Origin: Desulfobacca sp.
GTDB taxonomy: Bacteria > Desulfobacterota > Desulfobaccia > Desulfobaccales > Desulfobaccaceae
DNA: 64,000 nt
Reading direction: 5' to 3'
Assembly (NCBI GenBank): GCA_020725545.1
Contig: DYEV01000032.1
Location: 62,001-126,000, forward strand
Shown: positions 1 through 64,000 of the stretch, in pieces
Numbering within the stretch: position 1 is the stretch's first letter
Layout: the number at the start of each line of letters is the position of its first letter
The notes under the pieces: generated by a model
What the model was told of the DNA's origin: nothing
Seen by the model: the letters and a program-made list of their open reading frames with translations, nothing else
Databases searched by the model: none
Made by a program: the position numbers and the translations under genes

Positions 1-37
1 AAAATAAATGGACAAATATTCTTGAAAAATATCATAG

Positions 38-43
38 TATAAT
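38..43 (+). promoter_or_regulatory. possible -10 box upstream of the CRISPR-Cas operon
   Basis: A perfect TATAAT lies 31 bases before the cas6 start, in an AT-rich stretch that contrasts with the GC-rich genes. No convincing -35 box is visible at 16-18 bases spacing, so this is only a candidate. Sequence further upstream is outside the window. Confidence 0.35.
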
Positions 44-73
44 CTACATTAGCCGGAATATCGATAGAAAGAA

Positions 74-1051
74 ATGCATATGTCTTTTTGGCAGGAAATC
101 CCCTTTGTGCGCCTGGCTTATACGTATCGCTGCCAGGAAGAGCTCCATCTCCCCCGCTATAAGGGTTCGGCCTTGCGCGGTGCCTTTGGCCATGCTTTGA
201 AAAAGGTCACGTGTGCCTTGCGGCGGGCTTCGTGTACCGAGTGTCTCCTCCGGCAGTCCTGCGTCTATGTCTATGTTTTTGAGACGCCGCCGCCTCCCGG
301 AAGTCGGCGCCTGCGGTTATACCCTGCGGCCCCGCACCCTTTTGTGCTCCGCCCGCCGGCCGATCCGCGGCTACGCTTTGCACCCGGGGAAGCGCTCAGC
401 GGCGAATTGCTGCTTATCGGCCGGGCCATTGATTACCTGCCCTATTTTGTCTATACCCTGGAGGTGTTGGGTCAGGAAGGCTTGGGCCGCGGCCGGGGGC
501 GGGCTGAGCTGGTCGAGGTCCGCGAACTGGACCGCAGGCAGCAACCAGTGGGCGAGATCTATGCCGCGACTACCGGCTTGCTCACTGCGCCGACCCAGGC
601 TGCCCGGCGCCAGACCAAGGCCGCGGCGGCACAATCGCCTCATCAGGCCCTTGATCTTTCACTGGAATTTCTGACCCCCGTCCGTTTGAAATATCAGGGG
701 CGTTTCCTGGAACGGCTGGAATTCCATCACCTGATCCGCAACCTCCTGCGCCGCCTGGCCTCTTTGGCCTACTTCCACTGTGGTCTCGATCCGGAGGCCT
801 TTTCTTTTAAGGAAACCATCGCCGCGGCCGAAATAGTTCTTAGTTCCTCTTGTCAACTCCAGTGGCTGGATTGGGAGAGGTACTCCAGTCGCCAACAGAG
901 CCGCCTGCTCATGGGTGGCCTCATTGGCAAGATTCAGTTCCGGGAGGTTCCACCTCCATTCTTTTCTCTGCTGCTCACCGGCGAAGACCTCCATGTGGGC
1001 AAAATGGCCAGCTTCGGGCTGGGCAGGTATGAAATGGCGATAACAACTTAA
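74..1051 (+). CDS. cas6: Cas6-family CRISPR RNA processing endoribonuclease
   Basis: This is a RAMP-fold endoribonuclease that would cut the CRISPR precursor transcript within each repeat to make crRNAs for the Csm complex. The 325-residue protein has the N-terminal pattern of the larger type III Cas6 group (LPRYKGSALRGAFGHALK), followed by a cysteine cluster near residues 47-63 (C-x6-C-x2-C-x5-C) that may bind a metal. A glycine-rich loop near the C-terminus (HVGKMASFGLGRY) is typical of RAMPs. An ATG at 80 is an alternative start. It is the first gene of a tightly packed csm operon, 16 bases ahead of the CARF gene. The catalytic residue cannot be assigned by eye because Cas6 active sites vary. 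Family assignment is confident. Confidence 0.88.
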   Translation: MHMSFWQEIPFVRLAYTYRCQEELHLPRYKGSALRGAFGHALKKVTCALRRASCTECLLRQSCVYVYVFETPPPPGSRRLRLYPAAPHPFVLRPPADPRLRFAPGEALSGELLLIGRAIDYLPYFVYTLEVLGQEGLGRGRGRAELVEVRELDRRQQPVGEIYAATTGLLTAPTQAARRQTKAAAAQSPHQALDLSLEFLTPVRLKYQGRFLERLEFHHLIRNLLRRLASLAYFHCGLDPEAFSFKETIAAAEIVLSSSCQLQWLDWERYSSRQQSRLLMGGLIGKIQFREVPPPFFSLLLTGEDLHVGKMASFGLGRYEMAITT

Positions 1052-1067
1052 CTTTCTGGAGAAATAA

Positions 1068-2186
1068 ATGCGGTATCGGGATGTTCTCATCTGTACAGTC
1101 GGCACCAGTCTGCTGGGGAATTTACAGAAAATTGATAATGAGCGTCTTAGCAGAGACTTACAGAATCACAATCACGTGGGCTTGGCCCTCCACCTTCTCC
1201 AAGTATCTCCCGACGATCGACTCTTAGGGGCGGAAATTAATTCCATCACCAGTATCATCCGCCACAACCTCCTCCAGGACCGCCGCCAGCTCATCTTGTT
1301 AATATCCGATACCGCAGATGGCACCTTTATCGGCCAAGTCCTGCGCCAGTATTACGAGCATGCCAAAAACCCCTATCGGTTCCGCCAGGTGAATGTGCAA
1401 ACCCTGGAGGGCCTCACCGACACCGCGGCCCAGCGTTTCCGGACCGAGGGACTCCGCAGTCTGGTCCGCGCCATCGCCAAAGTAGTCCGTCTCGAAACCT
1501 CCGAACGTCTGGTCATCAACGCCACCGGCGGTTACAAAGCCCAGATCTCTTTTGCCGGCATGATCGGCCAGGCTTTGGAGATCCCGGTCTGCTACTTGTT
1601 TGAAAAATTCAGTGAAGTCATCGAATTACCCCCCCAACCCATTGCCCTGGACCTCTCCTTCTGGCTGGAAAACGTTGAGACCTTCTTCGCCCTGGATCAG
1701 AACGAATTGGCAGAAAATCCGACGTCACACGATGAAAAATTTGCATCGTTAGTGGATGAAATTTCAACAAATGGCCAGACGCTCATCGGCTTCTCGGCCG
1801 TCGGCCAATTGTTCCACGAAACTTACCAACATTGGTTTGCTAAACAAAGACTCAACATCCTGCCGCCCAGCACTGCCATTCCCCCAGAAAAGAAAGACAT
1901 TAGCTATGAAGACAGCAACCCGGGGCGCCTCAGAGGCCTCCAGGGTTTCCTGGAAAAAATCTGCCAACTACCGTATGTTACCAGGATCAATACCTTTTAT
2001 TACAATCGCGATCTCCCACTGAAACCGTATTTCCGTCCCGCTGCCCAAGGTGATCCGGCCTCAGTGGAAGGTGGTTATAGCGACGGCAAGGCTACCACAA
2101 AATTCAATATTTTTACCACTGCGACCACGCCTGCCCAGCAACGGGCGGTCATCGCTGATTTATGCGGCCGTTTTGGAAAGGGATAA
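1068..2186 (+). CDS. CARF-domain CRISPR ancillary effector (APE2256/Csm6-like N-terminus, non-HEPN C-terminus)
   Basis: The first ~190 residues are a CARF (CRISPR-associated Rossmann fold) sensor: the opening strand and loop ICTVGTSL and a second ligand-binding motif, NATGGYKAQI, near residue 151. CARF domains bind cyclic oligoadenylate made by Cas10. After this comes a short helical, winged-helix-like part (about 215-265) and a C-terminal domain of about 90 residues. No R-x4-6-H HEPN motif is present in the C-terminal part, and that part has no histidine after about residue 260, so it is not a classic Csm6 ribonuclease. The domain order and the final strand-helix pattern (FNIFTTATTPAQQ) would fit a RelE-type toxin, as in the CARF-RelE protein Cami1, but that is inference. 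It is co-transcribed between cas6 and cas10. An RBS-like GGAGAAATAA precedes the ATG. Confidence 0.8.
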   Translation: MRYRDVLICTVGTSLLGNLQKIDNERLSRDLQNHNHVGLALHLLQVSPDDRLLGAEINSITSIIRHNLLQDRRQLILLISDTADGTFIGQVLRQYYEHAKNPYRFRQVNVQTLEGLTDTAAQRFRTEGLRSLVRAIAKVVRLETSERLVINATGGYKAQISFAGMIGQALEIPVCYLFEKFSEVIELPPQPIALDLSFWLENVETFFALDQNELAENPTSHDEKFASLVDEISTNGQTLIGFSAVGQLFHETYQHWFAKQRLNILPPSTAIPPEKKDISYEDSNPGRLRGLQGFLEKICQLPYVTRINTFYYNRDLPLKPYFRPAAQGDPASVEGGYSDGKATTKFNIFTTATTPAQQRAVIADLCGRFGKG

Positions 2187-2225
2187 AGGTTGCAAGGAAA
2201 CATCTGGGATTTTAAGGGTATATAC

Positions 2226-4835
2226 ATGGACGAGACAGCCTTAAAAATTGCCGCAGCCGGTCTCTGTCATGATCTCGGCAAGTTTATGGAGTTTGATCTC
2301 CTGGACCTGCCGGCTGATTTTCGGGAACGGCATGCCGAGCTCTATCAACCGTTCCATAGAGCTTCCGGCCAATACACCCATAATCATGCCTTATTGACGG
2401 CTGCATTTATAGAAAGCCAAAAGACCCATCTCCCACCCGAGTTTAATCCCCCTCATCATGAACCATGGGGCGAAGGTGACCCTTTCATCAATCTGGCGGC
2501 AGGGCACCATCTGCCGGAGAGCAGCCCCTGGCGTTGGCTGATTGCCGAAGCTGATCGTTTGGCCTCCGGTTGGGAGCGCCAAACAGGGGCGGGAGAAAAG
2601 GAACTGGTGGCGCCGCAACACTACCGACGGACCCGCCTGGCGCCCCTTTTGGCCCAGCTCTGTCCAGACAGTTTTCTGGAACCGCTGGCGGCTGGCCAAG
2701 GGAGAGATTTGGCAATCCCGCTGGCTCCCCTGGCGCCAGAAACCATCTTCCCCCAACCTCTTCAGGGTAGCCATGGAGATGCTGCCCAACTGTATCGGGA
2801 CCATTGCGCCGGTTTCTTGGCCGCCCTCCGCAGCCTGGCGCACCAGGCCGAGAGCATCGAGCTCTGGCTGGAGCACTTTGACAGCCTCCTTTTGCACTAT
2901 ACCGCCGCCATTCCTGCCCTTCGGGCTGGAGACGTGGAACCTTCAAGGGATGTTTCGTTGTATGATCATGCCCGGGCCACCGCCGCCCTGGCCGCGGCCC
3001 TCTACCTTTACCATAAGCAGACCGAGACGTTGACGGTGCAGGCCATCCGTGACCAACAGACGGCCAAGTTTCTTTTTGTCAGCGGTGATTTTTACGGCAT
3101 CCAGGATTATATCTTTGCCAGCGGTGGGGAGACGCAGCGGTATCGGGCCAAGTTGTTGCGGGGCCGTTCTTTCGCGGTCTCGCTGTTAACGGAACTGACC
3201 GCGGATCGCCTCTGCCGGGAGCTGGGCTTGTCCTTCCTGTCGGTGGTGCTCAATGCCGCAGGGAAGTTCCTGATTATTGCCCCCCAGACGCAGGCAGCCA
3301 AAGAAACGGTGGCGAGGGTGCGGCGGGAGGTCAACCAATGGCTTTATGAAGTGTCATATGGAGAAAATGCCGTCGGTTTGACCTGTCGGGCGGTAAAAGC
3401 CAAGGACCTCCTGGCCGGCGGCTTTCGCGACCTGTGGCAGGCCATCGGCCGGGATCTGGAGGCGGCCAAGCTGGATCGCCTGGAGGCTCAGCATTTCGGA
3501 CCAGTGGGCAATTATCTGGAGCAATTCCGCAACGATCTATCCCGGCCACTCTGTCCCTTGTGCGGCAAACGGCCCTCCCGGTTAGCCGGAGAAGATGATG
3601 ATTATGTGCAGGAAGTGGGATCGTGCTGCAAAATCTGCCGGGATCACATCTTCCTGGGAGCGAACCTGGTAAAACGCCGGCGTCTGGCCATTGTCTCGCT
3701 GACGGCAGACTTGCATGATCAGCAGAACCGCCTTTTAAAACCCCTGTTGGGGCGCTACCAGGTCCTTTTCCCGGAAGGACGGTTGGCCGCGCTGGCGCAA
3801 GCAGGAAAATTGCTCCGGCTGTGGGACCTGTCGCTGCCAGCGCCGGGTGAGTTCAGCCCTCTGGAGATTACCCGCCGCTTCCTCAACGGCTATGTGCCGG
3901 TGGTACAGCCCGAAGACCGTCAGGATCCTCGGTTGGCGGCCTTCCCAGCCGAGGAATTGGAGCCCGGCAATCCCAAAACTTTGGGTCAACTGGCCCGGCA
4001 GGCTTTGAACTTTACCGCGCAGCCCGGACGCTATGAAGGCCTGGAAGCCTTGGGAGTCTTAAAAGCCGATGTGGATAACTTGGGGGCCATCATCCTGGAA
4101 GGCTTGCCTGCCGAGAAATTCACTTTGGCCCGCTTGGCAACGTTGAGCCGACAGATGCATTTTTTCTTCTGCTACTACCTTCCGTATCTCTTGCAGAAAG
4201 AGAGAGGGTTCCGGGATACCTATACTGTGTTTGCGGGGGGTGATGATCTCTTTCTCATCGGCCCCTGGTCCAACATCCTCTCCCTGGCTCGGACCATTCC
4301 CGTGGAGTTTGCCCGGTACGTGGGACAGAACGAGGTATTACACCTCTCCGCCGGGGTTGTGTTAGCCAAACCTCACGTTCCCATTCACCAACTGGCGGCC
4401 ATGGCCGAAGAGGCTCTGGAGGATGCCAAAACCGGCGAAAAAAATGCCCTGGCGCTGTTTGGCGAAGTCGTATCCTGGCCTCAGGTGAACGGACTCAATG
4501 ATGTCCGAACCAGGCTGGAGACCTGGTGGCAGGTCGGCTGGCTAACCTCAGGCCTGCTCTACCGCCTCAACGATCTCATTGCCTTGGCGGGAGAAGAGCG
4601 CCGCCTCCTCAAAATGGGGAGCGGTATCTATGTGGCTGATCTGGCCTGCTGTAAGTGGCGGAGTTATTTGGCCTATACCGTGGGCCGCAATGTGGCCCTG
4701 AATCTAAAAGGTGACGCCCGGCAGCGGGCCGTGCAAGAAGTCCATCAAAATCTAGCCGCCTGGCTGGAGAACTACGGCAGTGCCTTGAAGTTGCCCTTGT
4801 GGGAACTGCTCTATGCGAAACGCCTCAGGAGGTAA
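2226..4835 (+). CDS. csm1: Cas10/Csm1, large subunit of the type III-A complex
   Basis: This is the signature subunit of type III CRISPR-Cas. It cuts single-stranded DNA through the HD domain and makes cyclic oligoadenylates through the palm domain when target RNA is bound. The N-terminal HD motif is seen as CHDLGKF near residue 13. Four cysteines in two pairs (CPLC near 443 and CKIC near 468-471) form the usual zinc ribbon. The polymerase-like GGDD motif is at residues 671-674, with an intact FAGGDDLF context, so cyclase activity is expected. Length is about 869 residues, normal to slightly long. The ATG at 2226, with AAGGG seven bases upstream, is preferred over an in-frame TTG at 2190 because homologues begin just before the HD motif. 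The next gene follows after four bases. Confidence 0.95.
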   Translation: MDETALKIAAAGLCHDLGKFMEFDLLDLPADFRERHAELYQPFHRASGQYTHNHALLTAAFIESQKTHLPPEFNPPHHEPWGEGDPFINLAAGHHLPESSPWRWLIAEADRLASGWERQTGAGEKELVAPQHYRRTRLAPLLAQLCPDSFLEPLAAGQGRDLAIPLAPLAPETIFPQPLQGSHGDAAQLYRDHCAGFLAALRSLAHQAESIELWLEHFDSLLLHYTAAIPALRAGDVEPSRDVSLYDHARATAALAAALYLYHKQTETLTVQAIRDQQTAKFLFVSGDFYGIQDYIFASGGETQRYRAKLLRGRSFAVSLLTELTADRLCRELGLSFLSVVLNAAGKFLIIAPQTQAAKETVARVRREVNQWLYEVSYGENAVGLTCRAVKAKDLLAGGFRDLWQAIGRDLEAAKLDRLEAQHFGPVGNYLEQFRNDLSRPLCPLCGKRPSRLAGEDDDYVQEVGSCCKICRDHIFLGANLVKRRRLAIVSLTADLHDQQNRLLKPLLGRYQVLFPEGRLAALAQAGKLLRLWDLSLPAPGEFSPLEITRRFLNGYVPVVQPEDRQDPRLAAFPAEELEPGNPKTLGQLARQALNFTAQPGRYEGLEALGVLKADVDNLGAIILEGLPAEKFTLARLATLSRQMHFFFCYYLPYLLQKERGFRDTYTVFAGGDDLFLIGPWSNILSLARTIPVEFARYVGQNEVLHLSAGVVLAKPHVPIHQLAAMAEEALEDAKTGEKNALALFGEVVSWPQVNGLNDVRTRLETWWQVGWLTSGLLYRLNDLIALAGEERRLLKMGSGIYVADLACCKWRSYLAYTVGRNVALNLKGDARQRAVQEVHQNLAAWLENYGSALKLPLWELLYAKRLRR

Positions 4836-4839
4836 GGTT

Positions 4840-5229
4840 ATGATTATTGAATTCTGGCAGGATGAGGCAAAAAAAATTGTCAATCCGGAAATTTTTTCGG
4901 TTAAAGCGGCAAAACTCTCAGAGACCTTGGCGGGCGTGAGAAACCGAAACAAGAGAACCCAGATCCGCCGGTTCTATGATGAAGTCCTCCGCTTTGATCA
5001 GGATGCCAAAACCCTGGGGGCAGAGAAATGGCCGGATATTCTGGCCCGCTTGCATCTCCTCATCCCCAAGGCTGCCTATGCCCAGGGGAGGGAGTTGGTT
5101 TCTAAAGAATTCGTCGAATTCATCAAAGGGTCTGTCCAGCAGGTGCAGAGCCGGGAGGACTTGGCAGTTTTCGCCAATCTCTTCGAAGCATTCATGGGAT
5201 TCTATCGGCTGGATCGCCCCAAGGATTAA
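4840..5229 (+). CDS. csm2: Csm2, small helical subunit of the type III-A complex
   Basis: Csm2 forms the inner filament of the Csm complex and contacts the crRNA-target duplex. The 129-residue protein is predicted all-helical and carries the family pattern near its middle (RRFYDEVLRF and a C-terminal FEAFMGFYR). The start at 4840 has a strong AGGAGG seven bases upstream. An in-frame ATG at 4813 lies inside cas10 and is less likely. Its size and position between csm1 and csm3 match the canonical type III-A order. Confidence 0.92.
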   Translation: MIIEFWQDEAKKIVNPEIFSVKAAKLSETLAGVRNRNKRTQIRRFYDEVLRFDQDAKTLGAEKWPDILARLHLLIPKAAYAQGRELVSKEFVEFIKGSVQQVQSREDLAVFANLFEAFMGFYRLDRPKD

Positions 5230-5248
5230 CCGCCGCAGGAGGAAGATT

Positions 5249-5959
5249 ATGAAGCTGCTTGATATTCTCAATATAACCGGCAGGATTATCGTGAAGACGG
5301 GTCTGCGCATCGGCGCCGGCGACAGTGAAATGCGCATCGGCGGCTTGGACAACCCCATCATCAAGCATCCCCACACCCTGGAACCCTATATCCCTGGTTC
5401 TTCCCTGAAAGGCAAGGTGCGCAGCCTCCTGGAACTGCAGAGCGGTCTGGTGCCCTTTACGAAAGGCGGGCCGCTGGCTTTAAAGCACCTGAAAAATATC
5501 AACAACGACCAGCAAGCTCGTGGCCGCAAGATCATCAAACTCTTCGGCACGGGCGGCGCCGAAGAGGAAGAGCTGCTGGAACAGGAGATCGGCCCCACCC
5601 GGGTGGCCTTTGCCGATTGCAGCCTGAACGAAGCCTGGAAGAAAAAGGCTCTCGACGAGGGCTGGACGTTCACCGAAGTCAAAAGCGAGAACACCATCAA
5701 CCGGATCACCAGCGTGGCCCAACACCCCCGGCAGATGGAACGGGTGCCGGCCGGCGCCGAGTTTGATTTCCGGGTGACTCTGAAAAAATTCGATCAGGAT
5801 GCTGCGGACAACCTGGATGCTCTCTTGCTGGCGGGCCTGAAGCTGTTGACCCTGGATGCCTTGGGCGGCTGCGGCAGCCGGGGCTATGGCCGGATTGAAT
5901 TTCACTTTGACGATGCTGACTTGGCGGCGCAGTTCCACAACCTCTCGGCCTTTGCCTAA
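5249..5959 (+). CDS. csm3: Csm3, backbone RAMP subunit and target-RNA nuclease
   Basis: Csm3 forms the repeated backbone of the Csm complex and cuts target RNA at six-base intervals. The 236-residue protein starts with the RAMP strand KLLDILNITGRI and has the loop with the catalytic aspartate (GGLDNPI, Asp34). The family signature YIPGSSLKGKVRSLLE follows, and a glycine-rich stretch GGCGSRGYGRIEF lies near the C-terminus. The Asp34 assignment follows known Csm3 proteins and looks intact, so RNA cleavage is expected. AGGAGG precedes the ATG by six bases. Confidence 0.95.
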   Translation: MKLLDILNITGRIIVKTGLRIGAGDSEMRIGGLDNPIIKHPHTLEPYIPGSSLKGKVRSLLELQSGLVPFTKGGPLALKHLKNINNDQQARGRKIIKLFGTGGAEEEELLEQEIGPTRVAFADCSLNEAWKKKALDEGWTFTEVKSENTINRITSVAQHPRQMERVPAGAEFDFRVTLKKFDQDAADNLDALLLAGLKLLTLDALGGCGSRGYGRIEFHFDDADLAAQFHNLSAFA

Positions 5960-5974
5960 CGGGGGAGGGAACGC

Positions 5975-7033
5975 ATGCGCTGTTATGAGATTGCTCTCAG
6001 GCCCGAAACGGCCTTTGGCACGCCGTTGGTGGGGGATACTTTGTTCGGCCACTTCTGTTGGCAGGTGTGGTATCAGCCTGACCTAGTGAAGCGGCCTTTT
6101 TCCCAGCTCCTGGCTTCGTATCCGGAGCAACCGTTTATTGTCTTCTCTTCCGCCTGGCCCCGCTGGCAAAAAAACGGGCAGCTGTGGTATGCCTTGCCCC
6201 GTCCTACCCTGCCCCGCTCGTTCTGGCAGGAAAAAGCCGGCCCGCCGGCCCAAGGGGGGTGTCGGGAAAGATTACAGCACCGGCCGGACAAGGAATTAAA
6301 GAAGAAATGCTGGCTCTTAGTCGGCCAGGACCTGAAGATCGATTATCGCCAACTGCTTAGTGAGGCAGACTTGTATGCCAAGATAATCGCCAGCCAGCCG
6401 CCGACGTCGGCCCTGTATCGCCAATTATATCGGAATGAATTGCGGCAGATCCGGGTGAGCCAGGGGCAGCCCCATAACACCATAAATCGCAATAATAACC
6501 GCACCGGTTCGGAACCCTTCCGGCCTTACACCCTGGATGTTTGGTTTTACTGTCCCGGCCTGACCCTGGCCCTCTTCGTGCTGCTGGATGAACAGGTAAT
6601 CGGTCTGGAACAGGTTGTTCAAGGTCTGCGGCAGATGGGCCAGACCGGCTTCGGCCGGGATGCCTCCACCGGTCTCGGTCGCTTTGCGGTTGTAGAGTCC
6701 CGGGAAATACCCTTGCCGACGCTGACCCAGGGGAATGCCCTGTTTACCTTGGCGCCGTCGGTGCCAGAGGCAGGGTCTTATCGCCGGGCCTACTATCAAC
6801 CCCTGGTCCGCTTTGGCCGACATGGCGACCGCCTGGCTATCTCCCGCAACCCGTTCAAAGCCCCGGTGATCATGGCTGCGGCCGGGGCTGTCTTTGTGCC
6901 GACGCAAAGTGAATCCTTTTCCCTGCCGTGGTGGGGCCAAGCGGTGACAGGTGTTTCCAATATTCAAGAAGCCACCATTGTCCAGGGTTATTCGCCCTAT
7001 CTGCCGCTGACACTGGAGGTCAGCCATGCATAA
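5975..7033 (+). CDS. csm4: Csm4, RAMP subunit capping the crRNA 5' end
   Basis: Csm4 binds the 5' handle of the crRNA and anchors Cas10. The 352-residue protein opens with the typical RAMP pattern (FGTPLVGDTLFGHFCW) and has a conserved glycine-rich segment in its second half (QTGFGRDASTGLGRF). Length is slightly above the usual ~300 residues. Its last eight bases overlap the csm5 start, suggesting translational coupling. An RBS (GGGGGAGGGA) lies just upstream of the ATG. Confidence 0.93.
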   Translation: MRCYEIALRPETAFGTPLVGDTLFGHFCWQVWYQPDLVKRPFSQLLASYPEQPFIVFSSAWPRWQKNGQLWYALPRPTLPRSFWQEKAGPPAQGGCRERLQHRPDKELKKKCWLLVGQDLKIDYRQLLSEADLYAKIIASQPPTSALYRQLYRNELRQIRVSQGQPHNTINRNNNRTGSEPFRPYTLDVWFYCPGLTLALFVLLDEQVIGLEQVVQGLRQMGQTGFGRDASTGLGRFAVVESREIPLPTLTQGNALFTLAPSVPEAGSYRRAYYQPLVRFGRHGDRLAISRNPFKAPVIMAAAGAVFVPTQSESFSLPWWGQAVTGVSNIQEATIVQGYSPYLPLTLEVSHA

Positions 7034-8474
7034 AACCATCTCTTTTCTGATCCAGACCGTTGCTCCCCTGCACTTGGGTTGTGATGAGGTCTACGAGCCT
7101 CTGAACGTGGTTTTTGATACGGACAAGAAATGCCTTGTTGCCTTTGACGTCTATGACTTCCTGCAGCGATTACCGGACTCGGAGCGGGAAAAATTTCTCA
7201 CTATCTGCCGGCAGGGTACGGTGGGTTCGATCTTAGACATCTATAAGTTCATGGCCCGCCATGCCAACCTGGCCCAAGGCAGGGAAGTGCCGGTGACCGC
7301 TGCCCTCCTGGTACATTACAAAAAGGTCCTGGCATTACTGGATCGAGACTTTTCCCGGCAATTGAATAAATTCGCCATCCACCGGACCGCCTTTCTGCCC
7401 TTGGATCAACGGCCGTATATCCCCGGCTCGGCCATCAAAGGTGCAGTGCGCACGGCTTATCTTAATAAGATAGCCGAAAAGGAAGGGATTGCCCTTTCTG
7501 GCCAAGACCAAGACGACGGACGGGGGCTGGAGAGAAAACTGCTTAACGGGAGTTTCCAAACCGATCCATTTCGCCTGTTGAAAATTTCGGATTTCCTGCC
7601 AGTTGGGGAAGCCAAGACACGTATCCTTTACGCCGTCAATTTAAAAAAAGAAGGCGGCCAAGGGCATGGCCCCTATCAGATCTTGGAGGTCATAGAGCCG
7701 GGGGCCTGCTTCCTGGGGACCATCCATTTGGAAGAGTGGCCGGAGGAGATGCGGCAGGCGGCCCGGGACGTGCAGGCACATATCTCTCGTCCGATCAGAG
7801 CCAATACTCTTTGGCAGAGTATTGTCAATTTTTTTACCAAGGAAAAGTCCCGGGAAGACGAAGAACTCTTTGCCCTCGGTCTGCCTAAAGTAATCCTACC
7901 TTTGCACAACGGCGACCTGCCCCTGCGTCTGGGCCGCCACTCCGGCGCCGAATGCCTTACTTTGCCGGGCTATCGACGCATCAAGATCAAGACCGGCCGC
8001 AATCAAACAGAGACCAAGGATCACGCCACCACATTGTGGTTGGCTGCCACCGCCCAAGAAAAATGGTCGGAGCCGCCTCGTCCCTTCGGCTGGGTTATCT
8101 TACGTCGGGTTACCGATGAATTAAAACAAGAATGTTTGGCGAAGGAACATGCTTGGCAGGAACAGCAAAAATCTCGGGGCAAGTTAGCTCCCTCTGCCGT
8201 CAAGCCAAAGGTTGAACCAACCCCTGCCGACCCATCTCCACCTCCGGCACCGGCGGAAGAAATCTGGAAACAGGCAACCCTCACCTGGAATCCCGGCAAG
8301 CAGGAGTTGGCGGCAACGGGACCCGGGAACAAAAAGGCCGCCTGCAAGGGGATGGAGCTGGTGCCGGCAGAGCACCAGGCCAAATTGAAAAAGAAGGGCT
8401 TAAAGGCCGCGGTGACGGTGGAGCCATTGGGGAACGCCTGGAAAATCGTTAAGATAGAAGTCGTCGTTTCCTAA
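7026..8474 (+). CDS. csm5: Csm5, terminal RAMP subunit with an extra C-terminal domain
   Basis: Csm5 caps the 3' end of the crRNA filament and helps crRNA maturation. The N-terminal pattern TVAPLHLGCDEVYEP and the RAMP signature YIPGSAIKGAVRTAYLNK (near residue 136) identify it. At 482 residues it is about 100 longer than typical. From about residue 375 a charged helix leads to a Pro/Ala-rich linker, then an ~80-residue domain (about 405-482) with a beta-rich look and a basic KKAACKGMELVP element that ends in KIVKIEVVV. That domain is not part of ordinary Csm5. It could be a small nucleic-acid-binding module, which is inference. Confidence 0.93.
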   Translation: MHKTISFLIQTVAPLHLGCDEVYEPLNVVFDTDKKCLVAFDVYDFLQRLPDSEREKFLTICRQGTVGSILDIYKFMARHANLAQGREVPVTAALLVHYKKVLALLDRDFSRQLNKFAIHRTAFLPLDQRPYIPGSAIKGAVRTAYLNKIAEKEGIALSGQDQDDGRGLERKLLNGSFQTDPFRLLKISDFLPVGEAKTRILYAVNLKKEGGQGHGPYQILEVIEPGACFLGTIHLEEWPEEMRQAARDVQAHISRPIRANTLWQSIVNFFTKEKSREDEELFALGLPKVILPLHNGDLPLRLGRHSGAECLTLPGYRRIKIKTGRNQTETKDHATTLWLAATAQEKWSEPPRPFGWVILRRVTDELKQECLAKEHAWQEQQKSRGKLAPSAVKPKVEPTPADPSPPPAPAEEIWKQATLTWNPGKQELAATGPGNKKAACKGMELVPAEHQAKLKKKGLKAAVTVEPLGNAWKIVKIEVVVS

Positions 8475-8584
8475 CCCATCATCTTTAACCAGCGTATATG
8501 GCCATGATGTTCGGAGGGCTGAGCGGTTTCGCCCTTCTGTCAGTGGCTTTGCTTAATCTTGCCTTCTTAACTATAGGTCCAACT

Positions 8585-8977
8585 ATGCCCCCCAGCCTTT
8601 TCCTCATCTTTAACCATACGTTCACTGCGGCGCAGGAGCAGGCGGCGGCTGGGCAGTTGGGCGTGGGCGAGATCGTGGCTTTGCCGCCGGAGCTGCAGGC
8701 TTTATGGAGCCAGGTGCCGCCGGAGCTGCCAGAGCTCAGGCATTATCTGCAGCCGCTCTGCCGCTGGCTGGCGGCACAGGCGCAACCCGGCGACGTTGTC
8801 CTCATCCAGGGGGATTTCGGGGCTACGTATCTTATGGTAAATTTTGCTCTGGCGCAGGGCCTCATCCCGGTCTATGCCACGACCCGACGGCAGGCCCGGG
8901 AGGACCACTTGCCCGACGGCACCGTGAAGATGGTCCATCATTTTCAGCATCAGATGTTTCGCCGCTATGGAGTATGA
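8585..8977 (+). CDS. csx20: Csx20-like CRISPR ancillary protein, possible ring nuclease
   Basis: This is a 130-residue protein with the Csx20 pattern: an opening strand SLFLIFNH, then LPPELQALWSQVPP, a GDVVLIQGDFGATY segment and PVYATTRR near the C-terminus. Csx20 is one of the small CARF-related proteins found alone in type III loci and proposed to bind or degrade cyclic oligoadenylate. I recognise the family from sequence pattern only. The ATG at 8585 is chosen because the conserved domain begins there, although its RBS is weak. An in-frame ATG at 8498 would add 29 mostly hydrophobic residues. The gene ends four bases before the Csx1-like gene, so the two are surely co-expressed. Confidence 0.75.
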   Translation: MPPSLFLIFNHTFTAAQEQAAAGQLGVGEIVALPPELQALWSQVPPELPELRHYLQPLCRWLAAQAQPGDVVLIQGDFGATYLMVNFALAQGLIPVYATTRRQAREDHLPDGTVKMVHHFQHQMFRRYGV

Positions 8978-8980
8978 GTC

Positions 8981-10276
8981 ATGGCCAGAGTGTATCTGTC
9001 TTTTTTGGGCACCAATGATTACGTGGAGTGCCACTATGTTCTGAGCGGTCAAGTAAGTCCGCTGGTCAGGTTTGTGCAGGAGGCCATCGTCGGCCTGCGT
9101 TGTGCCGATTGGAGCAAAGAGGACCGGCTGGTCTTTTTCTTAACGACGGACGCAGCCCGGCACAACTGGGAGGATGGCCATTTTATTGATCTCCAGGGCA
9201 GACCCAAGCCGGGGTTGCGCAGTCGTCTGCAAGCCCTCAAGGTGGCGTCCGCCATCAAGCCGGTAATGATTGTGGAGGGGAAGAACGAAGCCGACATCTG
9301 GCAGGTTTTCAATACGGTGTTGCAAGAGATCAAGCCTCACGATCAGGTCATCTTTGACATTACCCATGCCTTCCGGTCCATCCCCCTACTGGCCATGGTC
9401 ATCCTGGGCTATGCCCAGGTCATCAAAAATATTAAGATCGACGGCATTTATTATGGTGCCTTTGAGGTGTTGGGGCCGGTCCAGGTGGTGCGGCAAATGC
9501 CGGCCGGGGAGCGCCAGGCCCCCATCTTCGATCTGACCCCCTTTAGTGCCTTGTTGGACTGGACCATGGCCATTGACCGCTTCCTGGGCACCGGCGATGC
9601 CCGGCGGGTCTGCGAGCTGGCCCAGAGCACGGTGCGGCCGATTCTGAAGGAGACCAAAGGACAGGATCAGGAGGCCCAGGCCATCCGGCGCATGGCCGGG
9701 CTGCTGGAGAATTTCACCAAAAACTTGCGCACCTGCCGGGGGCGGGAGATCAGTCGAAATGCGGCGGCGTTGCAGCAGGCCCTGAACGTGAGCGCGTATC
9801 CGGATCTCCTGCCGCCCTTCAAGCCGCTGCTCTATCAACTCAGCAAAAGGATGCAAGGGTTTAGGGGCGAGCCGGTCCGAGATGGCCTGCAGGCGGCCCG
9901 TTGGTGCCTGGAGCATAATCTTATCCAGCAGGGGCTGACCATTTTACAGGAAACCCTGATCACCCATGTCGTCACCCAGGGCGGTTTTGACCCCGGTGAT
10001 AAGAAATATCGTGATCTGGCCAGCCAGGCGGCCAACATTTTCTGCAATCACATTGAGCCCGCGGCCTGGCTGCCGCCGGCTGCCAATCATCGGGATATTG
10101 TCCAAAAGCATCTGGACTTTTTTCAGGAGCACGCTGAATTGGCCAAAATCTACCGCAACCTTAGCCAACCCCGCAACGATATCAATCATGCCGGCTATGT
10201 GCAGCCGCGCCCGGCCGAGGATCTGGCCAAGGATTTGGCAGACTTTATTAGCCAGGTGGAACCATGGCTGGCTTGA
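8981..10276 (+). CDS. csx1: Csx1/TM1812-family CARF-HEPN effector ribonuclease
   Basis: This is a second cyclic-oligoadenylate-responsive effector. The N-terminal CARF domain begins VYLSFLGTNDY and carries the family signature DITHAFRS at residues 126-133, which corresponds to the DxTHG-type motif of the TM1812/Csx1 families. The C-terminal half is helical and contains an R-x4-H HEPN active-site motif (RNDINH, Arg398 to His403). The 431-residue length fits. It is expected to degrade RNA non-specifically when the Cas10 signal binds. It is the last gene of the operon. Unlike the CARF protein at 1068-2186 its nuclease motif is intact. Confidence 0.9.
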   Translation: MARVYLSFLGTNDYVECHYVLSGQVSPLVRFVQEAIVGLRCADWSKEDRLVFFLTTDAARHNWEDGHFIDLQGRPKPGLRSRLQALKVASAIKPVMIVEGKNEADIWQVFNTVLQEIKPHDQVIFDITHAFRSIPLLAMVILGYAQVIKNIKIDGIYYGAFEVLGPVQVVRQMPAGERQAPIFDLTPFSALLDWTMAIDRFLGTGDARRVCELAQSTVRPILKETKGQDQEAQAIRRMAGLLENFTKNLRTCRGREISRNAAALQQALNVSAYPDLLPPFKPLLYQLSKRMQGFRGEPVRDGLQAARWCLEHNLIQQGLTILQETLITHVVTQGGFDPGDKKYRDLASQAANIFCNHIEPAAWLPPAANHRDIVQKHLDFFQEHAELAKIYRNLSQPRNDINHAGYVQPRPAEDLAKDLADFISQVEPWLA

Positions 10277-10554
10277 AAAGTTTCAATTTTTAGCATCATG
10301 AGCTCGCGATCGCCTTTTGAAAAAATTTTTGCTGATACCAAACCAATTATTAAGATTACCCTGGAAACGCTAAGATTGCGCGCATTCCCTGTCGATCTTG
10401 GGCGTGCTCCCACAAAAATGCCGCCAGCGTCCCGGCCCTGGTCGACAGGGAATGGGACCAGAAGCAATTCCTCCCCTTGTGGAGATAGGTGATATCACTT
10501 TTTTAAGCGGTGGCTGACATAATCATAGAGCAATCATATTGCTTGGAAATTCCC
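10277..10554. other. intergenic stretch between the CRISPR operon and rplU
   Basis: I see no CRISPR repeats and no tRNA here. The stretch contains a long inverted repeat (10383-10454, listed separately) and a 10-base palindrome GTGATATCAC at 10489-10498 directly followed by six T. The palindrome might act as a weak terminator or an operator. An ORF-sized open stretch at 10298-10492 has no recognisable protein features. Confidence 0.5.
10383..10454. repeat. 13-bp perfect inverted repeat with 46-base loop
   Basis: CATTCCCTGTCGA at 10383-10395 is the exact reverse complement of TCGACAGGGAATG at 10442-10454. The RNA would form a long hairpin with further short stems inside (for example GGG/CCC at about 10400-10411). 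No T-run follows the outer stem, so it is not a simple terminator. It could be a small structured RNA, a MITE-like relic or an mRNA-stabilising element. Confidence 0.7.
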
Positions 10555-10583
10555 TTGACTTTCCAAATCGATTTTTTTATAGT
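10555..10583 (+). promoter_or_regulatory. sigma-70-type promoter of the rplU operon
   Basis: TTGACT (10555-10560), a 17-base spacer and TATAGT (10578-10583) form a near-consensus promoter. Transcription would begin near 10590, about 20 bases before the rplU GTG. It separates the housekeeping operon from the CRISPR-Cas operon upstream. Confidence 0.75.
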
Positions 10584-10609
10584 TATTTTTTATGGTAAAG
10601 GAGGGAGCA

Positions 10610-10921
10610 GTGTACGTCATCGTTCAAACCGGCGGCAAGCAGTATCGGGTCGGTCTCGGCGACGTCATTCGCGTCGAGAAACTGCCCGGAGAGGTAGGGG
10701 ACACCGTCGCCCTGGATAAAATCCTGTTGGCGGCGACCGAGGGAAATGTGCAGATCGGCCAACCGTATCTGGCCGGCGCCCAGATTACCGGACAGATTCT
10801 GCGCCAGGGTAAGGCCAAGAAGATCCTGGTCTTCAAGAAGAAACGGCGCAAGAACTACCGCCGTCTGCGGGGGCACCGGCAGCCTTATACGGCTTTGCAG
10901 ATCAAGGAAATTCAGGTATAA
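10610..10921 (+). CDS. rplU: 50S ribosomal protein L21
   Basis: L21 is a 23S rRNA-binding protein of the large ribosomal subunit. The 103-residue product begins YVIVQTGGKQYRV and has the basic tail motif KRRKNYRRLRGHRQP, both hallmarks of the family. GTG at 10610 is the start because AGGAGGGAG lies just upstream; an in-frame ATG at 10592 lies before the RBS. It leads the rplU-rpmA-obgE run. Confidence 0.97.
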   Translation: MYVIVQTGGKQYRVGLGDVIRVEKLPGEVGDTVALDKILLAATEGNVQIGQPYLAGAQITGQILRQGKAKKILVFKKKRRKNYRRLRGHRQPYTALQIKEIQV

Positions 10922-11059
10922 TCAGACAAGATACGAGCAAGGCAGGAAGGGGACCGGCAAGTTTGGCCGAGAGGTCTTCCTGCTCATGGAAAGCAGAGCG
11001 GCCTGCCGCGGTTTGCAGACCCCGGTAAGCCCTTCTGCCAGATAGTGGAGGATACGCTT

Positions 11060-11317
11060 TTGGCACATAAAAAAGCGGGCGGCAGTTCCCGGAACGGCCG
11101 GGACAGCCAGGGACAGCGGCGCGGCGTCAAACGTTTCAGTGGTCAGGTTGTGCGGGCCGGCAATATCCTGGTGCGCCAGTTGGGCACTCGCATCCATCCC
11201 GGCGAAAACGTCGGCATGGGTAAAGATTACACCCTCTTTGCCAAGATTGACGGCGTGGTCAACTATGAGAATTTCGGCCGGAATCGCAAGCGGGTGAGCG
11301 TCTATCCCCAAGTCTAG
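11060..11317 (+). CDS. rpmA: 50S ribosomal protein L27
   Basis: L27 lies close to the peptidyl-transferase centre. The product starts [15 protein letters not shown], the standard mature N-terminus, so the TTG at 11060 (with GGAGGA upstream) is the likely start rather than the GTG at 11045. Length is 85 residues, as usual. The gap of about 140 bases after rplU is longer than normal and holds no recognisable gene. Confidence 0.97.
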
Positions 11318-11328
11318 GAGCATCTAGG

Positions 11329-12357
11329 TTGCCCCGTCGGCCCTTTGCCGATGAAGCGGAAATCATCGTCCAAGCCGGCAAGGGGGGCGCGGGCTGCGTC
11401 AGTTTTGCCCGGCGGCGCTTCCAACCCCGGGGTGCCGCGGATGGCGGTGACGGCGGGCGGGGTGGTGATGTCAAAATGGTGGCCTCCCCGTCCCGGCAAA
11501 CCTTGGCAAATTTCCGGCAGCACCGCCTCTTTCGGGCGGCCAATGGTCAGCCCGGCGGCAGCCGTCTCAAGACCGGAGCCCAGGGGGCGGATCTCATTAT
11601 CCCCGTGCCATTGGGGACCACCATCCGGGATGCCGACAGTGATCAGGTGCTGGCCGATTTGGTGGCCGCCCACCAGGAAGTAATCGTGGCCCAGGGGGGC
11701 CGGGGCGGCAAAGGCAATGCCCATTTCAGCTCCTCGCGGCTGCGCTCCCCACGTTTTGCCCAGCCCGGCGAGCCCGGCCAGGCGCGCCGCCTGCGGCTGG
11801 AGCTCCAGGTTTTGGCCGATGTGGGGCTCATCGGTCTGCCCAATGCCGGCAAGACCACTCTGTTGACCAAATTGACGGCCTCCAAAGCCCTTGCCTCTCC
11901 CTATCCCTTCTCCACTCTGGAGCCCAATCTGGGGGTTCTCCAGCACGATGAGCATCCCCCCATTATTGTGGCCGATATCCCTGGGTTGATTGCCGGGGCA
12001 CATGCTGGCAAAGGCTTGGGGCCGCGTTTCCTGCGGCATTTGCAGCGCACCCGCCTCCTGGTCCATGTCGTCGATAGCTCGCAGCTTGATCCTGATGAGC
12101 CCTTGGCCAGTATTGACCAGGTCCGCAGGGAACTGCAGCTGTGTGAGCCCAACCTCTTGGGGAAGAAACCTCTGGTGGTCTTCAACAAAAGCGATTTGGC
12201 ACCGCCGGATTTCCCCTGGCAGCAGGTTGTAGACGCCTGTCAACGGCGGGGCTGGGACGCCCTGCCAGTATCGGCCTTGACTGGCGCTGGTCTGGCTGAA
12301 CTCAAAGAACTGTTGTGGTCCCATCTGGAAGCCACGGCCCATGAAGACGTCCAATAA
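11329..12357 (+). CDS. obgE: GTPase Obg/CgtA
   Basis: Obg is an essential ribosome-associated GTPase acting in 50S assembly and stress control. The glycine-rich Obg fold covers residues ~1-158 (GKGGAGCVSFARR, GGDGGRGGDVK). The GTPase domain follows with G1 GLPNAGKTTLL, G3 DIPGLI and G4 NKSD. At 342 residues it lacks the C-terminal OCT extension found in some bacteria. The start is TTG at 11329 with TAGGAG upstream. Its 3' end overlaps proB by 17 bases. Confidence 0.97.
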   Translation: MPRRPFADEAEIIVQAGKGGAGCVSFARRRFQPRGAADGGDGGRGGDVKMVASPSRQTLANFRQHRLFRAANGQPGGSRLKTGAQGADLIIPVPLGTTIRDADSDQVLADLVAAHQEVIVAQGGRGGKGNAHFSSSRLRSPRFAQPGEPGQARRLRLELQVLADVGLIGLPNAGKTTLLTKLTASKALASPYPFSTLEPNLGVLQHDEHPPIIVADIPGLIAGAHAGKGLGPRFLRHLQRTRLLVHVVDSSQLDPDEPLASIDQVRRELQLCEPNLLGKKPLVVFNKSDLAPPDFPWQQVVDACQRRGWDALPVSALTGAGLAELKELLWSHLEATAHEDVQ

Positions 12358-13498
12358 GCGTATTCAGTTGCAGCAACAGATCCTGACCAAGACGAAACGA
12401 CTCGTCGTCAAGGTGGGCAGCGCCGTCATGACCGCAGCCGAGGGCCTGAATGTGGCCTTCATCGACGAATTTGCCGACAGCCTGGCGGCTCTCTTGGCTC
12501 AGGGGCGGGAAGTGGTTATCGTCTCCTCCGGCGCCATCGCCGCCGGGTTCAAGAAAATCGGCCTGCCGGCCAAGCCCACGGCTATTCCCCAAAAACAGGC
12601 GGTGGCGGCCATCGGGCAGAGCACCCTCATGCAGCACTATGAACAGGCCTTCGCCCGCCATGGCCTGAAGGTGGCCCAGATCCTCCTGACCCGCAATGAT
12701 CTGGCCAACCGCCGCCGCTATCTGAACGCCCGCAATACCCTCTTTACCCTTCTGAGTTGGAAGGTAATCCCGGTTATCAACGAAAACGACACGGTGGTGG
12801 TGGAAGAAATCCAGTTCGGCGACAACGACAACCTTTCCGCCCTCATCAGCAGCGTCGTCCAGGCCGACCTCCTCATCATCCTCACCGACATCGATGGGCT
12901 TTATGACAAAGACCCGCGCCATCATCAGGACGCCTGCCGTCTGGCGCTGGTGGAGAAGATTGACGCCCGTCTGGAGCGGGCCGCCAGCCGCCAACCCGGC
13001 GTCATCGGCGCCGGCGGCATGTACAGCAAAATTCAGGCTGCCAAAAAGGCCGGCAGCGTCGGCATCCCGACTATCATCGCCAGCGGCCTGAAACCACAGA
13101 TTATCTCACAACTCTTCGCCGGCGAGCCGGCCGGGACCCTCTTCCTGCCCCAGACCACCAAACTACGCAGCCGCCAATATTGGCTGGCCTACACCACCAC
13201 GCCGGCCGGTGACATTGTGGTGGATGACGGCGCTCGCCAGGTTTTGCGCTATCAGGGCAAGAGCCTGCTGCCGGCTGGCGTCGTGGCGGTCCAGGGCCGC
13301 TTCAGCGCCGGCGCCCCCGTCCGCCTTCTCGATACCCGCGGCGAGGTGATCGGCATCGGTCTGAGCAATTATTCGGCCAACGATCTGTCCTGCATCAAAG
13401 GTCTCAAAACCTGCGATATTCAGCAATCTTTGGGCTACAAAGGCTACGATGAAGTCGTACACCGGGATAATATGGTGATTTTTTCTGAGAATACCTAA
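12341..13498 (+). CDS. proB: glutamate 5-kinase
   Basis: ProB phosphorylates glutamate in the first step of proline synthesis. The amino-acid-kinase domain covers residues ~15-255 (LVVKVGSAVMT, VIPVINENDTV, LTDIDGLYDKDP, GAGGMYSKIQAA). A C-terminal PUA domain follows (~285-370, DIVVDDGARQVL and SLLPAGVVAVQG). Full length, 385 residues. The start lies inside obgE, implying coupled translation. Confidence 0.97.
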   Translation: MKTSNKRIQLQQQILTKTKRLVVKVGSAVMTAAEGLNVAFIDEFADSLAALLAQGREVVIVSSGAIAAGFKKIGLPAKPTAIPQKQAVAAIGQSTLMQHYEQAFARHGLKVAQILLTRNDLANRRRYLNARNTLFTLLSWKVIPVINENDTVVVEEIQFGDNDNLSALISSVVQADLLIILTDIDGLYDKDPRHHQDACRLALVEKIDARLERAASRQPGVIGAGGMYSKIQAAKKAGSVGIPTIIASGLKPQIISQLFAGEPAGTLFLPQTTKLRSRQYWLAYTTTPAGDIVVDDGARQVLRYQGKSLLPAGVVAVQGRFSAGAPVRLLDTRGEVIGIGLSNYSANDLSCIKGLKTCDIQQSLGYKGYDEVVHRDNMVIFSENT

Positions 13499-13675
13499 AG
13501 CTTCCCATAAAGATCGCCTCTGTCTGCCTCTTTTCGGGAGCGGCGAGCCGATAAAAGGGCAAGGGTAATGGATTTATCAAAATCCTCTCCCCTTGATGCT
13601 AATTCTCACAACGAACAACGAACAACCAACAACTAACAACTGTCCACTGACCACTCCGAAGAAAGGTGTGTCACC

Positions 13676-14932
13676 ATGAGTCTCGCCACGCAAATCCGGC
13701 AGATGGCCCAAGAGGCCAAGGCGGCCGCCCGTCAGGTGGCGGTCCTCTCCAGTACCGTGAAAAATCAGGCCCTGGCGGCCATGGCCCGAGCCCTGGAGGA
13801 ACAGCGGCAGCTAATTCAGGCCGAGAACCAGAAGGATATTGCCGCGGCCCAGCAACAGGGCTATCCAGCGGCCTTTATCGACCGCTTGACCCTCTCCGAC
13901 AAAGTCATCAACGCCATGGTGCAGGGTCTGCAGGACGTCATCAACCTGCCCGACCCGGTGGGCGCGGTCACTTCCATGTGGCGTCGGCCCAACGGATTGC
14001 TGGTGGGGCGGCAGCGCATCCCGTTGGGCGTCATCGGTTTCATTTACGAATCACGGCCTAACGTGACGGTGGACGCCGCCGCCCTCTGCCTGAAGAGTGG
14101 CAATGCCGTCATCCTCAAGGGGGGGAAAGAGGCCATCCATTCCAACCTGGTCCTGAGCCGCCTGATGGGTGAGGCCCTGGTGCAGGCCGGGGTGCCGGCC
14201 ACGGCGGTGCAGGTCATTCCCACCACCGAACGGGAAGCCGTGGTGGAGCTGTTGAAACTGGACGACTACGTGGATATTATTATCCCCCGGGGCGGGGAGG
14301 GGCTCATCCGCTTTGTTGCGGAAAATTCCCGCATCCCGGTGCTCAAGCATTATAAAGGGGTCTGTCATATTTTTGTGGACGAGGCTGCCGACCTGGACAT
14401 GGCTGAGACCATCTGTTTCAATGCCAAGGTGCAGCGTCCGGGGGTTTGTAATGCCATGGAGACGCTGCTCATTCACGCCGCCGTGGCCCCGGCCTTCGTC
14501 CCCCGGATGTTCGCCCGCTTCCGGGAGGCGGGCGTGGAATTGCGGGGCTGCCCCCAAACGGTGGCTCTGGATGCCCAGGTGAAACCGGCCACCGCCGAAG
14601 ACTGGGGCTATGAATTCCTTGACCTGATTCTGGCCGTCAAAATCGTTCCCGATCTGGAGGCCGCTCTGGATCACATCGCCCAATACAGCTCCAACCATAC
14701 CGAGGCCATTGTCACTCAGAACTATGCCAGGGCTCAACGCTTCCTCAATGAAGTGGACTCCTCGGTGGTCCTGGTCAATGCCTCCACCCGCTTTAATGAC
14801 GGCGGCGAACTGGGGTTGGGCGCCGAAATTGGCATTAATACGTCGAAATTGCATGCCTTCGGCCCCATGGGGCTTGAGGAATTGACTACTACCAAGTTCA
14901 TTGTTTTCGGCTCCGGGCAGATTCGGGGCTAG
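13676..14932 (+). CDS. proA: gamma-glutamyl phosphate reductase
   Basis: ProA reduces gamma-glutamyl phosphate to the semialdehyde, the second proline step. The 418-residue aldehyde-dehydrogenase-fold protein has the conserved [14 protein letters not shown] near residue 118, the catalytic cysteine context [12 protein letters not shown] near 258 and [18 protein letters not shown] near the end. AGAAAGGTGTG precedes the ATG. The 177-base gap after proB contains short AACAACNAAC-like direct repeats (about 13609-13640) but no gene. Confidence 0.97.
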
Positions 14933-14941
14933 CGGCCGGCC

Positions 14942-15580
14942 GTGCGTCTGGGACTCTTCGGTGGCACCTTTAATCCCATTCATCTGGGCCACCTCCGGGC
15001 CGCAGAAGAGGTGCGCGAGTCTCTCCAGTTGGACCGCCTCCTTTTCATCCCGGCGGCCCGACCGCCCCATAAAAATGCCACTGCGGTCACGCCCTTTGCT
15101 GTACGGTTGGAGATGGTCCGCCTGGCCGTGGCCGACCATGAGCAGTTCGAAGTCTCGGATATCGAAAATCAACGGCCCGACAAGTCCTATTCCATCGACA
15201 CGCTGCGTTGGTTCCGCCAGGAGTCTGGGCCGGCTGCGGACATCTTCTTCATTGTCGGTCTGGACGCCATGCTGGAAATCGAAACCTGGCGGGAGTATCA
15301 GAACCTTTTCCACCTCTGCCATTTTGTCGTGCTGGACCGCCCAGGCTATGCGTTGGACGATCTCCACCAGATTCTCTGCCAGAAACTCCATTGCCGGGCG
15401 GAAAATGATGGACAACTGTTTTGCCATCCCAGCGGCCGGCAGATCTATTTTCGCGCCATTACCCGTCTGGACATTTCCTCTACCCAGATCCGCCGGTTGG
15501 CGGCCCAGGGCCGCTCCCTGCGCTACCTCTTGCCGGAGGCGGTGCGGCGATATATATTAACTTATAAACTCTATTGCTAA
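14942..15580 (+). CDS. nadD: nicotinate-nucleotide adenylyltransferase
   Basis: NadD makes deamido-NAD from nicotinate mononucleotide and ATP. The N-terminal motif GLFGGTFNPIHLGHL holds the H-x-G-H nucleotidyl-transfer signature, and ISSTQIRRLAAQGRSLRYLLP near the C-terminus is the family ending. The start is GTG at 14942. The product is 212 residues, and the following rsfS lies in the same reading frame after the TAA. Confidence 0.96.
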   Translation: MRLGLFGGTFNPIHLGHLRAAEEVRESLQLDRLLFIPAARPPHKNATAVTPFAVRLEMVRLAVADHEQFEVSDIENQRPDKSYSIDTLRWFRQESGPAADIFFIVGLDAMLEIETWREYQNLFHLCHFVVLDRPGYALDDLHQILCQKLHCRAENDGQLFCHPSGRQIYFRAITRLDISSTQIRRLAAQGRSLRYLLPEAVRRYILTYKLYC

Positions 15581-15592
15581 AGGAGACGGTGT

Positions 15593-15976
15593 ACGCTCAC
15601 CAAGAAGACTACTCTAGAAGCAGCAGCCAAAGTTGATCTCTGCGTCCGCACCCTTTTGGCCAAAAAGGCCCAGGATGTGGTGGTCTTGGATGTGCGCCAT
15701 CTTACTTCCATTGCTGACTTTTTTGTTATCTGCTCCGGCAATTCCCATCGGCAGGTGGCCGCTCTGGCCGGCTATGTGGAAGAAGCCCTGAAGCAGCAGG
15801 GAGTGCGGCCGTTGGGAGTGGAAGGCTCCCAGGAAGCCCGCTGGATCCTCTTGGATTGTAGCGATGTGATCGTGCACATCTTTTATCAACCCTGGCGCGA
15901 ATTTTACGATCTGGAGGGGCTTTGGTTGGAAGCCCCCCGGGAATTCCCCACGGCACGAGAGGCGCGCCCGACCTGA
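15593..15976 (+). CDS. rsfS: ribosomal silencing factor RsfS
   Basis: RsfS binds L14 and blocks subunit joining in slow growth. The core motifs KKAQDVVVLDVR, SIADFFVICSG, WILLDCSDVIVHIF and REFYDLEGLW are all present. The start is unusual. In-frame codons typical of the family N-terminus (KKTTLEAAAKVDLCVRTLL) run back to 15593, yet there is no ATG, GTG or TTG between the nadD stop and the TTG at 15656. AGGAG at 15581-15585 is well placed for an ACG at 15593. A GTG at 15589 is out of frame and meets a stop after 15 codons. Either a rare start codon or a one-base indel is involved. Starting at 15656 would delete the first helix. Confidence 0.88.
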   Translation, partial: TLTKKTTLEAAAKVDLCVRTLLAKKAQDVVVLDVRHLTSIADFFVICSGNSHRQVAALAGYVEEALKQQGVRPLGVEGSQEARWILLDCSDVIVHIFYQPWREFYDLEGLWLEAPREFPTAREARPT

Positions 15977-16005
15977 GGCGGGGGCGCGGCCACGGGAGAC
16001 AATCC

Positions 16006-17424
16006 ATGCTCAGATCATTCCGCACCTGCCGGTTGCTCGGCCCCCTGTGCTTGGTGTTATGCCTTTGGCTAGCGGTACCCCCCTCGGCCTGGGGCTTTTT
16101 CGGCTCCCTGACCATTGAGAAGGAAAAAGACCTGGGGGAGGAATTCTGCCTCCTGCTGCAACAATATTACCCGTTGGTGCGGGATCCATATCTCAATGCC
16201 TATATCAACGCGGTGGGCCAGAAGTTGGTGAAACACCTGGGCCCCCAACCCTTCCAATATCGCTTTTTTATCTTAGAGGATCCCTCCTATAATGCCTTTG
16301 CCGTCCCCGGCGGGTATATCTTCGTCAACTCCGGCATCATCCGGCTCATGGATCGGGAAGACGAGCTGGCCGGCGTCCTGGCCCATGAAATCACCCATGT
16401 GCACCAGCGCCATATGGCCAAGCGCATGGAAAAGGCCAAATTTACCACCATTTCCACCCTGCTGGGCGCGCTGGCTGCGGTCCTGTTGGGTGGAGCTTTG
16501 GCCGCGCCCATCCTCATGGGGGCGGCCGCCGGGGCGGAATCCGCCATGTTGGCTTACAGCCGGGAGGATGAAAAAGAGGCCGATACCCTCGGGTTCAAAT
16601 GGCTGACCCTGGCCCAGTATGATCCCCATTATATGATGACGGTATTCCGCAAAATGGACCGCCAGCGCTGGTTTGAACCCGGCAATATTCCGGTCTATTT
16701 AAAGACTCACCCGGAGCTCTCAAGCCGCATTGTGGACCTGGCGCACCTGACCGATACCCACCAGATTCCTGAACGTCAGACGACGCCGCCGACGCCGGCT
16801 TTTGTCTATTTCAAACAGCGCCTGGAAGCCCTGTACGGCAATCCCCACCGCATGAAGCGGGAACTGCTCATCCGGCTGTCCCAGGAGCCCGACAATGTCC
16901 CCCAGCGCTATTGTTTGGCCCTGGTTTATAAGCGCCTGGGAGACCGGCAGGCCGCGCTGCAGGCCTATCAGCAGGCCCTGGCCCGGGACCCCGACAACGA
17001 CCTGATTAAACGGGATCTGGCCATTTTTTATTACGAATCCAACAAAATCCAGGAGGCCGCCGCCCTTTTCCAGGAACTGCTGCGGCGTCATCCCCGGGAT
17101 GAGGTCTCTTTGTATTATCAAGGACTGATTTTGCAAGACCGCCGCCAACTGGACGAGGCCCTGGCCATCTTTGAGAATCTCCATGCCCTCAATCCCGGCT
17201 TTATTGAGGTCTACTACAACCTGGGAATGTTATACGGTCAGAAACAGCGCCTGGGGTTGGCCCATTATTATCTGGGCCGCCACTGCCGCTTGGCCAAGGA
17301 CCTGCCCACCGCCCTCTTTCATTTCCGCAAGGCCGTGGCCAATATGACGCCGGCTGATAGATTGTATGGTGAAGCCCGTTTGGAGATCGCCCGCTTGGAG
17401 CGTCTGAAGGTGAGAGTCCCTTAA
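16006..17424 (+). CDS. M48-family metalloprotease with C-terminal TPR repeats (BepA-like)
   Basis: This is a secreted zinc protease likely working on outer-membrane or periplasmic proteins. A signal peptide is clear (hydrophobic LLGPLCLVLCLWLAV, cut near SAWG). The zinc site HEITH lies in VLAHEITHVHQRH, and a second conserved segment, SREDEKEADTLGFKWL, supplies the third ligand. From about residue 270 the protein has three or more TPR units. Length ~472 residues and architecture match the BepA/YfgC family. The ATG at 16006 is chosen because it starts the signal peptide; upstream in-frame ATGs overlap rsfS. Confidence 0.92.
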   Translation: MLRSFRTCRLLGPLCLVLCLWLAVPPSAWGFFGSLTIEKEKDLGEEFCLLLQQYYPLVRDPYLNAYINAVGQKLVKHLGPQPFQYRFFILEDPSYNAFAVPGGYIFVNSGIIRLMDREDELAGVLAHEITHVHQRHMAKRMEKAKFTTISTLLGALAAVLLGGALAAPILMGAAAGAESAMLAYSREDEKEADTLGFKWLTLAQYDPHYMMTVFRKMDRQRWFEPGNIPVYLKTHPELSSRIVDLAHLTDTHQIPERQTTPPTPAFVYFKQRLEALYGNPHRMKRELLIRLSQEPDNVPQRYCLALVYKRLGDRQAALQAYQQALARDPDNDLIKRDLAIFYYESNKIQEAAALFQELLRRHPRDEVSLYYQGLILQDRRQLDEALAIFENLHALNPGFIEVYYNLGMLYGQKQRLGLAHYYLGRHCRLAKDLPTALFHFRKAVANMTPADRLYGEARLEIARLERLKVRVP

Positions 17425-17455
17425 CGAGTCTGGTGATGTGTGAGGAGAGTTGCTT

Positions 17456-17815
17456 ATGCCCATTTATGAATACCAGTGCACCGCCTGCCAGGCCATCTCC
17501 GGTTTCCTCATCCTGAACCGGGATGAACCCTTGACGCCCGTCTGCAAACGCTGCGGCGGGCGGGAACTCACCCGGATCCTCTCCCGGGTCCATGTCCGCC
17601 TCTCGGAAGAAACCCGCCTGGACCGTCTGGCCGATTCCAACCGCTTGGGCGGCCTGGACGAAAACGACCCCAAGAGCATGGCTCGCTTCATGAAAGAGAT
17701 GGCTGCAGCCACCGGCGAGGACCTGGGGGCCGACGAGATCGACCAGATGATGGAAGAAGCGGCCGGCGCCGGTGAGGATGAGGGCGGTGCGACCGCGGAC
17801 TATGATGATTTTTAA
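17456..17815 (+). CDS. FmdB-type zinc ribbon protein
   Basis: This small protein begins PIYEYQCTAC and has a second CKRC pair, giving the four-cysteine FmdB zinc ribbon in the first ~40 residues. The rest is acidic and helical. Such proteins are often regulatory but the biochemical role is unknown. GAGGAGAG sits before the ATG at 17456. It lies just after the protease gene and may be co-transcribed. Confidence 0.85.
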   Translation: MPIYEYQCTACQAISGFLILNRDEPLTPVCKRCGGRELTRILSRVHVRLSEETRLDRLADSNRLGGLDENDPKSMARFMKEMAAATGEDLGADEIDQMMEEAAGAGEDEGGATADYDDF

Positions 17816-18017
17816 CAGCGCTTGCCAATGAAAAGTTGTGCGCCTTTTACATAACAGGGAAGGTGCCAACTCCTTTCCTTATCATCATTCCTTCCTAATA
17901 GTTTTTTCTCTTAGATAAAAAATCATACAGACTTTTCTAAGCCATTGTGATAACCTTTGGAACGCGGCCGCCAGTTTCTCTTGACCGCGTTTATTTATGA
18001 GGATGAGGTCTAGTGCT

Positions 18018-18815
18018 ATGAAAAGATTCTTGGTGGGTTTCTTTGCTTTGCTTGCCGTGGTGTTGGGCAGTCAGTCCTTGCTCTTGGCCGCCGAGGCCCA
18101 GGGTGTGCCGGTGCTCTGTTACCATCGCTTTGGCCCCAAGGTTGCTGACAGCATGACCACGACCACGCCGACTTTCGCGGCCCAACTGCAATGGCTGCAG
18201 GACAACGGCTATACGGTCATACCGCTGCGGACTTTGGTCAATTATCTGTTGGGCCAGGGACCGCCCCCCCCTCCCAAAGCGGTGGTCATCACCGCGGACG
18301 ATGCCCATAAAACTGTCTACAGCGATATGCTGCCGTTGCTCAAGAAGTATAATATGCCAGTGACCCTCTTTGTCTATCCCTCGGCCGTCTCCCGGGCTGA
18401 CTACGTCATGACTTGGGAACAGCTCAAGGAATGTCAGGACACCGGCTTGGTGGACATCCAGTCCCACACCTTTTGGCACCCTAATTTTAAGAAGGAAAAA
18501 AAGAAGCTGAAACCAGAGGAATACCAGAAGCTGGTGCACGACCAGTTAACCAAATCCAAGGCTTCTCTGGAAAGACGCTTCGGCAAAACCGTGGATATCC
18601 TGGCCTGGCCCTTCGGCATCTATGACGAGGAACTGGAGCAGGCCGCAGCTAAAGCCGGGTATGTGGCAGCCTTCAGCATTGAACGCCGGTTGGCCAACCC
18701 CTCGGAGCGTATCATGGCCCAACCCCGTTACATGATTACCGAAGCCGATAAAAGCAAGAATTTTGTAGCTTTTGTCAGCGGTAAAGTCAGCGAAAAAGGC
18801 CCCCGGACATACTGA
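18018..18815 (+). CDS. secreted polysaccharide deacetylase (NodB-type)
   Basis: This is a carbohydrate esterase family 4-type protein. The signal peptide spans KRFLVGFFALLAVVLGSQSLLLAAEA. Mature motifs are VPVLCYHRF, VVITADDAHKTVYSDMLPLL (motif 1, with DD) and DIQSHTFWHPNF (zinc-binding H-x4-H region). WPFG-type and final motifs follow. The expected job is deacetylation of a cell-surface polymer. ATG at 18018 is preferred to 17997 because the signal peptide begins there. A 7-bp inverted repeat (17961-17967/17985-17991) lies upstream. Confidence 0.9.
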   Translation: MKRFLVGFFALLAVVLGSQSLLLAAEAQGVPVLCYHRFGPKVADSMTTTTPTFAAQLQWLQDNGYTVIPLRTLVNYLLGQGPPPPPKAVVITADDAHKTVYSDMLPLLKKYNMPVTLFVYPSAVSRADYVMTWEQLKECQDTGLVDIQSHTFWHPNFKKEKKKLKPEEYQKLVHDQLTKSKASLERRFGKTVDILAWPFGIYDEELEQAAAKAGYVAAFSIERRLANPSERIMAQPRYMITEADKSKNFVAFVSGKVSEKGPRTY

Positions 18816-18917
18816 CAGGTTGATGCCATAGTGCTTTCGGGGAGGGGGCAGGGGGAGTTGGCCCCTGGCCCCTCCATCACAAGATCTTTCAACTGACCTG
18901 CCATTCTGACAGGAGAT

Positions 18918-20180
18918 ATGGCGATGATCAAATTGCTCTGGGCTGTGCTTCTTCTCCTCCCGCTGTGGGCTCCTGCCGACGTTTTGGCGGTTACGGGACG
19001 GGTGTTGGATGCCAAGACCCAGGCCCCCATTGCCAGGGCCTTTGTGGCCATGGGTGAGCAGGGAGTTTGGACTGACCAGGAGGGGCGTTTTCAACTGGAC
19101 GCCGCCGGTGCGACTATCAAAGTCAAGGCACCCGGCTATCAGCGCCGGGAGGTGCCGCTGGCGGGCCAAGCCGAAGCTGAGATCACCTTGGAGCCCTTCC
19201 ACGTCAAGGCCTTGTATCTCACCGTCTATGGCGTGGCCGTGCCCCGCATCCGGGAGGCGGCCATTGCTGCAGTAGAACGCAACAACATGAATGCCCTGGT
19301 CATCGACATCAAGGGCGACCGCAGTTTTATCCCTTTCCCGGTGGACATCCCTTTGGCCAAAGAGGTGGGGGCGCAGAATACCATCCTGGTCAAAGATATG
19401 AAGGCCATGGTCGCGGCCCTGAAAGAGAAAAACCTCTACCTCATTGCCCGCATCGTCGTCTTTAAAGACAACCTGCTGGCCACCGCCAAACCGGAGTGGG
19501 CCGTGCGGACCAAAGGCGGGGCCATCTTCAAGGATCGGGAGCGCCTCCGCTGGATTGACCCCTTTCGCCGGGAGGCCTGGGACTATAATATTGCCGTGGC
19601 CAAAATCGCCGCAGAATTGGGCTTTGACGAAGTGCAGTTCGACTATGTCCGCTTCCCCGACAACCGGGGCACGGGCTATTCCCAGCCGGTCAATGAAAAC
19701 ACCCGCACCGCCACCATCACCGCCTTCCTGGAGACGGCCTACCAGGCCCTAATCCCCTACAATATCATGGTGGGAGCCGATATCTTCGGCTATGTCTGCT
19801 GGAATACCAACGACACCGACATCGGCCAGAAGATCGCCCCCATCGTCAACGCCATCGACGTGGTCTGCCCCATGGTCTATCCTTCGGGCTACAACTGGGG
19901 CATCCCCAACTACCGCAATCCGGTGAAACATCCCTACGAAATCGTTTATCTCTCCCTGAAGCGGGCCCAAGAGCGGACCGGCGTTTCGCCCCTGCGCTTC
20001 CGGCCCTGGCTCCAGGCCTTCCGGGACTATGCCTACGGTGGCGGCGACTTTACCGAAGAACGCATGCGCATCCAGATCCAGGCGGCCCAGGACTTCGGCG
20101 CCAGCGGCTTCATGTTCTGGAACCCCCGGAATATCTATCCCACCGGGGTGTTCGCCGTGTCTACTGGAAAGAGGGAGTAG
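18918..20180 (+). CDS. DUF4015 putative glycoside hydrolase with N-terminal carboxypeptidase-regulatory-like domain
   Basis: A signal peptide (IKLLWAVLLLLPLWAPADVLA) is followed by a ~70-residue beta-sandwich of the carboxypeptidase-regulatory type (VTGRVLDAKTQAPIARAFV). A ~320-residue DUF4015 TIM-barrel domain completes the protein. Diagnostic segments are NNMNALVIDIKGDRS, GFDEVQFDYVRFPDN and VCPMVYPSGYNWG. The acidic residues in these strands suggest a glycosidase. The substrate is unknown, though the neighbouring deacetylase hints at an exopolysaccharide. Confidence 0.88.
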   Translation: MAMIKLLWAVLLLLPLWAPADVLAVTGRVLDAKTQAPIARAFVAMGEQGVWTDQEGRFQLDAAGATIKVKAPGYQRREVPLAGQAEAEITLEPFHVKALYLTVYGVAVPRIREAAIAAVERNNMNALVIDIKGDRSFIPFPVDIPLAKEVGAQNTILVKDMKAMVAALKEKNLYLIARIVVFKDNLLATAKPEWAVRTKGGAIFKDRERLRWIDPFRREAWDYNIAVAKIAAELGFDEVQFDYVRFPDNRGTGYSQPVNENTRTATITAFLETAYQALIPYNIMVGADIFGYVCWNTNDTDIGQKIAPIVNAIDVVCPMVYPSGYNWGIPNYRNPVKHPYEIVYLSLKRAQERTGVSPLRFRPWLQAFRDYAYGGGDFTEERMRIQIQAAQDFGASGFMFWNPRNIYPTGVFAVSTGKRE

Positions 20181-20367
20181 GAGAGAAGAAGAGCAGGGAA
20201 AAGAGCAAAAGAGAACAGCGGCGTCGCCTCTGCGGGGGCACCCAGAGCGGCATACTGCGCCCCGGTCCGAAGCAACCGGCCGGTCTTGACCTGCCGTGAA
20301 CGGCTCGCAAGTGCCATCCCCCCTCAAGGGGCACAGACTTTCTGGTCTGCGCTAAATTCTATCCTCA

Positions 20368-20391
20368 TAAAAAAAGGGGGGTTGCCCCCCC
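20368..20391 (-). terminator. Rho-independent terminator of the gene at 20422-20985
   Basis: Read on the minus strand, a GGGGGG/CCCCCC stem (20390-20376) with a three-base loop is followed directly by seven T (complement of 20375-20369). It lies about 30 bases past the stop codon of the minus-strand gene. Confidence 0.85.
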
Positions 20392-20421
20392 TCTGTTACA
20401 ACTACCTTGGCTGGAGAATCA

Positions 20422-20985
20422 TTACGGTCTGTTGGCCAGGGCCAGTTTCTGACCTTCCAGGAAAGCCCGGGCGCCCACGAGGCCGCTTTCCACACCCTTG
20501 TTTACCATGGTGCTGGGGGCGCTGGTGTCTTTGTCCAGACCTTTGGCCCGCAGGGCGTCATTATTGGATTTCATGCCTTTTTCAATGGCCTGCAGTCCTT
20601 CCTGAACCATCCGGCCACCCTCTACGAAGGTGTCCAGGCAGCGATACTGACCTTCCAGGTTCCGGTTGGCCACGCAGACTTTCCATTCCTGCTGTCCCTG
20701 ATCCAGAAGGGCCATACCTTTTTTGGCCATGTCCAAGCCATCGGTGATGACCTTGTTGCCGGCGGTGACATCAGGCAGGCAGCCTTTGTCGGTGCAGATC
20801 TGGACATACTGTTTCATACCCTGTTCCACCGTATTCACACCTTCTCTCATGGTGTCACGGGCTTTGAGCATCATTTCCACGCCCTTGGCAAACAGGGCCG
20901 GATCTTTGGCAGCCGAGGCCGGCAGAGCCGAGAAAGCCAACGCCACAACGGCTACGATGATGGCACATTTTGCAAACAATTTCAT
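20422..20985 (-). CDS. secreted helical protein of unknown function
   Basis: I do not recognise this family. The 187-residue product has a clear signal peptide (AIIVAVVALAFSALPASAA). The mature part is predicted helical, with repeated short segments rich in Lys, Gly and Met (KGVEMMLKARDTMREG, KGMALLDQGQQ, QEGLQAIEKGMK). Three or so cysteines (CTDKGC, CVANRN, YRCLD) could form periplasmic disulfides. The start is the second ATG at 20985, seven bases after GGAGG. It has its own promoter and terminator, so it is probably monocistronic. Confidence 0.8.
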   Translation of the reverse strand: MKLFAKCAIIVAVVALAFSALPASAAKDPALFAKGVEMMLKARDTMREGVNTVEQGMKQYVQICTDKGCLPDVTAGNKVITDGLDMAKKGMALLDQGQQEWKVCVANRNLEGQYRCLDTFVEGGRMVQEGLQAIEKGMKSNNDALRAKGLDKDTSAPSTMVNKGVESGLVGARAFLEGQKLALANRP

Positions 20986-21622
20986 TCCCATTCCTCCTTT
21001 TGTTTTTCCCCACCATACGGTGGATAATGATGACATGGCCATAATACTTCCTCTGCTGAGGATAATCAACCTTTTTCTGTTTACGCGAAAAATTTATTTT
21101 CGATGTCTAAGAGTAAAAACAACGCAGTTACTGAGGGGGAAGGCAAACTAACCATATTATCTCTTATCGGCTGGCGCAACTTTGTGAATAAGGAAAAACA
21201 ACTAGAACTTTGCGGTGCGATTGGTTTTTTCAGGTCTGGCTGTGCCTTCACACAATGTTCAGAGCTATGGCGCGGGAAAAAAGAACTCGTTAACAGTGGT
21301 TGGGTCATCATTTGGATGCCCTAACAATAGCATCTTTCCAACATTATTTCAAGGTTTTTTTGCCGCCCGATAAAAATATTCCAGGTTTTTTTTAGCTCTT
21401 GAGGCCGCCAACCCTCAGGGGCAGCCAAGGGCCAGCGGCTCAAGTCCCCCGTTCTGGGTGTGGAGCTGGATGCTATTGCAAAACCCCCTCACTCAGTCCT
21501 CGCCCCCTGCCAGGGAGAGAGGAGATTAAGGAATTAACAGGATATCTTCTGTCAGCAATCCACCCTTCCCGAAAAGGGATTTTGGAACAAGTTCTACACG
21601 GCTGATGTGGGCCGGCAACAGG
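20986..21622. other. 637-base intergenic region
   Basis: Next to the minus-strand gene it contains a promoter (listed separately), a CCACC/GGTGG hairpin at about 21010-21022 and a CGAAAA/TTTTCG inverted repeat at 21086-21102. Small open frames at 21103-21324 (+) and 21081-21311 (-) lack an RBS and any recognisable motif. I see no RNA gene. Confidence 0.5.
21041..21069 (-). promoter_or_regulatory. promoter for the secreted protein gene at 20422-20985
   Basis: On the minus strand TTGATT (21069-21064), a 17-base spacer and TATTAT (21046-21041) make a good sigma-70-type promoter about 55 bases upstream of the ATG. Confidence 0.6.
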
Positions 21623-22144
21623 TTACTGACCCAAGACCTGCTGAAGGGCCTGGATCACCTCCTCGTAGTTGGGTTCGTTGGTCACTTCCGGAACAAGTTG
21701 GACGTACTGGATAACCCCCTGCCGATCAAGAATAAAGACAGCCCGGGCTAAGAGGCGCAGTTCTTTAATCAACACCCCGAAGGCTTGGCCAAATGCGGCC
21801 TCCCGGTGATCCGACAAGGTTTTGACCTTGTCCACGCCGGCGGCGCCACACCACCGCTTCTGGGCAAAGGGCAGGTCCATGCTGACCACGACGATCTGGA
21901 CATCCGGACCGAAGCTGGCCGCTTCATCATTAAATCGGCGGGTTTCAATATCACAGACAGGGGTATCCAGAGAAGGCACCGAGGTGAGTATCAGTACTTT
22001 GCCCCGCCAGTTGGCAAGTTTGACGGGGTTGAGATCATTGTCCAGGAGTTCGCACTCAGGGGCCGGCTGCCCCACTCTGACCTCAGCGCCCACCAAAGTT
22101 AAAGGATTGCCGTGAATCGTGATAATTCCTGTCCGTTCGGTCAT
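21623..22144 (-). CDS. tpx: thiol peroxidase (Tpx)
   Basis: Tpx is an atypical 2-Cys peroxiredoxin that removes lipid and other peroxides. The 173-residue protein has the peroxidatic cysteine in SLDTPVCDIETR and the resolving cysteine in KRWCGAAG, with the family N-terminus GNPLTLVGAEVRVGQPAPE. The ATG at 22144 has GGAGGAGAG upstream; an in-frame start at 22177 is unlikely. A defence against oxygen exposure fits an anaerobe. Confidence 0.95.
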   Translation of the reverse strand: MTERTGIITIHGNPLTLVGAEVRVGQPAPECELLDNDLNPVKLANWRGKVLILTSVPSLDTPVCDIETRRFNDEAASFGPDVQIVVVSMDLPFAQKRWCGAAGVDKVKTLSDHREAAFGQAFGVLIKELRLLARAVFILDRQGVIQYVQLVPEVTNEPNYEEVIQALQQVLGQ

Positions 22145-22437
22145 GTTGCCTCTCCTCCTGGGCTGCTCACCAGCCAACTAATTGGCCACTGCCGACGCTC
22201 CGGCTTGGCTTTTGGTAACATGAAATTAGGCACTCGGATGCTGCTTGGCAAGAGGAGGGCAAAGACAAAGGCGTTTTTTCCTGGATGACAGCGAAAAATT
22301 CCCTGGTAGAGAAAAGCCAGAGGCGGCCCCAAACGGTACCGGCAAACTCCGGTGTCTGCCGTGAGTGCCGCCTCCCTGCTGCTTGCCGATGCTGTACCAG
22401 CTCGCCAGTGAACAAAGTTTCCCGATTTAAGAACTTA

Positions 22438-23001
22438 CTACCAATACTGCCCGGCCAACCGTCGTTCTCGCTGCCAGGGCCAAGGGCGGTGCTGCCGTTC
22501 CTGGTGATAGGGCCGCATCTGCGCCCGAGGCCAGGATTGGTGTTTCTTCAGGTGGGCCTGCGGCTGAGGACGCGGACAAGAATAGCCGTCCGGCCCATGG
22601 GGACGCCCATGCTTCTTGTTGTGCCAGCGTGGTCCTGCAGGGGGATGGGAGGGGGCGCCATATCCGGGATAGGCCACCTGGCGATCATGCAGTTCCCGAT
22701 ACAGGCGGCGGTCGGCCTGATCCAATTTATGTTGCAGGCGGAACCTTTCCTGGGGGGTTATCCTGCCATCGGCTTGGATACGGTCCACCTGCCGTTCCAG
22801 ACGCTGCTGTTCTTTGGTAAGTTTGCGGGCTTCCTGAGGGGTCAAAGCACCGCTCTGCACCCCGCGCCGAATCATCTCTTCCCGTTGGTCCAACCGCCGC
22901 TCCACATTCCCACCGTACATCTGGGCGGCTGCCAAGCCGCTGTCGATCAAGAGGCTCATAACCGCCACGCCGCTCAGACTGACGAGTTTCCACCAGTTCA
23001 T
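22438..23001 (-). CDS. secreted basic protein with helical N-terminal half and His/Pro/Arg-rich tail
   Basis: No family recognised with certainty. A hydrophobic N-terminus (LVSLSGVAVMSLLIDSGLAAA) looks like a signal peptide. Residues ~35-110 form two related helical hairpins with the phrase LTPQEARKL and ITPQERFRL, a pattern seen in many periplasmic proteins of proteobacteria. The last ~75 residues are rich in His, Pro, Arg and Trp. The tail may bind metal or polyanions, which is inference. GGAGGAGAC lies upstream of the ATG. Confidence 0.75.
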   Translation of the reverse strand: MNWWKLVSLSGVAVMSLLIDSGLAAAQMYGGNVERRLDQREEMIRRGVQSGALTPQEARKLTKEQQRLERQVDRIQADGRITPQERFRLQHKLDQADRRLYRELHDRQVAYPGYGAPSHPPAGPRWHNKKHGRPHGPDGYSCPRPQPQAHLKKHQSWPRAQMRPYHQERQHRPWPWQRERRLAGQYW

Positions 23002-23564
23002 TTTGTCTCCTCCGGTTGCTGGGTGGTTGCGTCTTGCCGTTAAGGTTTTCTGAGAAGAAACGCAAGGTTTGGGCCAAAAGCTTGGCTATGGGGATTAATT
23101 TATAATATCAATATGATATATGATCCAAGCCTTAATTTGCGGTCTTTGGGCGTCTGCCGGCCGTAGGTCTTTTGAGAAAATCAGGCTGCAAGGGAGGCCT
23201 GGAGTTCTCAGATTGACAGCGGCAGTTATTCATTTCTCCCGGACTCTGTCAACCGAAAGAGTCCATATCCCCGGCCCATCTGTAATGTGGCCAGAAAAGA
23301 GGTCTCGCGGTTTACTTCTGCAGCAACCGGAAACCGCAAATTGGCATAAATGTTTAGTTTTAAAGTCTTGTGGCGACGCAGCATCTTGCTGCACTTCGGG
23401 CCCTCAGGTCAAGCTGGGGCGGGCACGGAGGCCCGCCCCAATAAAAAAACTTTGACAGAAAACCAGTGGGATATGGTGACCAGGAACACCAGCGCGTCGT
23501 AGCGGCACACTATTTTCAAAGTGGAAATCGTATGGCCACAGGAAGGTTGGATTGGGGAGACGGT
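23002..23564. other. 563-base intergenic region with one hairpin element
   Basis: Holds the GC-rich inverted repeat at 23416-23439 (listed separately). An open frame at 23120-23455 on the plus strand runs through that repeat and has no coding character, so I do not call it. Nothing else is recognisable. Confidence 0.5.
23416..23439. repeat. REP-like dispersed hairpin element
   Basis: GGGGCGGGC (23416-23424) and GCCCGCCCC (23431-23439) form a perfect 9-bp inverted repeat with a six-base loop. The reverse complement, with core GGGCCTCCGTG-CCGCCC, matches the element at 44255-44275, so it belongs to a dispersed family. A run of seven A follows at about 23443-23449, which would make it a terminator on the minus strand only if transcription came from the right; orientation is uncertain. 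Confidence 0.6.
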
Positions 23565-24554
23565 TCAAGGGGGCGAGCCCGCGGGCAGATCTTCATAAGC
23601 CGGCAGAACTCCTAAACCATGGGCTTTTTTGATGGCCCGGTCAACGGCCAGGCGCAGGGCCTCTTCGGCCAGCAGACCCACCACATGCAGATCGGCCCGT
23701 ATCTCCGGCTGGGCCAGGACAAAGACGATGTCGCCGTCAAAGAGGGTGTGGATGGGGGTAATAGACTTGGCCAGGCCGTTATGGCCCATCTGGGCAATTT
23801 TTTGGGCCTGCTCCCGGCTCAGGTGGGCGTTGGTGGCCACCACCCCCAAGGTGGTGTTGGGTTCGCCGAAGCGGCGCCGGACAATACCCCGGCGGATGTG
23901 GGCGGCCGTGTCCACAAACTCAAAACTGTCAGGAGCCTGGCGGGCTCCGGCAATGATCCGGCCGGTGGCATGATCTCGGACGTCGCCGAAGGCATTGACG
24001 ACCACCAGGGCGGCCACCAGGAGGCCGTCCGGACCTTGCAGGCAGACGCTGCCCAAGCCGCCTTTCATGCCTTGGGGCAGGCCGAAGAGCTTGCCCACTG
24101 TGGCGCCGGTCCCCACGCCGACGCTGCCTTCGGCAACCGGTGCATCAGTTGCCTGCAGACAGGCGGCATAACCCATGGCCTTGTCGGGGCGCACTCGGCA
24201 GTTGCCCAGCGAGAGGTCGAAAATAACTGCGGCCGGGACGGTGGGCACCCGGGTAATGGTAACGTCAAAGCCCAGGCCCCGCTCTTCCAGAAATTCCATG
24301 ACGCCACCGGCTGCATCCAGACCGAAGGCGCTGCCGCCGGCCAAGAGAATGGCCTGGATTTCGTTGACAAGATGGTAACTGAGGAGGGCGTCGATCTGCC
24401 GAGTGCCGGCTGCCGAGCCCCGGATGTCGATGCTGCCCAGGGTGCCGGGCGGACAGAGAATCACGGTGCAGCCCGTCAGGTTTTTAAAATCACTGGCCTG
24501 CCCCACCAAAAAACCGGGGACGCTGGTGAGGGTGCCGCAGATTTCCGGGGTCAT
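23565..24554 (-). CDS. P1-family (S58, DmpA-like) peptidase
   Basis: This 329-residue protein belongs to the self-processing N-terminal-nucleophile aminopeptidase family S58. Recognised segments are FLVGQASD, the conserved GGSAFGLDAAGGVMEFLEERG and the processing region GSVGVGTGATVGK; GGLG and VVATNAHL follow. Cleavage before the Thr/Ser in the GTGATVG region would produce two chains. Some relatives act on beta-peptides or small amides and the substrate cannot be told. It starts 16 bases after the upstream gene, suggesting co-transcription. Confidence 0.9.
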   Translation of the reverse strand: MTPEICGTLTSVPGFLVGQASDFKNLTGCTVILCPPGTLGSIDIRGSAAGTRQIDALLSYHLVNEIQAILLAGGSAFGLDAAGGVMEFLEERGLGFDVTITRVPTVPAAVIFDLSLGNCRVRPDKAMGYAACLQATDAPVAEGSVGVGTGATVGKLFGLPQGMKGGLGSVCLQGPDGLLVAALVVVNAFGDVRDHATGRIIAGARQAPDSFEFVDTAAHIRRGIVRRRFGEPNTTLGVVATNAHLSREQAQKIAQMGHNGLAKSITPIHTLFDGDIVFVLAQPEIRADLHVVGLLAEEALRLAVDRAIKKAHGLGVLPAYEDLPAGSPP

Positions 24555-24570
24555 CCTGATCCTCCTGCCT

Positions 24571-26466
24571 TTAGGGTGCCACCACGAATTGTCCCTGCTT
24601 GATGGTAATGATCTTGGTCACCACGTCGGCTTCCCGTTCATGATTAAATCCTTTGAAGAGACTGAATCCCGGCGGCGGCGTCTGGTGCTGCAGTTGGGAG
24701 GCCAATTCCTGGCGGCTCAAGGAAGGATTCTGCCGTATGGTTTCGGCCAACAGACGCATGCTGCTGTACCCCTGGGCGGCCAGATAGCCCGGGGCCTGGT
24801 TGAAGCGCTGGCGAAAATCCGCTACAAAGGCCTTGGTGAGAGGATCGCCGGCACTGGCCAGAAACCCGTCGACAAACAGGAGGCCGGCAAGGAGGTCGCT
24901 CTGTTTTAAAGCGGCCGGGGTATGCAGCAGATTGGTCCCCAACAGCCGGACACCCTGGAGAGGCGTCAGGGCCAGCTCTGTGGCTACGGCCGCCGCGGCC
25001 GGGGCTTCATCAGGAATAAAGATGGCGTCGATGACCGGTCCGCCGGTGACGTTGGCTGGTATCTGGGCCAGGGTCTGGACCGCCTGGGCAATATCGCCAC
25101 CGCCCTCCTGGTAGGAGGCCTGCCCCACTAACCTGGCCGCCTGCCGGTTGATTTCGTCACCAAACTGCCGGGCCAGGGTCTGGCCATACCTGGAGTCGGG
25201 ATAGAGAATGGCGAAGCGCTGCCACCCCTTAGTCGTTGTGGCGTAGCGCACCAGGGCCTGGATCATAAGGCGGTGCGTCAGGAAGTCCCGAAAGACCAGG
25301 GACCGCCCGAGGGTTACGTCTTTTTTCTGGGTTAGGGCCAGTAAGGGGAGTCCCAACCGTTGGGCTTCGGCGGCGGCGGCGTCGGCCGCAGCCGATGGCA
25401 AAAAGCCGAGGAGGGCTGTGACTTCGGGATTATCAGCCAACTCGGCCACTGCGGCGGCCACATTTTCAGCCTGCTGGCCGCAATCTTGGACAATGAGCGG
25501 CACGCCGGTTTGGGCTGCGGCCAACTCTATGCCGTTTTTCACCTGGCTGCCGGCTTCGGCGTCCTCGCCGGACAGCGGCAGCAGACAACCCACCGCCCTC
25601 GGGGTTGTGGATGTTTGGGATTTTTCTGTTCCCAAACCCAACTGCTTGGCCTGGGCTGCCTCAGGGCTGTCGGGAAAGCGCTGTTGCAAGGCTTTCAGCC
25701 AATTAGCCGCAGGCTCGGGCCGGCCGGCCTGCAGTTCCAGTTTGGCCAACTGCAGGAGCACACCGGCGCTCAAGGGGGTATCCCGATAGAGATCGGCCAG
25801 GTTCGTAAGTTCCGCCAGGCTGGCCCGGCTCAGGAGCCTGGTTTTCAGGTCCTGGAACCAATCTTCTTCGCCATAGGGGAGGTCTTTGGCCACCAGGAGG
25901 AGGCGGCTGAAGGCCTGGGTGACGTTGCCGGCCTGCAGGGAAATTTCCGTCAGCAGGGCATTGGTCTTGAAACGCAAGGCGGCCGGCAGGGTGGAGGCGC
26001 TGAGGTTTTCCAGCACCCGTTCGGCTTCCGGCAGGTTGCCCAGCTTATAGTGGGCCTGACCGACGCCGTAGCGGGCCTGCAGGGCCAGGCCGCTGTCCGT
26101 TTTCATGGTCAGGAGGGCTTCATAGCGGCGCCGGGCCTCCTGCCAATTGCCCTGGATACCATAGAGCTCGGCGGTGCGCAGCCAGGCATATTGGCCCTGG
26201 CTCTCCGGTGGCGAGCTCTGCAAGAATTGTTCATAGCGGGCCAGGGCTTCCGCAAAACGGTGCGCCCGATAGAGCTGCTCGGCCTCCTGGAAGAGTTGCG
26301 TTGCGGTCTGACTGCTCCTCTGGGCCAGGCCGATAGAAGGCCAGGTGACCAGGACTGTCAGCAGGAACAGCCAGAGAAGCTGGCAAAAGCCGCGATCAAG
26401 AAACCGAACGCCGCCTATCTGACGCCTGTAGGCCAGAGTTCGCAACTGCCAATGGTTCGTCTTCAT
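24571..26466 (-). CDS. TPR plus periplasmic-binding-fold protein (LpoA/penicillin-binding-protein-activator-like)
   Basis: The 631-residue protein has a hydrophobic export signal near residues 28-47. A TPR region (about 55-280) follows, with units such as AEQLYRAHRFAEALARYEQFL and VGQAHYKLGNLPEAERVL. A type I periplasmic-binding (Peripla_BP_6-like) domain covers about 290-630 (AVGCLLPLSGEDAEAGSQVKNGIELA, FAILYPDSRYGQTLARQF). This architecture matches LpoA and the wider penicillin-binding protein activator family. No lipobox cysteine is obvious. Substrate-binding lipoproteins of ABC importers are a less likely alternative because no permease lies next to it. Confidence 0.85.
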   Translation of the reverse strand: MKTNHWQLRTLAYRRQIGGVRFLDRGFCQLLWLFLLTVLVTWPSIGLAQRSSQTATQLFQEAEQLYRAHRFAEALARYEQFLQSSPPESQGQYAWLRTAELYGIQGNWQEARRRYEALLTMKTDSGLALQARYGVGQAHYKLGNLPEAERVLENLSASTLPAALRFKTNALLTEISLQAGNVTQAFSRLLLVAKDLPYGEEDWFQDLKTRLLSRASLAELTNLADLYRDTPLSAGVLLQLAKLELQAGRPEPAANWLKALQQRFPDSPEAAQAKQLGLGTEKSQTSTTPRAVGCLLPLSGEDAEAGSQVKNGIELAAAQTGVPLIVQDCGQQAENVAAAVAELADNPEVTALLGFLPSAAADAAAAEAQRLGLPLLALTQKKDVTLGRSLVFRDFLTHRLMIQALVRYATTTKGWQRFAILYPDSRYGQTLARQFGDEINRQAARLVGQASYQEGGGDIAQAVQTLAQIPANVTGGPVIDAIFIPDEAPAAAAVATELALTPLQGVRLLGTNLLHTPAALKQSDLLAGLLFVDGFLASAGDPLTKAFVADFRQRFNQAPGYLAAQGYSSMRLLAETIRQNPSLSRQELASQLQHQTPPPGFSLFKGFNHEREADVVTKIITIKQGQFVVAP

Positions 26467-26521
26467 AAAATTATTTTATCAATTTGTCTAAAGGGTTGCC
26501 AGCAATAGTTGGGAGTGGCTC

Positions 26522-28315
26522 CTATCTAGCAAAGGGCGGCGTCTCGAAGGTCGCCCGGGGATGGGTCCCGGCCCAGGGGTATTGCTGTTGATAAGCCTGG
26601 AAGCGGGCCGGATCGGCCTGGAAGCGAAACAGGCGGGCCCGGCGGCCATAGGTCTGGTTGTGAGGTGCGGTAAATTCGGCCAGGAGCTCTAATTCCGGAT
26701 GGGCTTGCCTAAGGATGCCGGGGTCGGCCCAGAATATCCGTTGCGCCGATGTCTCCGGGTGTTTGTCGGTCCACAACAGATAATCGGCGCCGCCCAGATA
26801 GAGCCATTCCACCAGCTCGGCAGGGCTGCCCTGGGGTTGGCCGATCCAATAGGCCTGGGCCCGGTAGGCCACTTCGGCCTCCCGGCTGCTGAGTACCTGC
26901 CCCGGCCCGGTGGTCTGGAGAAGCCAGGCGGCAGCCAAGGCATGGGTATGGGGTTCTAAGCGCACGGCCCAGCGTCGGGGCACCTCTTTGAAGTATTGGG
27001 GATACAAAAAATGGAAGCTCAGCAGGGCCACCAGCAGGGCGGCACCGAGTTTCTTGGTGCCAGCGGGTTGGTCTGATCGGCGCAGGCGTTGCCAGAGCCA
27101 GAGCCACAGCACCGCCAAGGCCAGATAGAGCCAGGGGAAGAACCAGCCGATCAGGCGGGCCTCCCGTACCGGACCTAAGCAATGGAGTCCCAGGACGGCG
27201 CTGGCGGCGCCGAAGAGAAAGAGGGCCGGAGCTGGGAGACGCACTTGGCCGCTGAGCCACCCCACGGGCAAGACCACCAGAAGCATGATAAAGCCTGGGA
27301 GGGTCACTTTCTGGAAGGCTTTCAGGCTCCAGGTCAGGTTATCCCAGATGAGCCCGGCCAAAATCGTCGGCCGTCTGAGAAGCTGCACGGCACTGGCCTG
27401 GGGATAGCGCTCATCCCCAGGCCGGGGCCAGCGGGTATACTCCATCATTTCATGGGGCCGCAGACGGAAAAAGGCAATTTCGCCCTGTTTATGGCCGGGA
27501 TACTCAGTCTCCCGGCTCCGGTCAAAGGTGGTGCTGTATTCGGCATAGAAGCGGTGGCCCTCTCCCAAGGAGATGATGCCGAAGGCCTGATAGAACCACC
27601 AGACCCACAGACCCACGAGCAGCAGGGTTAGGGGCAGGGCGCCGCCCAACAGCGGTGCGGCCCGCCGCAGGCCGGCCAGCACCCCGTTAGCCGGCCACAT
27701 GAGGCTGCAGAGGAGCAGGGCAAAGATTGCCGCGCCGCTGAAGAGGCCGATTTCCCGGCTGAAAAAAAGGAGGCTCCAGACTAAGCCAAAGGCCAGACCC
27801 CGGGTCCAGGTGGGGCGTTCCCGGAGGAGGAGCGTCAGATAGAACAGGCCCATCAGGAGGGGATAGAAAAGGTTTTCGGTTAGGGCAAAGGGGGCCAGCC
27901 GGCACCAGACATGGTTGACCGCCAAGCCGACTCCGGTGAGCCAGGCCAGGAGCGGCTGCTGGGGGGTCAGCCGTCTGACCCAGAGCATGGCCAAAGCCAC
28001 GGCCAAGCTATTGCCAACGATGCCGATGAGGCGGGCGGCCAGCACCGGCTCACTGGTGAGACGGCTGCAGAGGCCGATGCTCACCGGCAGCAGCGGCGAA
28101 GAAAAAAGTTGGGGCAGCAGGAGCCAGCGGCCTTCGCGGACATGCTCACTGATCCAGAGGTAGCGGATGGCATCGCCGCCGATCTCACCCTGGAAGACCG
28201 CCAGCCACAGCAAACGGCAGCCCACGGCCAGGACCAACACGGCAACGCCCCAGGGCAGCCAGAAAGAACGCGTGTCCGGACCAGGGCAGGTTAATGGCTC
28301 GGACTGGCGGGTCAC
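26522..28315 (-). CDS. GT39-like polytopic glycosyltransferase (copy 1)
   Basis: This 597-residue inner-membrane protein has about ten or more hydrophobic segments and the ArnT/PMT-type first periplasmic loop with the acidic motif GGDAIRYLWISEH. It should move a sugar from a lipid-linked donor onto an envelope acceptor. The C-terminal ~120 residues form a soluble domain. It starts inside the stop of the next paralogous gene (ATGA-type overlap at 28312-28315). The shared pattern of both proteins (NHVWCRLAPF, FFSREIGL, GPVREARLIGWFFPWLYLAL) shows they are tandem duplicates. Confidence 0.85.
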   Translation of the reverse strand: MTRQSEPLTCPGPDTRSFWLPWGVAVLVLAVGCRLLWLAVFQGEIGGDAIRYLWISEHVREGRWLLLPQLFSSPLLPVSIGLCSRLTSEPVLAARLIGIVGNSLAVALAMLWVRRLTPQQPLLAWLTGVGLAVNHVWCRLAPFALTENLFYPLLMGLFYLTLLLRERPTWTRGLAFGLVWSLLFFSREIGLFSGAAIFALLLCSLMWPANGVLAGLRRAAPLLGGALPLTLLLVGLWVWWFYQAFGIISLGEGHRFYAEYSTTFDRSRETEYPGHKQGEIAFFRLRPHEMMEYTRWPRPGDERYPQASAVQLLRRPTILAGLIWDNLTWSLKAFQKVTLPGFIMLLVVLPVGWLSGQVRLPAPALFLFGAASAVLGLHCLGPVREARLIGWFFPWLYLALAVLWLWLWQRLRRSDQPAGTKKLGAALLVALLSFHFLYPQYFKEVPRRWAVRLEPHTHALAAAWLLQTTGPGQVLSSREAEVAYRAQAYWIGQPQGSPAELVEWLYLGGADYLLWTDKHPETSAQRIFWADPGILRQAHPELELLAEFTAPHNQTYGRRARLFRFQADPARFQAYQQQYPWAGTHPRATFETPPFAR

Positions 28316-30141
28316 TGGACCACTTCCTTCTCAGGCAGAGGGGACCGGCGTTTCTCTGGGGCCCAAGCCCCGGTCAGCCGGGGGTGGGTCCCGGTCCAGG
28401 GAAACTGCTGACGCAGGGCCGCTACTTTCTCCGGTCGCGGCCGGAAGCGCAGCAGCCGACCACGGCGGCCATAGGCCGACGCCTCGGGGACGTTAAATTC
28501 CGCTACCAACTCCAGCTCCGGAATGTGGCGGGCCAACTCCTGGGGTTCGCGCCAAAAGATTTGCTCTTCCTCGGGAATCGGCACCGCATCATGGAGGAGG
28601 AGAAAATCAGCGTTGCCCAAATACAGCCAGGTAAGCATTTCTTCCGGGGTGCCATAGGGCAGACCGAGCCAATAGCCCTGGCTGCGCCAGACCACTTCCG
28701 GCTCCCGGGAGGCGATCAGCGCCCCCGGGCCGAACTGGGCAGAAATTTGGGCGGCGGCCCAGGAGTGCACCTGCGGGGTGTGACGCAGCGCCCAGCGCCG
28801 GGGGATTTCCCTGAAGTATTGCGGCAGGAGGAGATGGAAGCAGAGGAGGCCGCCAAGGAGAGCCGTGAGCAGGTTTTTGACCAACGGCGACCAGTCTCTG
28901 GCCCATATCTTTCGCCAGAGCCACAGGGTAAAACCGGCCAGCGCCAGGTAGAGCCAGGGAAAGAACCAGGCAATGAGCCGGGCCTCTCGGACCGGCCCCA
29001 AGAAATGGAGCCCCAAAACTCCCAGACTGGCGCCAAAAGTCCAGTAGACCGGACCGGGCAGCGACAAGCGGCCACTGAGCAGGCCTACCGGCACCAGGAG
29101 AAACAGGGTGAGCCAGCCCACCAGGGTCACCCGCTGCAGTTCTTTGCTGCTCCAGACTAGGTTGTCCCAAAAAATCTGCAGGGTAATCCTGGGATGCTGC
29201 CAGATCTGAGCCGCCCCGGAGGGGGGATAGCGGGGGTCAGACGGCGCCGGGAAGCGGGTAAACTCCATCATTTCATAGGGGCGCAGGTGGAAAAAGGACA
29301 GGGTGCCGTGGTCGTAATGGGGGTGCCGGCGGTCCCGGTCAAAGGTCTGGGCATAGCTGGTGTAAAACCGGCGGCCCTCGCCGATGGAGAGTACGCCCAG
29401 GGCCTGATAGTACCAGGCTGCCCAGAGGGTCAAAAGCATCGCTAAAACGGTCAGGCTGCCCACCGCCAGGCGCCCGATAGCCCGGCCGCTACCCTGACGC
29501 CGGCGGGTTGCCAGAGCGGCCAGGAGCACCACAAAGACGGCCGCACCACCGTACAGGCCGATCTCCCGACTGAAAAACAGGAGGCCCCAGACTAAGCCAA
29601 AGGAGAGGGACCGGCGCCAGGTCACCCGGTCCAAGAGCTGCGTCATGAGGAGGAGCAGGGCCAGCAGCCAGAGATAGAAGAGGTTGTCGGTGAGGACAAA
29701 GGGCGCCAGCCGGCACCAGACATGATTTACTGCCAGCCCCAGCCCGGTGAGGGCTGCCAACCCCGGTCGGCTTGGCCAGAGGCGGCGCACCCAGAGCATG
29801 GCCAGACCTACGGCCAGGGTATTGCTCAACATGCTGATGACCCGGCCGGCCAGGAGTTCATCCTGAGTCAGCCGGGTCAACAGACCGGTCAGGGCCGGCA
29901 GCAGGGGCGACGTATAGAGCTGCGGCAGGAGCAGCCACTCACCCCGGCTGACGTGCTGACTGATCCAGAGGTAGCGCACCGCATCGGCGCCGATGAAGTT
30001 CCGGGAGACCTCCAGCCAGAGGAGGCGGCTCAGGAGGGCCACAGCCATAATCCCCCAGAACCACCAACCGCCGCCGGCCGCAGGAATTGGCGCTGCATCC
30101 CCAGAATCGGGTGAGTTAGACCGCCACCACCGTGGTAACAT
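28312..30141 (-). CDS. GT39-like polytopic glycosyltransferase (copy 2)
   Basis: Paralogue of the following gene, with the motif GADAVRYLWISQH in the first loop and the same membrane layout (NHVWCRLAPFVLTDNLFY, FFSREIGLYGGAA, GPVREARLIAWFFPWLYLAL). The ATG at 30141 is chosen; it lies inside the end of the methyltransferase gene, and the frame open to 30258 would extend further into it. Expected role: transfer of a sugar from a polyprenyl-linked donor to lipid A, a glycolipid or protein. About 609 residues. Confidence 0.83.
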   Translation of the reverse strand: MLPRWWRSNSPDSGDAAPIPAAGGGWWFWGIMAVALLSRLLWLEVSRNFIGADAVRYLWISQHVSRGEWLLLPQLYTSPLLPALTGLLTRLTQDELLAGRVISMLSNTLAVGLAMLWVRRLWPSRPGLAALTGLGLAVNHVWCRLAPFVLTDNLFYLWLLALLLLMTQLLDRVTWRRSLSFGLVWGLLFFSREIGLYGGAAVFVVLLAALATRRRQGSGRAIGRLAVGSLTVLAMLLTLWAAWYYQALGVLSIGEGRRFYTSYAQTFDRDRRHPHYDHGTLSFFHLRPYEMMEFTRFPAPSDPRYPPSGAAQIWQHPRITLQIFWDNLVWSSKELQRVTLVGWLTLFLLVPVGLLSGRLSLPGPVYWTFGASLGVLGLHFLGPVREARLIAWFFPWLYLALAGFTLWLWRKIWARDWSPLVKNLLTALLGGLLCFHLLLPQYFREIPRRWALRHTPQVHSWAAAQISAQFGPGALIASREPEVVWRSQGYWLGLPYGTPEEMLTWLYLGNADFLLLHDAVPIPEEEQIFWREPQELARHIPELELVAEFNVPEASAYGRRGRLLRFRPRPEKVAALRQQFPWTGTHPRLTGAWAPEKRRSPLPEKEVVQ

Positions 30142-30739
30142 AATAGACCATCCCAGATCGGTCGATCTGCAGGTTGGGGTAAGCCGCCAGCAACCGCCGG
30201 ATGTCCGCCTCAGAAAATTCCAGATATTTCTGGCCCCGCAGCAGGGTCCGGTAGACATAGTGCAGGGGGCTAAGCCAGTGCCCTTTCAGGGGCAGACAGG
30301 AGAACAGGTGGGGTACGTGGGTGAGCTTCTGGACCACTTGGGCCGGGTCGGGCAGATAATGCAGGCAGCCCAGATCAAACCAGGCATCGGCCGGGGGAAA
30401 GGCCACCGTCAGCAGATCGGCAGTCAGGAAATGGCAACGGTCGCTGACCCCGGCCTGCCGGGCCGCCGCCTGGGCCTGGGCGATGGCCGGGGCGGAGATG
30501 TCATAGCCGTACACCGTTACCCCATGCCGGGCTGCAGCCACGGCAAAACGGCCGACGCCGCAGCCCAGGTCCAGGATGGTCTGGGCCCCACAGGCTTGGA
30601 GAAACGCCAGAGCCCGGTTGTGGCGCTCAATGATGCCCCGTTGAATAAAAGGCCCCAAGAGGGGGATTTTTCCCACCAAGCCTCTCCCTTCATAGATTTC
30701 GTCAAAGACGACCGCTTCTTTTTCCCAGGATTTATTCAT
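30116..30739 (-). CDS. class I SAM-dependent methyltransferase
   Basis: The 207-residue protein has the SAM-binding glycine motif ILDLGCGVGRFAVAAA and the acidic strand end VYGYDIS, then LTADLL and a WFDLGCLHYLPDP segment. Substrate unknown; the gene neighbours suggest a sugar or lipid. It overlaps the downstream glycosyltransferase start by 26 bases. GGAGA lies upstream of the ATG. Confidence 0.88.
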   Translation of the reverse strand: MNKSWEKEAVVFDEIYEGRGLVGKIPLLGPFIQRGIIERHNRALAFLQACGAQTILDLGCGVGRFAVAAARHGVTVYGYDISAPAIAQAQAAARQAGVSDRCHFLTADLLTVAFPPADAWFDLGCLHYLPDPAQVVQKLTHVPHLFSCLPLKGHWLSPLHYVYRTLLRGQKYLEFSEADIRRLLAAYPNLQIDRSGMVYYVTTVVAV

Positions 30740-30775
30740 AGGCTCTCCTTTTGTGCAAATATTCGTGGCACAGGT

Positions 30776-31726
30776 TCACTGGCCGGTTGGCTTCTCGATA
30801 ATATCGAGGACATACTCTTTGGCGGTTACCACCTGGCGTTCCCGGGCCAGGGTCTTAAAGATACTGCGCTGCATGGCCAGGCGGGTCAGCAGGTCCTGGC
30901 AGGCCACCTTAGCCACCGCCTGACTCGGGACATACTCCTCGGGATGGCCGCAGTCCATGAACTCAAAATCGTGGAGAGCATGGACCAGCAGCGGCGTCCG
31001 CCGCCGGATCAGGCCATACATCAGGCGGAATTTTTTCTCACTGGTAAAAACATGGGAGATGAAGGGATAGGGCACCAGTGGCAGCACGTTCAGAGGCAGT
31101 TCCACCAACCGGCGGCCGTTCTCGGCCAGTATGATATAGGGTGCCCGCGCCACCCGGGGTGGGGCATTGGGATGGACGATGGCCCGCCCCGAGACCAGCC
31201 GGTCGTACCAACGGCGGACTTTTTTATAGAGTGGGAAAAGATAGCCCGGCACCACGCTGGAATCATACAGATAGCCGTTCTCCACAAGCAGCCTGGCAAT
31301 ATCAGCGTCAAAGGCATAGCCCGGCCCCCGAAAGCCGACCACCTCTTGCCCGCTGAGGTCCTCCAGGATTTTTTTGCTTTCGATAACTTCCCGGGCCTTT
31401 TCGGCCGGCGACAGCCAACACAGCTCGATCCGGTGGTTCAGAGAATGGGACGCTACCTCATGGCCGGCCGCCACCAGGCGCTGCAGGAAGGGTCGGTTGC
31501 CGGGGTGGCGGGCAAAGTCGGCCACCAGGAAGAAGGTGGAGCGCAGGCCCAACTCCGCTAACAGGTCCAGATAGCGGGGCAACCACTTCCGGTAACTCAG
31601 GTCGATACAGCGATCCTCCCGGCCCCGCTGGCGCCGCCCCTCCTGAAGCTTTTCCGTGTGTCCGTGCATACAATCCACATCAATGGTGATCAGGGCATGT
31701 TTGGACGGCGGCTGCTGTTTGGACAT
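30776..31726 (-). CDS. NodB-type polysaccharide deacetylase family protein
   Basis: 316 residues with the CE4 landmarks LITIDVDC (motif 1), RSTFFLVADFA, HEVASHSLNHRIE (zinc His-x3-His region) and VGFRGPGYAFD (motif 3). No signal peptide is visible, so it would act on a cytoplasmic, lipid-linked sugar, like the undecaprenyl-linked-sugar deacetylases (ArnD type). This fits a GT39/ArnT-type pathway in the same operon. The exact substrate is unknown. Confidence 0.88.
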   Translation of the reverse strand: MSKQQPPSKHALITIDVDCMHGHTEKLQEGRRQRGREDRCIDLSYRKWLPRYLDLLAELGLRSTFFLVADFARHPGNRPFLQRLVAAGHEVASHSLNHRIELCWLSPAEKAREVIESKKILEDLSGQEVVGFRGPGYAFDADIARLLVENGYLYDSSVVPGYLFPLYKKVRRWYDRLVSGRAIVHPNAPPRVARAPYIILAENGRRLVELPLNVLPLVPYPFISHVFTSEKKFRLMYGLIRRRTPLLVHALHDFEFMDCGHPEEYVPSQAVAKVACQDLLTRLAMQRSIFKTLARERQVVTAKEYVLDIIEKPTGQ

Positions 31727-31785
31727 GTAGTATTCTCCAATCCTGGCTTCTGGTTTGCGGTTTGCTGCTTCCTGTTTCTGTCGCC

Positions 31786-33678
31786 TCAGTTCTCACGGTG
31801 CAAGCGATAGACCAGATAGCGGTCGTTCTCAAAAACCACTGGCAGGGGCAGGCGCAGCGGCCGGTTCTTGGCCACCACGACATAATCGGCCTGCAGTTTC
31901 TGGGCTTGTGGCAGCAACGTTTCCGGGTCGGCCAAGGCCTGCTCCAACCGGTGATACCGTCGGAAAATCTCCAGGTAGCGGGCCTCCCGATGGTTGATGA
32001 GGTCGCCCAGGGCATGGGTGATGCTTCGTTGCGCCCGGAAGCGAAAGAGCGGCGAACTGTGGAAAAAAAGGGCGTCTGGGGGGGTCTGGGTGCGGGCCCA
32101 GTGAAAAAGCTCGTTGTCAGGCTGGATGTCCACGGGAGCCCGGTGCAGTCCCAGGTCGCGGCCCAGGGTCAGGGCCAGCCCTTGCCGCAGGCCCGGCCAG
32201 AGAGCCAGACCGAGCACCGCCAACAAAATGATACCGGCCAATATACCTTGCAAGAGGCGGCGCCGGCTCGGCCAGGCCCGCCAGGCTTCCCGACAGATTA
32301 GGCCTACCGCGGCCAGCCCGAAGAGCACGCGGCTCATCATCGTAAAAGCCAGGACGGCATAATAGCCCACGGCAACCCTCGGGCTGGTGTTGAGCCATTG
32401 GGCGAGCGGCGGCAGGAGGCAGGCCGCGGCCCGGGCGCTGAACAGATAGAAAAACGGATGGATGAGCCGCACCGCCCGGTAGTGCTCGATGACCAGGGAA
32501 GTAAGCCAGAGGGAATCAAGCCGCAGCCATAGGAGCGTCAGGAAATAATAGGGCAGCAGAGAGATGGCCAGGACCACAAAACCCATGCCCAACAGCCACC
32601 AGTCCTTGGTGGCCACATCCCCCTGGCGCCACCGCCAGATGACGTAGCCGGCAGCCACCAGATACAGCCAGGAGAAGCCGGCTCCTTTGCCGGCCAGGCG
32701 CCAGCAGAGGTAGAGAATGACCAAACAGCCCCAACCCCAAGCCTGCTGGGCGGCCCGCTCCCGGGCGTTGGGCCGCAGAAGATAATTCAGACCCAGAACC
32801 AGGATGGCGCCCAAGAACAGCCAGACCCGGCGTTCGGTAGCGTCGCCGGGAAAGCTCCCCCAGGTAGTGGGAATTTTCAGATAGCTCTGCACCACCTGGC
32901 GGATGCCGGCGAAATCCAGGGCTGCCGCCGGCGTCGGCGCCTGCCGCTCCATGAGGGTCATGGGCACGACGGCCGCCAGGGCATAGCTCCCCAACATCAG
33001 GGCCAGGAACAGCCACTGCCGGCGCTCCCGGATATGGCTCAACAAGAACAGTCCGGCAAAGAGTTCCCCCAAAAATAAGGCGGTGGGGGGGTGCAGGAAG
33101 GCCAGCAGGCCTGTCCCAACCCCCAGACTTATGGCCCGGCGGCGGTCCGGATGGCCCAAAAAGCGGAAATAGAGCAGCACGAGAAAAGGTGCCACCGACG
33201 TGGCCAGGGTGCGGGCCAACATAAATTCCACGCCCCCCGCCCCCCAGATCTCCCCGGAGGGGGCCGGGCGATAAGGCACAGCCAACAGGGTCAGGACCAG
33301 GGCCACACCCAGAGAGCCACTCCATTCCCAGAGGAGCAGACCGGTGCCCAGGGTAAAGAGAAAGACCGCCGGCGGCACCAACACCAGCAAGGCCGCATCG
33401 AAGCTGCCCGTCAGAGTGATAAGGTGCTGCAGCAGCCAGCGCAGCAACGGGATATAGCCGCGGTAGAGGGTATCATCATGGAAGGCATAGTCCCGGGGGA
33501 AGAGCGTCGGGTCCCGGTCCTTGGCCAACATGGTGCCCACGTAGGTCTGATCATGGCCCATTTCATAGGGCGTAACGGCGCTGTGCCAGGTATAGCCGAG
33601 GGCCAGGAGGAGGGCGAAGACGAGTAGGATCCCCCGGGGTGACAAAACGCTGCGGCTGAGAGTGGAGTTGACTGACAT
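31786..33678 (-). CDS. large polytopic membrane protein, possible GT-C glycosyltransferase
   Basis: The 630-residue protein begins with one hydrophobic segment and then a loop MGHDQTYVGTMLAKDRDPTLFPRDY that carries acidic residues like GT-C enzymes. About a dozen membrane segments follow, and a soluble C-terminal ~110 residues ends VVVAKNRPLRLPLP. The family is not recognised with confidence. Its place between the deacetylase and the aminotransferase makes an envelope sugar role likely (inference). Confidence 0.7.
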   Translation of the reverse strand: MSVNSTLSRSVLSPRGILLVFALLLALGYTWHSAVTPYEMGHDQTYVGTMLAKDRDPTLFPRDYAFHDDTLYRGYIPLLRWLLQHLITLTGSFDAALLVLVPPAVFLFTLGTGLLLWEWSGSLGVALVLTLLAVPYRPAPSGEIWGAGGVEFMLARTLATSVAPFLVLLYFRFLGHPDRRRAISLGVGTGLLAFLHPPTALFLGELFAGLFLLSHIRERRQWLFLALMLGSYALAAVVPMTLMERQAPTPAAALDFAGIRQVVQSYLKIPTTWGSFPGDATERRVWLFLGAILVLGLNYLLRPNARERAAQQAWGWGCLVILYLCWRLAGKGAGFSWLYLVAAGYVIWRWRQGDVATKDWWLLGMGFVVLAISLLPYYFLTLLWLRLDSLWLTSLVIEHYRAVRLIHPFFYLFSARAAACLLPPLAQWLNTSPRVAVGYYAVLAFTMMSRVLFGLAAVGLICREAWRAWPSRRRLLQGILAGIILLAVLGLALWPGLRQGLALTLGRDLGLHRAPVDIQPDNELFHWARTQTPPDALFFHSSPLFRFRAQRSITHALGDLINHREARYLEIFRRYHRLEQALADPETLLPQAQKLQADYVVVAKNRPLRLPLPVVFENDRYLVYRLHREN

Positions 33679-33726
33679 GGCAAGTGGAACGATTACCGGC
33701 CTCCGGACGTGGTGGGCGCCTTGAAC

Positions 33727-34869
33727 TTACCCACGTGACTGGACAACCTGCCGAACCGAGTCGGCCACATACTCGGCTTCCTCGTCCCGCAGGCCGGGAT
33801 AGAGAGGCAGACTGATGGTCCGTTGGCCGATCTGCTCGGCGTGGGGAAAATCTCCCTCTTGATGGCCGTAGCGCTCCCGAAACAGGGTATAGAGATGGCA
33901 GGGCCGGTAGTTCACCGCCACGCCCACGCCTTTTTCCTGGAGGCCCCAGAGGATAGCGTCCCGTCGCGCCGGGTCCACCCAGATGGTGAACAGGTGGTGG
34001 CCTTGTTTGACGCCCGGCAGCAAGGTCGGCAGTTCCAGACCCGGCAGGTGGGCCAAATGTTCCCGATAGAACCGGGCCAACCGCTCCCGCTCCCGCCGGC
34101 GGGATTCGATCTCGTCAATTTGATCGATCAAGAGAGCCGCGGCCAGGTTCGGCATATTGTATTTCCAGCCCTCCACGTCCACATCGTAATGGCGATAGCG
34201 CCCGGTATAGCGGTCCTCGGCGTGGGTGGACATGCCGTGAGTCCGCAGCTTCTTCAACGGTTCCACGAGAACATCGAGGTTGGTGGTCAACGCCCCGCCT
34301 TCGCCGCAGGTGATGCTTTTGGTGGCATAAAAGCTGAAGCAGGCCGCGTCCGCCAGTTCCCCCACCCGGACGCCGTCCCGCTCGCCCTCCAGACAATGGG
34401 CCGCGTCCTCGATGAGGAAGAGGTTCGCCTCCTGAGCCAGGGCCTTCAGGGCCCGCATATCCACCATCTGGCCATAGAGGTGCACTGGCAGGATCGCTTT
34501 GGTCCGGGGCGTCACTGCGGCGGCCACCCGGGTCACGTCCAGATTGCCGGTGTCCGGCTCCACATCCACAAATATGGGTCGGGCGCCGGTGTGCATGATG
34601 GCCAGGGCCGTGGCCACAAAGGTCATGGGGGTGGTGATGACTTCATCCCCCGGCCCGACGTCCAGGGCCAGGAGGGCCAAATGCAGGGCCGCGGTGCCGC
34701 TCATCAGTCCCAGGGCATGCTTCTGGCCTAAATAGGCGGCAAACTTTTCTTCAAACAGGGCCGTTTCTTGGCCCGTAGTCAAAAAGATGGAATCCAGGAC
34801 CCGGGCGACGCGCTGCAGATTTTTCTCACCCAACTGATGGCGATAGAAATCGACTTTCAAGGCGGACAT
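33727..34869 (-). CDS. DegT/DnrJ/EryC1/StrS-family PLP-dependent sugar aminotransferase
   Basis: These enzymes make amino sugars from keto-sugar nucleotides. The conserved chain is seen: ALGLMSGTAALHLAL, DEVITTPMTFVATALA, VHLYGQMVDM and IEDAAHCLEG. The PLP lysine is in SFYATKSITCGEGG. ATG at 34869 is directly abutted by AGGAGG, which leaves no spacing; the in-frame TTG at 34860 (nine bases from AGGAGG, giving KVDFYRHQLGEKN as N-terminus) is the better start. It is the first gene of the envelope operon and could supply a 4-amino sugar. Confidence 0.93.
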   Translation of the reverse strand: MSALKVDFYRHQLGEKNLQRVARVLDSIFLTTGQETALFEEKFAAYLGQKHALGLMSGTAALHLALLALDVGPGDEVITTPMTFVATALAIMHTGARPIFVDVEPDTGNLDVTRVAAAVTPRTKAILPVHLYGQMVDMRALKALAQEANLFLIEDAAHCLEGERDGVRVGELADAACFSFYATKSITCGEGGALTTNLDVLVEPLKKLRTHGMSTHAEDRYTGRYRHYDVDVEGWKYNMPNLAAALLIDQIDEIESRRRERERLARFYREHLAHLPGLELPTLLPGVKQGHHLFTIWVDPARRDAILWGLQEKGVGVAVNYRPCHLYTLFRERYGHQEGDFPHAEQIGQRTISLPLYPGLRDEEAEYVADSVRQVVQSRG

Positions 34870-34930
34870 CCTCCTGTGGATGCGGCCAACACTTGATGCA
34901 AGGCAGTAATTGGCGAATGGGATTTGGTAA

Positions 34931-34959
34931 GTTATATTCAACCCTGGCAAGGGTGTCAA
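34931..34959 (-). promoter_or_regulatory. strong sigma-70-type promoter of the envelope operon
   Basis: On the minus strand TTGACA (34959-34954) is a perfect -35, followed by a 17-base spacer and TATAAC (34936-34931). Transcription would start near 34924, about 55 bases before the aminotransferase gene. Confidence 0.8.
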
Positions 34960-35158
34960 GCAAAGGGAAGTCGGGGCCGGGCCAGGCGGCGCTCGGCCCC
35001 CTGGCAGCCGTGGCCGGGGTTTCTCCCCTTTACGAGAGCCCTGCCATGGTATATTATAAAAAATTTTGAATTCATTTGTAGACGCTACTGGAGGGGATCT
35101 CGTCGTCCCGCCCGGACAGCGGCCTCAATGAATACCGTCGCAGGGGCTCTCTCTGACA

Positions 35159-35866
35159 ATGTTGGTCTTAGCTTTTGATACCTCCACCAGCCGGGGCAGT
35201 CTGGCCTTGCTGGCCGACGACCGCATCCTGGCGGAATATACCTTGGAGAGCCCGGCCTCCTACCTGAACCGCCTGCTGGTTGGGATTGAACAACTTTTTA
35301 CCGATACCGGCCGGAGCCGCCAGGAAGTGGGCCTGATTGTCGTCAGTGCCGGCCCCGGCAATTTGACCGGCTTGCGCCTCGGGCTGGCCACGGCCAAGGG
35401 CCTGGCCCTGGCCTTGGGCTGCCCGGTGGTGGCCATCAATACCCTCGACGCCCTGGCCGCCAACTTTCCCTGGAGTTCCCTGCCCATCTGTGCCATTCTG
35501 GACGCCAAGAAGCAGGAGGTCTATGCGGCCCTGTATCACTGCCAGCATGGCGCCGCCGTCCGCCAGAGTGAGTATCTGCTGCTGCACCCGGTGGCCCTGA
35601 CGGGCTATATTCAGGCTGCCACCATTCTGACCGGCCCGGGGTTGGAGCGCTATGGGGCCATGTTTCAGGAGCTTTTCGGGTCCAAGGCGGTTTTGCCGCC
35701 CCCGGAACTGCGCCTGGTCAGGGCCAGCGTCCTGGCCCGCCTGGGGCAGATCCGCCTGGCGGCCGGCCAGGTGCCGGACCTGGACCGTCTGACCCCCTTT
35801 TACCTCCGGCCAGCCGACGCGGAAATCAAAAGACCGGTTGATGCCGGGTTCGGAGGGCAGAAATGA
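35159..35866 (+). CDS. tsaB: tRNA threonylcarbamoyladenosine biosynthesis protein TsaB
   Basis: TsaB is the partner of TsaD in making t6A at tRNA position 37. The 235-residue protein has the YeaZ motifs LVLAFDTSTSRGSLALL, VVSAGPGNLTGLRLGLATAKGLAL and AILDAKKQEVYAALY. Its stop TGA overlaps the livH ATG (ATGA), an odd coupling of a tRNA-modification gene with an amino-acid importer. A possible promoter (TTTACG-17-TATTAT) lies near 35030-35057. Confidence 0.93.
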   Translation: MLVLAFDTSTSRGSLALLADDRILAEYTLESPASYLNRLLVGIEQLFTDTGRSRQEVGLIVVSAGPGNLTGLRLGLATAKGLALALGCPVVAINTLDALAANFPWSSLPICAILDAKKQEVYAALYHCQHGAAVRQSEYLLLHPVALTGYIQAATILTGPGLERYGAMFQELFGSKAVLPPPELRLVRASVLARLGQIRLAAGQVPDLDRLTPFYLRPADAEIKRPVDAGFGGQK

Positions 35867-36759
35867 CCTGGGCCGGGTTCGCGCAGCAGCTCATCAATGG
35901 TATCTCTCTGGGCAGCCTCTATGCCCTGGTGGCCATCGGCTACACCATGGTCTATGGCATTTTGCGCCTGATTAACTTTGCCCATGGTGATTTTCTCATG
36001 GTGGCCGCCTACCTGGGGATCTTTGGCCTGGCCATGTTTTCTCTCCCCTGGCCGGTGGCTTTCCTGGCAGCCCTGGCCATCACCGGCCTCCTGGGGGCCC
36101 TCCTGGAGCGGGGGGCCTATCGCCCCTTGCGCCGGGCTCCCCGCCTGTCTCTGCTCATTTCCGCCATCGGTGCTTCCTTTCTATTGGAAAACTTGGCTCT
36201 GGTCTTTCTGGGCGGGCGGCCGCTGCCGTTTCCCACCCCGGCCGTTTTTGCCGGGTCCTTCCAAGTGGCCGGCCTCTATATTCCCCGGCTCAGCCTCTTG
36301 ATCCCCGGCATCACCCTCATCCTGCTGGCCGCTCTCTTTGTGCTGGTCTCGCACACCCGCACCGGTATGGCCCTGCGAGCCTTGGCCCATGACTGGGAGG
36401 CCACGGCTTTGTTGGGGATCAACGTCAACCGGCTCATCTCTTTGACCTTTATCCTGGGTTCGATTCTGGCCGGCGTCGGGGGCCTCCTCTGGGCCATGAA
36501 ATACCCCCAGGTCAATCCCTTTTTGGGGGTCCTGCCCGGCCTCAAGGCCTTTATTGCTGCGGTCCTGGGCGGCATCGGCAACCTGGCCGGCGCGGTCGTC
36601 GGCGGCCTGGTGCTGGGGATACTGGAGGTCCTGCTGGTGGCCTGGTTCCCAGCCTGGTCCGGCTATCGGGACGCCTTTGCCTTTGTCCTGCTCATCATCG
36701 TGCTTTTGGCCAGCCCCACCGGCTTGTTGGGGGAGAGCATCATGGAGGACAAACTCTAA
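35863..36759 (+). CDS. livH: branched-chain amino acid ABC transporter permease LivH
   Basis: Inner-membrane permease of a HAAT-type importer. The 298-residue product starts QQLINGISLGSLYALVAIGYTMVYGILRLINFAHGD, the LivH hallmark, and has the EAA-like loop LAHDWEATALLGINVNR and GGIGNLAGAVVGGLVLGILE. About eight membrane segments. It is followed without a gap by livM. Confidence 0.95.
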   Translation: MTWAGFAQQLINGISLGSLYALVAIGYTMVYGILRLINFAHGDFLMVAAYLGIFGLAMFSLPWPVAFLAALAITGLLGALLERGAYRPLRRAPRLSLLISAIGASFLLENLALVFLGGRPLPFPTPAVFAGSFQVAGLYIPRLSLLIPGITLILLAALFVLVSHTRTGMALRALAHDWEATALLGINVNRLISLTFILGSILAGVGGLLWAMKYPQVNPFLGVLPGLKAFIAAVLGGIGNLAGAVVGGLVLGILEVLLVAWFPAWSGYRDAFAFVLLIIVLLASPTGLLGESIMEDKL

Positions 36760-37803
36760 ATGTTTGAGTTTTCCTGGCGCAACCGCCTGCTCACTCTCCT
36801 GGCGCTGGGCCTCTTGTCCCTCCTGCTCCTGGTGGCCCAGCACTGGGCCGACGACTACCAGTTGCGCCTCCTCAACACCACCGCCGTCTTTATTACCATG
36901 GCGGTGAGTTATAATCTTATCAACGGCATCTGTGGCCAATTGCATCTGGGGCCCAACGCCTTTGTCAGCCTGGGAGCCTACACTGCCGCCCTCCTGACCC
37001 TGACGCCAGCGGAAAAGCAGGCCTCGTTTCTCATTGCCCCTCTCATCTGGCCCCTCAGCGATCTTTCCCTGCCATTTCCCCTGGCCTTGCTGGCCGGCGG
37101 CCTGGTGGCCACTTTCTTTGCCTATCTCACCGGCTTCCCGGTCCTGCGGGTGCGGGGTGATTATCTGGCCATTGTCACCTTGGGTTTTGGGGAGGTCATC
37201 CGGGTCCTGGCCAACAATCTACAGGCCGTCACCAACGGCCCCATGGGTCTGAAAGGTCTGGCGCCCTATACCACGGTCTGGTGGTCCATGGGGGTGGCGG
37301 TGCTCACGGTAGCCACCATTATGGGCCTCAAAAACTCGGGCTTCGGGCGGGCCATGCAGGCCATCCGGACCGATGAGACCGCGGCCCGGGCCATGGGCAT
37401 CGAGCCGTTTCGCCATCTCCTCCTCGCTTTCTTGGTAAGCGCCTTTTTCCTGGGCGTGGCCGGCGGCTTGCTGGCCCACCTGATTACCACGATTTCACCA
37501 ACCCTTTTCACTTTTTTCCTGACCTTCAACCTCTTGATCATCATTGTGCTGGGTGGCTTGGGGAGCATCACCGGCGCCGTTTTGGCCACCATCATCATCA
37601 CCTGGGGTAACGAATGGCTCCGCCTGGTGGAAGAACCGCTGGTCCTCGGCTCTTTGCGCTTGCCTGGCGTCCCCGGCCTGCGGACGGTCATCTTCGCCCT
37701 GCTGCTCCTGATCATGATCATCTTTTACCGCCGGGGTCTTTTGGGGCGCTGGGAGTTTTCCTGGAATTGGCTCCTGGAAAAAGTAAAACGCATAGGTAAT
37801 TAG
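36760..37803 (+). CDS. livM: branched-chain amino acid ABC transporter permease LivM
   Basis: The second permease. The 347-residue product has the characteristic SYNLINGICGQLHLGPNAFVSLGAY, VRGDYLAIVTLGFGEVIR and AIRTDETAARAMGIEP segments, and LGGLGSITGAVLATI near the end. It forms a heterodimer with LivH. It starts on the base after the livH stop codon. Confidence 0.95.
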   Translation: MFEFSWRNRLLTLLALGLLSLLLLVAQHWADDYQLRLLNTTAVFITMAVSYNLINGICGQLHLGPNAFVSLGAYTAALLTLTPAEKQASFLIAPLIWPLSDLSLPFPLALLAGGLVATFFAYLTGFPVLRVRGDYLAIVTLGFGEVIRVLANNLQAVTNGPMGLKGLAPYTTVWWSMGVAVLTVATIMGLKNSGFGRAMQAIRTDETAARAMGIEPFRHLLLAFLVSAFFLGVAGGLLAHLITTISPTLFTFFLTFNLLIIIVLGGLGSITGAVLATIIITWGNEWLRLVEEPLVLGSLRLPGVPGLRTVIFALLLLIMIIFYRRGLLGRWEFSWNWLLEKVKRIGN

Positions 37804-37862
37804 GGGTCAAAAAAACCTTTCCGACCCTCAACCACGTAGAACGTGAAACTCAATACCTCGCC

Positions 37863-38639
37863 ATGCCGCCACCTTTACTTTCGATAACGGGTCTCCAGAT
37901 GAGCTTCGGCGGTCTGATGGCCCTGAATAATTTTTCCCTGGCCTTGGCTCCCGGGGAACTCCACGGCCTCATCGGGCCCAATGGCGCCGGCAAGACCACG
38001 GTCTTTAATGTGCTCACGGGGTTTTACCAACCCACCGAGGGGGAGATGCTCTTGAACGGGATCCGCCTCAACGGCCTGTCGCCCCCGGCCATCAGCCGGT
38101 TGGGGATCGCCCGGACATTCCAGAATATCCGCTTATTTGAGGAATTGTCAGTCCTGGAGAACGTCTTGGTGCCTCTCCACGGCCGCTCTCGTCTGCCGGT
38201 CTGGCAGGCAGTGCTGCGCACTCCCGGCTTTTGGCGGGAAGAACGGCGGGCTCGGGATCAGGCCTGGGAGCTCCTGGCCCGATTAGCTCTGCAGCCCTAT
38301 GCCAGAGAACCGGCCGGCCGCCTGCCCTATGGACTGCAGCGGCGCCTGGAGATCGCCCGGGCTTTGGCTGCCCGGCCGCAGCTGCTGCTCTTGGATGAGC
38401 CGGCCGCCGGTCTGAATCCTCAGGAGAGCGCCGCCTTGATGTCTCTGCTGTCGGCTTTGCAGCAGGAATACAGCCTGACTATCCTGCTCATTGAGCATAA
38501 TATGAAATTTGTCATGCACCTCTGTGAACGCCTGACCGTGTTGGATCACGGCCTGATCATCGCCCAGGACGCGCCGGCGGCAGTCCGGACCGATCCTCGG
38601 GTCATCCGGGCCTATCTGGGGGCAGACGGCAGTGCTTAA
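37863..38639 (+). CDS. livG: branched-chain amino acid ABC transporter ATPase LivG
   Basis: ABC ATPase with Walker A GPNGAGKTT, family-specific GIARTFQNIRLF after the Q-loop, LPYGLQRRLEIARAL signature and Walker B LLLLDEPAAGLNP. 258 residues, standard for LivG. Its end overlaps livF by eight bases. Confidence 0.96.
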   Translation: MPPPLLSITGLQMSFGGLMALNNFSLALAPGELHGLIGPNGAGKTTVFNVLTGFYQPTEGEMLLNGIRLNGLSPPAISRLGIARTFQNIRLFEELSVLENVLVPLHGRSRLPVWQAVLRTPGFWREERRARDQAWELLARLALQPYAREPAGRLPYGLQRRLEIARALAARPQLLLLDEPAAGLNPQESAALMSLLSALQQEYSLTILLIEHNMKFVMHLCERLTVLDHGLIIAQDAPAAVRTDPRVIRAYLGADGSA

Positions 38640-39333
38640 AATTATCAATCTCAGTGCCGCCTATGGCTCCATCCCGGCCCTGCAGGATGTCTCTCTACAC
38701 GTGCCCGCCGGGCAGATCGTGGCCCTCATCGGCGCCAACGGCGCCGGCAAAACCACGCTGATGCGCACTATCACCGGCCTGCAGTCACCCCAGACCGGGA
38801 AAATCATTTTCCGCAACCGGGAGATCCAACACCTGGCCACCCCCGAGATTATGCGCCGGGGGCTGGCCCTCTGCCCGGAAGGCCGCCGCATCTTCCCCAA
38901 CCTGACGGTGCAGGAAAACCTCATCCTGGGGGGGTATTACAGTCCGGATCGACGCCTCCGCCGGGACTTGGCGGAGATCTATCAGCTCTTTCCCCGCCTG
39001 GCCGAACGCCAGCAGCAACGCGCCGGCACCTTAAGCGGCGGCGAACAGCAGATGCTGGCCCTCGGCCGAGCCTTGATGTCCCGGCCCCACATGCTCCTGT
39101 TGGACGAACCTTCCCTGGGTCTTGCCCCGCTCCTGGTCCAGGAAGTCTTCAAAACTTTGGCCCGCATCAACCGCCGGGGCACCACCATTCTCCTGGTGGA
39201 ACAGAATGCCGCCGCCGCCCTGAAATTGGCCCACTACGGCTATGTCCTGGAGACCGGCCGCCTCAGCTTTGAAGGGCCGAGCCACGATCTCCTCCATCAC
39301 CCCAAGGTCAGGAGCGCTTATCTAGGGGAGTGA
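38632..39333 (+). CDS. livF: branched-chain amino acid ABC transporter ATPase LivF
   Basis: The second ATPase, 233 residues, with Walker A GANGAGKTTLMRTITG, LCPEGRRIFPNLTVQENL, LSGGEQQMLALGRALMS and LLLDEPSLGLAP. The start codon is probably GTG at 38632 within the livG end. No LivK-type binding protein gene lies in or next to the operon. Confidence 0.96.
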   Translation: MLKIINLSAAYGSIPALQDVSLHVPAGQIVALIGANGAGKTTLMRTITGLQSPQTGKIIFRNREIQHLATPEIMRRGLALCPEGRRIFPNLTVQENLILGGYYSPDRRLRRDLAEIYQLFPRLAERQQQRAGTLSGGEQQMLALGRALMSRPHMLLLDEPSLGLAPLLVQEVFKTLARINRRGTTILLVEQNAAAALKLAHYGYVLETGRLSFEGPSHDLLHHPKVRSAYLGE

Positions 39334-39612
39334 GAACTTGCCATTACCCACAAGCCAGGGAACAACACCTGGCATCACACACTTTGTTAATACGGAGAAA
39401 TCTTCTCTACTGCTTCGGCCACACGGGAAAAATTGGCCCGACCTCCAAATCGGCAGGCAAGCCCTTGCCACTAAGGATCCATGACATTATTTTTCTTCCG
39501 GCGATTTGCCACGGCAGGTAATTTCTGATACAGTAAAAGATCAGGAAGGCGTAGGCAACCGAGTCCGGGGAGCGGCAATCCCATGCCAGCCATGTCCGTA
39601 GGGGGGTTTGTC

Positions 39613-40242
39613 ATGCCAGCAGCCGATATATATGTCCAACGCATCCAATGGCTGCCTTACCTGACCCTGGCAGAATGTCGGGCTGCCGGGGCGGAGAATT
39701 GCGAAGATTTCCTGGCCCGCTTGCAGAATCGCACCCTGTCGTTGGCTGAGGCGCCGGGTCTCTCCCCCCGGAAACGCCATGCCCTGCAGGTGGCCCTCCA
39801 GGGCACAGACCTGGTGCCGCCGGTGGAGGCCTTGGCGCTCCCCCAGCCCACCCGGCCGGGATTATACGACATCAATGAGCCGACGGCCACCTCCCCAGTG
39901 CTGGTCAGCGGCAATAGCGAGATCACCTTGACGGTTCTCACTGCGGTCTTGGCTACCACGGTGAGTCCATTTTATCTCCTCCTCGTGGATACACTGGGAG
40001 ACACTCTGGACATGGCCCTGATTTATGAACGCTTTACGCCGGCCAAGATTGCGACAGCTCTTGAGGCCGCCACGGTGGCAGCCAAGGTCAGCCATCGCAC
40101 CCTGGTCATTCCCGGCTTGGCCACAGCACTCCAGGAGCCCATTGCGGCCGCCACCGGTTGGGAAGTAAACGTCGGCCCGATCTGTGCCCTGGAGTTGCCC
40201 CTGTTTTTCGGGGAATACTGGCAGCCGCCCCTGGGCCATTAA
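39613..40242 (+). CDS. orphan corrinoid iron-sulfur protein (CdhE/AcsC) C-terminal-like domain
   Basis: The last ~130 residues match the C-terminal, cobalamin-binding domain of the CO dehydrogenase/acetyl-CoA synthase corrinoid protein large subunit. Landmarks are PVLVSGNSEITL, FYLLLVDTLGDTLDMAL, FTPAKIATALE, HRTLVIPGLA and GWEVNVGP. The Fe4S4 N-terminus and TIM barrel of the ~450-residue parent are missing, so only this part of the fold is kept. Residues ~1-60 are helical and of unknown type. Start: ATG at 39613 with GGGGGG upstream, or 39583. It could be a corrinoid binder or carrier (inference). The 280-base leader is unusually long. Confidence 0.7.
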   Translation: MPAADIYVQRIQWLPYLTLAECRAAGAENCEDFLARLQNRTLSLAEAPGLSPRKRHALQVALQGTDLVPPVEALALPQPTRPGLYDINEPTATSPVLVSGNSEITLTVLTAVLATTVSPFYLLLVDTLGDTLDMALIYERFTPAKIATALEAATVAAKVSHRTLVIPGLATALQEPIAAATGWEVNVGPICALELPLFFGEYWQPPLGH

Positions 40243-40404
40243 CCTCACATCTTACCGTCAGCCAGAAATTGCACCAGCAATTCAAGTCGAACCGTCCGCC
40301 GGCCGCACGTCCAGCCCCCAGCCTGACGTGCCGGTCAATCCAGATGCCGGGGCTCGCGCGGCTCACCGCAGCGCTGGCCCCGCCGTTGGCAAGGGAGAAG
40401 CGCT

Positions 40405-40788
40405 ATGAAGAGAATCCTGGTGGTCGATGACGATACCTCACTGCGGATTTATCTGGAGGAGGAATTGGTGGAAATGGGCTATGAGGTCCTAACGGCCAGC
40501 AGCGCTCCAGAAGCGTTGAAAATCATTGAAAAAGAACCTATAGACCTGGTCGTCTTGGACATCCGCATGCCCGGCATGACCGGCATCGAGGCCTTGCCCC
40601 GGATTCTGGGGTTGAAGGAAAACCTGCCGATCATCCTGAATACCGCGTATTCCCAATATAAAGATGATTTTATGGCCTGGGCCGCCAACGCCTATGTGGT
40701 CAAATCCTTTGACCTGACCGAGTTGAAAGAAAAAATTCAGGAATTGCTCAAAGAACAAACGGCTGCAGTCCAACCGGCACAACCTTAA
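40405..40788 (+). CDS. single-domain response regulator receiver
   Basis: A 127-residue CheY-like receiver with the acidic pair VVDDD near residues 8-10, phosphoacceptor Asp52 in VVLDIRMPG, the Thr in LNTAYS and the Lys in VVKSFD. No output domain. It probably passes phosphate to or from an unlinked kinase. A short Gln/Ala tail follows. The ATG has GGGAGAAGCG upstream. Confidence 0.9.
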   Translation: MKRILVVDDDTSLRIYLEEELVEMGYEVLTASSAPEALKIIEKEPIDLVVLDIRMPGMTGIEALPRILGLKENLPIILNTAYSQYKDDFMAWAANAYVVKSFDLTELKEKIQELLKEQTAAVQPAQP

Positions 40789-40835
40789 CAGCAACAGTGC
40801 CCTAGAGCCGCAGACAACCTAAGGATGGGGCTGAC

Positions 40836-42074
40836 ATGGGAAAAACTCGCAAATTGACGACCCTCATTATGGCTGGCGGCCGAGGCGAACGCCTCTTCCC
40901 CCTGACCCGCGACAAAGCCAAACCCGCCGTAACGTTTGGGGGCATTTACAAAATCATTGACTTCACCCTGTCCAACTGCATTAATTCCGGCATCCGGCAG
41001 ATCTATGTCCTGACCCAATACGGCAGTTTCTCCCTGGACCAGCACCTGCGCATGGCCTGGGAGGTGGTCAACCCCGAAATGGGCGAATATATTTACAGCA
41101 TCCCGCCCCAGCAAGTGACGGTCAACCGCTGGTATCGGGGCACAGCCGACTCCATCTACCAGAATATCAGCATCCTCCAGAACGAGCGCCCGGACCATGT
41201 CCTCATCCTCTCCGGTGACCATGTCTATAAGATGAATTACCTGGAGATGCTGAACTATCATATCGACAAACGGGCCGATATGACTGCTGCCTGCGTGGAA
41301 TTCCCCCGCCTCGAGTCCACCGGTTTCGGCGTCCTGCACGTGGATGCGGACCATCGCATCATCAACTTTCTGGAGAAACCCAAAGATCCCCCGGGCATCC
41401 CCGGCCATCCGGAGTTTTCCCTGGTCAACATGGGGATTTACATCTTCAACACCGAAGTGCTGGTCCAGGAAGTGATTCGGGACGCTCGCCTGCCCGACAG
41501 CGACCATGATTTCGGCAAAAACATCATTCCCTCCATGGTGCAGCGGGCCATGCGTGTCTATTCCTACAGTTTCCGTGACGAAAACAAGAAAGAAGTCCCC
41601 TATTGGCGGGATATCGGCCGCATCGACGCCTTCTTTGAGGCAAACATGGACCTGGTGGCCATCGAACCTATCTTCAATCTGTATGACCCGGCCTGGCCCA
41701 TCCGGACCTATCAACGCCAATGCCCGCCGGCCAAGACCATCTTCGGCGGCGACCCCGGACATATCCGCTCGGCGGTGGTGGAAGACTCCCTAATCTCCAA
41801 CGGCTGCATCATCAGCGGCGCCACGGTGCAGCGGTCCATCCTCTCCCCCAACGTCCGGGTGGATTACTATGGCGAAGTGTCCGATGCTATCCTCTTTGAC
41901 GACGTCCACATCGGCCCCCGGGCCAGAGTCAGACGGGCCATCATCGAAGAAGGCGTCAAGGTGCCGGCCGGCTATACCATCGGCTATGATCGGGAACTGG
42001 ATTCCCATCGCTTCCCCATCAGCGACGGCGGCGTGGTCATCGTCCCCAACAATATTGACCTGCAGGTAGACTGA
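40836..42074 (+). CDS. glgC: glucose-1-phosphate adenylyltransferase
   Basis: GlgC makes ADP-glucose for glycogen. The 412-residue protein has the nucleotidyltransferase start LIMAGGRGERLFPLTRDKAKPAV, the WYRGTADSIYQN segment, LSGDHVYKM and FLEKPKDPP, and a left-handed beta-helix C-terminus (SLISNGCIISGATVQRSIL). Full length. It ends in a TGATG overlap with the phosphatase gene. Confidence 0.95.
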   Translation: MGKTRKLTTLIMAGGRGERLFPLTRDKAKPAVTFGGIYKIIDFTLSNCINSGIRQIYVLTQYGSFSLDQHLRMAWEVVNPEMGEYIYSIPPQQVTVNRWYRGTADSIYQNISILQNERPDHVLILSGDHVYKMNYLEMLNYHIDKRADMTAACVEFPRLESTGFGVLHVDADHRIINFLEKPKDPPGIPGHPEFSLVNMGIYIFNTEVLVQEVIRDARLPDSDHDFGKNIIPSMVQRAMRVYSYSFRDENKKEVPYWRDIGRIDAFFEANMDLVAIEPIFNLYDPAWPIRTYQRQCPPAKTIFGGDPGHIRSAVVEDSLISNGCIISGATVQRSILSPNVRVDYYGEVSDAILFDDVHIGPRARVRRAIIEEGVKVPAGYTIGYDRELDSHRFPISDGGVVIVPNNIDLQVD

Positions 42075-42775
42075 TGCGTCTGCGCGCCTTGGCCGCCCAG
42101 GGCTTGCTCACCGCCACCCGCCTCTATCTGGTCCGCCACGGCCAGGTGGCCGATGGCCATACCGACCGCTATCACGGCCATAACGACGTGGACCTGAGCC
42201 CCACCGGCATCCGGCAATGCCAAGCACTGGCCGCCTACCTCCGGGACGTTCACTTTGACGCCATCTATTCCTCCGATCTGACCAGGACTCGCCGCGGCGC
42301 CGAAATCATCGGTCAGGGGCGGGGTCTGCCGGTTCAGGCCGTCCCCGCCTTCCGGGAGATCAACTTCGGCATCTGGGAAGGCCTCACCTTTCAGGAAATC
42401 ATGGACCGCTACCCCGAGGAGTTGCGCCAACGCTTCAATGATCTGGCCAATTATCGCATCCCCGGCGGCGAGAGCTTAAAAGATTTGCAGGCCCGGGTAA
42501 TCCCCGCCTTGGCCGAGCTCCGTCAGCGCCATACCGGGCAGAACTTTCTCGTCGTCGCCCATGCCGGCATCAACCGGGTGATCCTCTCCCAGGCCCTGAA
42601 TCTGGACCTGCAAGACATCTTCCGTCTGGACCAGGCCTACGCCGGCTTGAACATCATCGACTATTATCCGGACCTGGCCGTGGTCCGGCTCCTCAACGGG
42701 ATCTTTTATCCGTCGGCGCTGGCTCCGGCAGAGGCAAAAGAAATCAGGGAACAGGAAAAAGGGGAAAGAAAATAG
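42074..42775 (+). CDS. histidine phosphatase superfamily protein
   Basis: The 233-residue protein has the phosphoglycerate-mutase-like catalytic motif LYLVRHGQV (Arg-His-Gly) near residue 18, DLSPTGIRQCQAL, IYSSDLTRTRRGAEII, the acid FREINFGIWEGLTF and the second His in VVAHAGINR. It may dephosphorylate a sugar phosphate or alpha-ribazole phosphate; the coupled glgC favours a sugar-related role. The exact substrate is not clear. Confidence 0.9.
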   Translation: MRLRALAAQGLLTATRLYLVRHGQVADGHTDRYHGHNDVDLSPTGIRQCQALAAYLRDVHFDAIYSSDLTRTRRGAEIIGQGRGLPVQAVPAFREINFGIWEGLTFQEIMDRYPEELRQRFNDLANYRIPGGESLKDLQARVIPALAELRQRHTGQNFLVVAHAGINRVILSQALNLDLQDIFRLDQAYAGLNIIDYYPDLAVVRLLNGIFYPSALAPAEAKEIREQEKGERK

Positions 42776-42842
42776 CTCCAGTCTGAGAAAGGCTGTGTAG
42801 CTTGCCGGTGGCGGCAGTCCCCGGAGCTCTGCGATCGCTACC

Positions 42843-43295
42843 ATGGGTGTTCAACCTCCGGTTCAGCATGCTGCTAAGCGGCGGCCAGCGCGCCAGAAAT
42901 GCCAAACGGCCGTTTATCTCCTGGTTGCTGTGAGCGTCTTCCTCCTGCTGGGCGCCAAAGCCCCGGGGCCCACCACCCCGAAGCCGGTCAGCCCCCTGGA
43001 CAGCCGCAGTTTCCAGCCCCGAGAAAAAGGACCGGTGCTGTTTCGCCATCAGCCTCACGAAGCAGCTGGCATCACCTGCACCGCCTGCCACCATAACTAC
43101 GTCCGGGGCCGCAATATCTGGCGGGAGGGGCAGCCGGTGGCCGCCTGTGAAGAATGCCATCAGGTCCAACCCAGGCCCAAGATGTTGGACCTGAAAAATG
43201 CCTTTCATCGCCAGTGCAAGGGCTGCCACCTGAAAACCCGGCAGCAGGGGCGCCGGGCCGGCCCCATCCGCTGCGAGGACTGCCACCGGTCGTGA
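42843..43295 (+). CDS. membrane-anchored tetraheme cytochrome c (class III type)
   Basis: Four CxxCH motifs (CTACH, CEECH, CKGCH, CEDCH) bind four c-type hemes. FRHQPHE, DLKNAFHRQ and similar histidines supply axial ligands, the arrangement of cytochrome c3/c7 proteins. An N-terminal hydrophobic segment (AVYLLVAVSVFLLLGA) is a signal or anchor. The 150-residue protein would carry electrons in the periplasm. No convincing RBS lies upstream of the ATG. Confidence 0.9.
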   Translation: MGVQPPVQHAAKRRPARQKCQTAVYLLVAVSVFLLLGAKAPGPTTPKPVSPLDSRSFQPREKGPVLFRHQPHEAAGITCTACHHNYVRGRNIWREGQPVAACEECHQVQPRPKMLDLKNAFHRQCKGCHLKTRQQGRRAGPIRCEDCHRS

Positions 43296-43392
43296 AGGTC
43301 TGACACTGCACCCTGGCCCTAACCGCCTGCTCCCCGGCGTTGCTTCAACCAGAAGGAGATAGCGGCAAGAGTTCCCTTGCCCTTAAGCGCCC

Positions 43393-44055
43393 ATGAAATT
43401 CCGTCACCCCAGCATCGCACGTCTGCTGCCCCGCTACATCACGGCCGGCATGTCCGCCATTTTCCGAACCTGCCGCCAGACCGAGGTCAATCCGGAGGCC
43501 AAGCAGAAATTATTGGCCGCCGGCCAGCCCATTTTATTTACCTGTTGGCATGGGCAATTGGCTTATTTTATTTATAAATTCCGAGCTTCGGGCCAATCCA
43601 TCGTTCTCTTGGCCTCCCCCAGCGCTGACGGCGAACTCATCAGCCGAGTGGCCGAACGCTATGGGGCCCAAGTCTTAACCGGTTCCCGGCAGAAAGGCGG
43701 CCTGGTGGCCCTCAAGGAGATGACCGCCTTGATGCGGCAGGGCAAGCATGGCGGCATAATTGCCGATGGCTCCCGCGGTCCCTATCACCGCCTGCAAAAA
43801 GGCCTCATCTTCCTGGCCCGGGAGTCCGGCGCCCCGGTCCTGCCCATGGCCGTGGCCAGCAGCCGGAAGCTGGTCCTCAACGCCTGGGACCGCTTCGAGA
43901 TCATCCTGCCATTCAGTCAGGTGGCCCTGGTCATCGGCGAACCATTCGTTGTCCCGCTTACTGGCAACGTCAAGGACCTGGAAGCCTGCCGCCTTGCCCT
44001 GGAAAGCCGCCTCCGGGACCTCTTCGAGGCCAGTCAACACTATCCCTTCCCCTAG
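43393..44055 (+). CDS. DUF374 lysophospholipid acyltransferase family protein (copy 1)
   Basis: This 220-residue protein has the family order: LFTCWHGQLAYF (motif with His), LLASPSADGELISRVAERYGAQVLTGSRQKGGL, IIADGSRGPYHRL and ARESGAPVLPMAVAS. The fold resembles PlsC acyltransferases acting on lipids at the inner membrane. A near-identical layout is repeated 360 bases downstream, showing a tandem duplication. Confidence 0.9.
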   Translation: MKFRHPSIARLLPRYITAGMSAIFRTCRQTEVNPEAKQKLLAAGQPILFTCWHGQLAYFIYKFRASGQSIVLLASPSADGELISRVAERYGAQVLTGSRQKGGLVALKEMTALMRQGKHGGIIADGSRGPYHRLQKGLIFLARESGAPVLPMAVASSRKLVLNAWDRFEIILPFSQVALVIGEPFVVPLTGNVKDLEACRLALESRLRDLFEASQHYPFP

Positions 44056-44254
44056 TCTCGGTCACTTGCCGAAAAGATTTATCTGCTGGTCAACTCAGCC
44101 AATGGCCGGCCAAACCATTGGGGTCTGCCGGCTTGCCGGCCTGGCAAAGGGAAGATCATGGCCAAGAAGAGCTTTTTACTTCGGGAGGCGGATAGTTGCC
44201 CCGGGACGAGATTTATCTTAGGATGGACTGGCCGCTGCAAACTCATTCGTTAGT

Positions 44255-44275
44255 GGCGGGCCTCCGTGTCCGCCC
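44255..44275. repeat. REP-like dispersed hairpin element
   Basis: GGCGGGCCTCCGTGTCCGCCC forms a GGCGG/CCGCC stem. Its core closely matches the reverse complement of 23416-23439, so at least two copies lie in the window in opposite orientation. Confidence 0.55.
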
Positions 44276-44376
44276 AAACCTGAGCTCGGCGCCAGGCCGG
44301 AAATTTCTGGCGGCTGCCTCGTGTGCGGCAAGGGTAGGAAGGATGATTTTTTCTTCCTCCCCCCTTTGGCTGAATT

Positions 44377-44384
44377 GTTATAAT
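44377..44384 (+). promoter_or_regulatory. extended -10 promoter candidate for DUF374 copy 2
   Basis: TGTTATAAT includes a perfect TATAAT (44379-44384) and the TGn extension. No clear -35 box. It sits about 30 bases before the second acyltransferase gene, so this copy may be transcribed separately. Confidence 0.45.
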
Positions 44385-44415
44385 ATTTATATATTTCTAT
44401 TTTCGTTTTGCGTCC

Positions 44416-45078
44416 ATGAAACTCCGTCACCCCACTCTGCTGCGTCTATTGCCGCCCCTGGCCAAAATCTGGATGGACGCTGTCTTTGCCACCTGTCGCC
44501 AGACGGTCGTCAACCAGACAGCCGAACAGAACCTCACGGCCCAGGGCCGCTCGGTCCTCCTGACCTGTTGGCACGGCCAACTCGCTTACACCTTTTATAA
44601 ATTTCCTTCCTTGTCTCGGCCCATCGTTTTGCTCGCCTCCCCCAGCCGGGACGGCGATCTCATCAGTCGGGTGGCCGAACGCTACGGCGCCCAGGTCTTT
44701 TCCGGCTCCCGGAACAAAGGTGGCCTGGCCGCCCTCTACAAGATTGCCTCATACATGCGGCAGGGCCGGCACGGCGGCATTATCGCCGACGGCTCCCGGG
44801 GGCCCTGCCACCGCCTGAAGAAAGGGGTAGTCTTTCTGGCCCGGGAATCCGGCGCCCCCGTCCTGCCGGTAGCGGTTGCCGCCGACCGGAAGCTGGTCCT
44901 CAACACCTGGGACCGCTTCGAGATCATCCTCCCTTTCAGCCGGGTGGCCCTGGTCTTTGGCGAACCTTTTTTCGTACCGCCGGATAGTAATCTTACCGCC
45001 CTGGCCGAATATCGTCGTGTTCTGGAAAAACGTCTGCAGGATCTCTTTCATTTCTGCCAGCATTATCCTTTCCCCTAA
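44416..45078 (+). CDS. DUF374 lysophospholipid acyltransferase family protein (copy 2)
   Basis: Paralogue of the preceding gene, equal in length (220 residues) and alike along the whole sequence: LLTCWHGQLAYTFYKF, LLASPSRDGDLISRVAERYGAQVFSGSRNKGGL, IIADGSRGPCHRL and ARESGAPVLPVAVAA. Differences are spread evenly, which fits an old tandem duplication that is maintained. Confidence 0.9.
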   Translation: MKLRHPTLLRLLPPLAKIWMDAVFATCRQTVVNQTAEQNLTAQGRSVLLTCWHGQLAYTFYKFPSLSRPIVLLASPSRDGDLISRVAERYGAQVFSGSRNKGGLAALYKIASYMRQGRHGGIIADGSRGPCHRLKKGVVFLARESGAPVLPVAVAADRKLVLNTWDRFEIILPFSRVALVFGEPFFVPPDSNLTALAEYRRVLEKRLQDLFHFCQHYPFP

Positions 45079-45257
45079 CACGCTGTTGATCAGCACTTTG
45101 CCTTCTCATCAGCTGGCAGATAGTCCCTTCTGTCTTGCTCATGGGGCGACCATAAAAATTATTTAAAAAAAAACCTCGGAAAGGGATATTGCATTTGCCT
45201 TTTTGCCACAGGGAATATAAACTTAAAAAGTAATCGTGACAAATAAGGAACTAAAGT

Positions 45258-46067
45258 ATGCGTTTTGAAGACTTAAATGCCGAAACCGTCCAGCAACTGG
45301 GGACCGAAGAAAAATGGCTGGCCGCGCAAAACCTGGTCCAGTCGGGCCAGGTGCATTTCCGCTACCGGACCCCTGATCGTTTGGAAGCGGCAGTTCAAGA
45401 TAATGACCACTGGTATTCCTGCGCCGTTACCCTTGCCGATGATTCTTTGGAGTGTGCCTGCACCTGTCCCGCAGGAGAGGGCGGCTGGTGCACCTGTGGG
45501 TTGGCAGTCTTGGCGGCCTGGCTGGAGAACCCCAACAGTTTCCTGGACCGCACCCTCTTGCGGGAACAGCTGAAGCAATATTCCAAAAGCGAACTCATCA
45601 AGATAATCCTGGAGTTGGCTGATAAAGTCATGGAAACCAGGGACCTGCTCAAAGAAGAGAGCCCGGACTTGGACACCCTCCTGGAGAGCGTCGATCAGAT
45701 CTTTGCCAGCGTTGGGGCCGGCGGCACCCTGGATGCCGAGGAACTGGAAGAAAAACTCCGACAGGCCCAGGACAAAGCCGACCGTCTGGCCCAGATGGGC
45801 CGCCTTTCCGAAGCTCGGGCCACCTATTTCTATTTATTGGACAACCTCTACGGCCTGGAAGAAGAAGTCGGCCAGACCGATCTCTTCTCCGATGAGTTAC
45901 GGCAAGAGTTATTCGAAGAATACTGCCAGCTCATCCATGAAGACCGCCATGTGGATCGGGCTCTGGTCCAGCAGGAAATCGAACAATTGGAAACCCGGGC
46001 CGCTTTCCTCAAGGATCAGCCGACCTTTGCCGAACTCAAAAAGCAATTCCTGGGGCAGACCGCCTGA
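45258..46067 (+). CDS. SWIM-zinc-finger-like protein with all-helical C-terminus
   Basis: The first ~90 residues resemble a SWIM finger: a beta-rich lead (WYSCAVTLADDSLECACTCP) then GWCTCGLAVLAAWL. The usual SWIM pattern is CxCx(n)CxH, but the last ligand here is Cys, not His. The remaining ~180 residues are acidic and helical, with a coiled-coil-like centre (EELEEKLRQAQDKADRLAQ). SWIM domains bind DNA or proteins; this one's role is unknown. AAGGAAC lies before the ATG. Confidence 0.8.
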   Translation: MRFEDLNAETVQQLGTEEKWLAAQNLVQSGQVHFRYRTPDRLEAAVQDNDHWYSCAVTLADDSLECACTCPAGEGGWCTCGLAVLAAWLENPNSFLDRTLLREQLKQYSKSELIKIILELADKVMETRDLLKEESPDLDTLLESVDQIFASVGAGGTLDAEELEEKLRQAQDKADRLAQMGRLSEARATYFYLLDNLYGLEEEVGQTDLFSDELRQELFEEYCQLIHEDRHVDRALVQQEIEQLETRAAFLKDQPTFAELKKQFLGQTA

Positions 46068-46126
46068 TTCGCCCACTGAAAATGACTGCCAAGACTTCCC
46101 GGCCGGGGCCAGCTGCCCCGGCTTTT

Positions 46127-47347
46127 TCATTGGCCTAGGGCTTTCTCTTGGCCCAACTCCGGTCCTGGGACAGGAGGTGCCTGGCCACCTCCTGCGGCGG
46201 GACGGTTGGTCAGCAGGATGGTATGACGATAAATAGACAGCACGGAGAGGAGAAAGGACAGGATCAGCGGACCCATAATAAAGCCCACCGTACCGAAGTA
46301 AGATATCCCTCCCATAATAGCAAAGAGCGTAAAGACCGTCGGGGTGTAACGGGCCCCTTTCATGAGATAAGGTTTGAGGATATTGTCCACGGACCCGATC
46401 ACAACAGCACTCCACAGGATTAGCCCCAACGCCACGCCGCTGTGGCCCTGAAAAAACAGAAAGAGGGCCCCCGGCAGCCAGATCAGGGCCGCCCCCACTA
46501 CCGGAATGACTGAGGCCGGGACCATCACCGTTCCCCAAAAAGCCGCCTTGGGCACCCCAAACAACCAAAACCCCACGCCCCCCAGGATACCCTGCAAAAG
46601 CGCCACAATGACCGTCCCCCGCAACGTCGCTTTAATGGTATTTTCCACGTCCCCCAAGATCTCTTCATTGTGGGCCGCCTCCAACGGCGACAGCTCTTTG
46701 ATGGCCTGGATAAAATCATCACCCTCCAGGAACAGGAAAAAGGCGACAAAGAGGACGAGGATAAGACTGAGGATCACCGTGGTGAACCCCTTCACCAAGC
46801 CAATGGCGTTGTCATAGATAAACTGGCTGGCCGTGATCAGAGCCGTTTGGATTATCTGCTCCAGGCGTAGATTATCCAGGTTCATCGGCAGATTCAGGTT
46901 CTTGGCATACTCCTGCACAAAGGCCAACTTCTCGGTCAGGTTCTGCCATAACATGCCGCTGTGCAATCCCTGGTTAATCAGGTTATAGATTTCCAGGGCC
47001 TGTCCCGCGATGATGCCCGCCAAGGTCAGGATGGGCATGATGATAAAAAAGGCCAACAGCAGACAGGTGATAGCCGAAGCAGGGGTGCGATAGCCAAAGC
47101 ACAGGCGCAGGACGAGATTATACAAAGGCTTGCTGACGAGAAAGAAGACCAGACCCAGGAAGATCTCAACCAAAAAGGGCTTAATGATAAGATAAGAATA
47201 ATACAGAATAATAAGGGTCAGCACCCCAAAGAAGGTGCGGGCGAACTGGCTGGGGAAATCATCCCTCCCAGCGGGCCCAGAAATGGTCGGCTGCGGTCTT
47301 CTGGCCGAAACCGTTTTCTTCGAAGCTGGCATAGGCTGTTTGGCCAT
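46127..47347 (-). CDS. AI-2E family transporter (PerM-like membrane protein)
   Basis: The 406-residue protein has about seven to eight membrane segments. Family segments are GLVFFLVSKPLYNLVL, LEGDDFIQAIKELSPL, IVALLQGILGGVGFWLFGVPKAAFWG and WLPGALFLFFQGHSGVALGLILW. Members export signals or act as Na+/H+ antiporters; the name does not prove AI-2 transport. Both ends extend with low-complexity, basic tails. Confidence 0.9.
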   Translation of the reverse strand: MAKQPMPASKKTVSARRPQPTISGPAGRDDFPSQFARTFFGVLTLIILYYSYLIIKPFLVEIFLGLVFFLVSKPLYNLVLRLCFGYRTPASAITCLLLAFFIIMPILTLAGIIAGQALEIYNLINQGLHSGMLWQNLTEKLAFVQEYAKNLNLPMNLDNLRLEQIIQTALITASQFIYDNAIGLVKGFTTVILSLILVLFVAFFLFLEGDDFIQAIKELSPLEAAHNEEILGDVENTIKATLRGTVIVALLQGILGGVGFWLFGVPKAAFWGTVMVPASVIPVVGAALIWLPGALFLFFQGHSGVALGLILWSAVVIGSVDNILKPYLMKGARYTPTVFTLFAIMGGISYFGTVGFIMGPLILSFLLSVLSIYRHTILLTNRPAAGGGQAPPVPGPELGQEKALGQ

Positions 47348-47495
47348 AGTCTGCGGGTTAAAGGGTCAAGGGTGGCTGGTTCAAGGTTAAGGTGGCTTTA
47401 GCTGGCATGGCCCATTAACTGTCATTGTATGCTACAACCGGCAGAAACACAAGGAGGCGCAGCCTGCCGCATTGGGGTTGCGGGAGGATTTTTAA

Positions 47496-47526
47496 GGGAG
47501 GGGGCCGCGTCCCCTGGCCCCCTCCC
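47496..47526. repeat. 11-bp GC-rich inverted repeat, possible terminator
   Basis: GGGAGGGGGCC (47496-47506) and GGCCCCCTCCC (47516-47526) pair perfectly around nine bases. It lies 46 bases past the end of the minus-strand gene at 47573-48745 and could end its transcript. No strong T-run follows on either strand. A related G-rich stretch occurs at about 18838-18873. Confidence 0.6.
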
Positions 47527-47572
47527 CTCAAGATACATTTTCCACAACCTCCTCGTAGCCGTCCTAACCTGC

Positions 47573-48745
47573 TCAGCAGTGTTTGGCCAGAAAATCTTCA
47601 ATATAGCCGAAAATCACCTCATCGCTGGACATGACCATATCCATCTGCTTGGTAAAGACCTCCAGGCGGCCCAAGATTTCCAGGAGTCTCAGGCAAGCCT
47701 CCAGGTCGTCGCCCTGTTTGCGGCCGTCCAAGAGATCACCGGTAATGCTCACCTCGAACCCCAGGCGGGTCAGGATGCCGCTGATCAGCCGCAGCCGCCG
47801 CACCCGGCGCTCCACCGAGGCGGCGCCGCCCTGGTAATGAAAGCGCAGAAAGTTGCTCCGCGGCCGTTCGCTGACGTAGGCTTCCATGGTGGAGGCATGA
47901 TAGCCCAAACAGAGGCTGAAATTCATATAATCCCGGGCCAGGATAGCCAGACTGATCTTTTTCAATTGGTCATCGGACCGGGGCGTCGTCGAGGTGATGC
48001 CGACCACGGAGATAAACCCCTTCATATCCACCGGCCGAGCCTTGGGCCAAGGGATGGAGAGCATGCCGGTCAGGAAGGCCCGGAAAGGCACGGAGGCGAT
48101 ATCTTCCAAGCCGACGGTGGGAGCGGACCGGGACAGCCCCCCGTCCACATCCACCACCAAAATGGGCACCAGCCGACCGGTGACCAGACTGACCGCCTGT
48201 TTCCTGCTCAATTGCGCTTTGAGACTCAGGCAGAACATCTCCGCCAGACGTGCTTCGTTGATAGCCTCCAAGAGGGCCGGGAGGGAACGACAGGCCGGTT
48301 CTGAGCTGGGTTCGGCTTGAGGCATGGTGGACCGGGCCGGGCCCACCACCTGCTTTAGATTATCCCAGAGCTGGCCGGCAGTTGCGGGGGCCAGAGGGCC
48401 GTTGCCCCCCAAGGCCACCTGGCGCAACGGTTCCAACAGCTCCTGGTAGGCCTGGATGATCTCAGCTGGTGTCTGTCGACAGAAGCTCTGGAGCACCACC
48501 ATGGTCCGGTCCAGGTGCTGGAGCAGATCTTGGCAGAGCTGCGGGACGAGCGTTGCTGCACCGGCCCCCGAGGCCGTCAAGGCCTCCTGCAAACGGCCGA
48601 GAAGCTCCCGCATGACCTCGCTCTCAGTGACCAGCTCCTGATATTTGGCATATTTGTCACCATACTGGGCCGCGGCCCCCTGCGCCGCCGGCTCCGCGAC
48701 GGCGCGGTCACTCTTCTTGCCGAACAATCTTTTCCAGAAGGCCAT
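47573..48745 (-). CDS. stand-alone protein resembling the C-terminal region of PEP-synthase-like proteins
   Basis: Residues ~175-390 resemble the C-terminal part of deltaproteobacterial phosphoenolpyruvate synthase-like proteins (pattern RDYMNFSLCLGYHASTMEAYVSE, RFHYQGGAASVERRVRRLRLI, GFEVSITGDLLDGR). The ATP-grasp and phosphohistidine domains are absent. Residues 1-170 are a charged start (FWKRLFGKKSDR) and long helices. 390 residues. Function unknown; a regulator or a structural remnant is possible. Confidence 0.65.
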   Translation of the reverse strand: MAFWKRLFGKKSDRAVAEPAAQGAAAQYGDKYAKYQELVTESEVMRELLGRLQEALTASGAGAATLVPQLCQDLLQHLDRTMVVLQSFCRQTPAEIIQAYQELLEPLRQVALGGNGPLAPATAGQLWDNLKQVVGPARSTMPQAEPSSEPACRSLPALLEAINEARLAEMFCLSLKAQLSRKQAVSLVTGRLVPILVVDVDGGLSRSAPTVGLEDIASVPFRAFLTGMLSIPWPKARPVDMKGFISVVGITSTTPRSDDQLKKISLAILARDYMNFSLCLGYHASTMEAYVSERPRSNFLRFHYQGGAASVERRVRRLRLISGILTRLGFEVSITGDLLDGRKQGDDLEACLRLLEILGRLEVFTKQMDMVMSSDEVIFGYIEDFLAKHC

Positions 48746-48930
48746 GCGGCGACTCCTTGTGCATTGTTTCCTGAAGATCTCTAGGTTGTCGCAAAACCTC
48801 TTTTTTTGTCATCTGAACGAAGTGAAGGGTTTCTATCTACCTGGCAAGACAAAATTCTGCGCGGCCCTCAGAATGACCTGGAGCCGGCTTTCAGGGTTTT
48901 GCCACAACTTCCAGTCTTAACCTGGCGCCA

Positions 48931-48969
48931 AAGAAAAACCGGGATCGCCTTATTATATGGCGATCCCGG
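48931..48969 (-). terminator. Rho-independent terminator of the TauE/SafE operon
   Basis: CCGGGATCGCC/GGCGATCCCGG is an 11-bp perfect stem (48939-48949 with 48959-48969). On the minus strand it is followed by a T-rich tract (complement of 48938-48934, 48932-48931). It lies 33 bases beyond the stop of the gene at 49002-49703. Confidence 0.85.
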
Positions 48970-49001
48970 CAGGTACGGCAACCCCGGGGCAGGGAAAAGC
49001 C

Positions 49002-49703
49002 TTACACCTCTTCTTTGTGACCTTTCTCGGCGCCCAATCCTAAGCCCTCAAAAAGTTCAAAGACGCCGTAGCCATACCACAGGGTATAGATCACGTAAAA
49101 CACCAGCAGGAAGGTCAGCAGGGGGATATTGTCCCGGACCAGCTCTGCCGAGATGCCAAAGAAATTATAGCCCGGCTCAATGGCCCGAAAAACGATCTCG
49201 TTAACGACCCTGGCCTCCCGGAATTTGTGTTGCAGTTTCAACGCGGTATCCAATTCCCTGAAGGAGGTCCACCACGTCCGCAGGACCTTTTTGGGGTCAA
49301 AATCATACCTGGCCTTGACTTGGGCATCCTGATTATTGAACATGGCCTCCGAGTCGTCAACGGCGGCGAGCATGACCTGCCCCAGATCACCATTGATCTT
49401 CAGGGTGGTGCCGGTTACCTCCACCGTGGCACCGGCCTTGGTGAAGAGGGCTTCGGCCCGTTTGGCCGTCTCGGCATCTTTCAACGTGATCTCAATGCTC
49501 ATGGTCTGGCCTTTGAAAGGCGTGGCCAGATTGCGCATATCAGCCATAAAGTTACTGGAGCCTTTGGCCAGAGAGTTAAAAAAGTCGTCGGAATATTCCA
49601 AGCCGTTGCGGCCTTTGCCGAACCAAGGCATAAAGATGATAATTAAGACTATGAAAAAGGTGACCAGGAGAATAATGCCGGTGATTAATTTATTCTTTTT
49701 CAT
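49002..49703 (-). CDS. membrane protein paired with the TauE/SafE exporter
   Basis: The 233-residue protein has one N-terminal membrane segment (ITGIILLVTFFIVLIIIF), a ~150-residue periplasmic part and a second segment near residue 200 (LLTFLLVFYVIYTLWYGYGV). I know no name for the family. It follows the exporter by three bases, ends before a strong terminator, and so forms a two-gene unit with it. GGGGGGAGG precedes the ATG. Confidence 0.75.
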   Translation of the reverse strand: MKKNKLITGIILLVTFFIVLIIIFMPWFGKGRNGLEYSDDFFNSLAKGSSNFMADMRNLATPFKGQTMSIEITLKDAETAKRAEALFTKAGATVEVTGTTLKINGDLGQVMLAAVDDSEAMFNNQDAQVKARYDFDPKKVLRTWWTSFRELDTALKLQHKFREARVVNEIVFRAIEPGYNFFGISAELVRDNIPLLTFLLVFYVIYTLWYGYGVFELFEGLGLGAEKGHKEEV

Positions 49704-49706
49704 GAG

Positions 49707-50999
49707 TTAGACCTCCCCCCGGAGCTTTTTGATGTTAGTGAAGAACATGTAATACACCCAGAAGGCAAAGGTGGCGGCAATGGCAAAAAAGACGATGAGC
49801 CCGATGGTGTCGATGACACTGACCAAGGCCGGGGAGACGCTAATAATCTTCATGTCATTAAGCTTTTTCGGCAGGGCAAAAAACCGGTTGACAAAGCCAG
49901 CCAGGATGGTAATGGCATAAAAACCCCGGATATAAATTCCCTTGACGACTTTGGTGGTCAGGGCTCCTACCTGAATGCCCATTAGGGAACCCAGGAGCAT
50001 GCCCATAGCCAGGGTATAGAAGATAAAGCCGTAGATGGCATACTGGGTGATGGAGGCATAACCGGCCGTAAAGATAATCTGCAGGATATCGGTACCCACC
50101 GTGGTAAAGGACGAGACCCCCAACAGGTAGACGAACATGGGGAACGCCAGGAAGCCGCCGCCCACACCCATGATGGCGGCCACCACGCCGACGATAAAAC
50201 CACAGATGGCCACAAAGACGCCGGAAATGCGGTTGCCACCCGGCACCACGTCTTCGTCAAAGGTGATCATGGGCGGCAGGTTCACGGCTTGCAGCTTCTG
50301 GGCAATGCCGGTGGTGCCGGAAGGCGCCGCCGTCTTACCGCCGCCATGGGCATGGGGGTCCTGGATCTTGGTATCCGCCCCGGCCTTGCGCAGCTTCAAG
50401 AAATCGGCCATGGCATAGAAGCCCAAAAAGCCCAACAGAAAGACGTAGACTAAGGAAATGAACAAGTCGCTCAAGACTGGATTGTAATCATAAATCATCC
50501 GGTTGAGAAAACCGCCGCCGGTGGCTCCCAAAATGGAACCCGCCAGAAAGGCGATGGCCAAGGGCACCGAGACGTTGCCCATTTTCTTGTGAACCGCGGT
50601 GCCCATAATAGCCTTGGCAAAAATGTGGAACAGGTCGGTGCCCACTGCCAGGATGCCTTTCACACCCGCGCTCATCAGGGCCGGCGTAATGATAAAGCCA
50701 CCGCCGGCACCGATACAACCGGTCACCAACCCCGCCGCCATGCCGATAAAGATCGTGGCGAAAAAGACCGTGGGGGTATAAAAAGCCGGGGCAAAGGCGG
50801 TCTTGCCACCCAAAATGTCGCCGGCCGCCCAGGTGAGGCCATAAAACCCCAAAATGGGTAGACAGAGAATCAATAAAAGCAGTAATTTTTTGCGGTTGCG
50901 GACAATATTGTTGGACATCTCAATTTCCCAACGGGCCTGATGTTCCGCCGCCATCTTCATCATGGTATAAATGCTGCGGCCTTTACCCATACGATTCAT
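49707..50999 (-). CDS. TauE/SafE family sulfite/sulfonate exporter
   Basis: The 430-residue protein carries two TSUP-type halves of four to five membrane segments. Repeats are GLVTGCIGAGGGFIITPALMSAG and GVVAAIMGVGGGFLAFPMFVYLLG, each followed by a conserved VGTDLF/VGTDIL motif. It has an unusual cytoplasmic N-terminus and a central soluble loop (about 215-265). It should move a sulfur oxyanion or organosulfonate; a role in sulfate reduction is inference. AGGAGG lies two bases before the ATG. Confidence 0.92.
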   Translation of the reverse strand: MNRMGKGRSIYTMMKMAAEHQARWEIEMSNNIVRNRKKLLLLLILCLPILGFYGLTWAAGDILGGKTAFAPAFYTPTVFFATIFIGMAAGLVTGCIGAGGGFIITPALMSAGVKGILAVGTDLFHIFAKAIMGTAVHKKMGNVSVPLAIAFLAGSILGATGGGFLNRMIYDYNPVLSDLFISLVYVFLLGFLGFYAMADFLKLRKAGADTKIQDPHAHGGGKTAAPSGTTGIAQKLQAVNLPPMITFDEDVVPGGNRISGVFVAICGFIVGVVAAIMGVGGGFLAFPMFVYLLGVSSFTTVGTDILQIIFTAGYASITQYAIYGFIFYTLAMGMLLGSLMGIQVGALTTKVVKGIYIRGFYAITILAGFVNRFFALPKKLNDMKIISVSPALVSVIDTIGLIVFFAIAATFAFWVYYMFFTNIKKLRGEV

Positions 51000-51386
51000 A
51001 ACCTCCTTTTATGACTTCAAAAATAATAAGTGCTCCCTGCCTTGTCTCCCGCCGGCCACAGGGGCCCACAGGCCGACCGTGACTAAATGAAAAATTTCAC
51101 AGTCGCATTATCTTAACCTAATCAATTTTAAAAGGGCAAGAGGGAAAAATTTTTTTTCGCAAAAACCGGGCCGCATATTCATATTAGACAATCCTTCGAT
51201 ATTAAAGAAAAATTACTGTTTAGGATGGGAAACGTCGCTCTGTCCCTGTCAGGAATTTTTACAACCTGCAAAATCGGCGGACAATCTCCAGGGAAAAAAA
51301 GGGCAAGCGGGGGGTTTTCAAGGCCAGAATCTCAGCCCGTCGGCAACCACAGAGGCAAGCGGGGGGGGCGAATCGTGAACTATTCC
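51000..51386. other. 387-base intergenic region
   Basis: An AT-rich stretch with poly-A/T runs (about 51110-51220) lies upstream of the exporter gene and likely holds its promoter; no clean -35/-10 pair is identified. No RNA gene or repeat array is visible. A plus-strand open frame (51225 onward) is the shadow of the adjacent minus-strand gene. Confidence 0.4.
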
Positions 51387-52232
51387 CTACCAGAGATGGG
51401 CAGCGGCCGGCACTTCCCGGCGGTCCAGCAGCCGGATGGCGTCCTGGGGACAGGCGGCCCGGCAGACGCCGCAGCCGTAACAGAAACGCTCATCTACAAC
51501 GATTTTCTGCAACGAGGCGCTATAGGTCAGGGCCCCGAACTGGCAGAGCTGGAGACATTCCCGGCAGCCCACGCAGAGGTCCGGATCCACCCGGGCCACA
51601 TACTCACCCCGGAACATGACCGCCACGCCGTGGGAGACGGTGCAGCGCAGGGCCAGACAGCCGGAGCGGTCGCAGTTGCAGATACCGCCAATAAAAGGGG
51701 TATGGAAGGTCCAGACACTGTGGCACAAGCCTTCCTGCTCGTGGGCCTGGAACGCGTCCAGGGCCTCCTCGGGAGTGAGGACCTCCAACCCCTGACTGTC
51801 CGGTCCGGCGGTAAAACTGGGATCCAGCCCCGCCAGAATTTCGGCGAACCGGCCGCCGTCCGGGGCCAGGCTGACGCCGTAGCAGTAGCGTTTTTCCTGT
51901 CCCAGGGAGGCCTGACGGCAGATACAAGTTACCCGCACGATAGTCTTGACAAAACTAAAGATTTCCTGGATGTCCTCCAGGGGGGCGATTTGACCGAAAT
52001 GGATTTTTTTCTGGTGCCGAGTGATGGCGCCGCTCACCAGCCCCCTGATAAAAACCGGCAAACGGTCTAACTTTTCCAATCGTTTGACACTTTCGGCCAA
52101 GCTGGCGGGGTCGGCTAAAAAATCTCGGATAAAGGTGCGGCGTTTCAGGTCGCTAAGCAGGTCATCGGCATAGTTTTTGGCCTGCAAATACCATTTCTTG
52201 CCTTCGCCATGTTTGAGGCAGAATTCACACAC
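51387..52232 (-). CDS. 4Fe-4S dicluster protein of unknown function
   Basis: The 281-residue protein has a C-terminal bacterial-ferredoxin pair of clusters: CVGCRECLQLC and CYGCGVCRAACPQDA. N-terminal and middle cysteines (CEFC at the very start, CICR, CYG, CNCDRSGC, LRC) could hold further metal. Its N-terminal ~100 residues are helical. It is the last gene of the ferredoxin-prmA-ogt-trmO run, starting six bases after trmO. A redox role is plausible; no substrate can be assigned. Confidence 0.85.
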   Translation of the reverse strand: MCEFCLKHGEGKKWYLQAKNYADDLLSDLKRRTFIRDFLADPASLAESVKRLEKLDRLPVFIRGLVSGAITRHQKKIHFGQIAPLEDIQEIFSFVKTIVRVTCICRQASLGQEKRYCYGVSLAPDGGRFAEILAGLDPSFTAGPDSQGLEVLTPEEALDAFQAHEQEGLCHSVWTFHTPFIGGICNCDRSGCLALRCTVSHGVAVMFRGEYVARVDPDLCVGCRECLQLCQFGALTYSASLQKIVVDERFCYGCGVCRAACPQDAIRLLDRREVPAAAHLW

Positions 52233-52238
52233 CCTGGC

Positions 52239-52820
52239 CTACTCCGGCGGCGGCCCTGCGGCCCAGGGCGGGATAGCAGCTTGCGGCACCGCATCGATCT
52301 GGGGCACATAAGGTTTCAGATCCACCACCGGCGAACCGTCCCAGGCGTCCAGTCCGATTACTTCCAGGCGGTTACCCTGGCGTTGCACCAAACGGCAGAC
52401 CTGCATTCCCAAGAGGTTGGGGCGCACCGGCGCGCGGGTGGCGAAGACCCCGGTAAGGGGATTGGCCGGGTTACCCCGGGGATGGACCTTCAGGGTGCGG
52501 CGCTTCTCGGGGGTGTCATTGCCATGGAACCAATAGATCACCCAGAGGTGGGAAAAGCTCTCGATGCCCTCCAATCCTGCCGCCAGGGCTGGTTCCACAG
52601 TTATGTAGATCTTGCCGGCCCGCCGTTCCACCCGACCTATCTGATCGACACTAAACTTCGGCATCGTCGGGGAAGTCTGCTCCTGCCCCCAGGCCAAGGC
52701 GGTGGTCAGGCTGAATCCCAAACTGGCCAGCACCAGCAAGCGCCAGCCCCATTGGCCAACGGCCTTGACAAAACTCTTAGGCCTAGCGAGCTTTAACCTC
52801 AGAACCATAATTGCACCCAA
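52239..52820 (-). CDS. TsaA/TrmO-family protein with an N-terminal signal-like segment
   Basis: The domain matches TrmO (tRNA t6A37 N6-methyltransferase): IGRVERRAGKI, GLEGIESFSHLWVIYWFH, LKVHPRGNPANPLTGVFATRAPVRPN and the closing VIGLDAWDGSPVVDLKPYVP. The open frame begins with a hydrophobic stretch (LLVLASLGFSLTTALAWGQEQ) that looks like a signal peptide, odd for a tRNA enzyme. An internal ATG before PKFSVDQIG would give a normal cytoplasmic TrmO, but its RBS is distant. Start therefore uncertain; 193 residues from 52820. Confidence 0.85.
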   Translation of the reverse strand: MGAIMVLRLKLARPKSFVKAVGQWGWRLLVLASLGFSLTTALAWGQEQTSPTMPKFSVDQIGRVERRAGKIYITVEPALAAGLEGIESFSHLWVIYWFHGNDTPEKRRTLKVHPRGNPANPLTGVFATRAPVRPNLLGMQVCRLVQRQGNRLEVIGLDAWDGSPVVDLKPYVPQIDAVPQAAIPPWAAGPPPE

Positions 52821-52839
52821 GCCAATGAATCTTTTCGAC

Positions 52840-53421
52840 CTACGCCTCGATCACCGGTCCATGCCACGGTAGGGGGCTTTGTCCAGTGGCCTGCCGTTCC
52901 AACGCCAGGAGCTCTCGTTTATGCTGCAAACCCCCACTATAACCGCCCAAAGACCCGTCGCTGGCCACCACCCGATGGCAAGGAATGATGATGGGCAAAG
53001 GATTGGCCCGCAAGGCGGAGCCCACCGCCCGGGCCCCCCGGGGCAAGCCCAAAGCGCGGGCGATCTCCTGATAGGTGGTGACACAGCCAAACGGCACCCG
53101 GCGCAGGGCTTCCCAGACCAAGAGCTGAAAGGGAGTTCCCCGGAGATCCAAGGTGAGATGGGCAAATTTCTCGGGTCTGCCGGCAAAATAGGCCATGAAG
53201 GTCGTGCCCACTTCCTGGCGCCAATGCCGGAGCCGCGTCGTCAGGTCGGCATTCAGGTGACCCACCGGCCAGACCGGTCCTTTGGCTTCCCCAGGGGCAT
53301 CAAAATTGACCGCCCTCAGTCCCCGCTCCGAAAAGGACAGCCACAACGGGCCGAGGGGGGTGGGGAGCATCTCCTCCCAGATTATGGTCCTTGCTGATTT
53401 GGGCCGCTTGACGCTAGGCAT
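52840..53421 (-). CDS. ogt: methylated-DNA--protein-cysteine methyltransferase
   Basis: Suicide repair enzyme for O6-alkylguanine. The 193-residue protein has the acceptor cysteine in IIPCHRVVASDG, preceded by the helix-turn-helix RVPFGCVTTYQEIARALG and GARAVGSALRANPLP. The N-terminal domain is normal. It sits between prmA and trmO. Confidence 0.95.
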   Translation of the reverse strand: MPSVKRPKSARTIIWEEMLPTPLGPLWLSFSERGLRAVNFDAPGEAKGPVWPVGHLNADLTTRLRHWRQEVGTTFMAYFAGRPEKFAHLTLDLRGTPFQLLVWEALRRVPFGCVTTYQEIARALGLPRGARAVGSALRANPLPIIIPCHRVVASDGSLGGYSGGLQHKRELLALERQATGQSPLPWHGPVIEA

Positions 53422-53442
53422 CCTGCCACCTTCCTCAATTAC

Positions 53443-54270
53443 CTAAGCCCTGGGGCAATGGCGGGCCAGAATGGCAAACCAGAGATTTTCATCCAAGACC
53501 TGCACCACCTCCAGCGGCACCCCCCGCAGCTGGGTGAGAATTTTATCCACTTCGGCGCCCACCAGACCGGAAAAGATGTACCAGGCTTTATTCAGGAATT
53601 CCGCCTGCTCCAGAATTTCCTGTAAAAGGGCGCAGTAAATATTGGCCAACACCAGATCCGCGGGTGTGGCCAAGTGTTCCCGAACATCACCGCAGATCAG
53701 GGTCATGCGGTCAGCCACCTGGTTGTGTCGGGCGTTGCGCCAGGCCGTGTCTATGGCCAGATTATTATGATCCACAGCCACCACGCTCTCCGCCCCTTTG
53801 GCCAAACAAGCCAGGGACAGAATGCCGGTGCCGGTGCCCAGGTCCAGAACCCGGGGTAACGCTTCGGTGGCATAGAGGTCATGAATGAAGCGCAGGCAGA
53901 GTTTGGTGGTGGGATGAAACCCCGAGCCGAAGGCAACGCCCGGATCAAGGCGGATAAGATGATCCCCAGGCCGGGGCTGTGGCTGTTCCCATAGCGGACA
54001 GAGATAGAAATCAGCAATGCGGAAGGGAACCAGGGGGTGACCAGCCTCCCACTCCTCATAGTTGATCTCCGTCTCCGAGACATAGCGCCAGGCTTCACGA
54101 TCTCCCAATAGTTCTTTCAAAATTGCTTCCTTTTTCGTGGTAAAAAAGAGATAGGAGCAGTCTCCTTCCCGCCAGCAGCCCAAAAAATCCCCCGCCGTCA
54201 GCGAGGTCGGCAGGGACAACTCCCCATGAATTTCATAGATATACAACTTTTCATAGGGACAGGCAGCCAT
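53443..54270 (-). CDS. prmA: ribosomal protein L11 methyltransferase
   Basis: PrmA trimethylates L11. The conserved segment DPGVAFGSGFHPTTKLCL and the SAM motif VLDLGTGTGILSLACLAKGA are followed by LANIYCALLQEI. The ATG at 54270 has AGGAG nine bases upstream; the open frame continues to 54447 but without the family pattern. Length about 275 residues is slightly short at the N-terminus. Confidence 0.9.
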   Translation of the reverse strand: MAACPYEKLYIYEIHGELSLPTSLTAGDFLGCWREGDCSYLFFTTKKEAILKELLGDREAWRYVSETEINYEEWEAGHPLVPFRIADFYLCPLWEQPQPRPGDHLIRLDPGVAFGSGFHPTTKLCLRFIHDLYATEALPRVLDLGTGTGILSLACLAKGAESVVAVDHNNLAIDTAWRNARHNQVADRMTLICGDVREHLATPADLVLANIYCALLQEILEQAEFLNKAWYIFSGLVGAEVDKILTQLRGVPLEVVQVLDENLWFAILARHCPRA

Positions 54271-54350
54271 GGTCCGGATCTCCTGGACATTAATGTATGG
54301 TGCGAAGCAATGAAAGGCAAGGAAAAACAGCTCGACTATAGCCGGCGCTG

Positions 54351-54545
54351 CTACTCTACCCAGGTAATGCAATGCACCGGACAGATATCCATGGCCGCCT
54401 GGATCTGTTCCTCCGGCGCGCCGTCCGGAAACATCACCATGGCCCACCCCAGGGATTCATTCAGGACAAATACCTCCGGGCAGACCTCCACACAGGCATT
54501 GCAACCGATACAGGCTGTTTCATCTATCATCGGGGTGCGCGTCAT
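54351..54545 (-). CDS. small [4Fe-4S] ferredoxin
   Basis: A 64-residue electron carrier with one cluster: [15 protein letters not shown] and the final Cys in MDICPVHCI. The ATG at 54545 has GAGGAG four bases upstream. It is the first gene of the minus-strand cluster. Confidence 0.93.
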
Positions 54546-54667
54546 CGTTCTCCTCATCGACGACCACAAAATGTTCAATGGTCAAGGTTCAAAGATCAAG
54601 AATTGTTCCACAAAGGGCCGCCAGGATTTTCGCGAGACCATAGAGGCTTTGCAAAATGCACTGCTGC

Positions 54668-55003
54668 GAAGGGCCGGGTGGTCCAGATGGCCGTGCTGCT
54701 GGTGATAGAACCGATTTTTGCGGCTGACTTTGCAGATTGTTCGTATGGTTGCCGTCCGGGCCGGAGTGCGCCTGATGCCCTGGCGGCCGTGCGGGACGGT
54801 ATCCAAAATGGTCTGTGAGTGGCGGTGGCTGGCGGAATTACTTTAGCCTCGGTTATCCAAGCATGGCCTGCCGGCAGATCAACTGGTATGTGCAGAAACG
54901 GTGGCATCGCTTTCTGCTGGCGCAGAGCCATCGCCACTGGAGGCAACTTGAGGGTCCTTCGCTGTAACAGGCACTGAAGGCCAAGGGGCTTATCTACCTG
55001 TGA
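54668..55003 (+). pseudogene. group II intron reverse transcriptase/maturase remnant
   Basis: Two pieces in different frames give group II intron reverse transcriptase sequence. The first (54668-54818, frame of GRVVQM) reads [21 protein letters not shown], matching RT motif ...EADFxxCSYGFRPGRS. It ends in a stop. The second (54824-55003) reads NYFSLGYPSMACRQINWYV and LKAKGLIYL, the maturase C-terminal end, and contains a stop at 54965. The centre of the RT, with the YADD region, is deleted. Confidence 0.85.
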
Positions 55004-55039
55004 AATCAACGCAATCAACTCCTTGCGAATGCCTCTGGC

Positions 55040-55195
55040 TGATGGCTCATCGGAGGCCGGATGCTGGCAAACTGCATGTCCGGTTTGACGAGGGGGCGCT
55101 GATGAGCGCCTCACCTGGCATGGACTGTATTCGTGGCGGGCAACGAGGCGCTCGTAGTCATGGGTTGTTTCTCATCAGTGCCCTACTCTACACAT
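55040..55195 (+). mobile_element. 3' end (domains V-VI) of a decayed group II intron
   Basis: The GGCCGGATGCTGGCAAACTG stretch, followed by CATGTCCGGTTTGACGAGG (about 55053-55100), has the paired form of group II intron domain V. A GGCGCTGATGAGCGCC-type hairpin follows, as in domain VI. The element ends near a CCCTACTCTAC stretch at about 55182-55192. The 5' half of the intron is missing and it is surely inactive. Confidence 0.65.
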
Positions 55196-55431
55196 ATAAT
55201 AACTATTTTGCCAAAAGCTCCATAGAATCGTTCTCTCAGAGTCAATAAAGTGGCCCAAGAAGGAAGGTTGTTTTATCGTCGTAGCCGGTGCTCAGCGCCG
55301 CGTTCGAGTGCTGCGGTCGCTTTGGACACTCAGAATGCCAGAGCGATTCGCAGCCACGCGAAATGAGGGCATACTCATCCATGTCAAGAACCGAGTCGGG
55401 CGATAACACCTCCAGATTGCCGGCATGCACC

Positions 55432-55971
55432 TCAGATGGTGATGACAAAACCGGCGCGGTGGTGAAAATCCGGTTGGGGAGCTGGATGGCGCAGGGCCCA
55501 AAAGGTGAATTGGCCATTGGGATGCTGGAGGACCGCGCTCACCGCCGCCTCCCAGGGCTGGTCCGGGGGTAGGATGGCTGCCAGGTCCACCTCCAGGCTG
55601 AGGGTTAAGGTGTCGGGCTGGGATTGGACCACGAGGGGCAGGTGGGGGATGGCGGTCTCTTCCCGGATGCCCTGGCGGTAGCCGCTGAGGTGGAAGACGT
55701 TCCAGTCTCCGGCCGGAGAAAGATTGCATTCCCAGTATTCTTCTGCCTCCGGGATGGCCAGAAAAAACTCGCAACAGGTGGCTTCCCAGAGCAGCCAACG
55801 CCGGGCCGGGACCGGCGCCGGGGGCGGGATGACCACGTCCGCCAGGCGGCCAGAGATAACATAGGTAATGGCCAAGAGGGTGCCTTGGCGGCAGAGATGG
55901 CCGCGGATGGCCACGGCCGGCAGCACCGGGCCCACAGGAAAGGGTTGCAGGGCAAATTCCCGTTTGATCAT
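55432..55971 (-). CDS. DOMON-like domain protein
   Basis: This ~179-residue protein has the beta-sandwich pattern of DOMON-like proteins: ITYVISGRLADVVIPPP, RRWLLWEATCCEFFLAIP, YWECNLSPAGDWNVFHLSGYRQG and LTLSLEVDLAAILP. Role unknown, perhaps a sugar- or heme-binding fold. No signal peptide is evident. ATG at 55971 overlaps the end of the kinase-like gene by four bases, so the two are coupled. Confidence 0.8.
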   Translation of the reverse strand: MIKREFALQPFPVGPVLPAVAIRGHLCRQGTLLAITYVISGRLADVVIPPPAPVPARRWLLWEATCCEFFLAIPEAEEYWECNLSPAGDWNVFHLSGYRQGIREETAIPHLPLVVQSQPDTLTLSLEVDLAAILPPDQPWEAAVSAVLQHPNGQFTFWALRHPAPQPDFHHRAGFVITI

Positions 55972-57158
55972 CGCAATTCTTTTATGAGTCGGCGGAGTGC
56001 CGTTTCCTGGGCTTCGATACTCGCAGTCAGCCGAAACTGGACCACCGCCCGCCACAGGTTGTGGCGGGGATGGCTGCTGCGGAAATAGACATTGCCGGCC
56101 AGGTAATCAGTAAAAAACCGCAGCCCCAGCTCAAAGGCAATGAGACGGATGCTATCATAAAGGTAATCGTAATCTGCGGCGGCAAGAAAGAGGCGCGCCT
56201 GGGCAAGATAGCCCTGGAGAATGGCCTTGGCCAGCCGGTCGTCAAAGTGAATCCGGTCCCAGGCGGTGGTCTCCTCTCCCAGAGGGTTGGCGCCAGAGCG
56301 CAGGCAGTCGCCCAGGTCGTAGTGGATGAGGCCGGGTTTGACCGTGTCCAGATCGATGAGGCCGACGGCCTGGCCGGTGGCATTGTCCAGCATGATGTTG
56401 TTCACCTTGGGGTCGCCGTGGATAATGCGCACGGTCAAGATGCCCCTCTGTTTGGCCTCCTCCAGAATACCCACCCAACCTCGCCGGCGGCTGATAAACT
56501 CCTGGGCATAGGCAGCTTCGGGTTCAGCAGGTATGGCGGTCTGCTCCCGGATGGCGTCATAAGCGTCCAAATAAGAGGGGGTGATATGAAATCCCGGCAG
56601 GGTGTCAGCCAAAGTCTGGGGGGGCAAATCGCTGACCAGGAGGTGGAACCGGCCCAGGGCAAAGCCCACCTCCCAGGCGTGGCCCTCATCCTGAATGGTG
56701 TCCAAGGTGTGGGCCGCCGGGATAAAACTGAGGGCCCGCCAACAGGAGCCGGTGCCATCGAGCCAAAAGTCGGCGCCGTCCACGGCGGGGATGATCCGGG
56801 GGAGCTCCCAGCGGCGTTTCGGCGCCAGGGGATCCCGGGGCTGGCACCCTTCCAGGTGGGTGGTCAGAACCCGGAAGTTGTGCATGATGAGCCGGGGGTC
56901 AGGAAAGACCGCGGGATGCAGGCGTTGTAGGATAAAAGGGGTAGTCGGCGCTGCGACCGGGGTCACCAGAAACGTGGTGTTGACGTTGCCGGATCCATGG
57001 GGAACTATCGTCAGGGGGCCGGCGGCGGGCGAGAAACGCCGCGCCGCCATCCAAACGACGGCATCAGGAGATGCGCTCAGGGCCGGCTGGGGCTGGGGAG
57101 GCGGCATGACAACTTGTTCCTGGTCGGGGCCCTCTTGGGCTGGCACAGCCTGCGGCAT
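55968..57158 (-). CDS. aminoglycoside-phosphotransferase-like small-molecule kinase
   Basis: The ~396-residue protein has the APH fold. N-lobe: GSGNVNTTFLVTP and FILQRLHPAVF. The Brenner catalytic loop is IIHGDPKVNNIMLD, with VGLIDLDTVKPG supplying the metal Asp. A helical C-lobe follows. Relatives phosphorylate sugars such as N-acetylhexosamines; the substrate is unknown. Start 57158 chosen because the upstream part overlaps the next gene; a later start is possible since the first ~45 residues are Pro/Gln-rich. Confidence 0.82.
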   Translation of the reverse strand: MPQAVPAQEGPDQEQVVMPPPQPQPALSASPDAVVWMAARRFSPAAGPLTIVPHGSGNVNTTFLVTPVAAPTTPFILQRLHPAVFPDPRLIMHNFRVLTTHLEGCQPRDPLAPKRRWELPRIIPAVDGADFWLDGTGSCWRALSFIPAAHTLDTIQDEGHAWEVGFALGRFHLLVSDLPPQTLADTLPGFHITPSYLDAYDAIREQTAIPAEPEAAYAQEFISRRRGWVGILEEAKQRGILTVRIIHGDPKVNNIMLDNATGQAVGLIDLDTVKPGLIHYDLGDCLRSGANPLGEETTAWDRIHFDDRLAKAILQGYLAQARLFLAAADYDYLYDSIRLIAFELGLRFFTDYLAGNVYFRSSHPRHNLWRAVVQFRLTASIEAQETALRRLIKELR

Positions 57159-57183
57159 GGTCGGCAAATGGCCAACTCGGTTC

Positions 57184-57816
57184 TCAATCTTTCTTGACCA
57201 TGATTTTGACCAGCTCAGTAAGGTGATGCAAGACCTTTTTGAACCGGTCCATGATCTCAAAATATACAGCGAAAGATTGGGGGTGCCCGAAGCTGTGGGT
57301 CATGGTGGTCTCATGTTCAGTAGCTGCCTGGAAGCAATGTTCTCGGATGTGCTCCGCTTGGCCCAGCAAATAGCGCCGCAGGGGTGGGTTGACGGCATGG
57401 AACAGGTCCGCCAGGCCGCGGAGCAGGCCCTTGACATGGATAAACAGATCGTTGATATGGAAAAAATCCTTGTCGGGGATGATGATGCTCCCTTTGATCT
57501 TGCGCTCAATGGGTTCGGTCATAAGCTTGAACTCGTTGGCGATATGTTCTAGGTGACCCAGGATGCCGTGCAGTTTGCTGAGGTAGGGATTGGCTTGTTG
57601 CCCCGGCTCAGCTTGGGCGTTCTCCACATCCTCAAAGAACTCATCCAGATCCAGGGTGATAGTGTCCTGGATTTTCGGGAGTGCCGCCAACTCGCCCAGA
57701 TCAGAGCGGTTGAAGGCCCGCCGCAGGGCCGCCAAGATAAGGCGGATATTGTCCACAGTGGGTGAGAGGGCGGCAAGTTTGGTCACATAATAGGTCTTGT
57801 CATAGGCTTTGGTCAT
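57184..57816 (-). CDS. PhoU-like helical protein
   Basis: The 210-residue protein is all helical, with segments such as ILGHLEHIANEFKLMTEPIERK and FHINDLFIHVKGLLRGLADLFH and a C-terminal YFEIMDRFKKVLHHLTELVKIM, resembling PhoU-type bundles. No strong motif assures the family. It is the first gene of a three-gene minus-strand group with the kinase and DOMON-like genes. Confidence 0.65.
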   Translation of the reverse strand: MTKAYDKTYYVTKLAALSPTVDNIRLILAALRRAFNRSDLGELAALPKIQDTITLDLDEFFEDVENAQAEPGQQANPYLSKLHGILGHLEHIANEFKLMTEPIERKIKGSIIIPDKDFFHINDLFIHVKGLLRGLADLFHAVNPPLRRYLLGQAEHIREHCFQAATEHETTMTHSFGHPQSFAVYFEIMDRFKKVLHHLTELVKIMVKKD

Positions 57817-58561
57817 GGCGTTCCCTTTCTGGCCAGGCCATCGGTGTGGTGGCGATCAGCAGACGATTGTCTAGCTATAAGACAGCGGCAGGGTAAAATC
57901 AAGTAGGGCAGGGGGATTGGGGGAGAGCGACGGTCTTATCTTGTCAAGGGTTAAGTGGTGCTGGGGTCCCAAGATATAAGATTGTTCGCCCTCTTCTCAG
58001 AGGGTATCCCATGCCCTCCATGAGCGACGGCCACGGGCCGCCCTCTCTTGCGTGTCCAGCGGGCAAGTCTTGCATCCTCCCCTTGGTGGCGCCGGCAAAG
58101 AGTTAAGTCGGTAGTCGCAGCCTTTAGGCTGCGCCACCTTATCCCACCGGCTTGATGTTTTTTGCGCAGGCTGAAGCCTACAGCTGCAGTACATAATTTT
58201 AATAGCTAGACCCCCGGCAGGCCTTGAAATTCCCTCTCTCCGCCACGCGGTGAGAGTTTTGAGGACAAGGCCGTTGAATTAAGCAGGTCATTTTTGGATA
58301 TCGTGCGGAGCGCAGCGAAGAATCTAAACTATTATGGCAGTTTAGATCCTCCGCCGCCTGCAGCGGCTCAGGATGGCAGAGGGGAGGCAAGTTCTTCTTT
58401 CAACAGCATCGAGGTCTTGGTTGAGGGGGAGCAGAGGGCTGCGCCCCTTGGCCCCCCATTACCTTTGCAAAAACCTGCGATAAGACAGCCGGCTAATTTT
58501 TTAACGAGTGTTGTGCCCCGCTTCCGGCTTACTGCTTGGGGGGGCGCGGCTGCCAACCGGA
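57817..58561. other. 745-base intergenic region rich in repeats
   Basis: Contains the REP-type pair at 58116-58179. A GCGCAGCGAAGAATCT stretch near 58316 and a TCAGGATGGCAGAG stretch near 58368 make up a common intergenic element. A related copy lies at about 48815-48880. No protein gene or RNA gene is supported. Confidence 0.5.
58116..58179. repeat. paired REP-like hairpins
   Basis: CGCAGCC/GGCTGCG (58116-58133, loop TTTA) and AGGCT/AGCCT (58168-58179) form two hairpins in inverse orientation around a short linker. The phrases gcagcctttaggctgc and gcaggctgaagcct are typical of dispersed intergenic REP/BIME elements. Confidence 0.6.
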
Positions 58562-59008
58562 TCAGGGCAAATATTGGGCTTCTAAACGCATACGAGTGTT
58601 GCCCTGCTCATCTAGCAGTTCTAAACAGTTACCGGCCAGGCGGTAGCCTCGGACCGCAGCAATGGCTTGCAGGAAAGACTGTTCCAAGGCATCGGCTGGC
58701 GGTGGGCAGGCCATTTGGGTGGCGGCCAGAGGTTGAAAGCGCAAGCCGGCATCGGTCTTTTGAAAAGAGCCGGAGAAACGGTTGCAGCCCGTGGCGCCCT
58801 GAACCCGCTGGCCCTCGGCCTTGAGGATCAGATGGGGCTCTCGGCCCGGCGGAATGACTTTTACCGGCTTGCCGTCAATCTCCAGCACCCGCCAATAGGT
58901 CTCCAGGAGGGTGGCGGACGGTTGGGCTATGTCGCCGACCAGGAGAATACTGCAAGCGCTGAGGCTCCAGATCATGGCCAGGAGCCAAAGGCAACCGCTG
59001 CTCTGCAT
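58562..59008 (-). CDS. META-domain lipoprotein (HslJ-like)
   Basis: A lipobox (SLSAC, Cys19) follows a hydrophobic signal, so the product is a membrane-anchored lipoprotein. The META domain is shown by ETYWRVLEIDGKPVKV, GATGCNRFSGSFQ and ATQMACPPPADALEQSFLQAI. Members are linked to envelope stress and resistance. 148 residues. Confidence 0.88.
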   Translation of the reverse strand: MQSSGCLWLLAMIWSLSACSILLVGDIAQPSATLLETYWRVLEIDGKPVKVIPPGREPHLILKAEGQRVQGATGCNRFSGSFQKTDAGLRFQPLAATQMACPPPADALEQSFLQAIAAVRGYRLAGNCLELLDEQGNTRMRLEAQYLP

Positions 59009-59095
59009 AAGCCGGGTTTCCTTTCTCTCTGAGGGTTCGGGAATCTTAACCTCGGGTGTTTCCGGTGCAATACGCTAGCTGAGCGTGGCCGTCCT

Positions 59096-59467
59096 TCATG
59101 CCAAGAAATAGGCGGCGCTGGTATGGTCCGATTCCCACACCGCCACGCGGGTGACTTTTACCCGCTGGTCATTGATGGCGCTGCTCAGGCGCTCAAAAAG
59201 GTAGCGGGCCAGGTTTTCGGAAGAGGGGTTTTGATGCTGAAAAGCCGGGAGTTCATTGAGAAAGGTATGGTCGATTTCGTCCAACAGTTCCTTGGCGTGG
59301 CTTTTGATCTTACCGAAGTCTAACACCAGGCCGGCCTCGTCCAGGGAGTCGGCGGTGACAAAGATTTCCACTTTCCAGTTATGGCCGTGCAGGGCCTCGC
59401 ATTTGCCGTAGAAATTGTTAAGCCGGTGTGCGGCCGCAAATTGGGTGACGACCTTCAATTCGTACAT
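59096..59467 (-). CDS. queD: 6-carboxy-5,6,7,8-tetrahydropterin synthase
   Basis: QueD makes the queuosine precursor carboxytetrahydropterin. The 123-residue protein has the zinc site FAAAHRL and HGHNWKVEIFV, the cysteine in GKCEALHGH, and VLDFGKIKSH, LDEIDHTFLNE and PSSENLARYLFERL. Fully typical. Confidence 0.94.
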   Translation of the reverse strand: MYELKVVTQFAAAHRLNNFYGKCEALHGHNWKVEIFVTADSLDEAGLVLDFGKIKSHAKELLDEIDHTFLNELPAFQHQNPSSENLARYLFERLSSAINDQRVKVTRVAVWESDHTSAAYFLA

Positions 59468-59472
59468 GCGCT

Positions 59473-59685
59473 TTATCCGATTTTGGGGGTTTTCAGGGTT
59501 TTTAAGCGGTTCTGGACCCGATTGATTAACTGTTTCAAGTCATTGTGCAGGGCGGCCAATTCTTTGTGGCGTTTGGCCTCGATCTTAAGCAGCTCTTCCA
59601 GATAGAAGGTGACAAATTCCATCTCCCGCTGCCGGAGTTCAGCCTCCACTTTCTGTTTCAGCTGTTTGACGATGGCTTCATCCAT
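59473..59685 (-). CDS. small coiled-coil protein of unknown function
   Basis: A 70-residue charged helical protein (KQLKQKVEAELRQREMEFVTFYLEELLKIEAKRHKEL). Start at 59685, overlapping the zinc-ribbon gene. It ends six bases before queD. No family recognised. Confidence 0.65.
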   Translation of the reverse strand: MDEAIVKQLKQKVEAELRQREMEFVTFYLEELLKIEAKRHKELAALHNDLKQLINRVQNRLKTLKTPKIG

Positions 59686-59929
59686 GGCTTTCCTCCGAAG
59701 CGGCCACGTTTTTATAGGCAAAGCCGCACTGGCTGCATTCACCCTGGGCATTGAGAATCCCGATGCAGGCGCCATCGGGGCAGAGGATGCGTTCGGCCAG
59801 ATCAGGGGAGGGCTCTTCCGGCAGCCTCTCGCCACACTGGCTGCAATAAAGGGCCATGGGGAGATTGGCAGCGCCGCAAGCCGGACAGATCGTTTCCTCC
59901 AGGTCTCCACCACAATGGGGGCATTGCAT
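59678..59929 (-). CDS. zinc-ribbon protein
   Basis: An 83-residue protein with paired cysteines CPHC, CPAC, CSQC and again CSQC, a double-zinc-ribbon layout, ending in KNVAASEESHG. It overlaps the coiled-coil gene by eight bases, suggesting they act together. Function unknown. Confidence 0.75.
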   Translation of the reverse strand: MQCPHCGGDLEETICPACGAANLPMALYCSQCGERLPEEPSPDLAERILCPDGACIGILNAQGECSQCGFAYKNVAASEESHG

Positions 59930-60114
59930 GGCTCATCCTCGTTGTAAGAAATAAAGGTTTTCGGCTCCGGTGGCCGGGCCGGCGGCGCCACTCGGTTGCC
60001 CGGAAAAGATTTTCTTGATCCCCTGGCTGGCAACGGGATCAGAAATTCTTGACCAATTGCTGTTCATAACGAAAAAACCAGGATTTGTCAATGGAATGCT
60101 GCCCGAGGAGAGAG

Positions 60115-60747
60115 TCAAAACCGGTAAATCGGCCAGGCCCGTTGGCGGGCGATGGCTTTCAGAGCCGGTGCGGGGTTGACCGCGATGGGATGGCCGACCT
60201 GTTCTAAGAGTGGCAGATCAGAAACGTGGTCGGCATAGGCATAGGACTGAGCCAGGGAGAAGCCGGCCGTCCGAGATAATTCTTGCAATAACAGTAGCTT
60301 ATTCAGGCCGCGGGGGTGGCGGCCTTGGATCCGGCCGGTACAGCGTCCGGCGGTTATTTCCAAGGTGGTGGCGATGAGCCAGTCGGTTTGCAGGTCCACC
60401 TGCAGCGGCTGCATCAGGAATTCCAGGGAACCGGTCAGAATGACGGTCTGATGGCCTCGCCGTTGATGTTCCCGCAGGCAGGCCAGGCCGGTAATACTGA
60501 GTCGGGGACGGATGAGGCGGCCGTAACAATCCTGGGCCAGCCGCTGGATCTGGGCCTTTTCCAGACCCTGGAGGTAGGACTTGTTGGTGTAGCGCCCCTG
60601 ACTTTGGCAGAACAATTCGGTCAGGAAACGAACGGCCCGCTTGGGCGTCAGGACGCGCCGCCCCAACAGGTAGAGGAAGAAAAGGCGCTCGCTGGGAAAG
60701 CGGATCAGGGTGCGGTCCACGTCAAAAATGGCAGCGGTAGTTCTCAT
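60115..60747 (-). CDS. HAD-IB-type phosphatase (SerB-like)
   Basis: The 210-residue protein has motif I FDVDRTLIRFPSE, motif II VILTGS, the lysine in GLNKLLLLQEL and motif IV YADHVSDLPLL. It is of the HAD-IB group that includes phosphoserine phosphatase and phosphatidylglycerol-related phosphatases. The nearby CDP-alcohol phosphatidyltransferase makes a lipid-headgroup substrate attractive (inference). Confidence 0.88.
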   Translation of the reverse strand: MRTTAAIFDVDRTLIRFPSERLFFLYLLGRRVLTPKRAVRFLTELFCQSQGRYTNKSYLQGLEKAQIQRLAQDCYGRLIRPRLSITGLACLREHQRRGHQTVILTGSLEFLMQPLQVDLQTDWLIATTLEITAGRCTGRIQGRHPRGLNKLLLLQELSRTAGFSLAQSYAYADHVSDLPLLEQVGHPIAVNPAPALKAIARQRAWPIYRF

Positions 60748-60775
60748 GGGGGCGACTTTAACGGCTCTGCCGCAC

Positions 60776-61378
60776 TCAGGTGGAGGATTGGGAGAAATAG
60801 ATCCGACTATCCAGCAAAACGGGGATTCCTCGAGCTACGCAGAGGCCGGCCACAAAGGCGATGACGATCTGGTTCAGCCAGAGGAGTATCGGCACGTTAT
60901 CGGGAGACCACAGGGCCAAGGCATAAGTTAAGGTTAGTTGGCAAAAAATCCAGGCCTTGGCAAAGCCGTAGAGGGCCCGCATAAACCGGGAGGCCACCAG
61001 AAAGCGGCCCAGCTTGGAATGCATCATGCCAAAGACCGATTGGCCTTGCCGCAGGGCCACGCCCCGCAGGCCGTCCACCAGGAAAGAACGGCTGAGGAAG
61101 AGGATGGGCACCCATAACGGCACCAAATGTATGGATAAAAAGACCACCCAGAGGATATTTTCCACAGCCCGGTCCAAAGCGACGTCCAAAACTGCGCCTA
61201 AATCGCTGACTTCCTGACGCCGCCGAGCCACGTAGCCGTCGAACCAGTCCAGAAGAAAGAGAATGATGAGGAGAAAAAAACCGCCGAGGCGCCAGACCAG
61301 ACTGTCTGAAAATAAAAACCCCAAGTAAATGAGAAGTAAAGGTAATCTGCTGAGAGTAATAATGTTGGCCAAAGACAT
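60776..61378 (-). CDS. CDP-alcohol phosphatidyltransferase
   Basis: The 200-residue membrane protein carries the family motif D-x2-DG-x2-AR-x8-G-x3-D-x3-D as DWFDGYVARRR...LGAVLDVALD, with four or more membrane segments and the start SLANIITLSRLPLLLIYLG. It would join a CDP-activated lipid with an alcohol such as glycerol 3-phosphate. It lies next to a HAD phosphatase, as PgsA and a PGP phosphatase might. Confidence 0.9.
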   Translation of the reverse strand: MSLANIITLSRLPLLLIYLGFLFSDSLVWRLGGFFLLIILFLLDWFDGYVARRRQEVSDLGAVLDVALDRAVENILWVVFLSIHLVPLWVPILFLSRSFLVDGLRGVALRQGQSVFGMMHSKLGRFLVASRFMRALYGFAKAWIFCQLTLTYALALWSPDNVPILLWLNQIVIAFVAGLCVARGIPVLLDSRIYFSQSST

Positions 61379-61551
61379 GGAAGCAGCAACCTGACTGGTG
61401 GATTCGTCCTTACCTTACCAGATTCTGTCAGGGGAAACAACGACATTTAGGTTCGGAGAAGAAAACCGGCGCTCCCGCTCTGGCCAGACTTGCACTAGCC
61501 CCCCGTCAATGGTAAACTATAAAATCTAATCCATTTTTTACGGTTATTTCG

Positions 61552-63396
61552 ATGAATAATTTTTTCCATCGCCTCAGCCAACTGCATACGAAAACCGTGG
61601 TAGTGACCATCCTCCTGGTGACCTTTTTGCTCAGCGTGGGTTTATTCTCTCTCTGGTTGTGGTCTGGGAAAAAAATCGACAATGTGATCACTGAGCAATT
61701 CAATAATCAACAATTGATGCTGGCCCGCAAGATCGCCGAAAACGTCGAAACCTATGTGGATTTCCTGGAGTTCCTGGCGGTTACCTACACCCATGAATAT
61801 CTCGTGGAAGCGGTTTTCCCGGAGCATCTCGATATGTTTTTTAAGCTGCAATTAGAATACGTCCAGGCCTTCGGCATCCTGGCCATCAAGTACTATGATG
61901 TCCACGGGAAAGAGGTTGCCATGTATACTTCCGGCAAGACGCCGGTGCAGCCCAATGCCGCGCCGTTGGCGGCCGACTATCTGGCCTGGGCCCAGGAGAA
62001 GGCCAATAGACACGCCGTCTTACTGCAACAGATCTTTTCCCTGGGCTATAATGATGGCTCCGAACGCCGGGTGATGGGGGTGTTGGCCCCCGTGTACCAA
62101 GATGGCAGCACGCCGCAAACTCCGACCGGCGGCACGTTCAGTGGAGTCCTGCAGATTATCGTTGATCCCTACTTTATCGCCGGTATGGCGACCAAAGAGG
62201 TCCGTTCCGGACAAACCGGCTATGCCTGGATTATTGATTACCACGGGATTTTCCTGGCCCATTACGAAGATAGTTTTATCGGCCGGGACCATATCGCGGT
62301 CCGCCGGCAGCGTAATCCGAATATATCCTTCGAGAGGATTGATGAGATCGTCAATCAACGCTTGCTGAAGGGGCACGAAGGTGTTGATTATTATTTATCC
62401 GGTTGGCATCGGGACAAGATCGGCCAGATCAAAAAATTGCTGGCTTATACCCCCATCACCTTCCAACGCAGTCAAAAACGAGGCATTGTCCAGGTAGAGA
62501 ATCCGGGGCAGAATATCTGGGGCGTCGGCGTGGCCGCGCCTGTGGATGAGGTAGCCGGCTTGGTGGAAAGGCTCCAGTGGGATCAGGGTCTCATTATCGG
62601 CTCATTCCTGCTCTTCCTGATGGGGATCAGTTGTCTGTTGATCGGCGCGGCGTATAGCTGGAATCGGGTTTTGAGCCATGAGGTGACTGAGAAGGCTGAG
62701 GAATTACGCCGCAGCCATGAACGCCTGCTGCGCTCGGAGCGCTTTGCCGCGGTAGGGGAAGCGGCCGCCTATGTCAGCCATGAAATCAAAAATCCCCTCA
62801 TGGTCATCGGCGGCTTTGCCCAGCAATTAAAAAGAAATCCGGAGTTGCCGCCCAGCGCCGTTACCAAGCTGCAGTTAATCAGCGAAGAGGTCAAACGGTT
62901 AGAGAATTTTTTGGGGGAGTTGCGGGATTTTACCCGACCGGCGCCGCCGGCCAAAAAAGAGGCCGATCTGAACGATCTGGTCAGACAGGTTACCACCATG
63001 ATGCAGGATGCCGCCAAGGATATGGGCATTCACATGGTCACCCGACTGGCCGACAACCTACCCAGGGTGCCTTTTGATATGAACCAGATGAAGCAGGTGC
63101 TCATTAATCTCATTAAGAATGCCATGGAAGCCATGGACGATGGGGGCACTATCACGGTGACCACCAAGGACTTGGGAGACCAGGTAGCCATCTCCGTCCA
63201 TGATACTGGCAAAGGTATTCCACCGGAGGTTTTGCCCAATATTTTCAATCCGTTCTTTACCACCAAGAAGACGGGCACCGGTTTGGGGTTGGCGGTCATC
63301 AACAAAATCATCGAGGATCATCATGGCAGCATTACGGTAACCAGCTCCAAAGAACAAGGGACGACGTTTACCGTAGCGTTGCCGTATCGGCAATAA
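61552..63396 (+). CDS. membrane sensor histidine kinase with periplasmic Cache-type domain
   Basis: The 614-residue kinase has an N-terminal membrane helix (VVVTILLVTFLLSVGLFSLWLW), a ~310-residue periplasmic Cache-like sensor (YAWIIDYHGIFLAHYEDSFIGRD), a second helix (GLIIGSFLLFLMGISCLLIGAAY), HisKA with His410 (YVSHEIKNPLMVIGG) and HATPase_c (LINLIKNAMEAMDDG, DTGKGIPPEV, TKKTGTGLGLAV). It should sense a small molecule. No response regulator is adjacent within the window; another kinase follows. Confidence 0.92.
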   Translation: MNNFFHRLSQLHTKTVVVTILLVTFLLSVGLFSLWLWSGKKIDNVITEQFNNQQLMLARKIAENVETYVDFLEFLAVTYTHEYLVEAVFPEHLDMFFKLQLEYVQAFGILAIKYYDVHGKEVAMYTSGKTPVQPNAAPLAADYLAWAQEKANRHAVLLQQIFSLGYNDGSERRVMGVLAPVYQDGSTPQTPTGGTFSGVLQIIVDPYFIAGMATKEVRSGQTGYAWIIDYHGIFLAHYEDSFIGRDHIAVRRQRNPNISFERIDEIVNQRLLKGHEGVDYYLSGWHRDKIGQIKKLLAYTPITFQRSQKRGIVQVENPGQNIWGVGVAAPVDEVAGLVERLQWDQGLIIGSFLLFLMGISCLLIGAAYSWNRVLSHEVTEKAEELRRSHERLLRSERFAAVGEAAAYVSHEIKNPLMVIGGFAQQLKRNPELPPSAVTKLQLISEEVKRLENFLGELRDFTRPAPPAKKEADLNDLVRQVTTMMQDAAKDMGIHMVTRLADNLPRVPFDMNQMKQVLINLIKNAMEAMDDGGTITVTTKDLGDQVAISVHDTGKGIPPEVLPNIFNPFFTTKKTGTGLGLAVINKIIEDHHGSITVTSSKEQGTTFTVALPYRQ

Positions 63397-63406
63397 TCTG
63401 CCTACC

Positions 63407-64000
63407 ATGCTGATTTCCACTCCTGAGCAAACCCTCAGCCAGGCACCCTCCAGCGAAAGCCAGCGCCGCCGTCGGGAAAAAATCCTGATCGGGATCATCA
63501 TTCTCTTGGTGGTCTCCATCACCCTGGTAGAAGTTCGCCTGGTCCGGCAGCGGGGAGAATCCATCACCGACAGCTTATTAGCTTTCGGACTGGTCAACCT
63601 CAACACCATTCTCCTGCTGTTTCTGACCTTTCTGATCTTTCGCAATGTGGTGAAATTGATCCTGGAGCGGCGCCAGAAGATCTTCGGCTCGCGCTTGCGC
63701 ATCCGGTTGGTCCTCACCTTTGTCTTTCTGTCGCTGCTGCCGACGTTGCTCATGTCGTTTGTGGCCTTTGAGTTTATTTCCGGCCGAACAGAGTATCAAC
63801 TCAACGCCCAGGTAGAGAAATCCCTAAACAATGCCGTGGTCTTGGTGCAATCGTATTTTCGGGGTATCGAACGCAAGGTGGTGGTCTGCGGCCAGCTGTT
63901 GAGCCGTTTGGTGCAGGAACAGAATCTGCTGGGCCAGGGCGGCCCAGCCTTGGATGAATTTTTGAAACAGAAACAACAGGCCTATGCCCTGGAAAATTTA
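63407..64000 (+). CDS. NtrY-like sensor histidine kinase, partial (cut by window end)
   Basis: The frame is open from the ATG at 63407 to the end of the window without a stop, giving 198 residues. Two hydrophobic segments (ILIGIIILLVVSITLVEVRL and FGLVNLNTILLLFLTFLIF), then RLRIRLVLTFVFLSLLPTLLMSFVAFEFI and a periplasmic stretch, are the N-terminal layout of NtrY-type kinases. Kinase domains lie outside. It begins only eleven bases after the preceding kinase gene, so both are in one operon, perhaps with a regulator downstream. Confidence 0.8.
   Translation, partial: MLISTPEQTLSQAPSSESQRRRREKILIGIIILLVVSITLVEVRLVRQRGESITDSLLAFGLVNLNTILLLFLTFLIFRNVVKLILERRQKIFGSRLRIRLVLTFVFLSLLPTLLMSFVAFEFISGRTEYQLNAQVEKSLNNAVVLVQSYFRGIERKVVVCGQLLSRLVQEQNLLGQGGPALDEFLKQKQQAYALENL

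Follow-up and report, generated by a model that had tools for sequence, protein, structure and literature searches.

The csm5 gene of this type III-A CRISPR locus from Desulfobacca sp. encodes a protein with a long C-terminal extension, and the question it raises is what this extension is and what it could do at the crRNA 3' end. Maturation and capping of the crRNA 3' end in type III systems are only partly known, with housekeeping nucleases serving in S. epidermidis and a dedicated NYN nuclease proposed in Bacteroides in the accessible part of PMC11346440. A domain confined to the two cap subunits, with its own fold and conserved residues, is a direct handle on this 3'-end question, and the tail marks a natural attachment point on the Csm and Cmr complexes. 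The window, which is the whole stretch of 64,000 nucleotides that was analysed, carries an intact type III-A operon (cas6, CARF protein, cas10, csm2, csm3, csm4, csm5, csx20 and csx1) with the following features.

74..1051, + strand: cas6 (PF10040, 63 bits)
1068..2186, + strand: CARF protein (CARF7--CARF_DUF2103 model, PDLC01930, E 1e-123)
2190..4835, + strand: cas10/csm1 (TIGR02578, 587 bits)
4813..5229, + strand: csm2
5252..5959, + strand: csm3 (TIGR02582, 216 bits)
5975..7033, + strand: csm4, which overlaps the start of csm5 (TIGR01903, over cut-off)
7026..8474, + strand: csm5, whole frame, 482 aa (TIGR01899, over cut-off; PADLOC Csm5 models)
7026..8117, + strand: Csm5 body, residues 1-364, common to solved Csm5 (superposition Z up to 22.5)
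8118..8255, + strand: helix (to residue 383) and proline-rich, low-confidence linker (residues 386-406, pLDDT <50)
8256..8471, + strand: predicted OB-fold, cold-shock-like C-terminal domain, residues 411-482 (model, tail alignment and structure comparison)
8585..8977, + strand: csx20 (NF040559, 160 bits)
8981..10276, + strand: csx1-like CARF-HEPN protein (TIGR02221; PDLC01824, E 3e-118)

The C-terminal domain of the window Csm5

The window protein scores 52.9 bits against TIGR01899 in NCBIfam (cut-off 38.3, residues 10-242), and its gene follows csm4 in a cas10-csm2-csm3-csm4 operon, as expected of Csm5. A full-length AlphaFold2 model was built from 19 related proteins, and in this model the body (residues 1-364) superposes on 6mur_F with Z 22.5 and rmsd 3.2 Å over 307 aligned residues. 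For the solved Csm5 chains listed, the alignment ends near residue 364 and the final 118 residues have no counterpart. Thus, about 118 residues of the window Csm5 are extra, compared with the roughly 100 of the original prediction. The Csm5 proteins in the solved structures listed are 340-403 residues long, with the exception of that from S. marcescens (559). Beyond the confident body, the model shows a helix to residue 383, a stretch at residues 386-406 with pLDDT <50 and a region at about residues 411-480 with pLDDT near 90. The proline-rich linker that had been proposed is borne out by this low-confidence stretch and by the nine prolines read from the sequence at about residues 380-410. The span given earlier for the extension, 8150-8474, needs a small correction, as 8150 lies one base off the reading frame; in-frame codons begin at 8151 and give the stretch 8151-8471.

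The original prediction also described a small, basic, beta-rich domain and named structure prediction as the check on it. For the C-terminal 72 residues the computed pI is 9.6. Modelled by themselves, with 29 aligned tails as input, they gave a mean pLDDT of 89.2 and a pTM of 0.71, so that the domain is predicted to be folded (pLDDT 89) rather than disordered. Its secondary structure (E2-12, E17-21, E27-31, H38-46, E49-58, E61-69) is all-beta with one helix, and the strand order beta1-2-3-alpha-beta4-5 is that of an OB fold. We hold the anatomy of body, linker and folded basic C-terminal domain with high confidence. The C-terminal domain is predicted with confidence to be an OB fold, and to be cold-shock-like at the level of the fold only.

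The domain model was compared with known structures, also for the closed barrel of solved OB proteins. Among the best 50 Foldseek matches in the PDB, none of which fell under E 0.001, many were of OB type (cold-shock, S1, IF1/aIF1A and RecO). In VIA-align, cold-shock domains fill most of the top places, several of them solved with RNA. The best match was CspA (2l15; rmsd 2.3 Å, 62 of 72 residues) at Z 7.0, which is within the range common for models lacking a clear match, and a Z below 8 may indicate only a common arrangement. YB-1 with RNA (Z 6.7) and the phage-restriction factor BrxL (Z 6.6) were also found, and most of the VIA-align matches listed were cold-shock, EF-P or RecO OB domains, all with Z of 7.0 or less. 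Because Z reached only 7.0 and Foldseek gave no significant match, the likeness in fold does not show function.

Cold-shock proteins (CspA 2l15, YB-1 and Lin28b) are like the tail in fold, in size and in the aromatic residue that ends strand 1. By eye, strand 1 of the tail (A-T-L-T-W-N-P) resembles that of the genome's own cold-shock proteins (G-T-V-K-W-F-N), and position 11 of the domain, in the motif L-T-W-N-P-G, aligns with the Trp of V-K-W-F-N. In cold-shock proteins this Trp stacks on nucleic acid. However, the Csm5 tail differs from these proteins in having no sequence or profile match to them, no RNP1 or RNP2, and a basic loop instead. The RNP1 (KGFGFI-like) and RNP2 (VFVH-like) motifs are present in the genome's own cold-shock proteins but were absent by eye in the 29 tails. 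In addition, hhalign of the tail profile against a small profile of three of the genome's own cold-shock proteins gave a probability of 0.1. Membership in the cold-shock family was rejected on sequence, PF00313 matching neither the window tail nor 10 members. Other family searches likewise gave no assignment. Pfam found no family match for the window tail and 10 members (one member reached E 0.13 to a carboxylase domain), NCBIfam gave only a sub-cut-off topoisomerase VI match to the tail (E 0.055), PADLOC gave none, and a sequence search of the PDB with the tail found nothing below E 0.2.

Several positions of the domain are well conserved. The 29 aligned tails are 28-63% identical to the window tail, and the pI is above 9 in 27 of them. 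Aromatic residues are conserved at positions 4 (28 of 29), 11 (29 of 29) and 62 (25 of 28), and K/R at positions 26, 27, 31, 33 and 45-47, each in 23 to 25 of 28-29 tails. The K/R at 26, 27, 31 and 33 form the conserved basic loop. In the window protein, positions 4 and 11 correspond to W414 and W421, and the basic loop to residues 436-441. The dN/dS of the domain was about 0.14 between the window and its nearest relative (L004), about 0.13 between L035 and L040 and, in one further pair at a greater distance, about 0.48; these are rough figures from JC-corrected values with synonymous changes near saturation. On these figures the domain, once acquired, is kept under purifying selection, and it is more than a chance extension of the frame.

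Distribution of the domain on Csm5 and Cmr6

Among 395 genomes of the window's phylum, a search with a profile of 10 tails at E 0.01 found the domain 32 times, in 29 genomes. These 32 places came back as strong matches (E 1.2e-15 or better) when a profile of 29 tails was run on the 395 genomes, and a further 40 weak partial matches (E 5.9e-4 to 0.47) were left uncounted. Two of the weak places (G071 and G379) were examined, and the best re-matching one was an apparently secreted frame of 115 aa in G071 (E 0.0013). Within the window's class (29 genomes) seven matches were found, all at places already among these.

By frame, the 32 strong matches were divided among Csm5 (23), Cmr6 (8) and a single unassigned frame in G366, which a contig end truncates 109 residues from its stop. 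Counted with Csm5 are G374, where the frame starts inside Csm5 at a contig end, G009, where the body is on another contig, and G244. In G244 (G244:C17, L231:4053-4574) the OB-bearing C-terminus of Csm5 is broken by a stop, perhaps in a decaying gene or through an assembly error. The eight Cmr6 proteins (L083, L087, L093, L105, L106, L107, L152 and L157) carry the domain at the C-terminus behind a linker. All eight were over the TIGR01898 cut-off in the family search, as were all six of the eight rechecked with NCBIfam. Thus, III-B Cmr6 with an OB tail has the same domain by profile, at the same C-terminal place and with a linker, but in the Cmr complex. A search for the domain as a separate protein or fused to other RAMPs had been proposed; the fusion was found, to Cmr6, and among the 32 strong matches in the 395 genomes neither a standalone copy nor a further RAMP with the domain was seen.

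The domain profile, run on 644 frames from 41 neighbourhoods (21 with the tail, including the window, and 20 without), matched only Csm5 and Cmr6. No copy of the domain was found in plasmids or phages with one single-sequence query each, nor in viral contigs with the domain profile. A scan of genome contigs with the whole Csm5 as query returned one locus, L019 (Desulfuromonadales).

The family search of the 395 genomes gave 86 Csm5 and 50 Cmr6 rows, some of which are fragments or belong to the other of the two families. Four frames were dropped as short or misassigned, and G009 was counted as OB by virtue of its second contig. Among the 82 Csm5 frames used, the OB tail is on 21 and another tail of at least 60 residues past the body on 29, while 31 have none and 1 is cut. 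Presence as an ordinary part of most Csm5 proteins would have spoken against an extra domain; with 21 of 82, this is not the case. Of the Cmr6 rows, 40 of 50 were classed, as OB (8), other tail (18) or none (14). Tails are common on both cap subunits, and the OB domain is one type among several. In the available part of the open-licence literature, neither Csm5 nor Cmr6 was found described with a tail of OB or cold-shock-like type. What is new is a domain for which no family model was found, together with its restriction, in the genomes searched, to the cap subunits of two subtypes; the host protein, Csm5, is known.

Gain, loss or exchange of tails at the cap

The OB tail has been repeatedly gained, lost or exchanged. 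When the OB label was placed on a tree of Csm5 bodies with the tails removed, the best tree required 11 changes and its well supported branches force at least 6; this was a quick tree with some very long branches. In the best tree of the tails themselves, those of Cmr6 are not one clade (4 changes). Several transfers between Csm5 and Cmr6 are not claimed, as a single Cmr6 clade was not rejected (AU p 0.15, 72 columns).

Other tails occur at the same place. Csm5 L008, L016, L057, L065, L116, L122, L128 and L131 have unrelated, lysine-rich, helix-like C-terminal modules, that of L016 being judged by eye only. Profiles H1, H2, H3 and H5 represent other tail types, all called helix-like by reading the sequence. 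Profile H1 (Csm5 L008, L057, L116, L122 and L128) matches four Cmr6 (L091, L096, L155 and L159), profile H2 (seven Csm5) matches Cmr6 L085 and weakly L091, and profile H5 (five Cmr6) matches Csm5 L126, while H3 was on Csm5 only. L126 (G370:C123) is a 621-residue Csm5 frame with H2 and H5 modules in tandem, one typical of Csm5 and one of Cmr6. Also, the Csm5 of G206 and G346 (L033 and L034) have the OB tail and a zinc-ribbon-like stretch with two cysteine pairs, seen by eye, which lies towards the end of the frame but before the last conserved GW.

Beta-type tails of other kinds were also noted. The last 75 residues of Csm5 L056 and L068 form yet another beta-type tail, of a separate kind. The last 75 residues of Cmr6 L086 (G047:C7) read as cold-shock-like, and the Csm5 of that genome has the OB tail; Pfam and profile tests gave no support for a cold-shock domain in the L086 tail. 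Homology of the OB tail with the tails of L056/L068 and of L086 was unsupported (hhalign probability 3.6 and 1.9). Outside the window's phylum, long Csm5 tails exist as well, as in S. marcescens (9zs2 chain J). The S. marcescens Csm5 (559 aa; PDB 9zs2 and 9zs4; PMC13060164) is also long and aligns to about residue 384 of the window Csm5, but its long, charged tail aligns with the helix-like tail of L016 and not with the OB tail. The available text of PMC13060164 has no discussion of this tail that we met.

Of the 14 genomes in which both a Csm5 and a Cmr6 were classed, 10 have the same class of tail on the two (5.6 on average after shuffling, p 0.018), in a test that ignores relatedness and includes the near twins G206 and G346. 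The OB domain is on both subunits in 3 of the 14 (p 0.09). The window genome is among the four in which the class differs, its Cmr6 being tail-less and on another contig.

Since unrelated helical tails are likewise common to Csm5 and Cmr6, the cap looks like a plug-in site. The 3'-cap subunits may be a general accessory port, where Csm5 and Cmr6 share a pool of exchangeable C-terminal modules (at least three helical types besides the OB domain) that pass between the subtypes and are lost and regained inside each; we consider the chances of this to be about even. If true, the port would let each lineage customise the holding, trimming or protection of the crRNA 3' end. The same exchange could arise in an arms race, in which swapped, bulky, unrelated domains block phage inhibitors of the exposed cap and the fold itself matters little. 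Such a race would fit the label changes on the body tree (11 by parsimony, at least 6 forced) and the presence of at least four tail types common to Csm5 and Cmr6. However, purifying selection on the domain (dN/dS about 0.14 in two pairs) and its conserved aromatic and basic positions suggest a specific function, and we regard an arms race as an unlikely explanation.

Proposed function at the crRNA 3' end

RNA binding beside the cap is the preferred reading for several reasons. First, Csm5 binds the 3' end of the crRNA and is in contact with target RNA, as stated in the accessible part of PMC10289348, and Cmr6 and Cmr1 form the cap at this end in the PMC11346440 model, as far as its available text describes it. 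Secondly, the domain was found only on the two cap subunits and is therefore best read as acting on whatever exits the complex there. Third, nucleic-acid binding, one of the two roles suggested in the original prediction, is favoured by the predicted OB/cold-shock-like fold together with the charge, and single-stranded RNA in particular because of the fold, the charge and the conserved aromatics. The tethered OB domain would thus be an RNA-holding hand beside the cap, gripping single-stranded RNA that leaves the complex at the cap end. The likeliest RNA would be the 3' overhang that the repeat leaves on the immature crRNA, and the domain could present or guard it during 3' trimming. Alternatively, the domain may hold the target transcript by its flank and so make target capture faster. 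We give RNA binding beside the cap as the main job of the domain a probability of roughly 0.45.

Cold-shock and OB domains also bind single-stranded DNA, as in LmCsp with dT7 and Lin28b with hexathymidine, both among the VIA-align matches, and the domain could instead bind the single-stranded DNA of the transcription bubble and help the complex to act on it. However, the DNase site of Cas10 is at the crRNA 5' end, far from the cap, and no link between the tail and DNA appears in our data. A role on the DNA side is thus improbable.

The tail could also bind a housekeeping ribonuclease (PNPase, RNase R, RNase E/G or similar) and bring it to the crRNA 3' end. The window genome encodes PNPase, RNase R and two RNase E/G. 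The S. epidermidis Csm5 recruits PNPase and RNase R, and deletion of its IDR2 abolishes PNPase binding and leaves crRNA intermediates, according to the available text of PMC9762709 and, for the recruitment, of PMC10289348. There too, the C-terminal region is implicated in crRNA 3'-end work, but IDR2 is given in the accessible part of PMC9762709 as a short, predicted disordered stretch (residues 310-320) inside the body, whereas in the window Csm5 the folded OB domain stands by itself, some 50 residues past the body. Interchangeable tails on Csm5 and Cmr6 would fit different docks for one task, and the agreement of tail class in 10 of 14 genomes (p 0.018, relatedness not removed) is what a shared partner would give. 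However, co-occurrence of the OB domain on Csm5 and Cmr6 within a genome is no more than a hint (3 of 14, p 0.09), RNA accounts no less well for an OB fold with conserved basic and aromatic residues, and tail-less Csm5 is common (31 of 82) yet must mature crRNA too. For these reasons, docking of a nuclease ranks next after RNA holding, as a possible but less probable role.

As to the recruitment of an effector, the other role suggested in the original prediction, gene neighbourhoods pointed to no partner specific to the loci with OB tails. Between the 21 neighbourhoods with the tail and the 20 without, no partner gene specific to the former was found. Among the families that differed at p <0.05, cas10, csm3 and csm4 were commoner without the tail, and five families, Cmr6 among them, were found only with the tail, each in 5 of 21, because the tail set holds 5 Cmr loci and the other set none. 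These differences stem from the composition of the sets, and an OB-specific partner encoded in cis was rejected. Since no gene family is specific to these loci, a partner, if there is one, is probably an RNA or a housekeeping protein.

The holding of RNA by the OB domain also has points against it. Among these are the modest fold scores and the missing RNP1/RNP2 aromatics, and OB folds bind proteins too, a RecO chain in complex with the SSB C-terminus being among the Foldseek matches listed. The 31 of 82 Csm5 frames with no long tail count against this reading, and unrelated helical tails at the same attachment site would be odd if RNA holding were essential.

Lastly, some observations concern the rest of the CRISPR loci. 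No CRISPR array was seen near the III-A locus, in C32:44000-78000. The window genome also has a III-B Cmr locus (L233, G000:C14), with the tail-less Cmr6 frame at 7855-9144, and this locus adjoins a CRISPR array of at least 5 repeats at 18655-18981. In addition, a frame of 581 residues (L203:11152-12894) clusters with both the csx20 and the csx1 of the window and is perhaps a Csx1-Csx20 fusion.

What the first reader, a model, noticed from the sequence alone, without database searches (positions are those of the whole stretch)
8585..8977. Csx20-like protein between csm5 and csx1 as a possible ring nuclease
Four-base spacing to the Csx1 gene suggests co-control of signal and effector. Csx20 proteins are little studied, and this one is short enough (130 residues) to be a stand-alone sensor or signal degrader.
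Basis: partly seen in the sequence, partly recalled or inferred. Interest (0 to 1): 0.62.

Follow-up and report, generated by a model that had tools for sequence, protein, structure and literature searches.

The report
Csx20 off-switch for CRISPR alarm signal
The gene is an ordinary, intact Csx20, a small enzyme of a family recently shown to destroy the cA4 alarm molecule of type III CRISPR immunity, sitting right beside the Csx1 RNA-cutting enzyme that this alarm most likely switches on.

Summary
The 130-aa ORF at 8585-8977(+) matches the NCBIfam Csx20 equivalog at 160 bits (cut-off 70, E 2.9e-47) and PADLOC Csx20 models. It lies in a III-A cas6–CARF–cas10–csm2-5–csx20–csx1 cluster, 3 nt before csx1. 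The interpretation, a ring nuclease, also fits, but is no longer open at family level: a purified Csx20 degrades cA4 (weakly cA3, not cA6), Csx20 is the most frequent ring nuclease of type III loci, and it is strongly associated with Csx1 (PMC12409355). This copy keeps every residue invariant among 34 homologues, including motif-I His11 and Q75-G76-D77-F-G79. Its AlphaFold2 model (pLDDT 95) resembles Crn1 ring nucleases Sso2081 and Sis0455, with high Foldseek probability but weak E-values. In 16 of 33 distinct homologues csx1 lies directly downstream; two are Csx1-Csx20 fusions. The CARF gene at 1068-2186 models as a Cami1-like CARF-RelE effector, so one Csx20 probably damps two cA4 effectors. 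New member of a known kind; low interest. Activity of this protein is inferred, not shown.

The parts
8585..8977 (+). csx20: predicted cA4 ring nuclease, 130 aa
   Evidence: NF040559 160 bits vs cut-off 70; PADLOC Csx20; family-invariant residues kept; AF2 model pLDDT 95 resembling Crn1 ring nucleases
8981..10276 (+). csx1: CARF-HEPN ribonuclease effector, 431 aa, probably cA4-activated
   Evidence: TIGR02221 97 bits (cut-off 76), DxTHG domain; PADLOC CARF2--CARF_HEPN 2.9e-118 and CARF_HEPN_CSX20 5.5e-101; DITHAFR motif at 126, RNDINH (RxxxxH) at 398
1068..2186 (+). second CARF effector, Cami1-like (CARF-RelE), 372 aa
   Evidence: Cas_APE2256 2e-37; PADLOC CARF7--CARF_DUF2103 1e-123, CARF_RelE 9e-60; AF2 model best PDB matches Cami1 8phj/8phb, E about 6e-15, over nearly full length
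2190..4835 (+). cas10/csm1: cyclase subunit, GGDD at residue 683, HD at 27
   Evidence: TIGR02578 587 bits; motifs
74..1051 (+). cas6
   Evidence: PF10040 4.2e-17
4813..5229 (+). csm2
   Evidence: TIGR01870, PF03750
5246..5959 (+). csm3
   Evidence: TIGR02582 216 bits
5975..7033 (+). csm4
   Evidence: TIGR01903 79 bits
7026..8474 (+). csm5
   Evidence: TIGR01899 52.9 bits

Best explanation
The ORF is a genuine, intact Csx20. Steps inferred: Cas10/Csm1, on binding target RNA, makes cA4; cA4 activates Csx1 (RNA cleavage) and the Cami1-like CARF-RelE protein (mRNA cleavage at the ribosome); Csx20, as a dimer with a CARF-like Rossmann fold, binds cA4 and cuts it into linear products without metal, so ending or limiting the response. 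His11 in the loop after strand 1 (motif I) is the likely catalytic residue, helped by the invariant Arg102/Arg126 and the QGDFGA loop. Shown here: family membership, residue conservation, fold of the model, gene context. Shown by others for another Csx20: cA4 cleavage in EDTA buffer. Not shown for this protein: binding, cleavage, dimerisation, specificity.
For: NCBIfam and PADLOC matches. Purified Csx20 degrades cA4 fully at 1 uM enzyme, cA3 fully only with ten-fold more enzyme, cA6 not; assays held EDTA (PMC12409355). All invariant residues of 34 homologues present: H11, P34, W41, W61, D70, Q75, G76, G79, P95, Y97, T99, R102, F120, F125, R126 (most re-checked). AF2 model matches Sso2081 (8htw, prob 0.98) and Sis0455 (7z55, prob 0.96), both ring nucleases, in line with the published DALI match of Csx20 to Sso2081. 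In the related ring nuclease Csx15 the motif-I histidine H13 is essential (PMC13148439); Crn4 also uses a His and an Arg (PMC12830947). csx1 directly downstream in 16 of 33 distinct homologues, fused in two (L034, L036), and a gene starting like Can2/Card1 downstream in five. Cas10 keeps GGDD.
Against: No biochemical data for this protein. Foldseek E-values to the ring nucleases are weak (0.04-0.1) and mixed with other Rossmann proteins. The role of His11 is by position and conservation only; no Csx20 mutant data were found in the papers read. The cA4 preference of this Csx1 is inferred from family.
Confidence: 0.93

Rival explanations
1. It is a cA4 'sponge' or sensor that binds the signal without cutting it, lowering free cA4 or passing the signal to Csx1.
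For: Such a role was proposed for the related Csx15 when it first appeared inactive (PMC12409355); the protein is small and single-domain.
Against: A Csx20 is an active cA4 ring nuclease, Csx15 was later shown to be active too (PMC13148439), and the residues invariant in the family are intact here.
Confidence: 0.04
2. It is a Csx20 with a shifted specificity (for example cA3 or cA6), or membrane-anchored through the 29-aa hydrophobic extension from the ATG at 8498.
For: The longer ORF exists; Csx20 has weak cA3 activity.
Against: Extension not conserved even within the genus and not coding-like in composition; effectors in the locus are of cA4-type families.
Confidence: 0.02
3. It is a chance or degenerate ORF.
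For: None found.
Against: E 2.9e-47 to the family, 15 invariant residues kept, same position in relatives.
Confidence: 0.01

Closest known systems
Csx20 ring nuclease family (NCBIfam NF040559; PADLOC PDLC01384/01659)
   Same: Whole-length profile match, all invariant residues, neighbour csx1, type III locus with cyclase-competent Cas10
   Different: Nothing of substance; sequence 38-73% identical to the other members aligned here
Csx1-Csx20 fusions (PADLOC PDLC01843 CARF_HEPN_CSX20; L034, L036)
   Same: Same two domains
   Different: Here two separate genes, csx20 first, 3 nt apart; in the fusions the Csx20 part is C-terminal to Csx1
Crn1 (Sso2081, Sis0455)
   Same: CARF-like fold, cA4 ring nuclease
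   Different: No detectable sequence match; motif I has His in Csx20 where Crn1 has Ser
Csx15 and Csx16
   Same: Small CARF-like ring nucleases of type III loci; motif-I His is catalytic in Csx15
   Different: Separate families; Csx15 forms oligomers on cA4 binding

Membership tests
Csx20 | Match to the Csx20 equivalog model above its curated cut-off | tested here: met
   160.1 bits vs 70
Csx20 | Absolutely conserved residues of the family present | tested here: met
   15 invariant and 10 nearly invariant positions of 34 homologues all present
Csx20 | CARF-like Rossmann fold resembling Crn1 | tested here: met
   AF2 model pLDDT 95.1, pTM 0.84; Sso2081 and Sis0455 prob 0.96-0.98, but E 0.04-0.07
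Csx20 | Located in a type III locus with active Cas10 cyclase motif and cA4-type effector | tested here: met
   Csm1 with GGDD, Csx1 and Cami1-like effector
Csx20 | Dimer | not testable with these tools
   Only monomer prediction offered
Csx20 | Cleavage of cA4 | not testable with these tools
   Shown for another member (PMC12409355)
Crn1 / CARF7 | Sequence match to Cas_APE2256 or TIGR02619 | tested here: not met
   No such match for the 130-aa protein; it is not filed there

The most novel reading that the evidence does not exclude
One Csx20 acts as the shared off-switch for two type III systems of the same cell: the III-A locus of the window (Csx1 plus Cami1-like effector) and a separate III-B locus on another contig with an RT-Cas1, a CRISPR array and a Can1-like CARF nuclease, for which no ring nuclease gene was recognised nearby. 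Only Csx20 was searched for genome-wide; the other ring nuclease families were not.
Probability: 0.2. Interest if true: 0.35.

Novelty: new member of a known kind. Interest (0 to 1): 0.12.

Why it matters
It adds a clean example of effector and off-switch encoded side by side, in the Desulfobacca lineage, and a locus in which one ring nuclease is likely to serve two different cA4 effectors. It confirms published associations rather than changing them.

Tried and rejected
Longer ORF from 8498 with a hydrophobic N-terminus: rejected, not conserved. Sequence search of PDB with the family profile: no relative with a solved structure. Phage records (tblastn) and PHROGs: no Csx20-like match to this sequence; two plasmid hits, both annotated csx20. 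CRISPR array next to the locus: none found within 18 kb upstream or in the first 30 kb of the window. A sigma-70-like promoter in the 110-nt gap before csx20: none by consensus scan, which says little for this organism.

Full report
Observation. The ORF 8585-8977(+) encodes 130 residues and ends 3 nt before the csx1 start codon. hmmscan gives the NCBIfam equivalog CAS_Csx20 over its full length at 160.1 bits (cut-off 70; E 2.9e-47), and PADLOC Csx20 models at 1.7e-51 and 5.1e-47. Pfam has no match. The locus reads cas6, a CARF gene, cas10/csm1, csm2, csm3, csm4, csm5, csx20, csx1, all on the + strand, with gaps of -23 to 16 nt except 110 nt before csx20.

Start codon. A longer reading from 8498 adds 29 hydrophobic residues. 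The closest relative in the same genus (L020, 73% identical) and the others have unrelated or interrupted sequence there, and codon-position composition of the stretch is not that of the gene. The 130-aa form is taken as the protein.

What is known of the family. PMC12409355 reports that a purified Csx20 degrades cA4 completely at 100-fold substrate excess, cA3 fully only at ten-fold higher enzyme, and not cA6, in buffer with EDTA; that Csx20 is the most frequent stand-alone ring nuclease in type III loci (78 loci); and that it is strongly associated with Csx1.

This copy. Thirty-four distinct homologues (the window's included) were aligned: 15 columns are invariant and ten nearly so, and the window protein holds them all. 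They include His11 after strand 1, the Q75-G76-D77-F-G79-A80 turn between strand 71-74 and helix 78-90, and T99, R102, F125, R126 in the C-terminal strands. The AF2 model has mean pLDDT 95.1. Foldseek places Crn1 ring nucleases Sso2081 and Sis0455 among the first hits with probability 0.96-0.98, but E-values of 0.04-0.07, and other Rossmann proteins appear with similar E-values at lower probability; this agrees with the published DALI result for Csx20 and Sso2081. [quoted passage not shown] Crn4 uses a histidine and an arginine (PMC12830947). His11 as catalytic residue is thus an inference by position and conservation.

Context in relatives. Csx20 is found in 23 of 148 related genomes above cut-off. 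Among 33 distinct homologues other than the window's, csx1 follows directly on the same strand in 16 (L001, L002, L003, L005, L007, L017, L018, L020, L022, L025, L027, L028, L029, L030, L031, L033) and is fused to it in L034 and L036, whose open frames are 572 and 577 aa. In L004, L009, L013, L024 and L035 the next gene begins like Can2/Card1-type CARF proteins ('CLVS..QTIPN' and the like; a reading by eye, not profile-tested). This fits a damper of cA4 effectors.

Second effector. The CARF gene 1068-2186 matches Cas_APE2256 and CARF7 models; its AF2 model matches Cami1, a ribosome-dependent CARF-RelE ribonuclease, along nearly its whole length (8phj, 8phb, E about 6e-15; 20-21% identity; TM-score only about 0.5, so domain placement differs or the match is partial). 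Cami1 and Csx1 co-occur in 54 loci of a published survey (PMC11229360) and Cami1 itself has ring nuclease activity. So the locus probably has two cA4 effectors, one dedicated ring nuclease, and perhaps intrinsic cA4 cleavage as well.

The rest of the genome. It holds one Csx20, a second Cas10 of III-B type on contig C14 with RT-Cas1 and an array of at least five repeats of about 36 nt, and a 711-aa protein with weak matches to CARF-PD-(D/E)XK nucleases. Whether Csx20 also serves that system was not tested.

Verdict. A new member of a known family whose function has been shown for another member. Specialists would find it expected.

Noticed in passing
G000:C14, locus L069 5810-18981: Second type III (III-B, Cmr2 964 aa) locus with a reverse transcriptase-Cas1 fusion (847 aa), a short CRISPR array (at least five repeats, about 70-nt spacing) and a 711-aa protein with weak CARF4-PD-(D/E)XK (Can1-like) matches.
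   Followed up: partly
L069 4950-5771 (-): 273-aa protein beside the III-B locus that reads like a DHH-type phosphoesterase by eye ('FDHHN'), with no Pfam or PADLOC match at E 0.001; might be a signal-degrading phosphodiesterase, untested.
   Followed up: no
L071 1823-4954 (+): 1043-aa protein on contig C27 with only a weak Cas10 match (E 1.5e-4), between cas6-like pieces and a stand-alone cas1: possibly a divergent Cas10 of a third CRISPR system.
   Followed up: no
window 8585-8977, viral fold search: Two small viral proteins (A0A5Q2WBQ4, 128 aa, E 7.9e-08; A0A6J5NYB9, 127 aa, E 5.3e-05) have Csx20-like predicted folds at about 20% identity: candidate phage-borne ring nucleases.
   Followed up: no
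window 8475-8584: 110-nt gap before csx20, the only long gap in an otherwise tightly packed cas operon; no consensus promoter found.
   Followed up: partly
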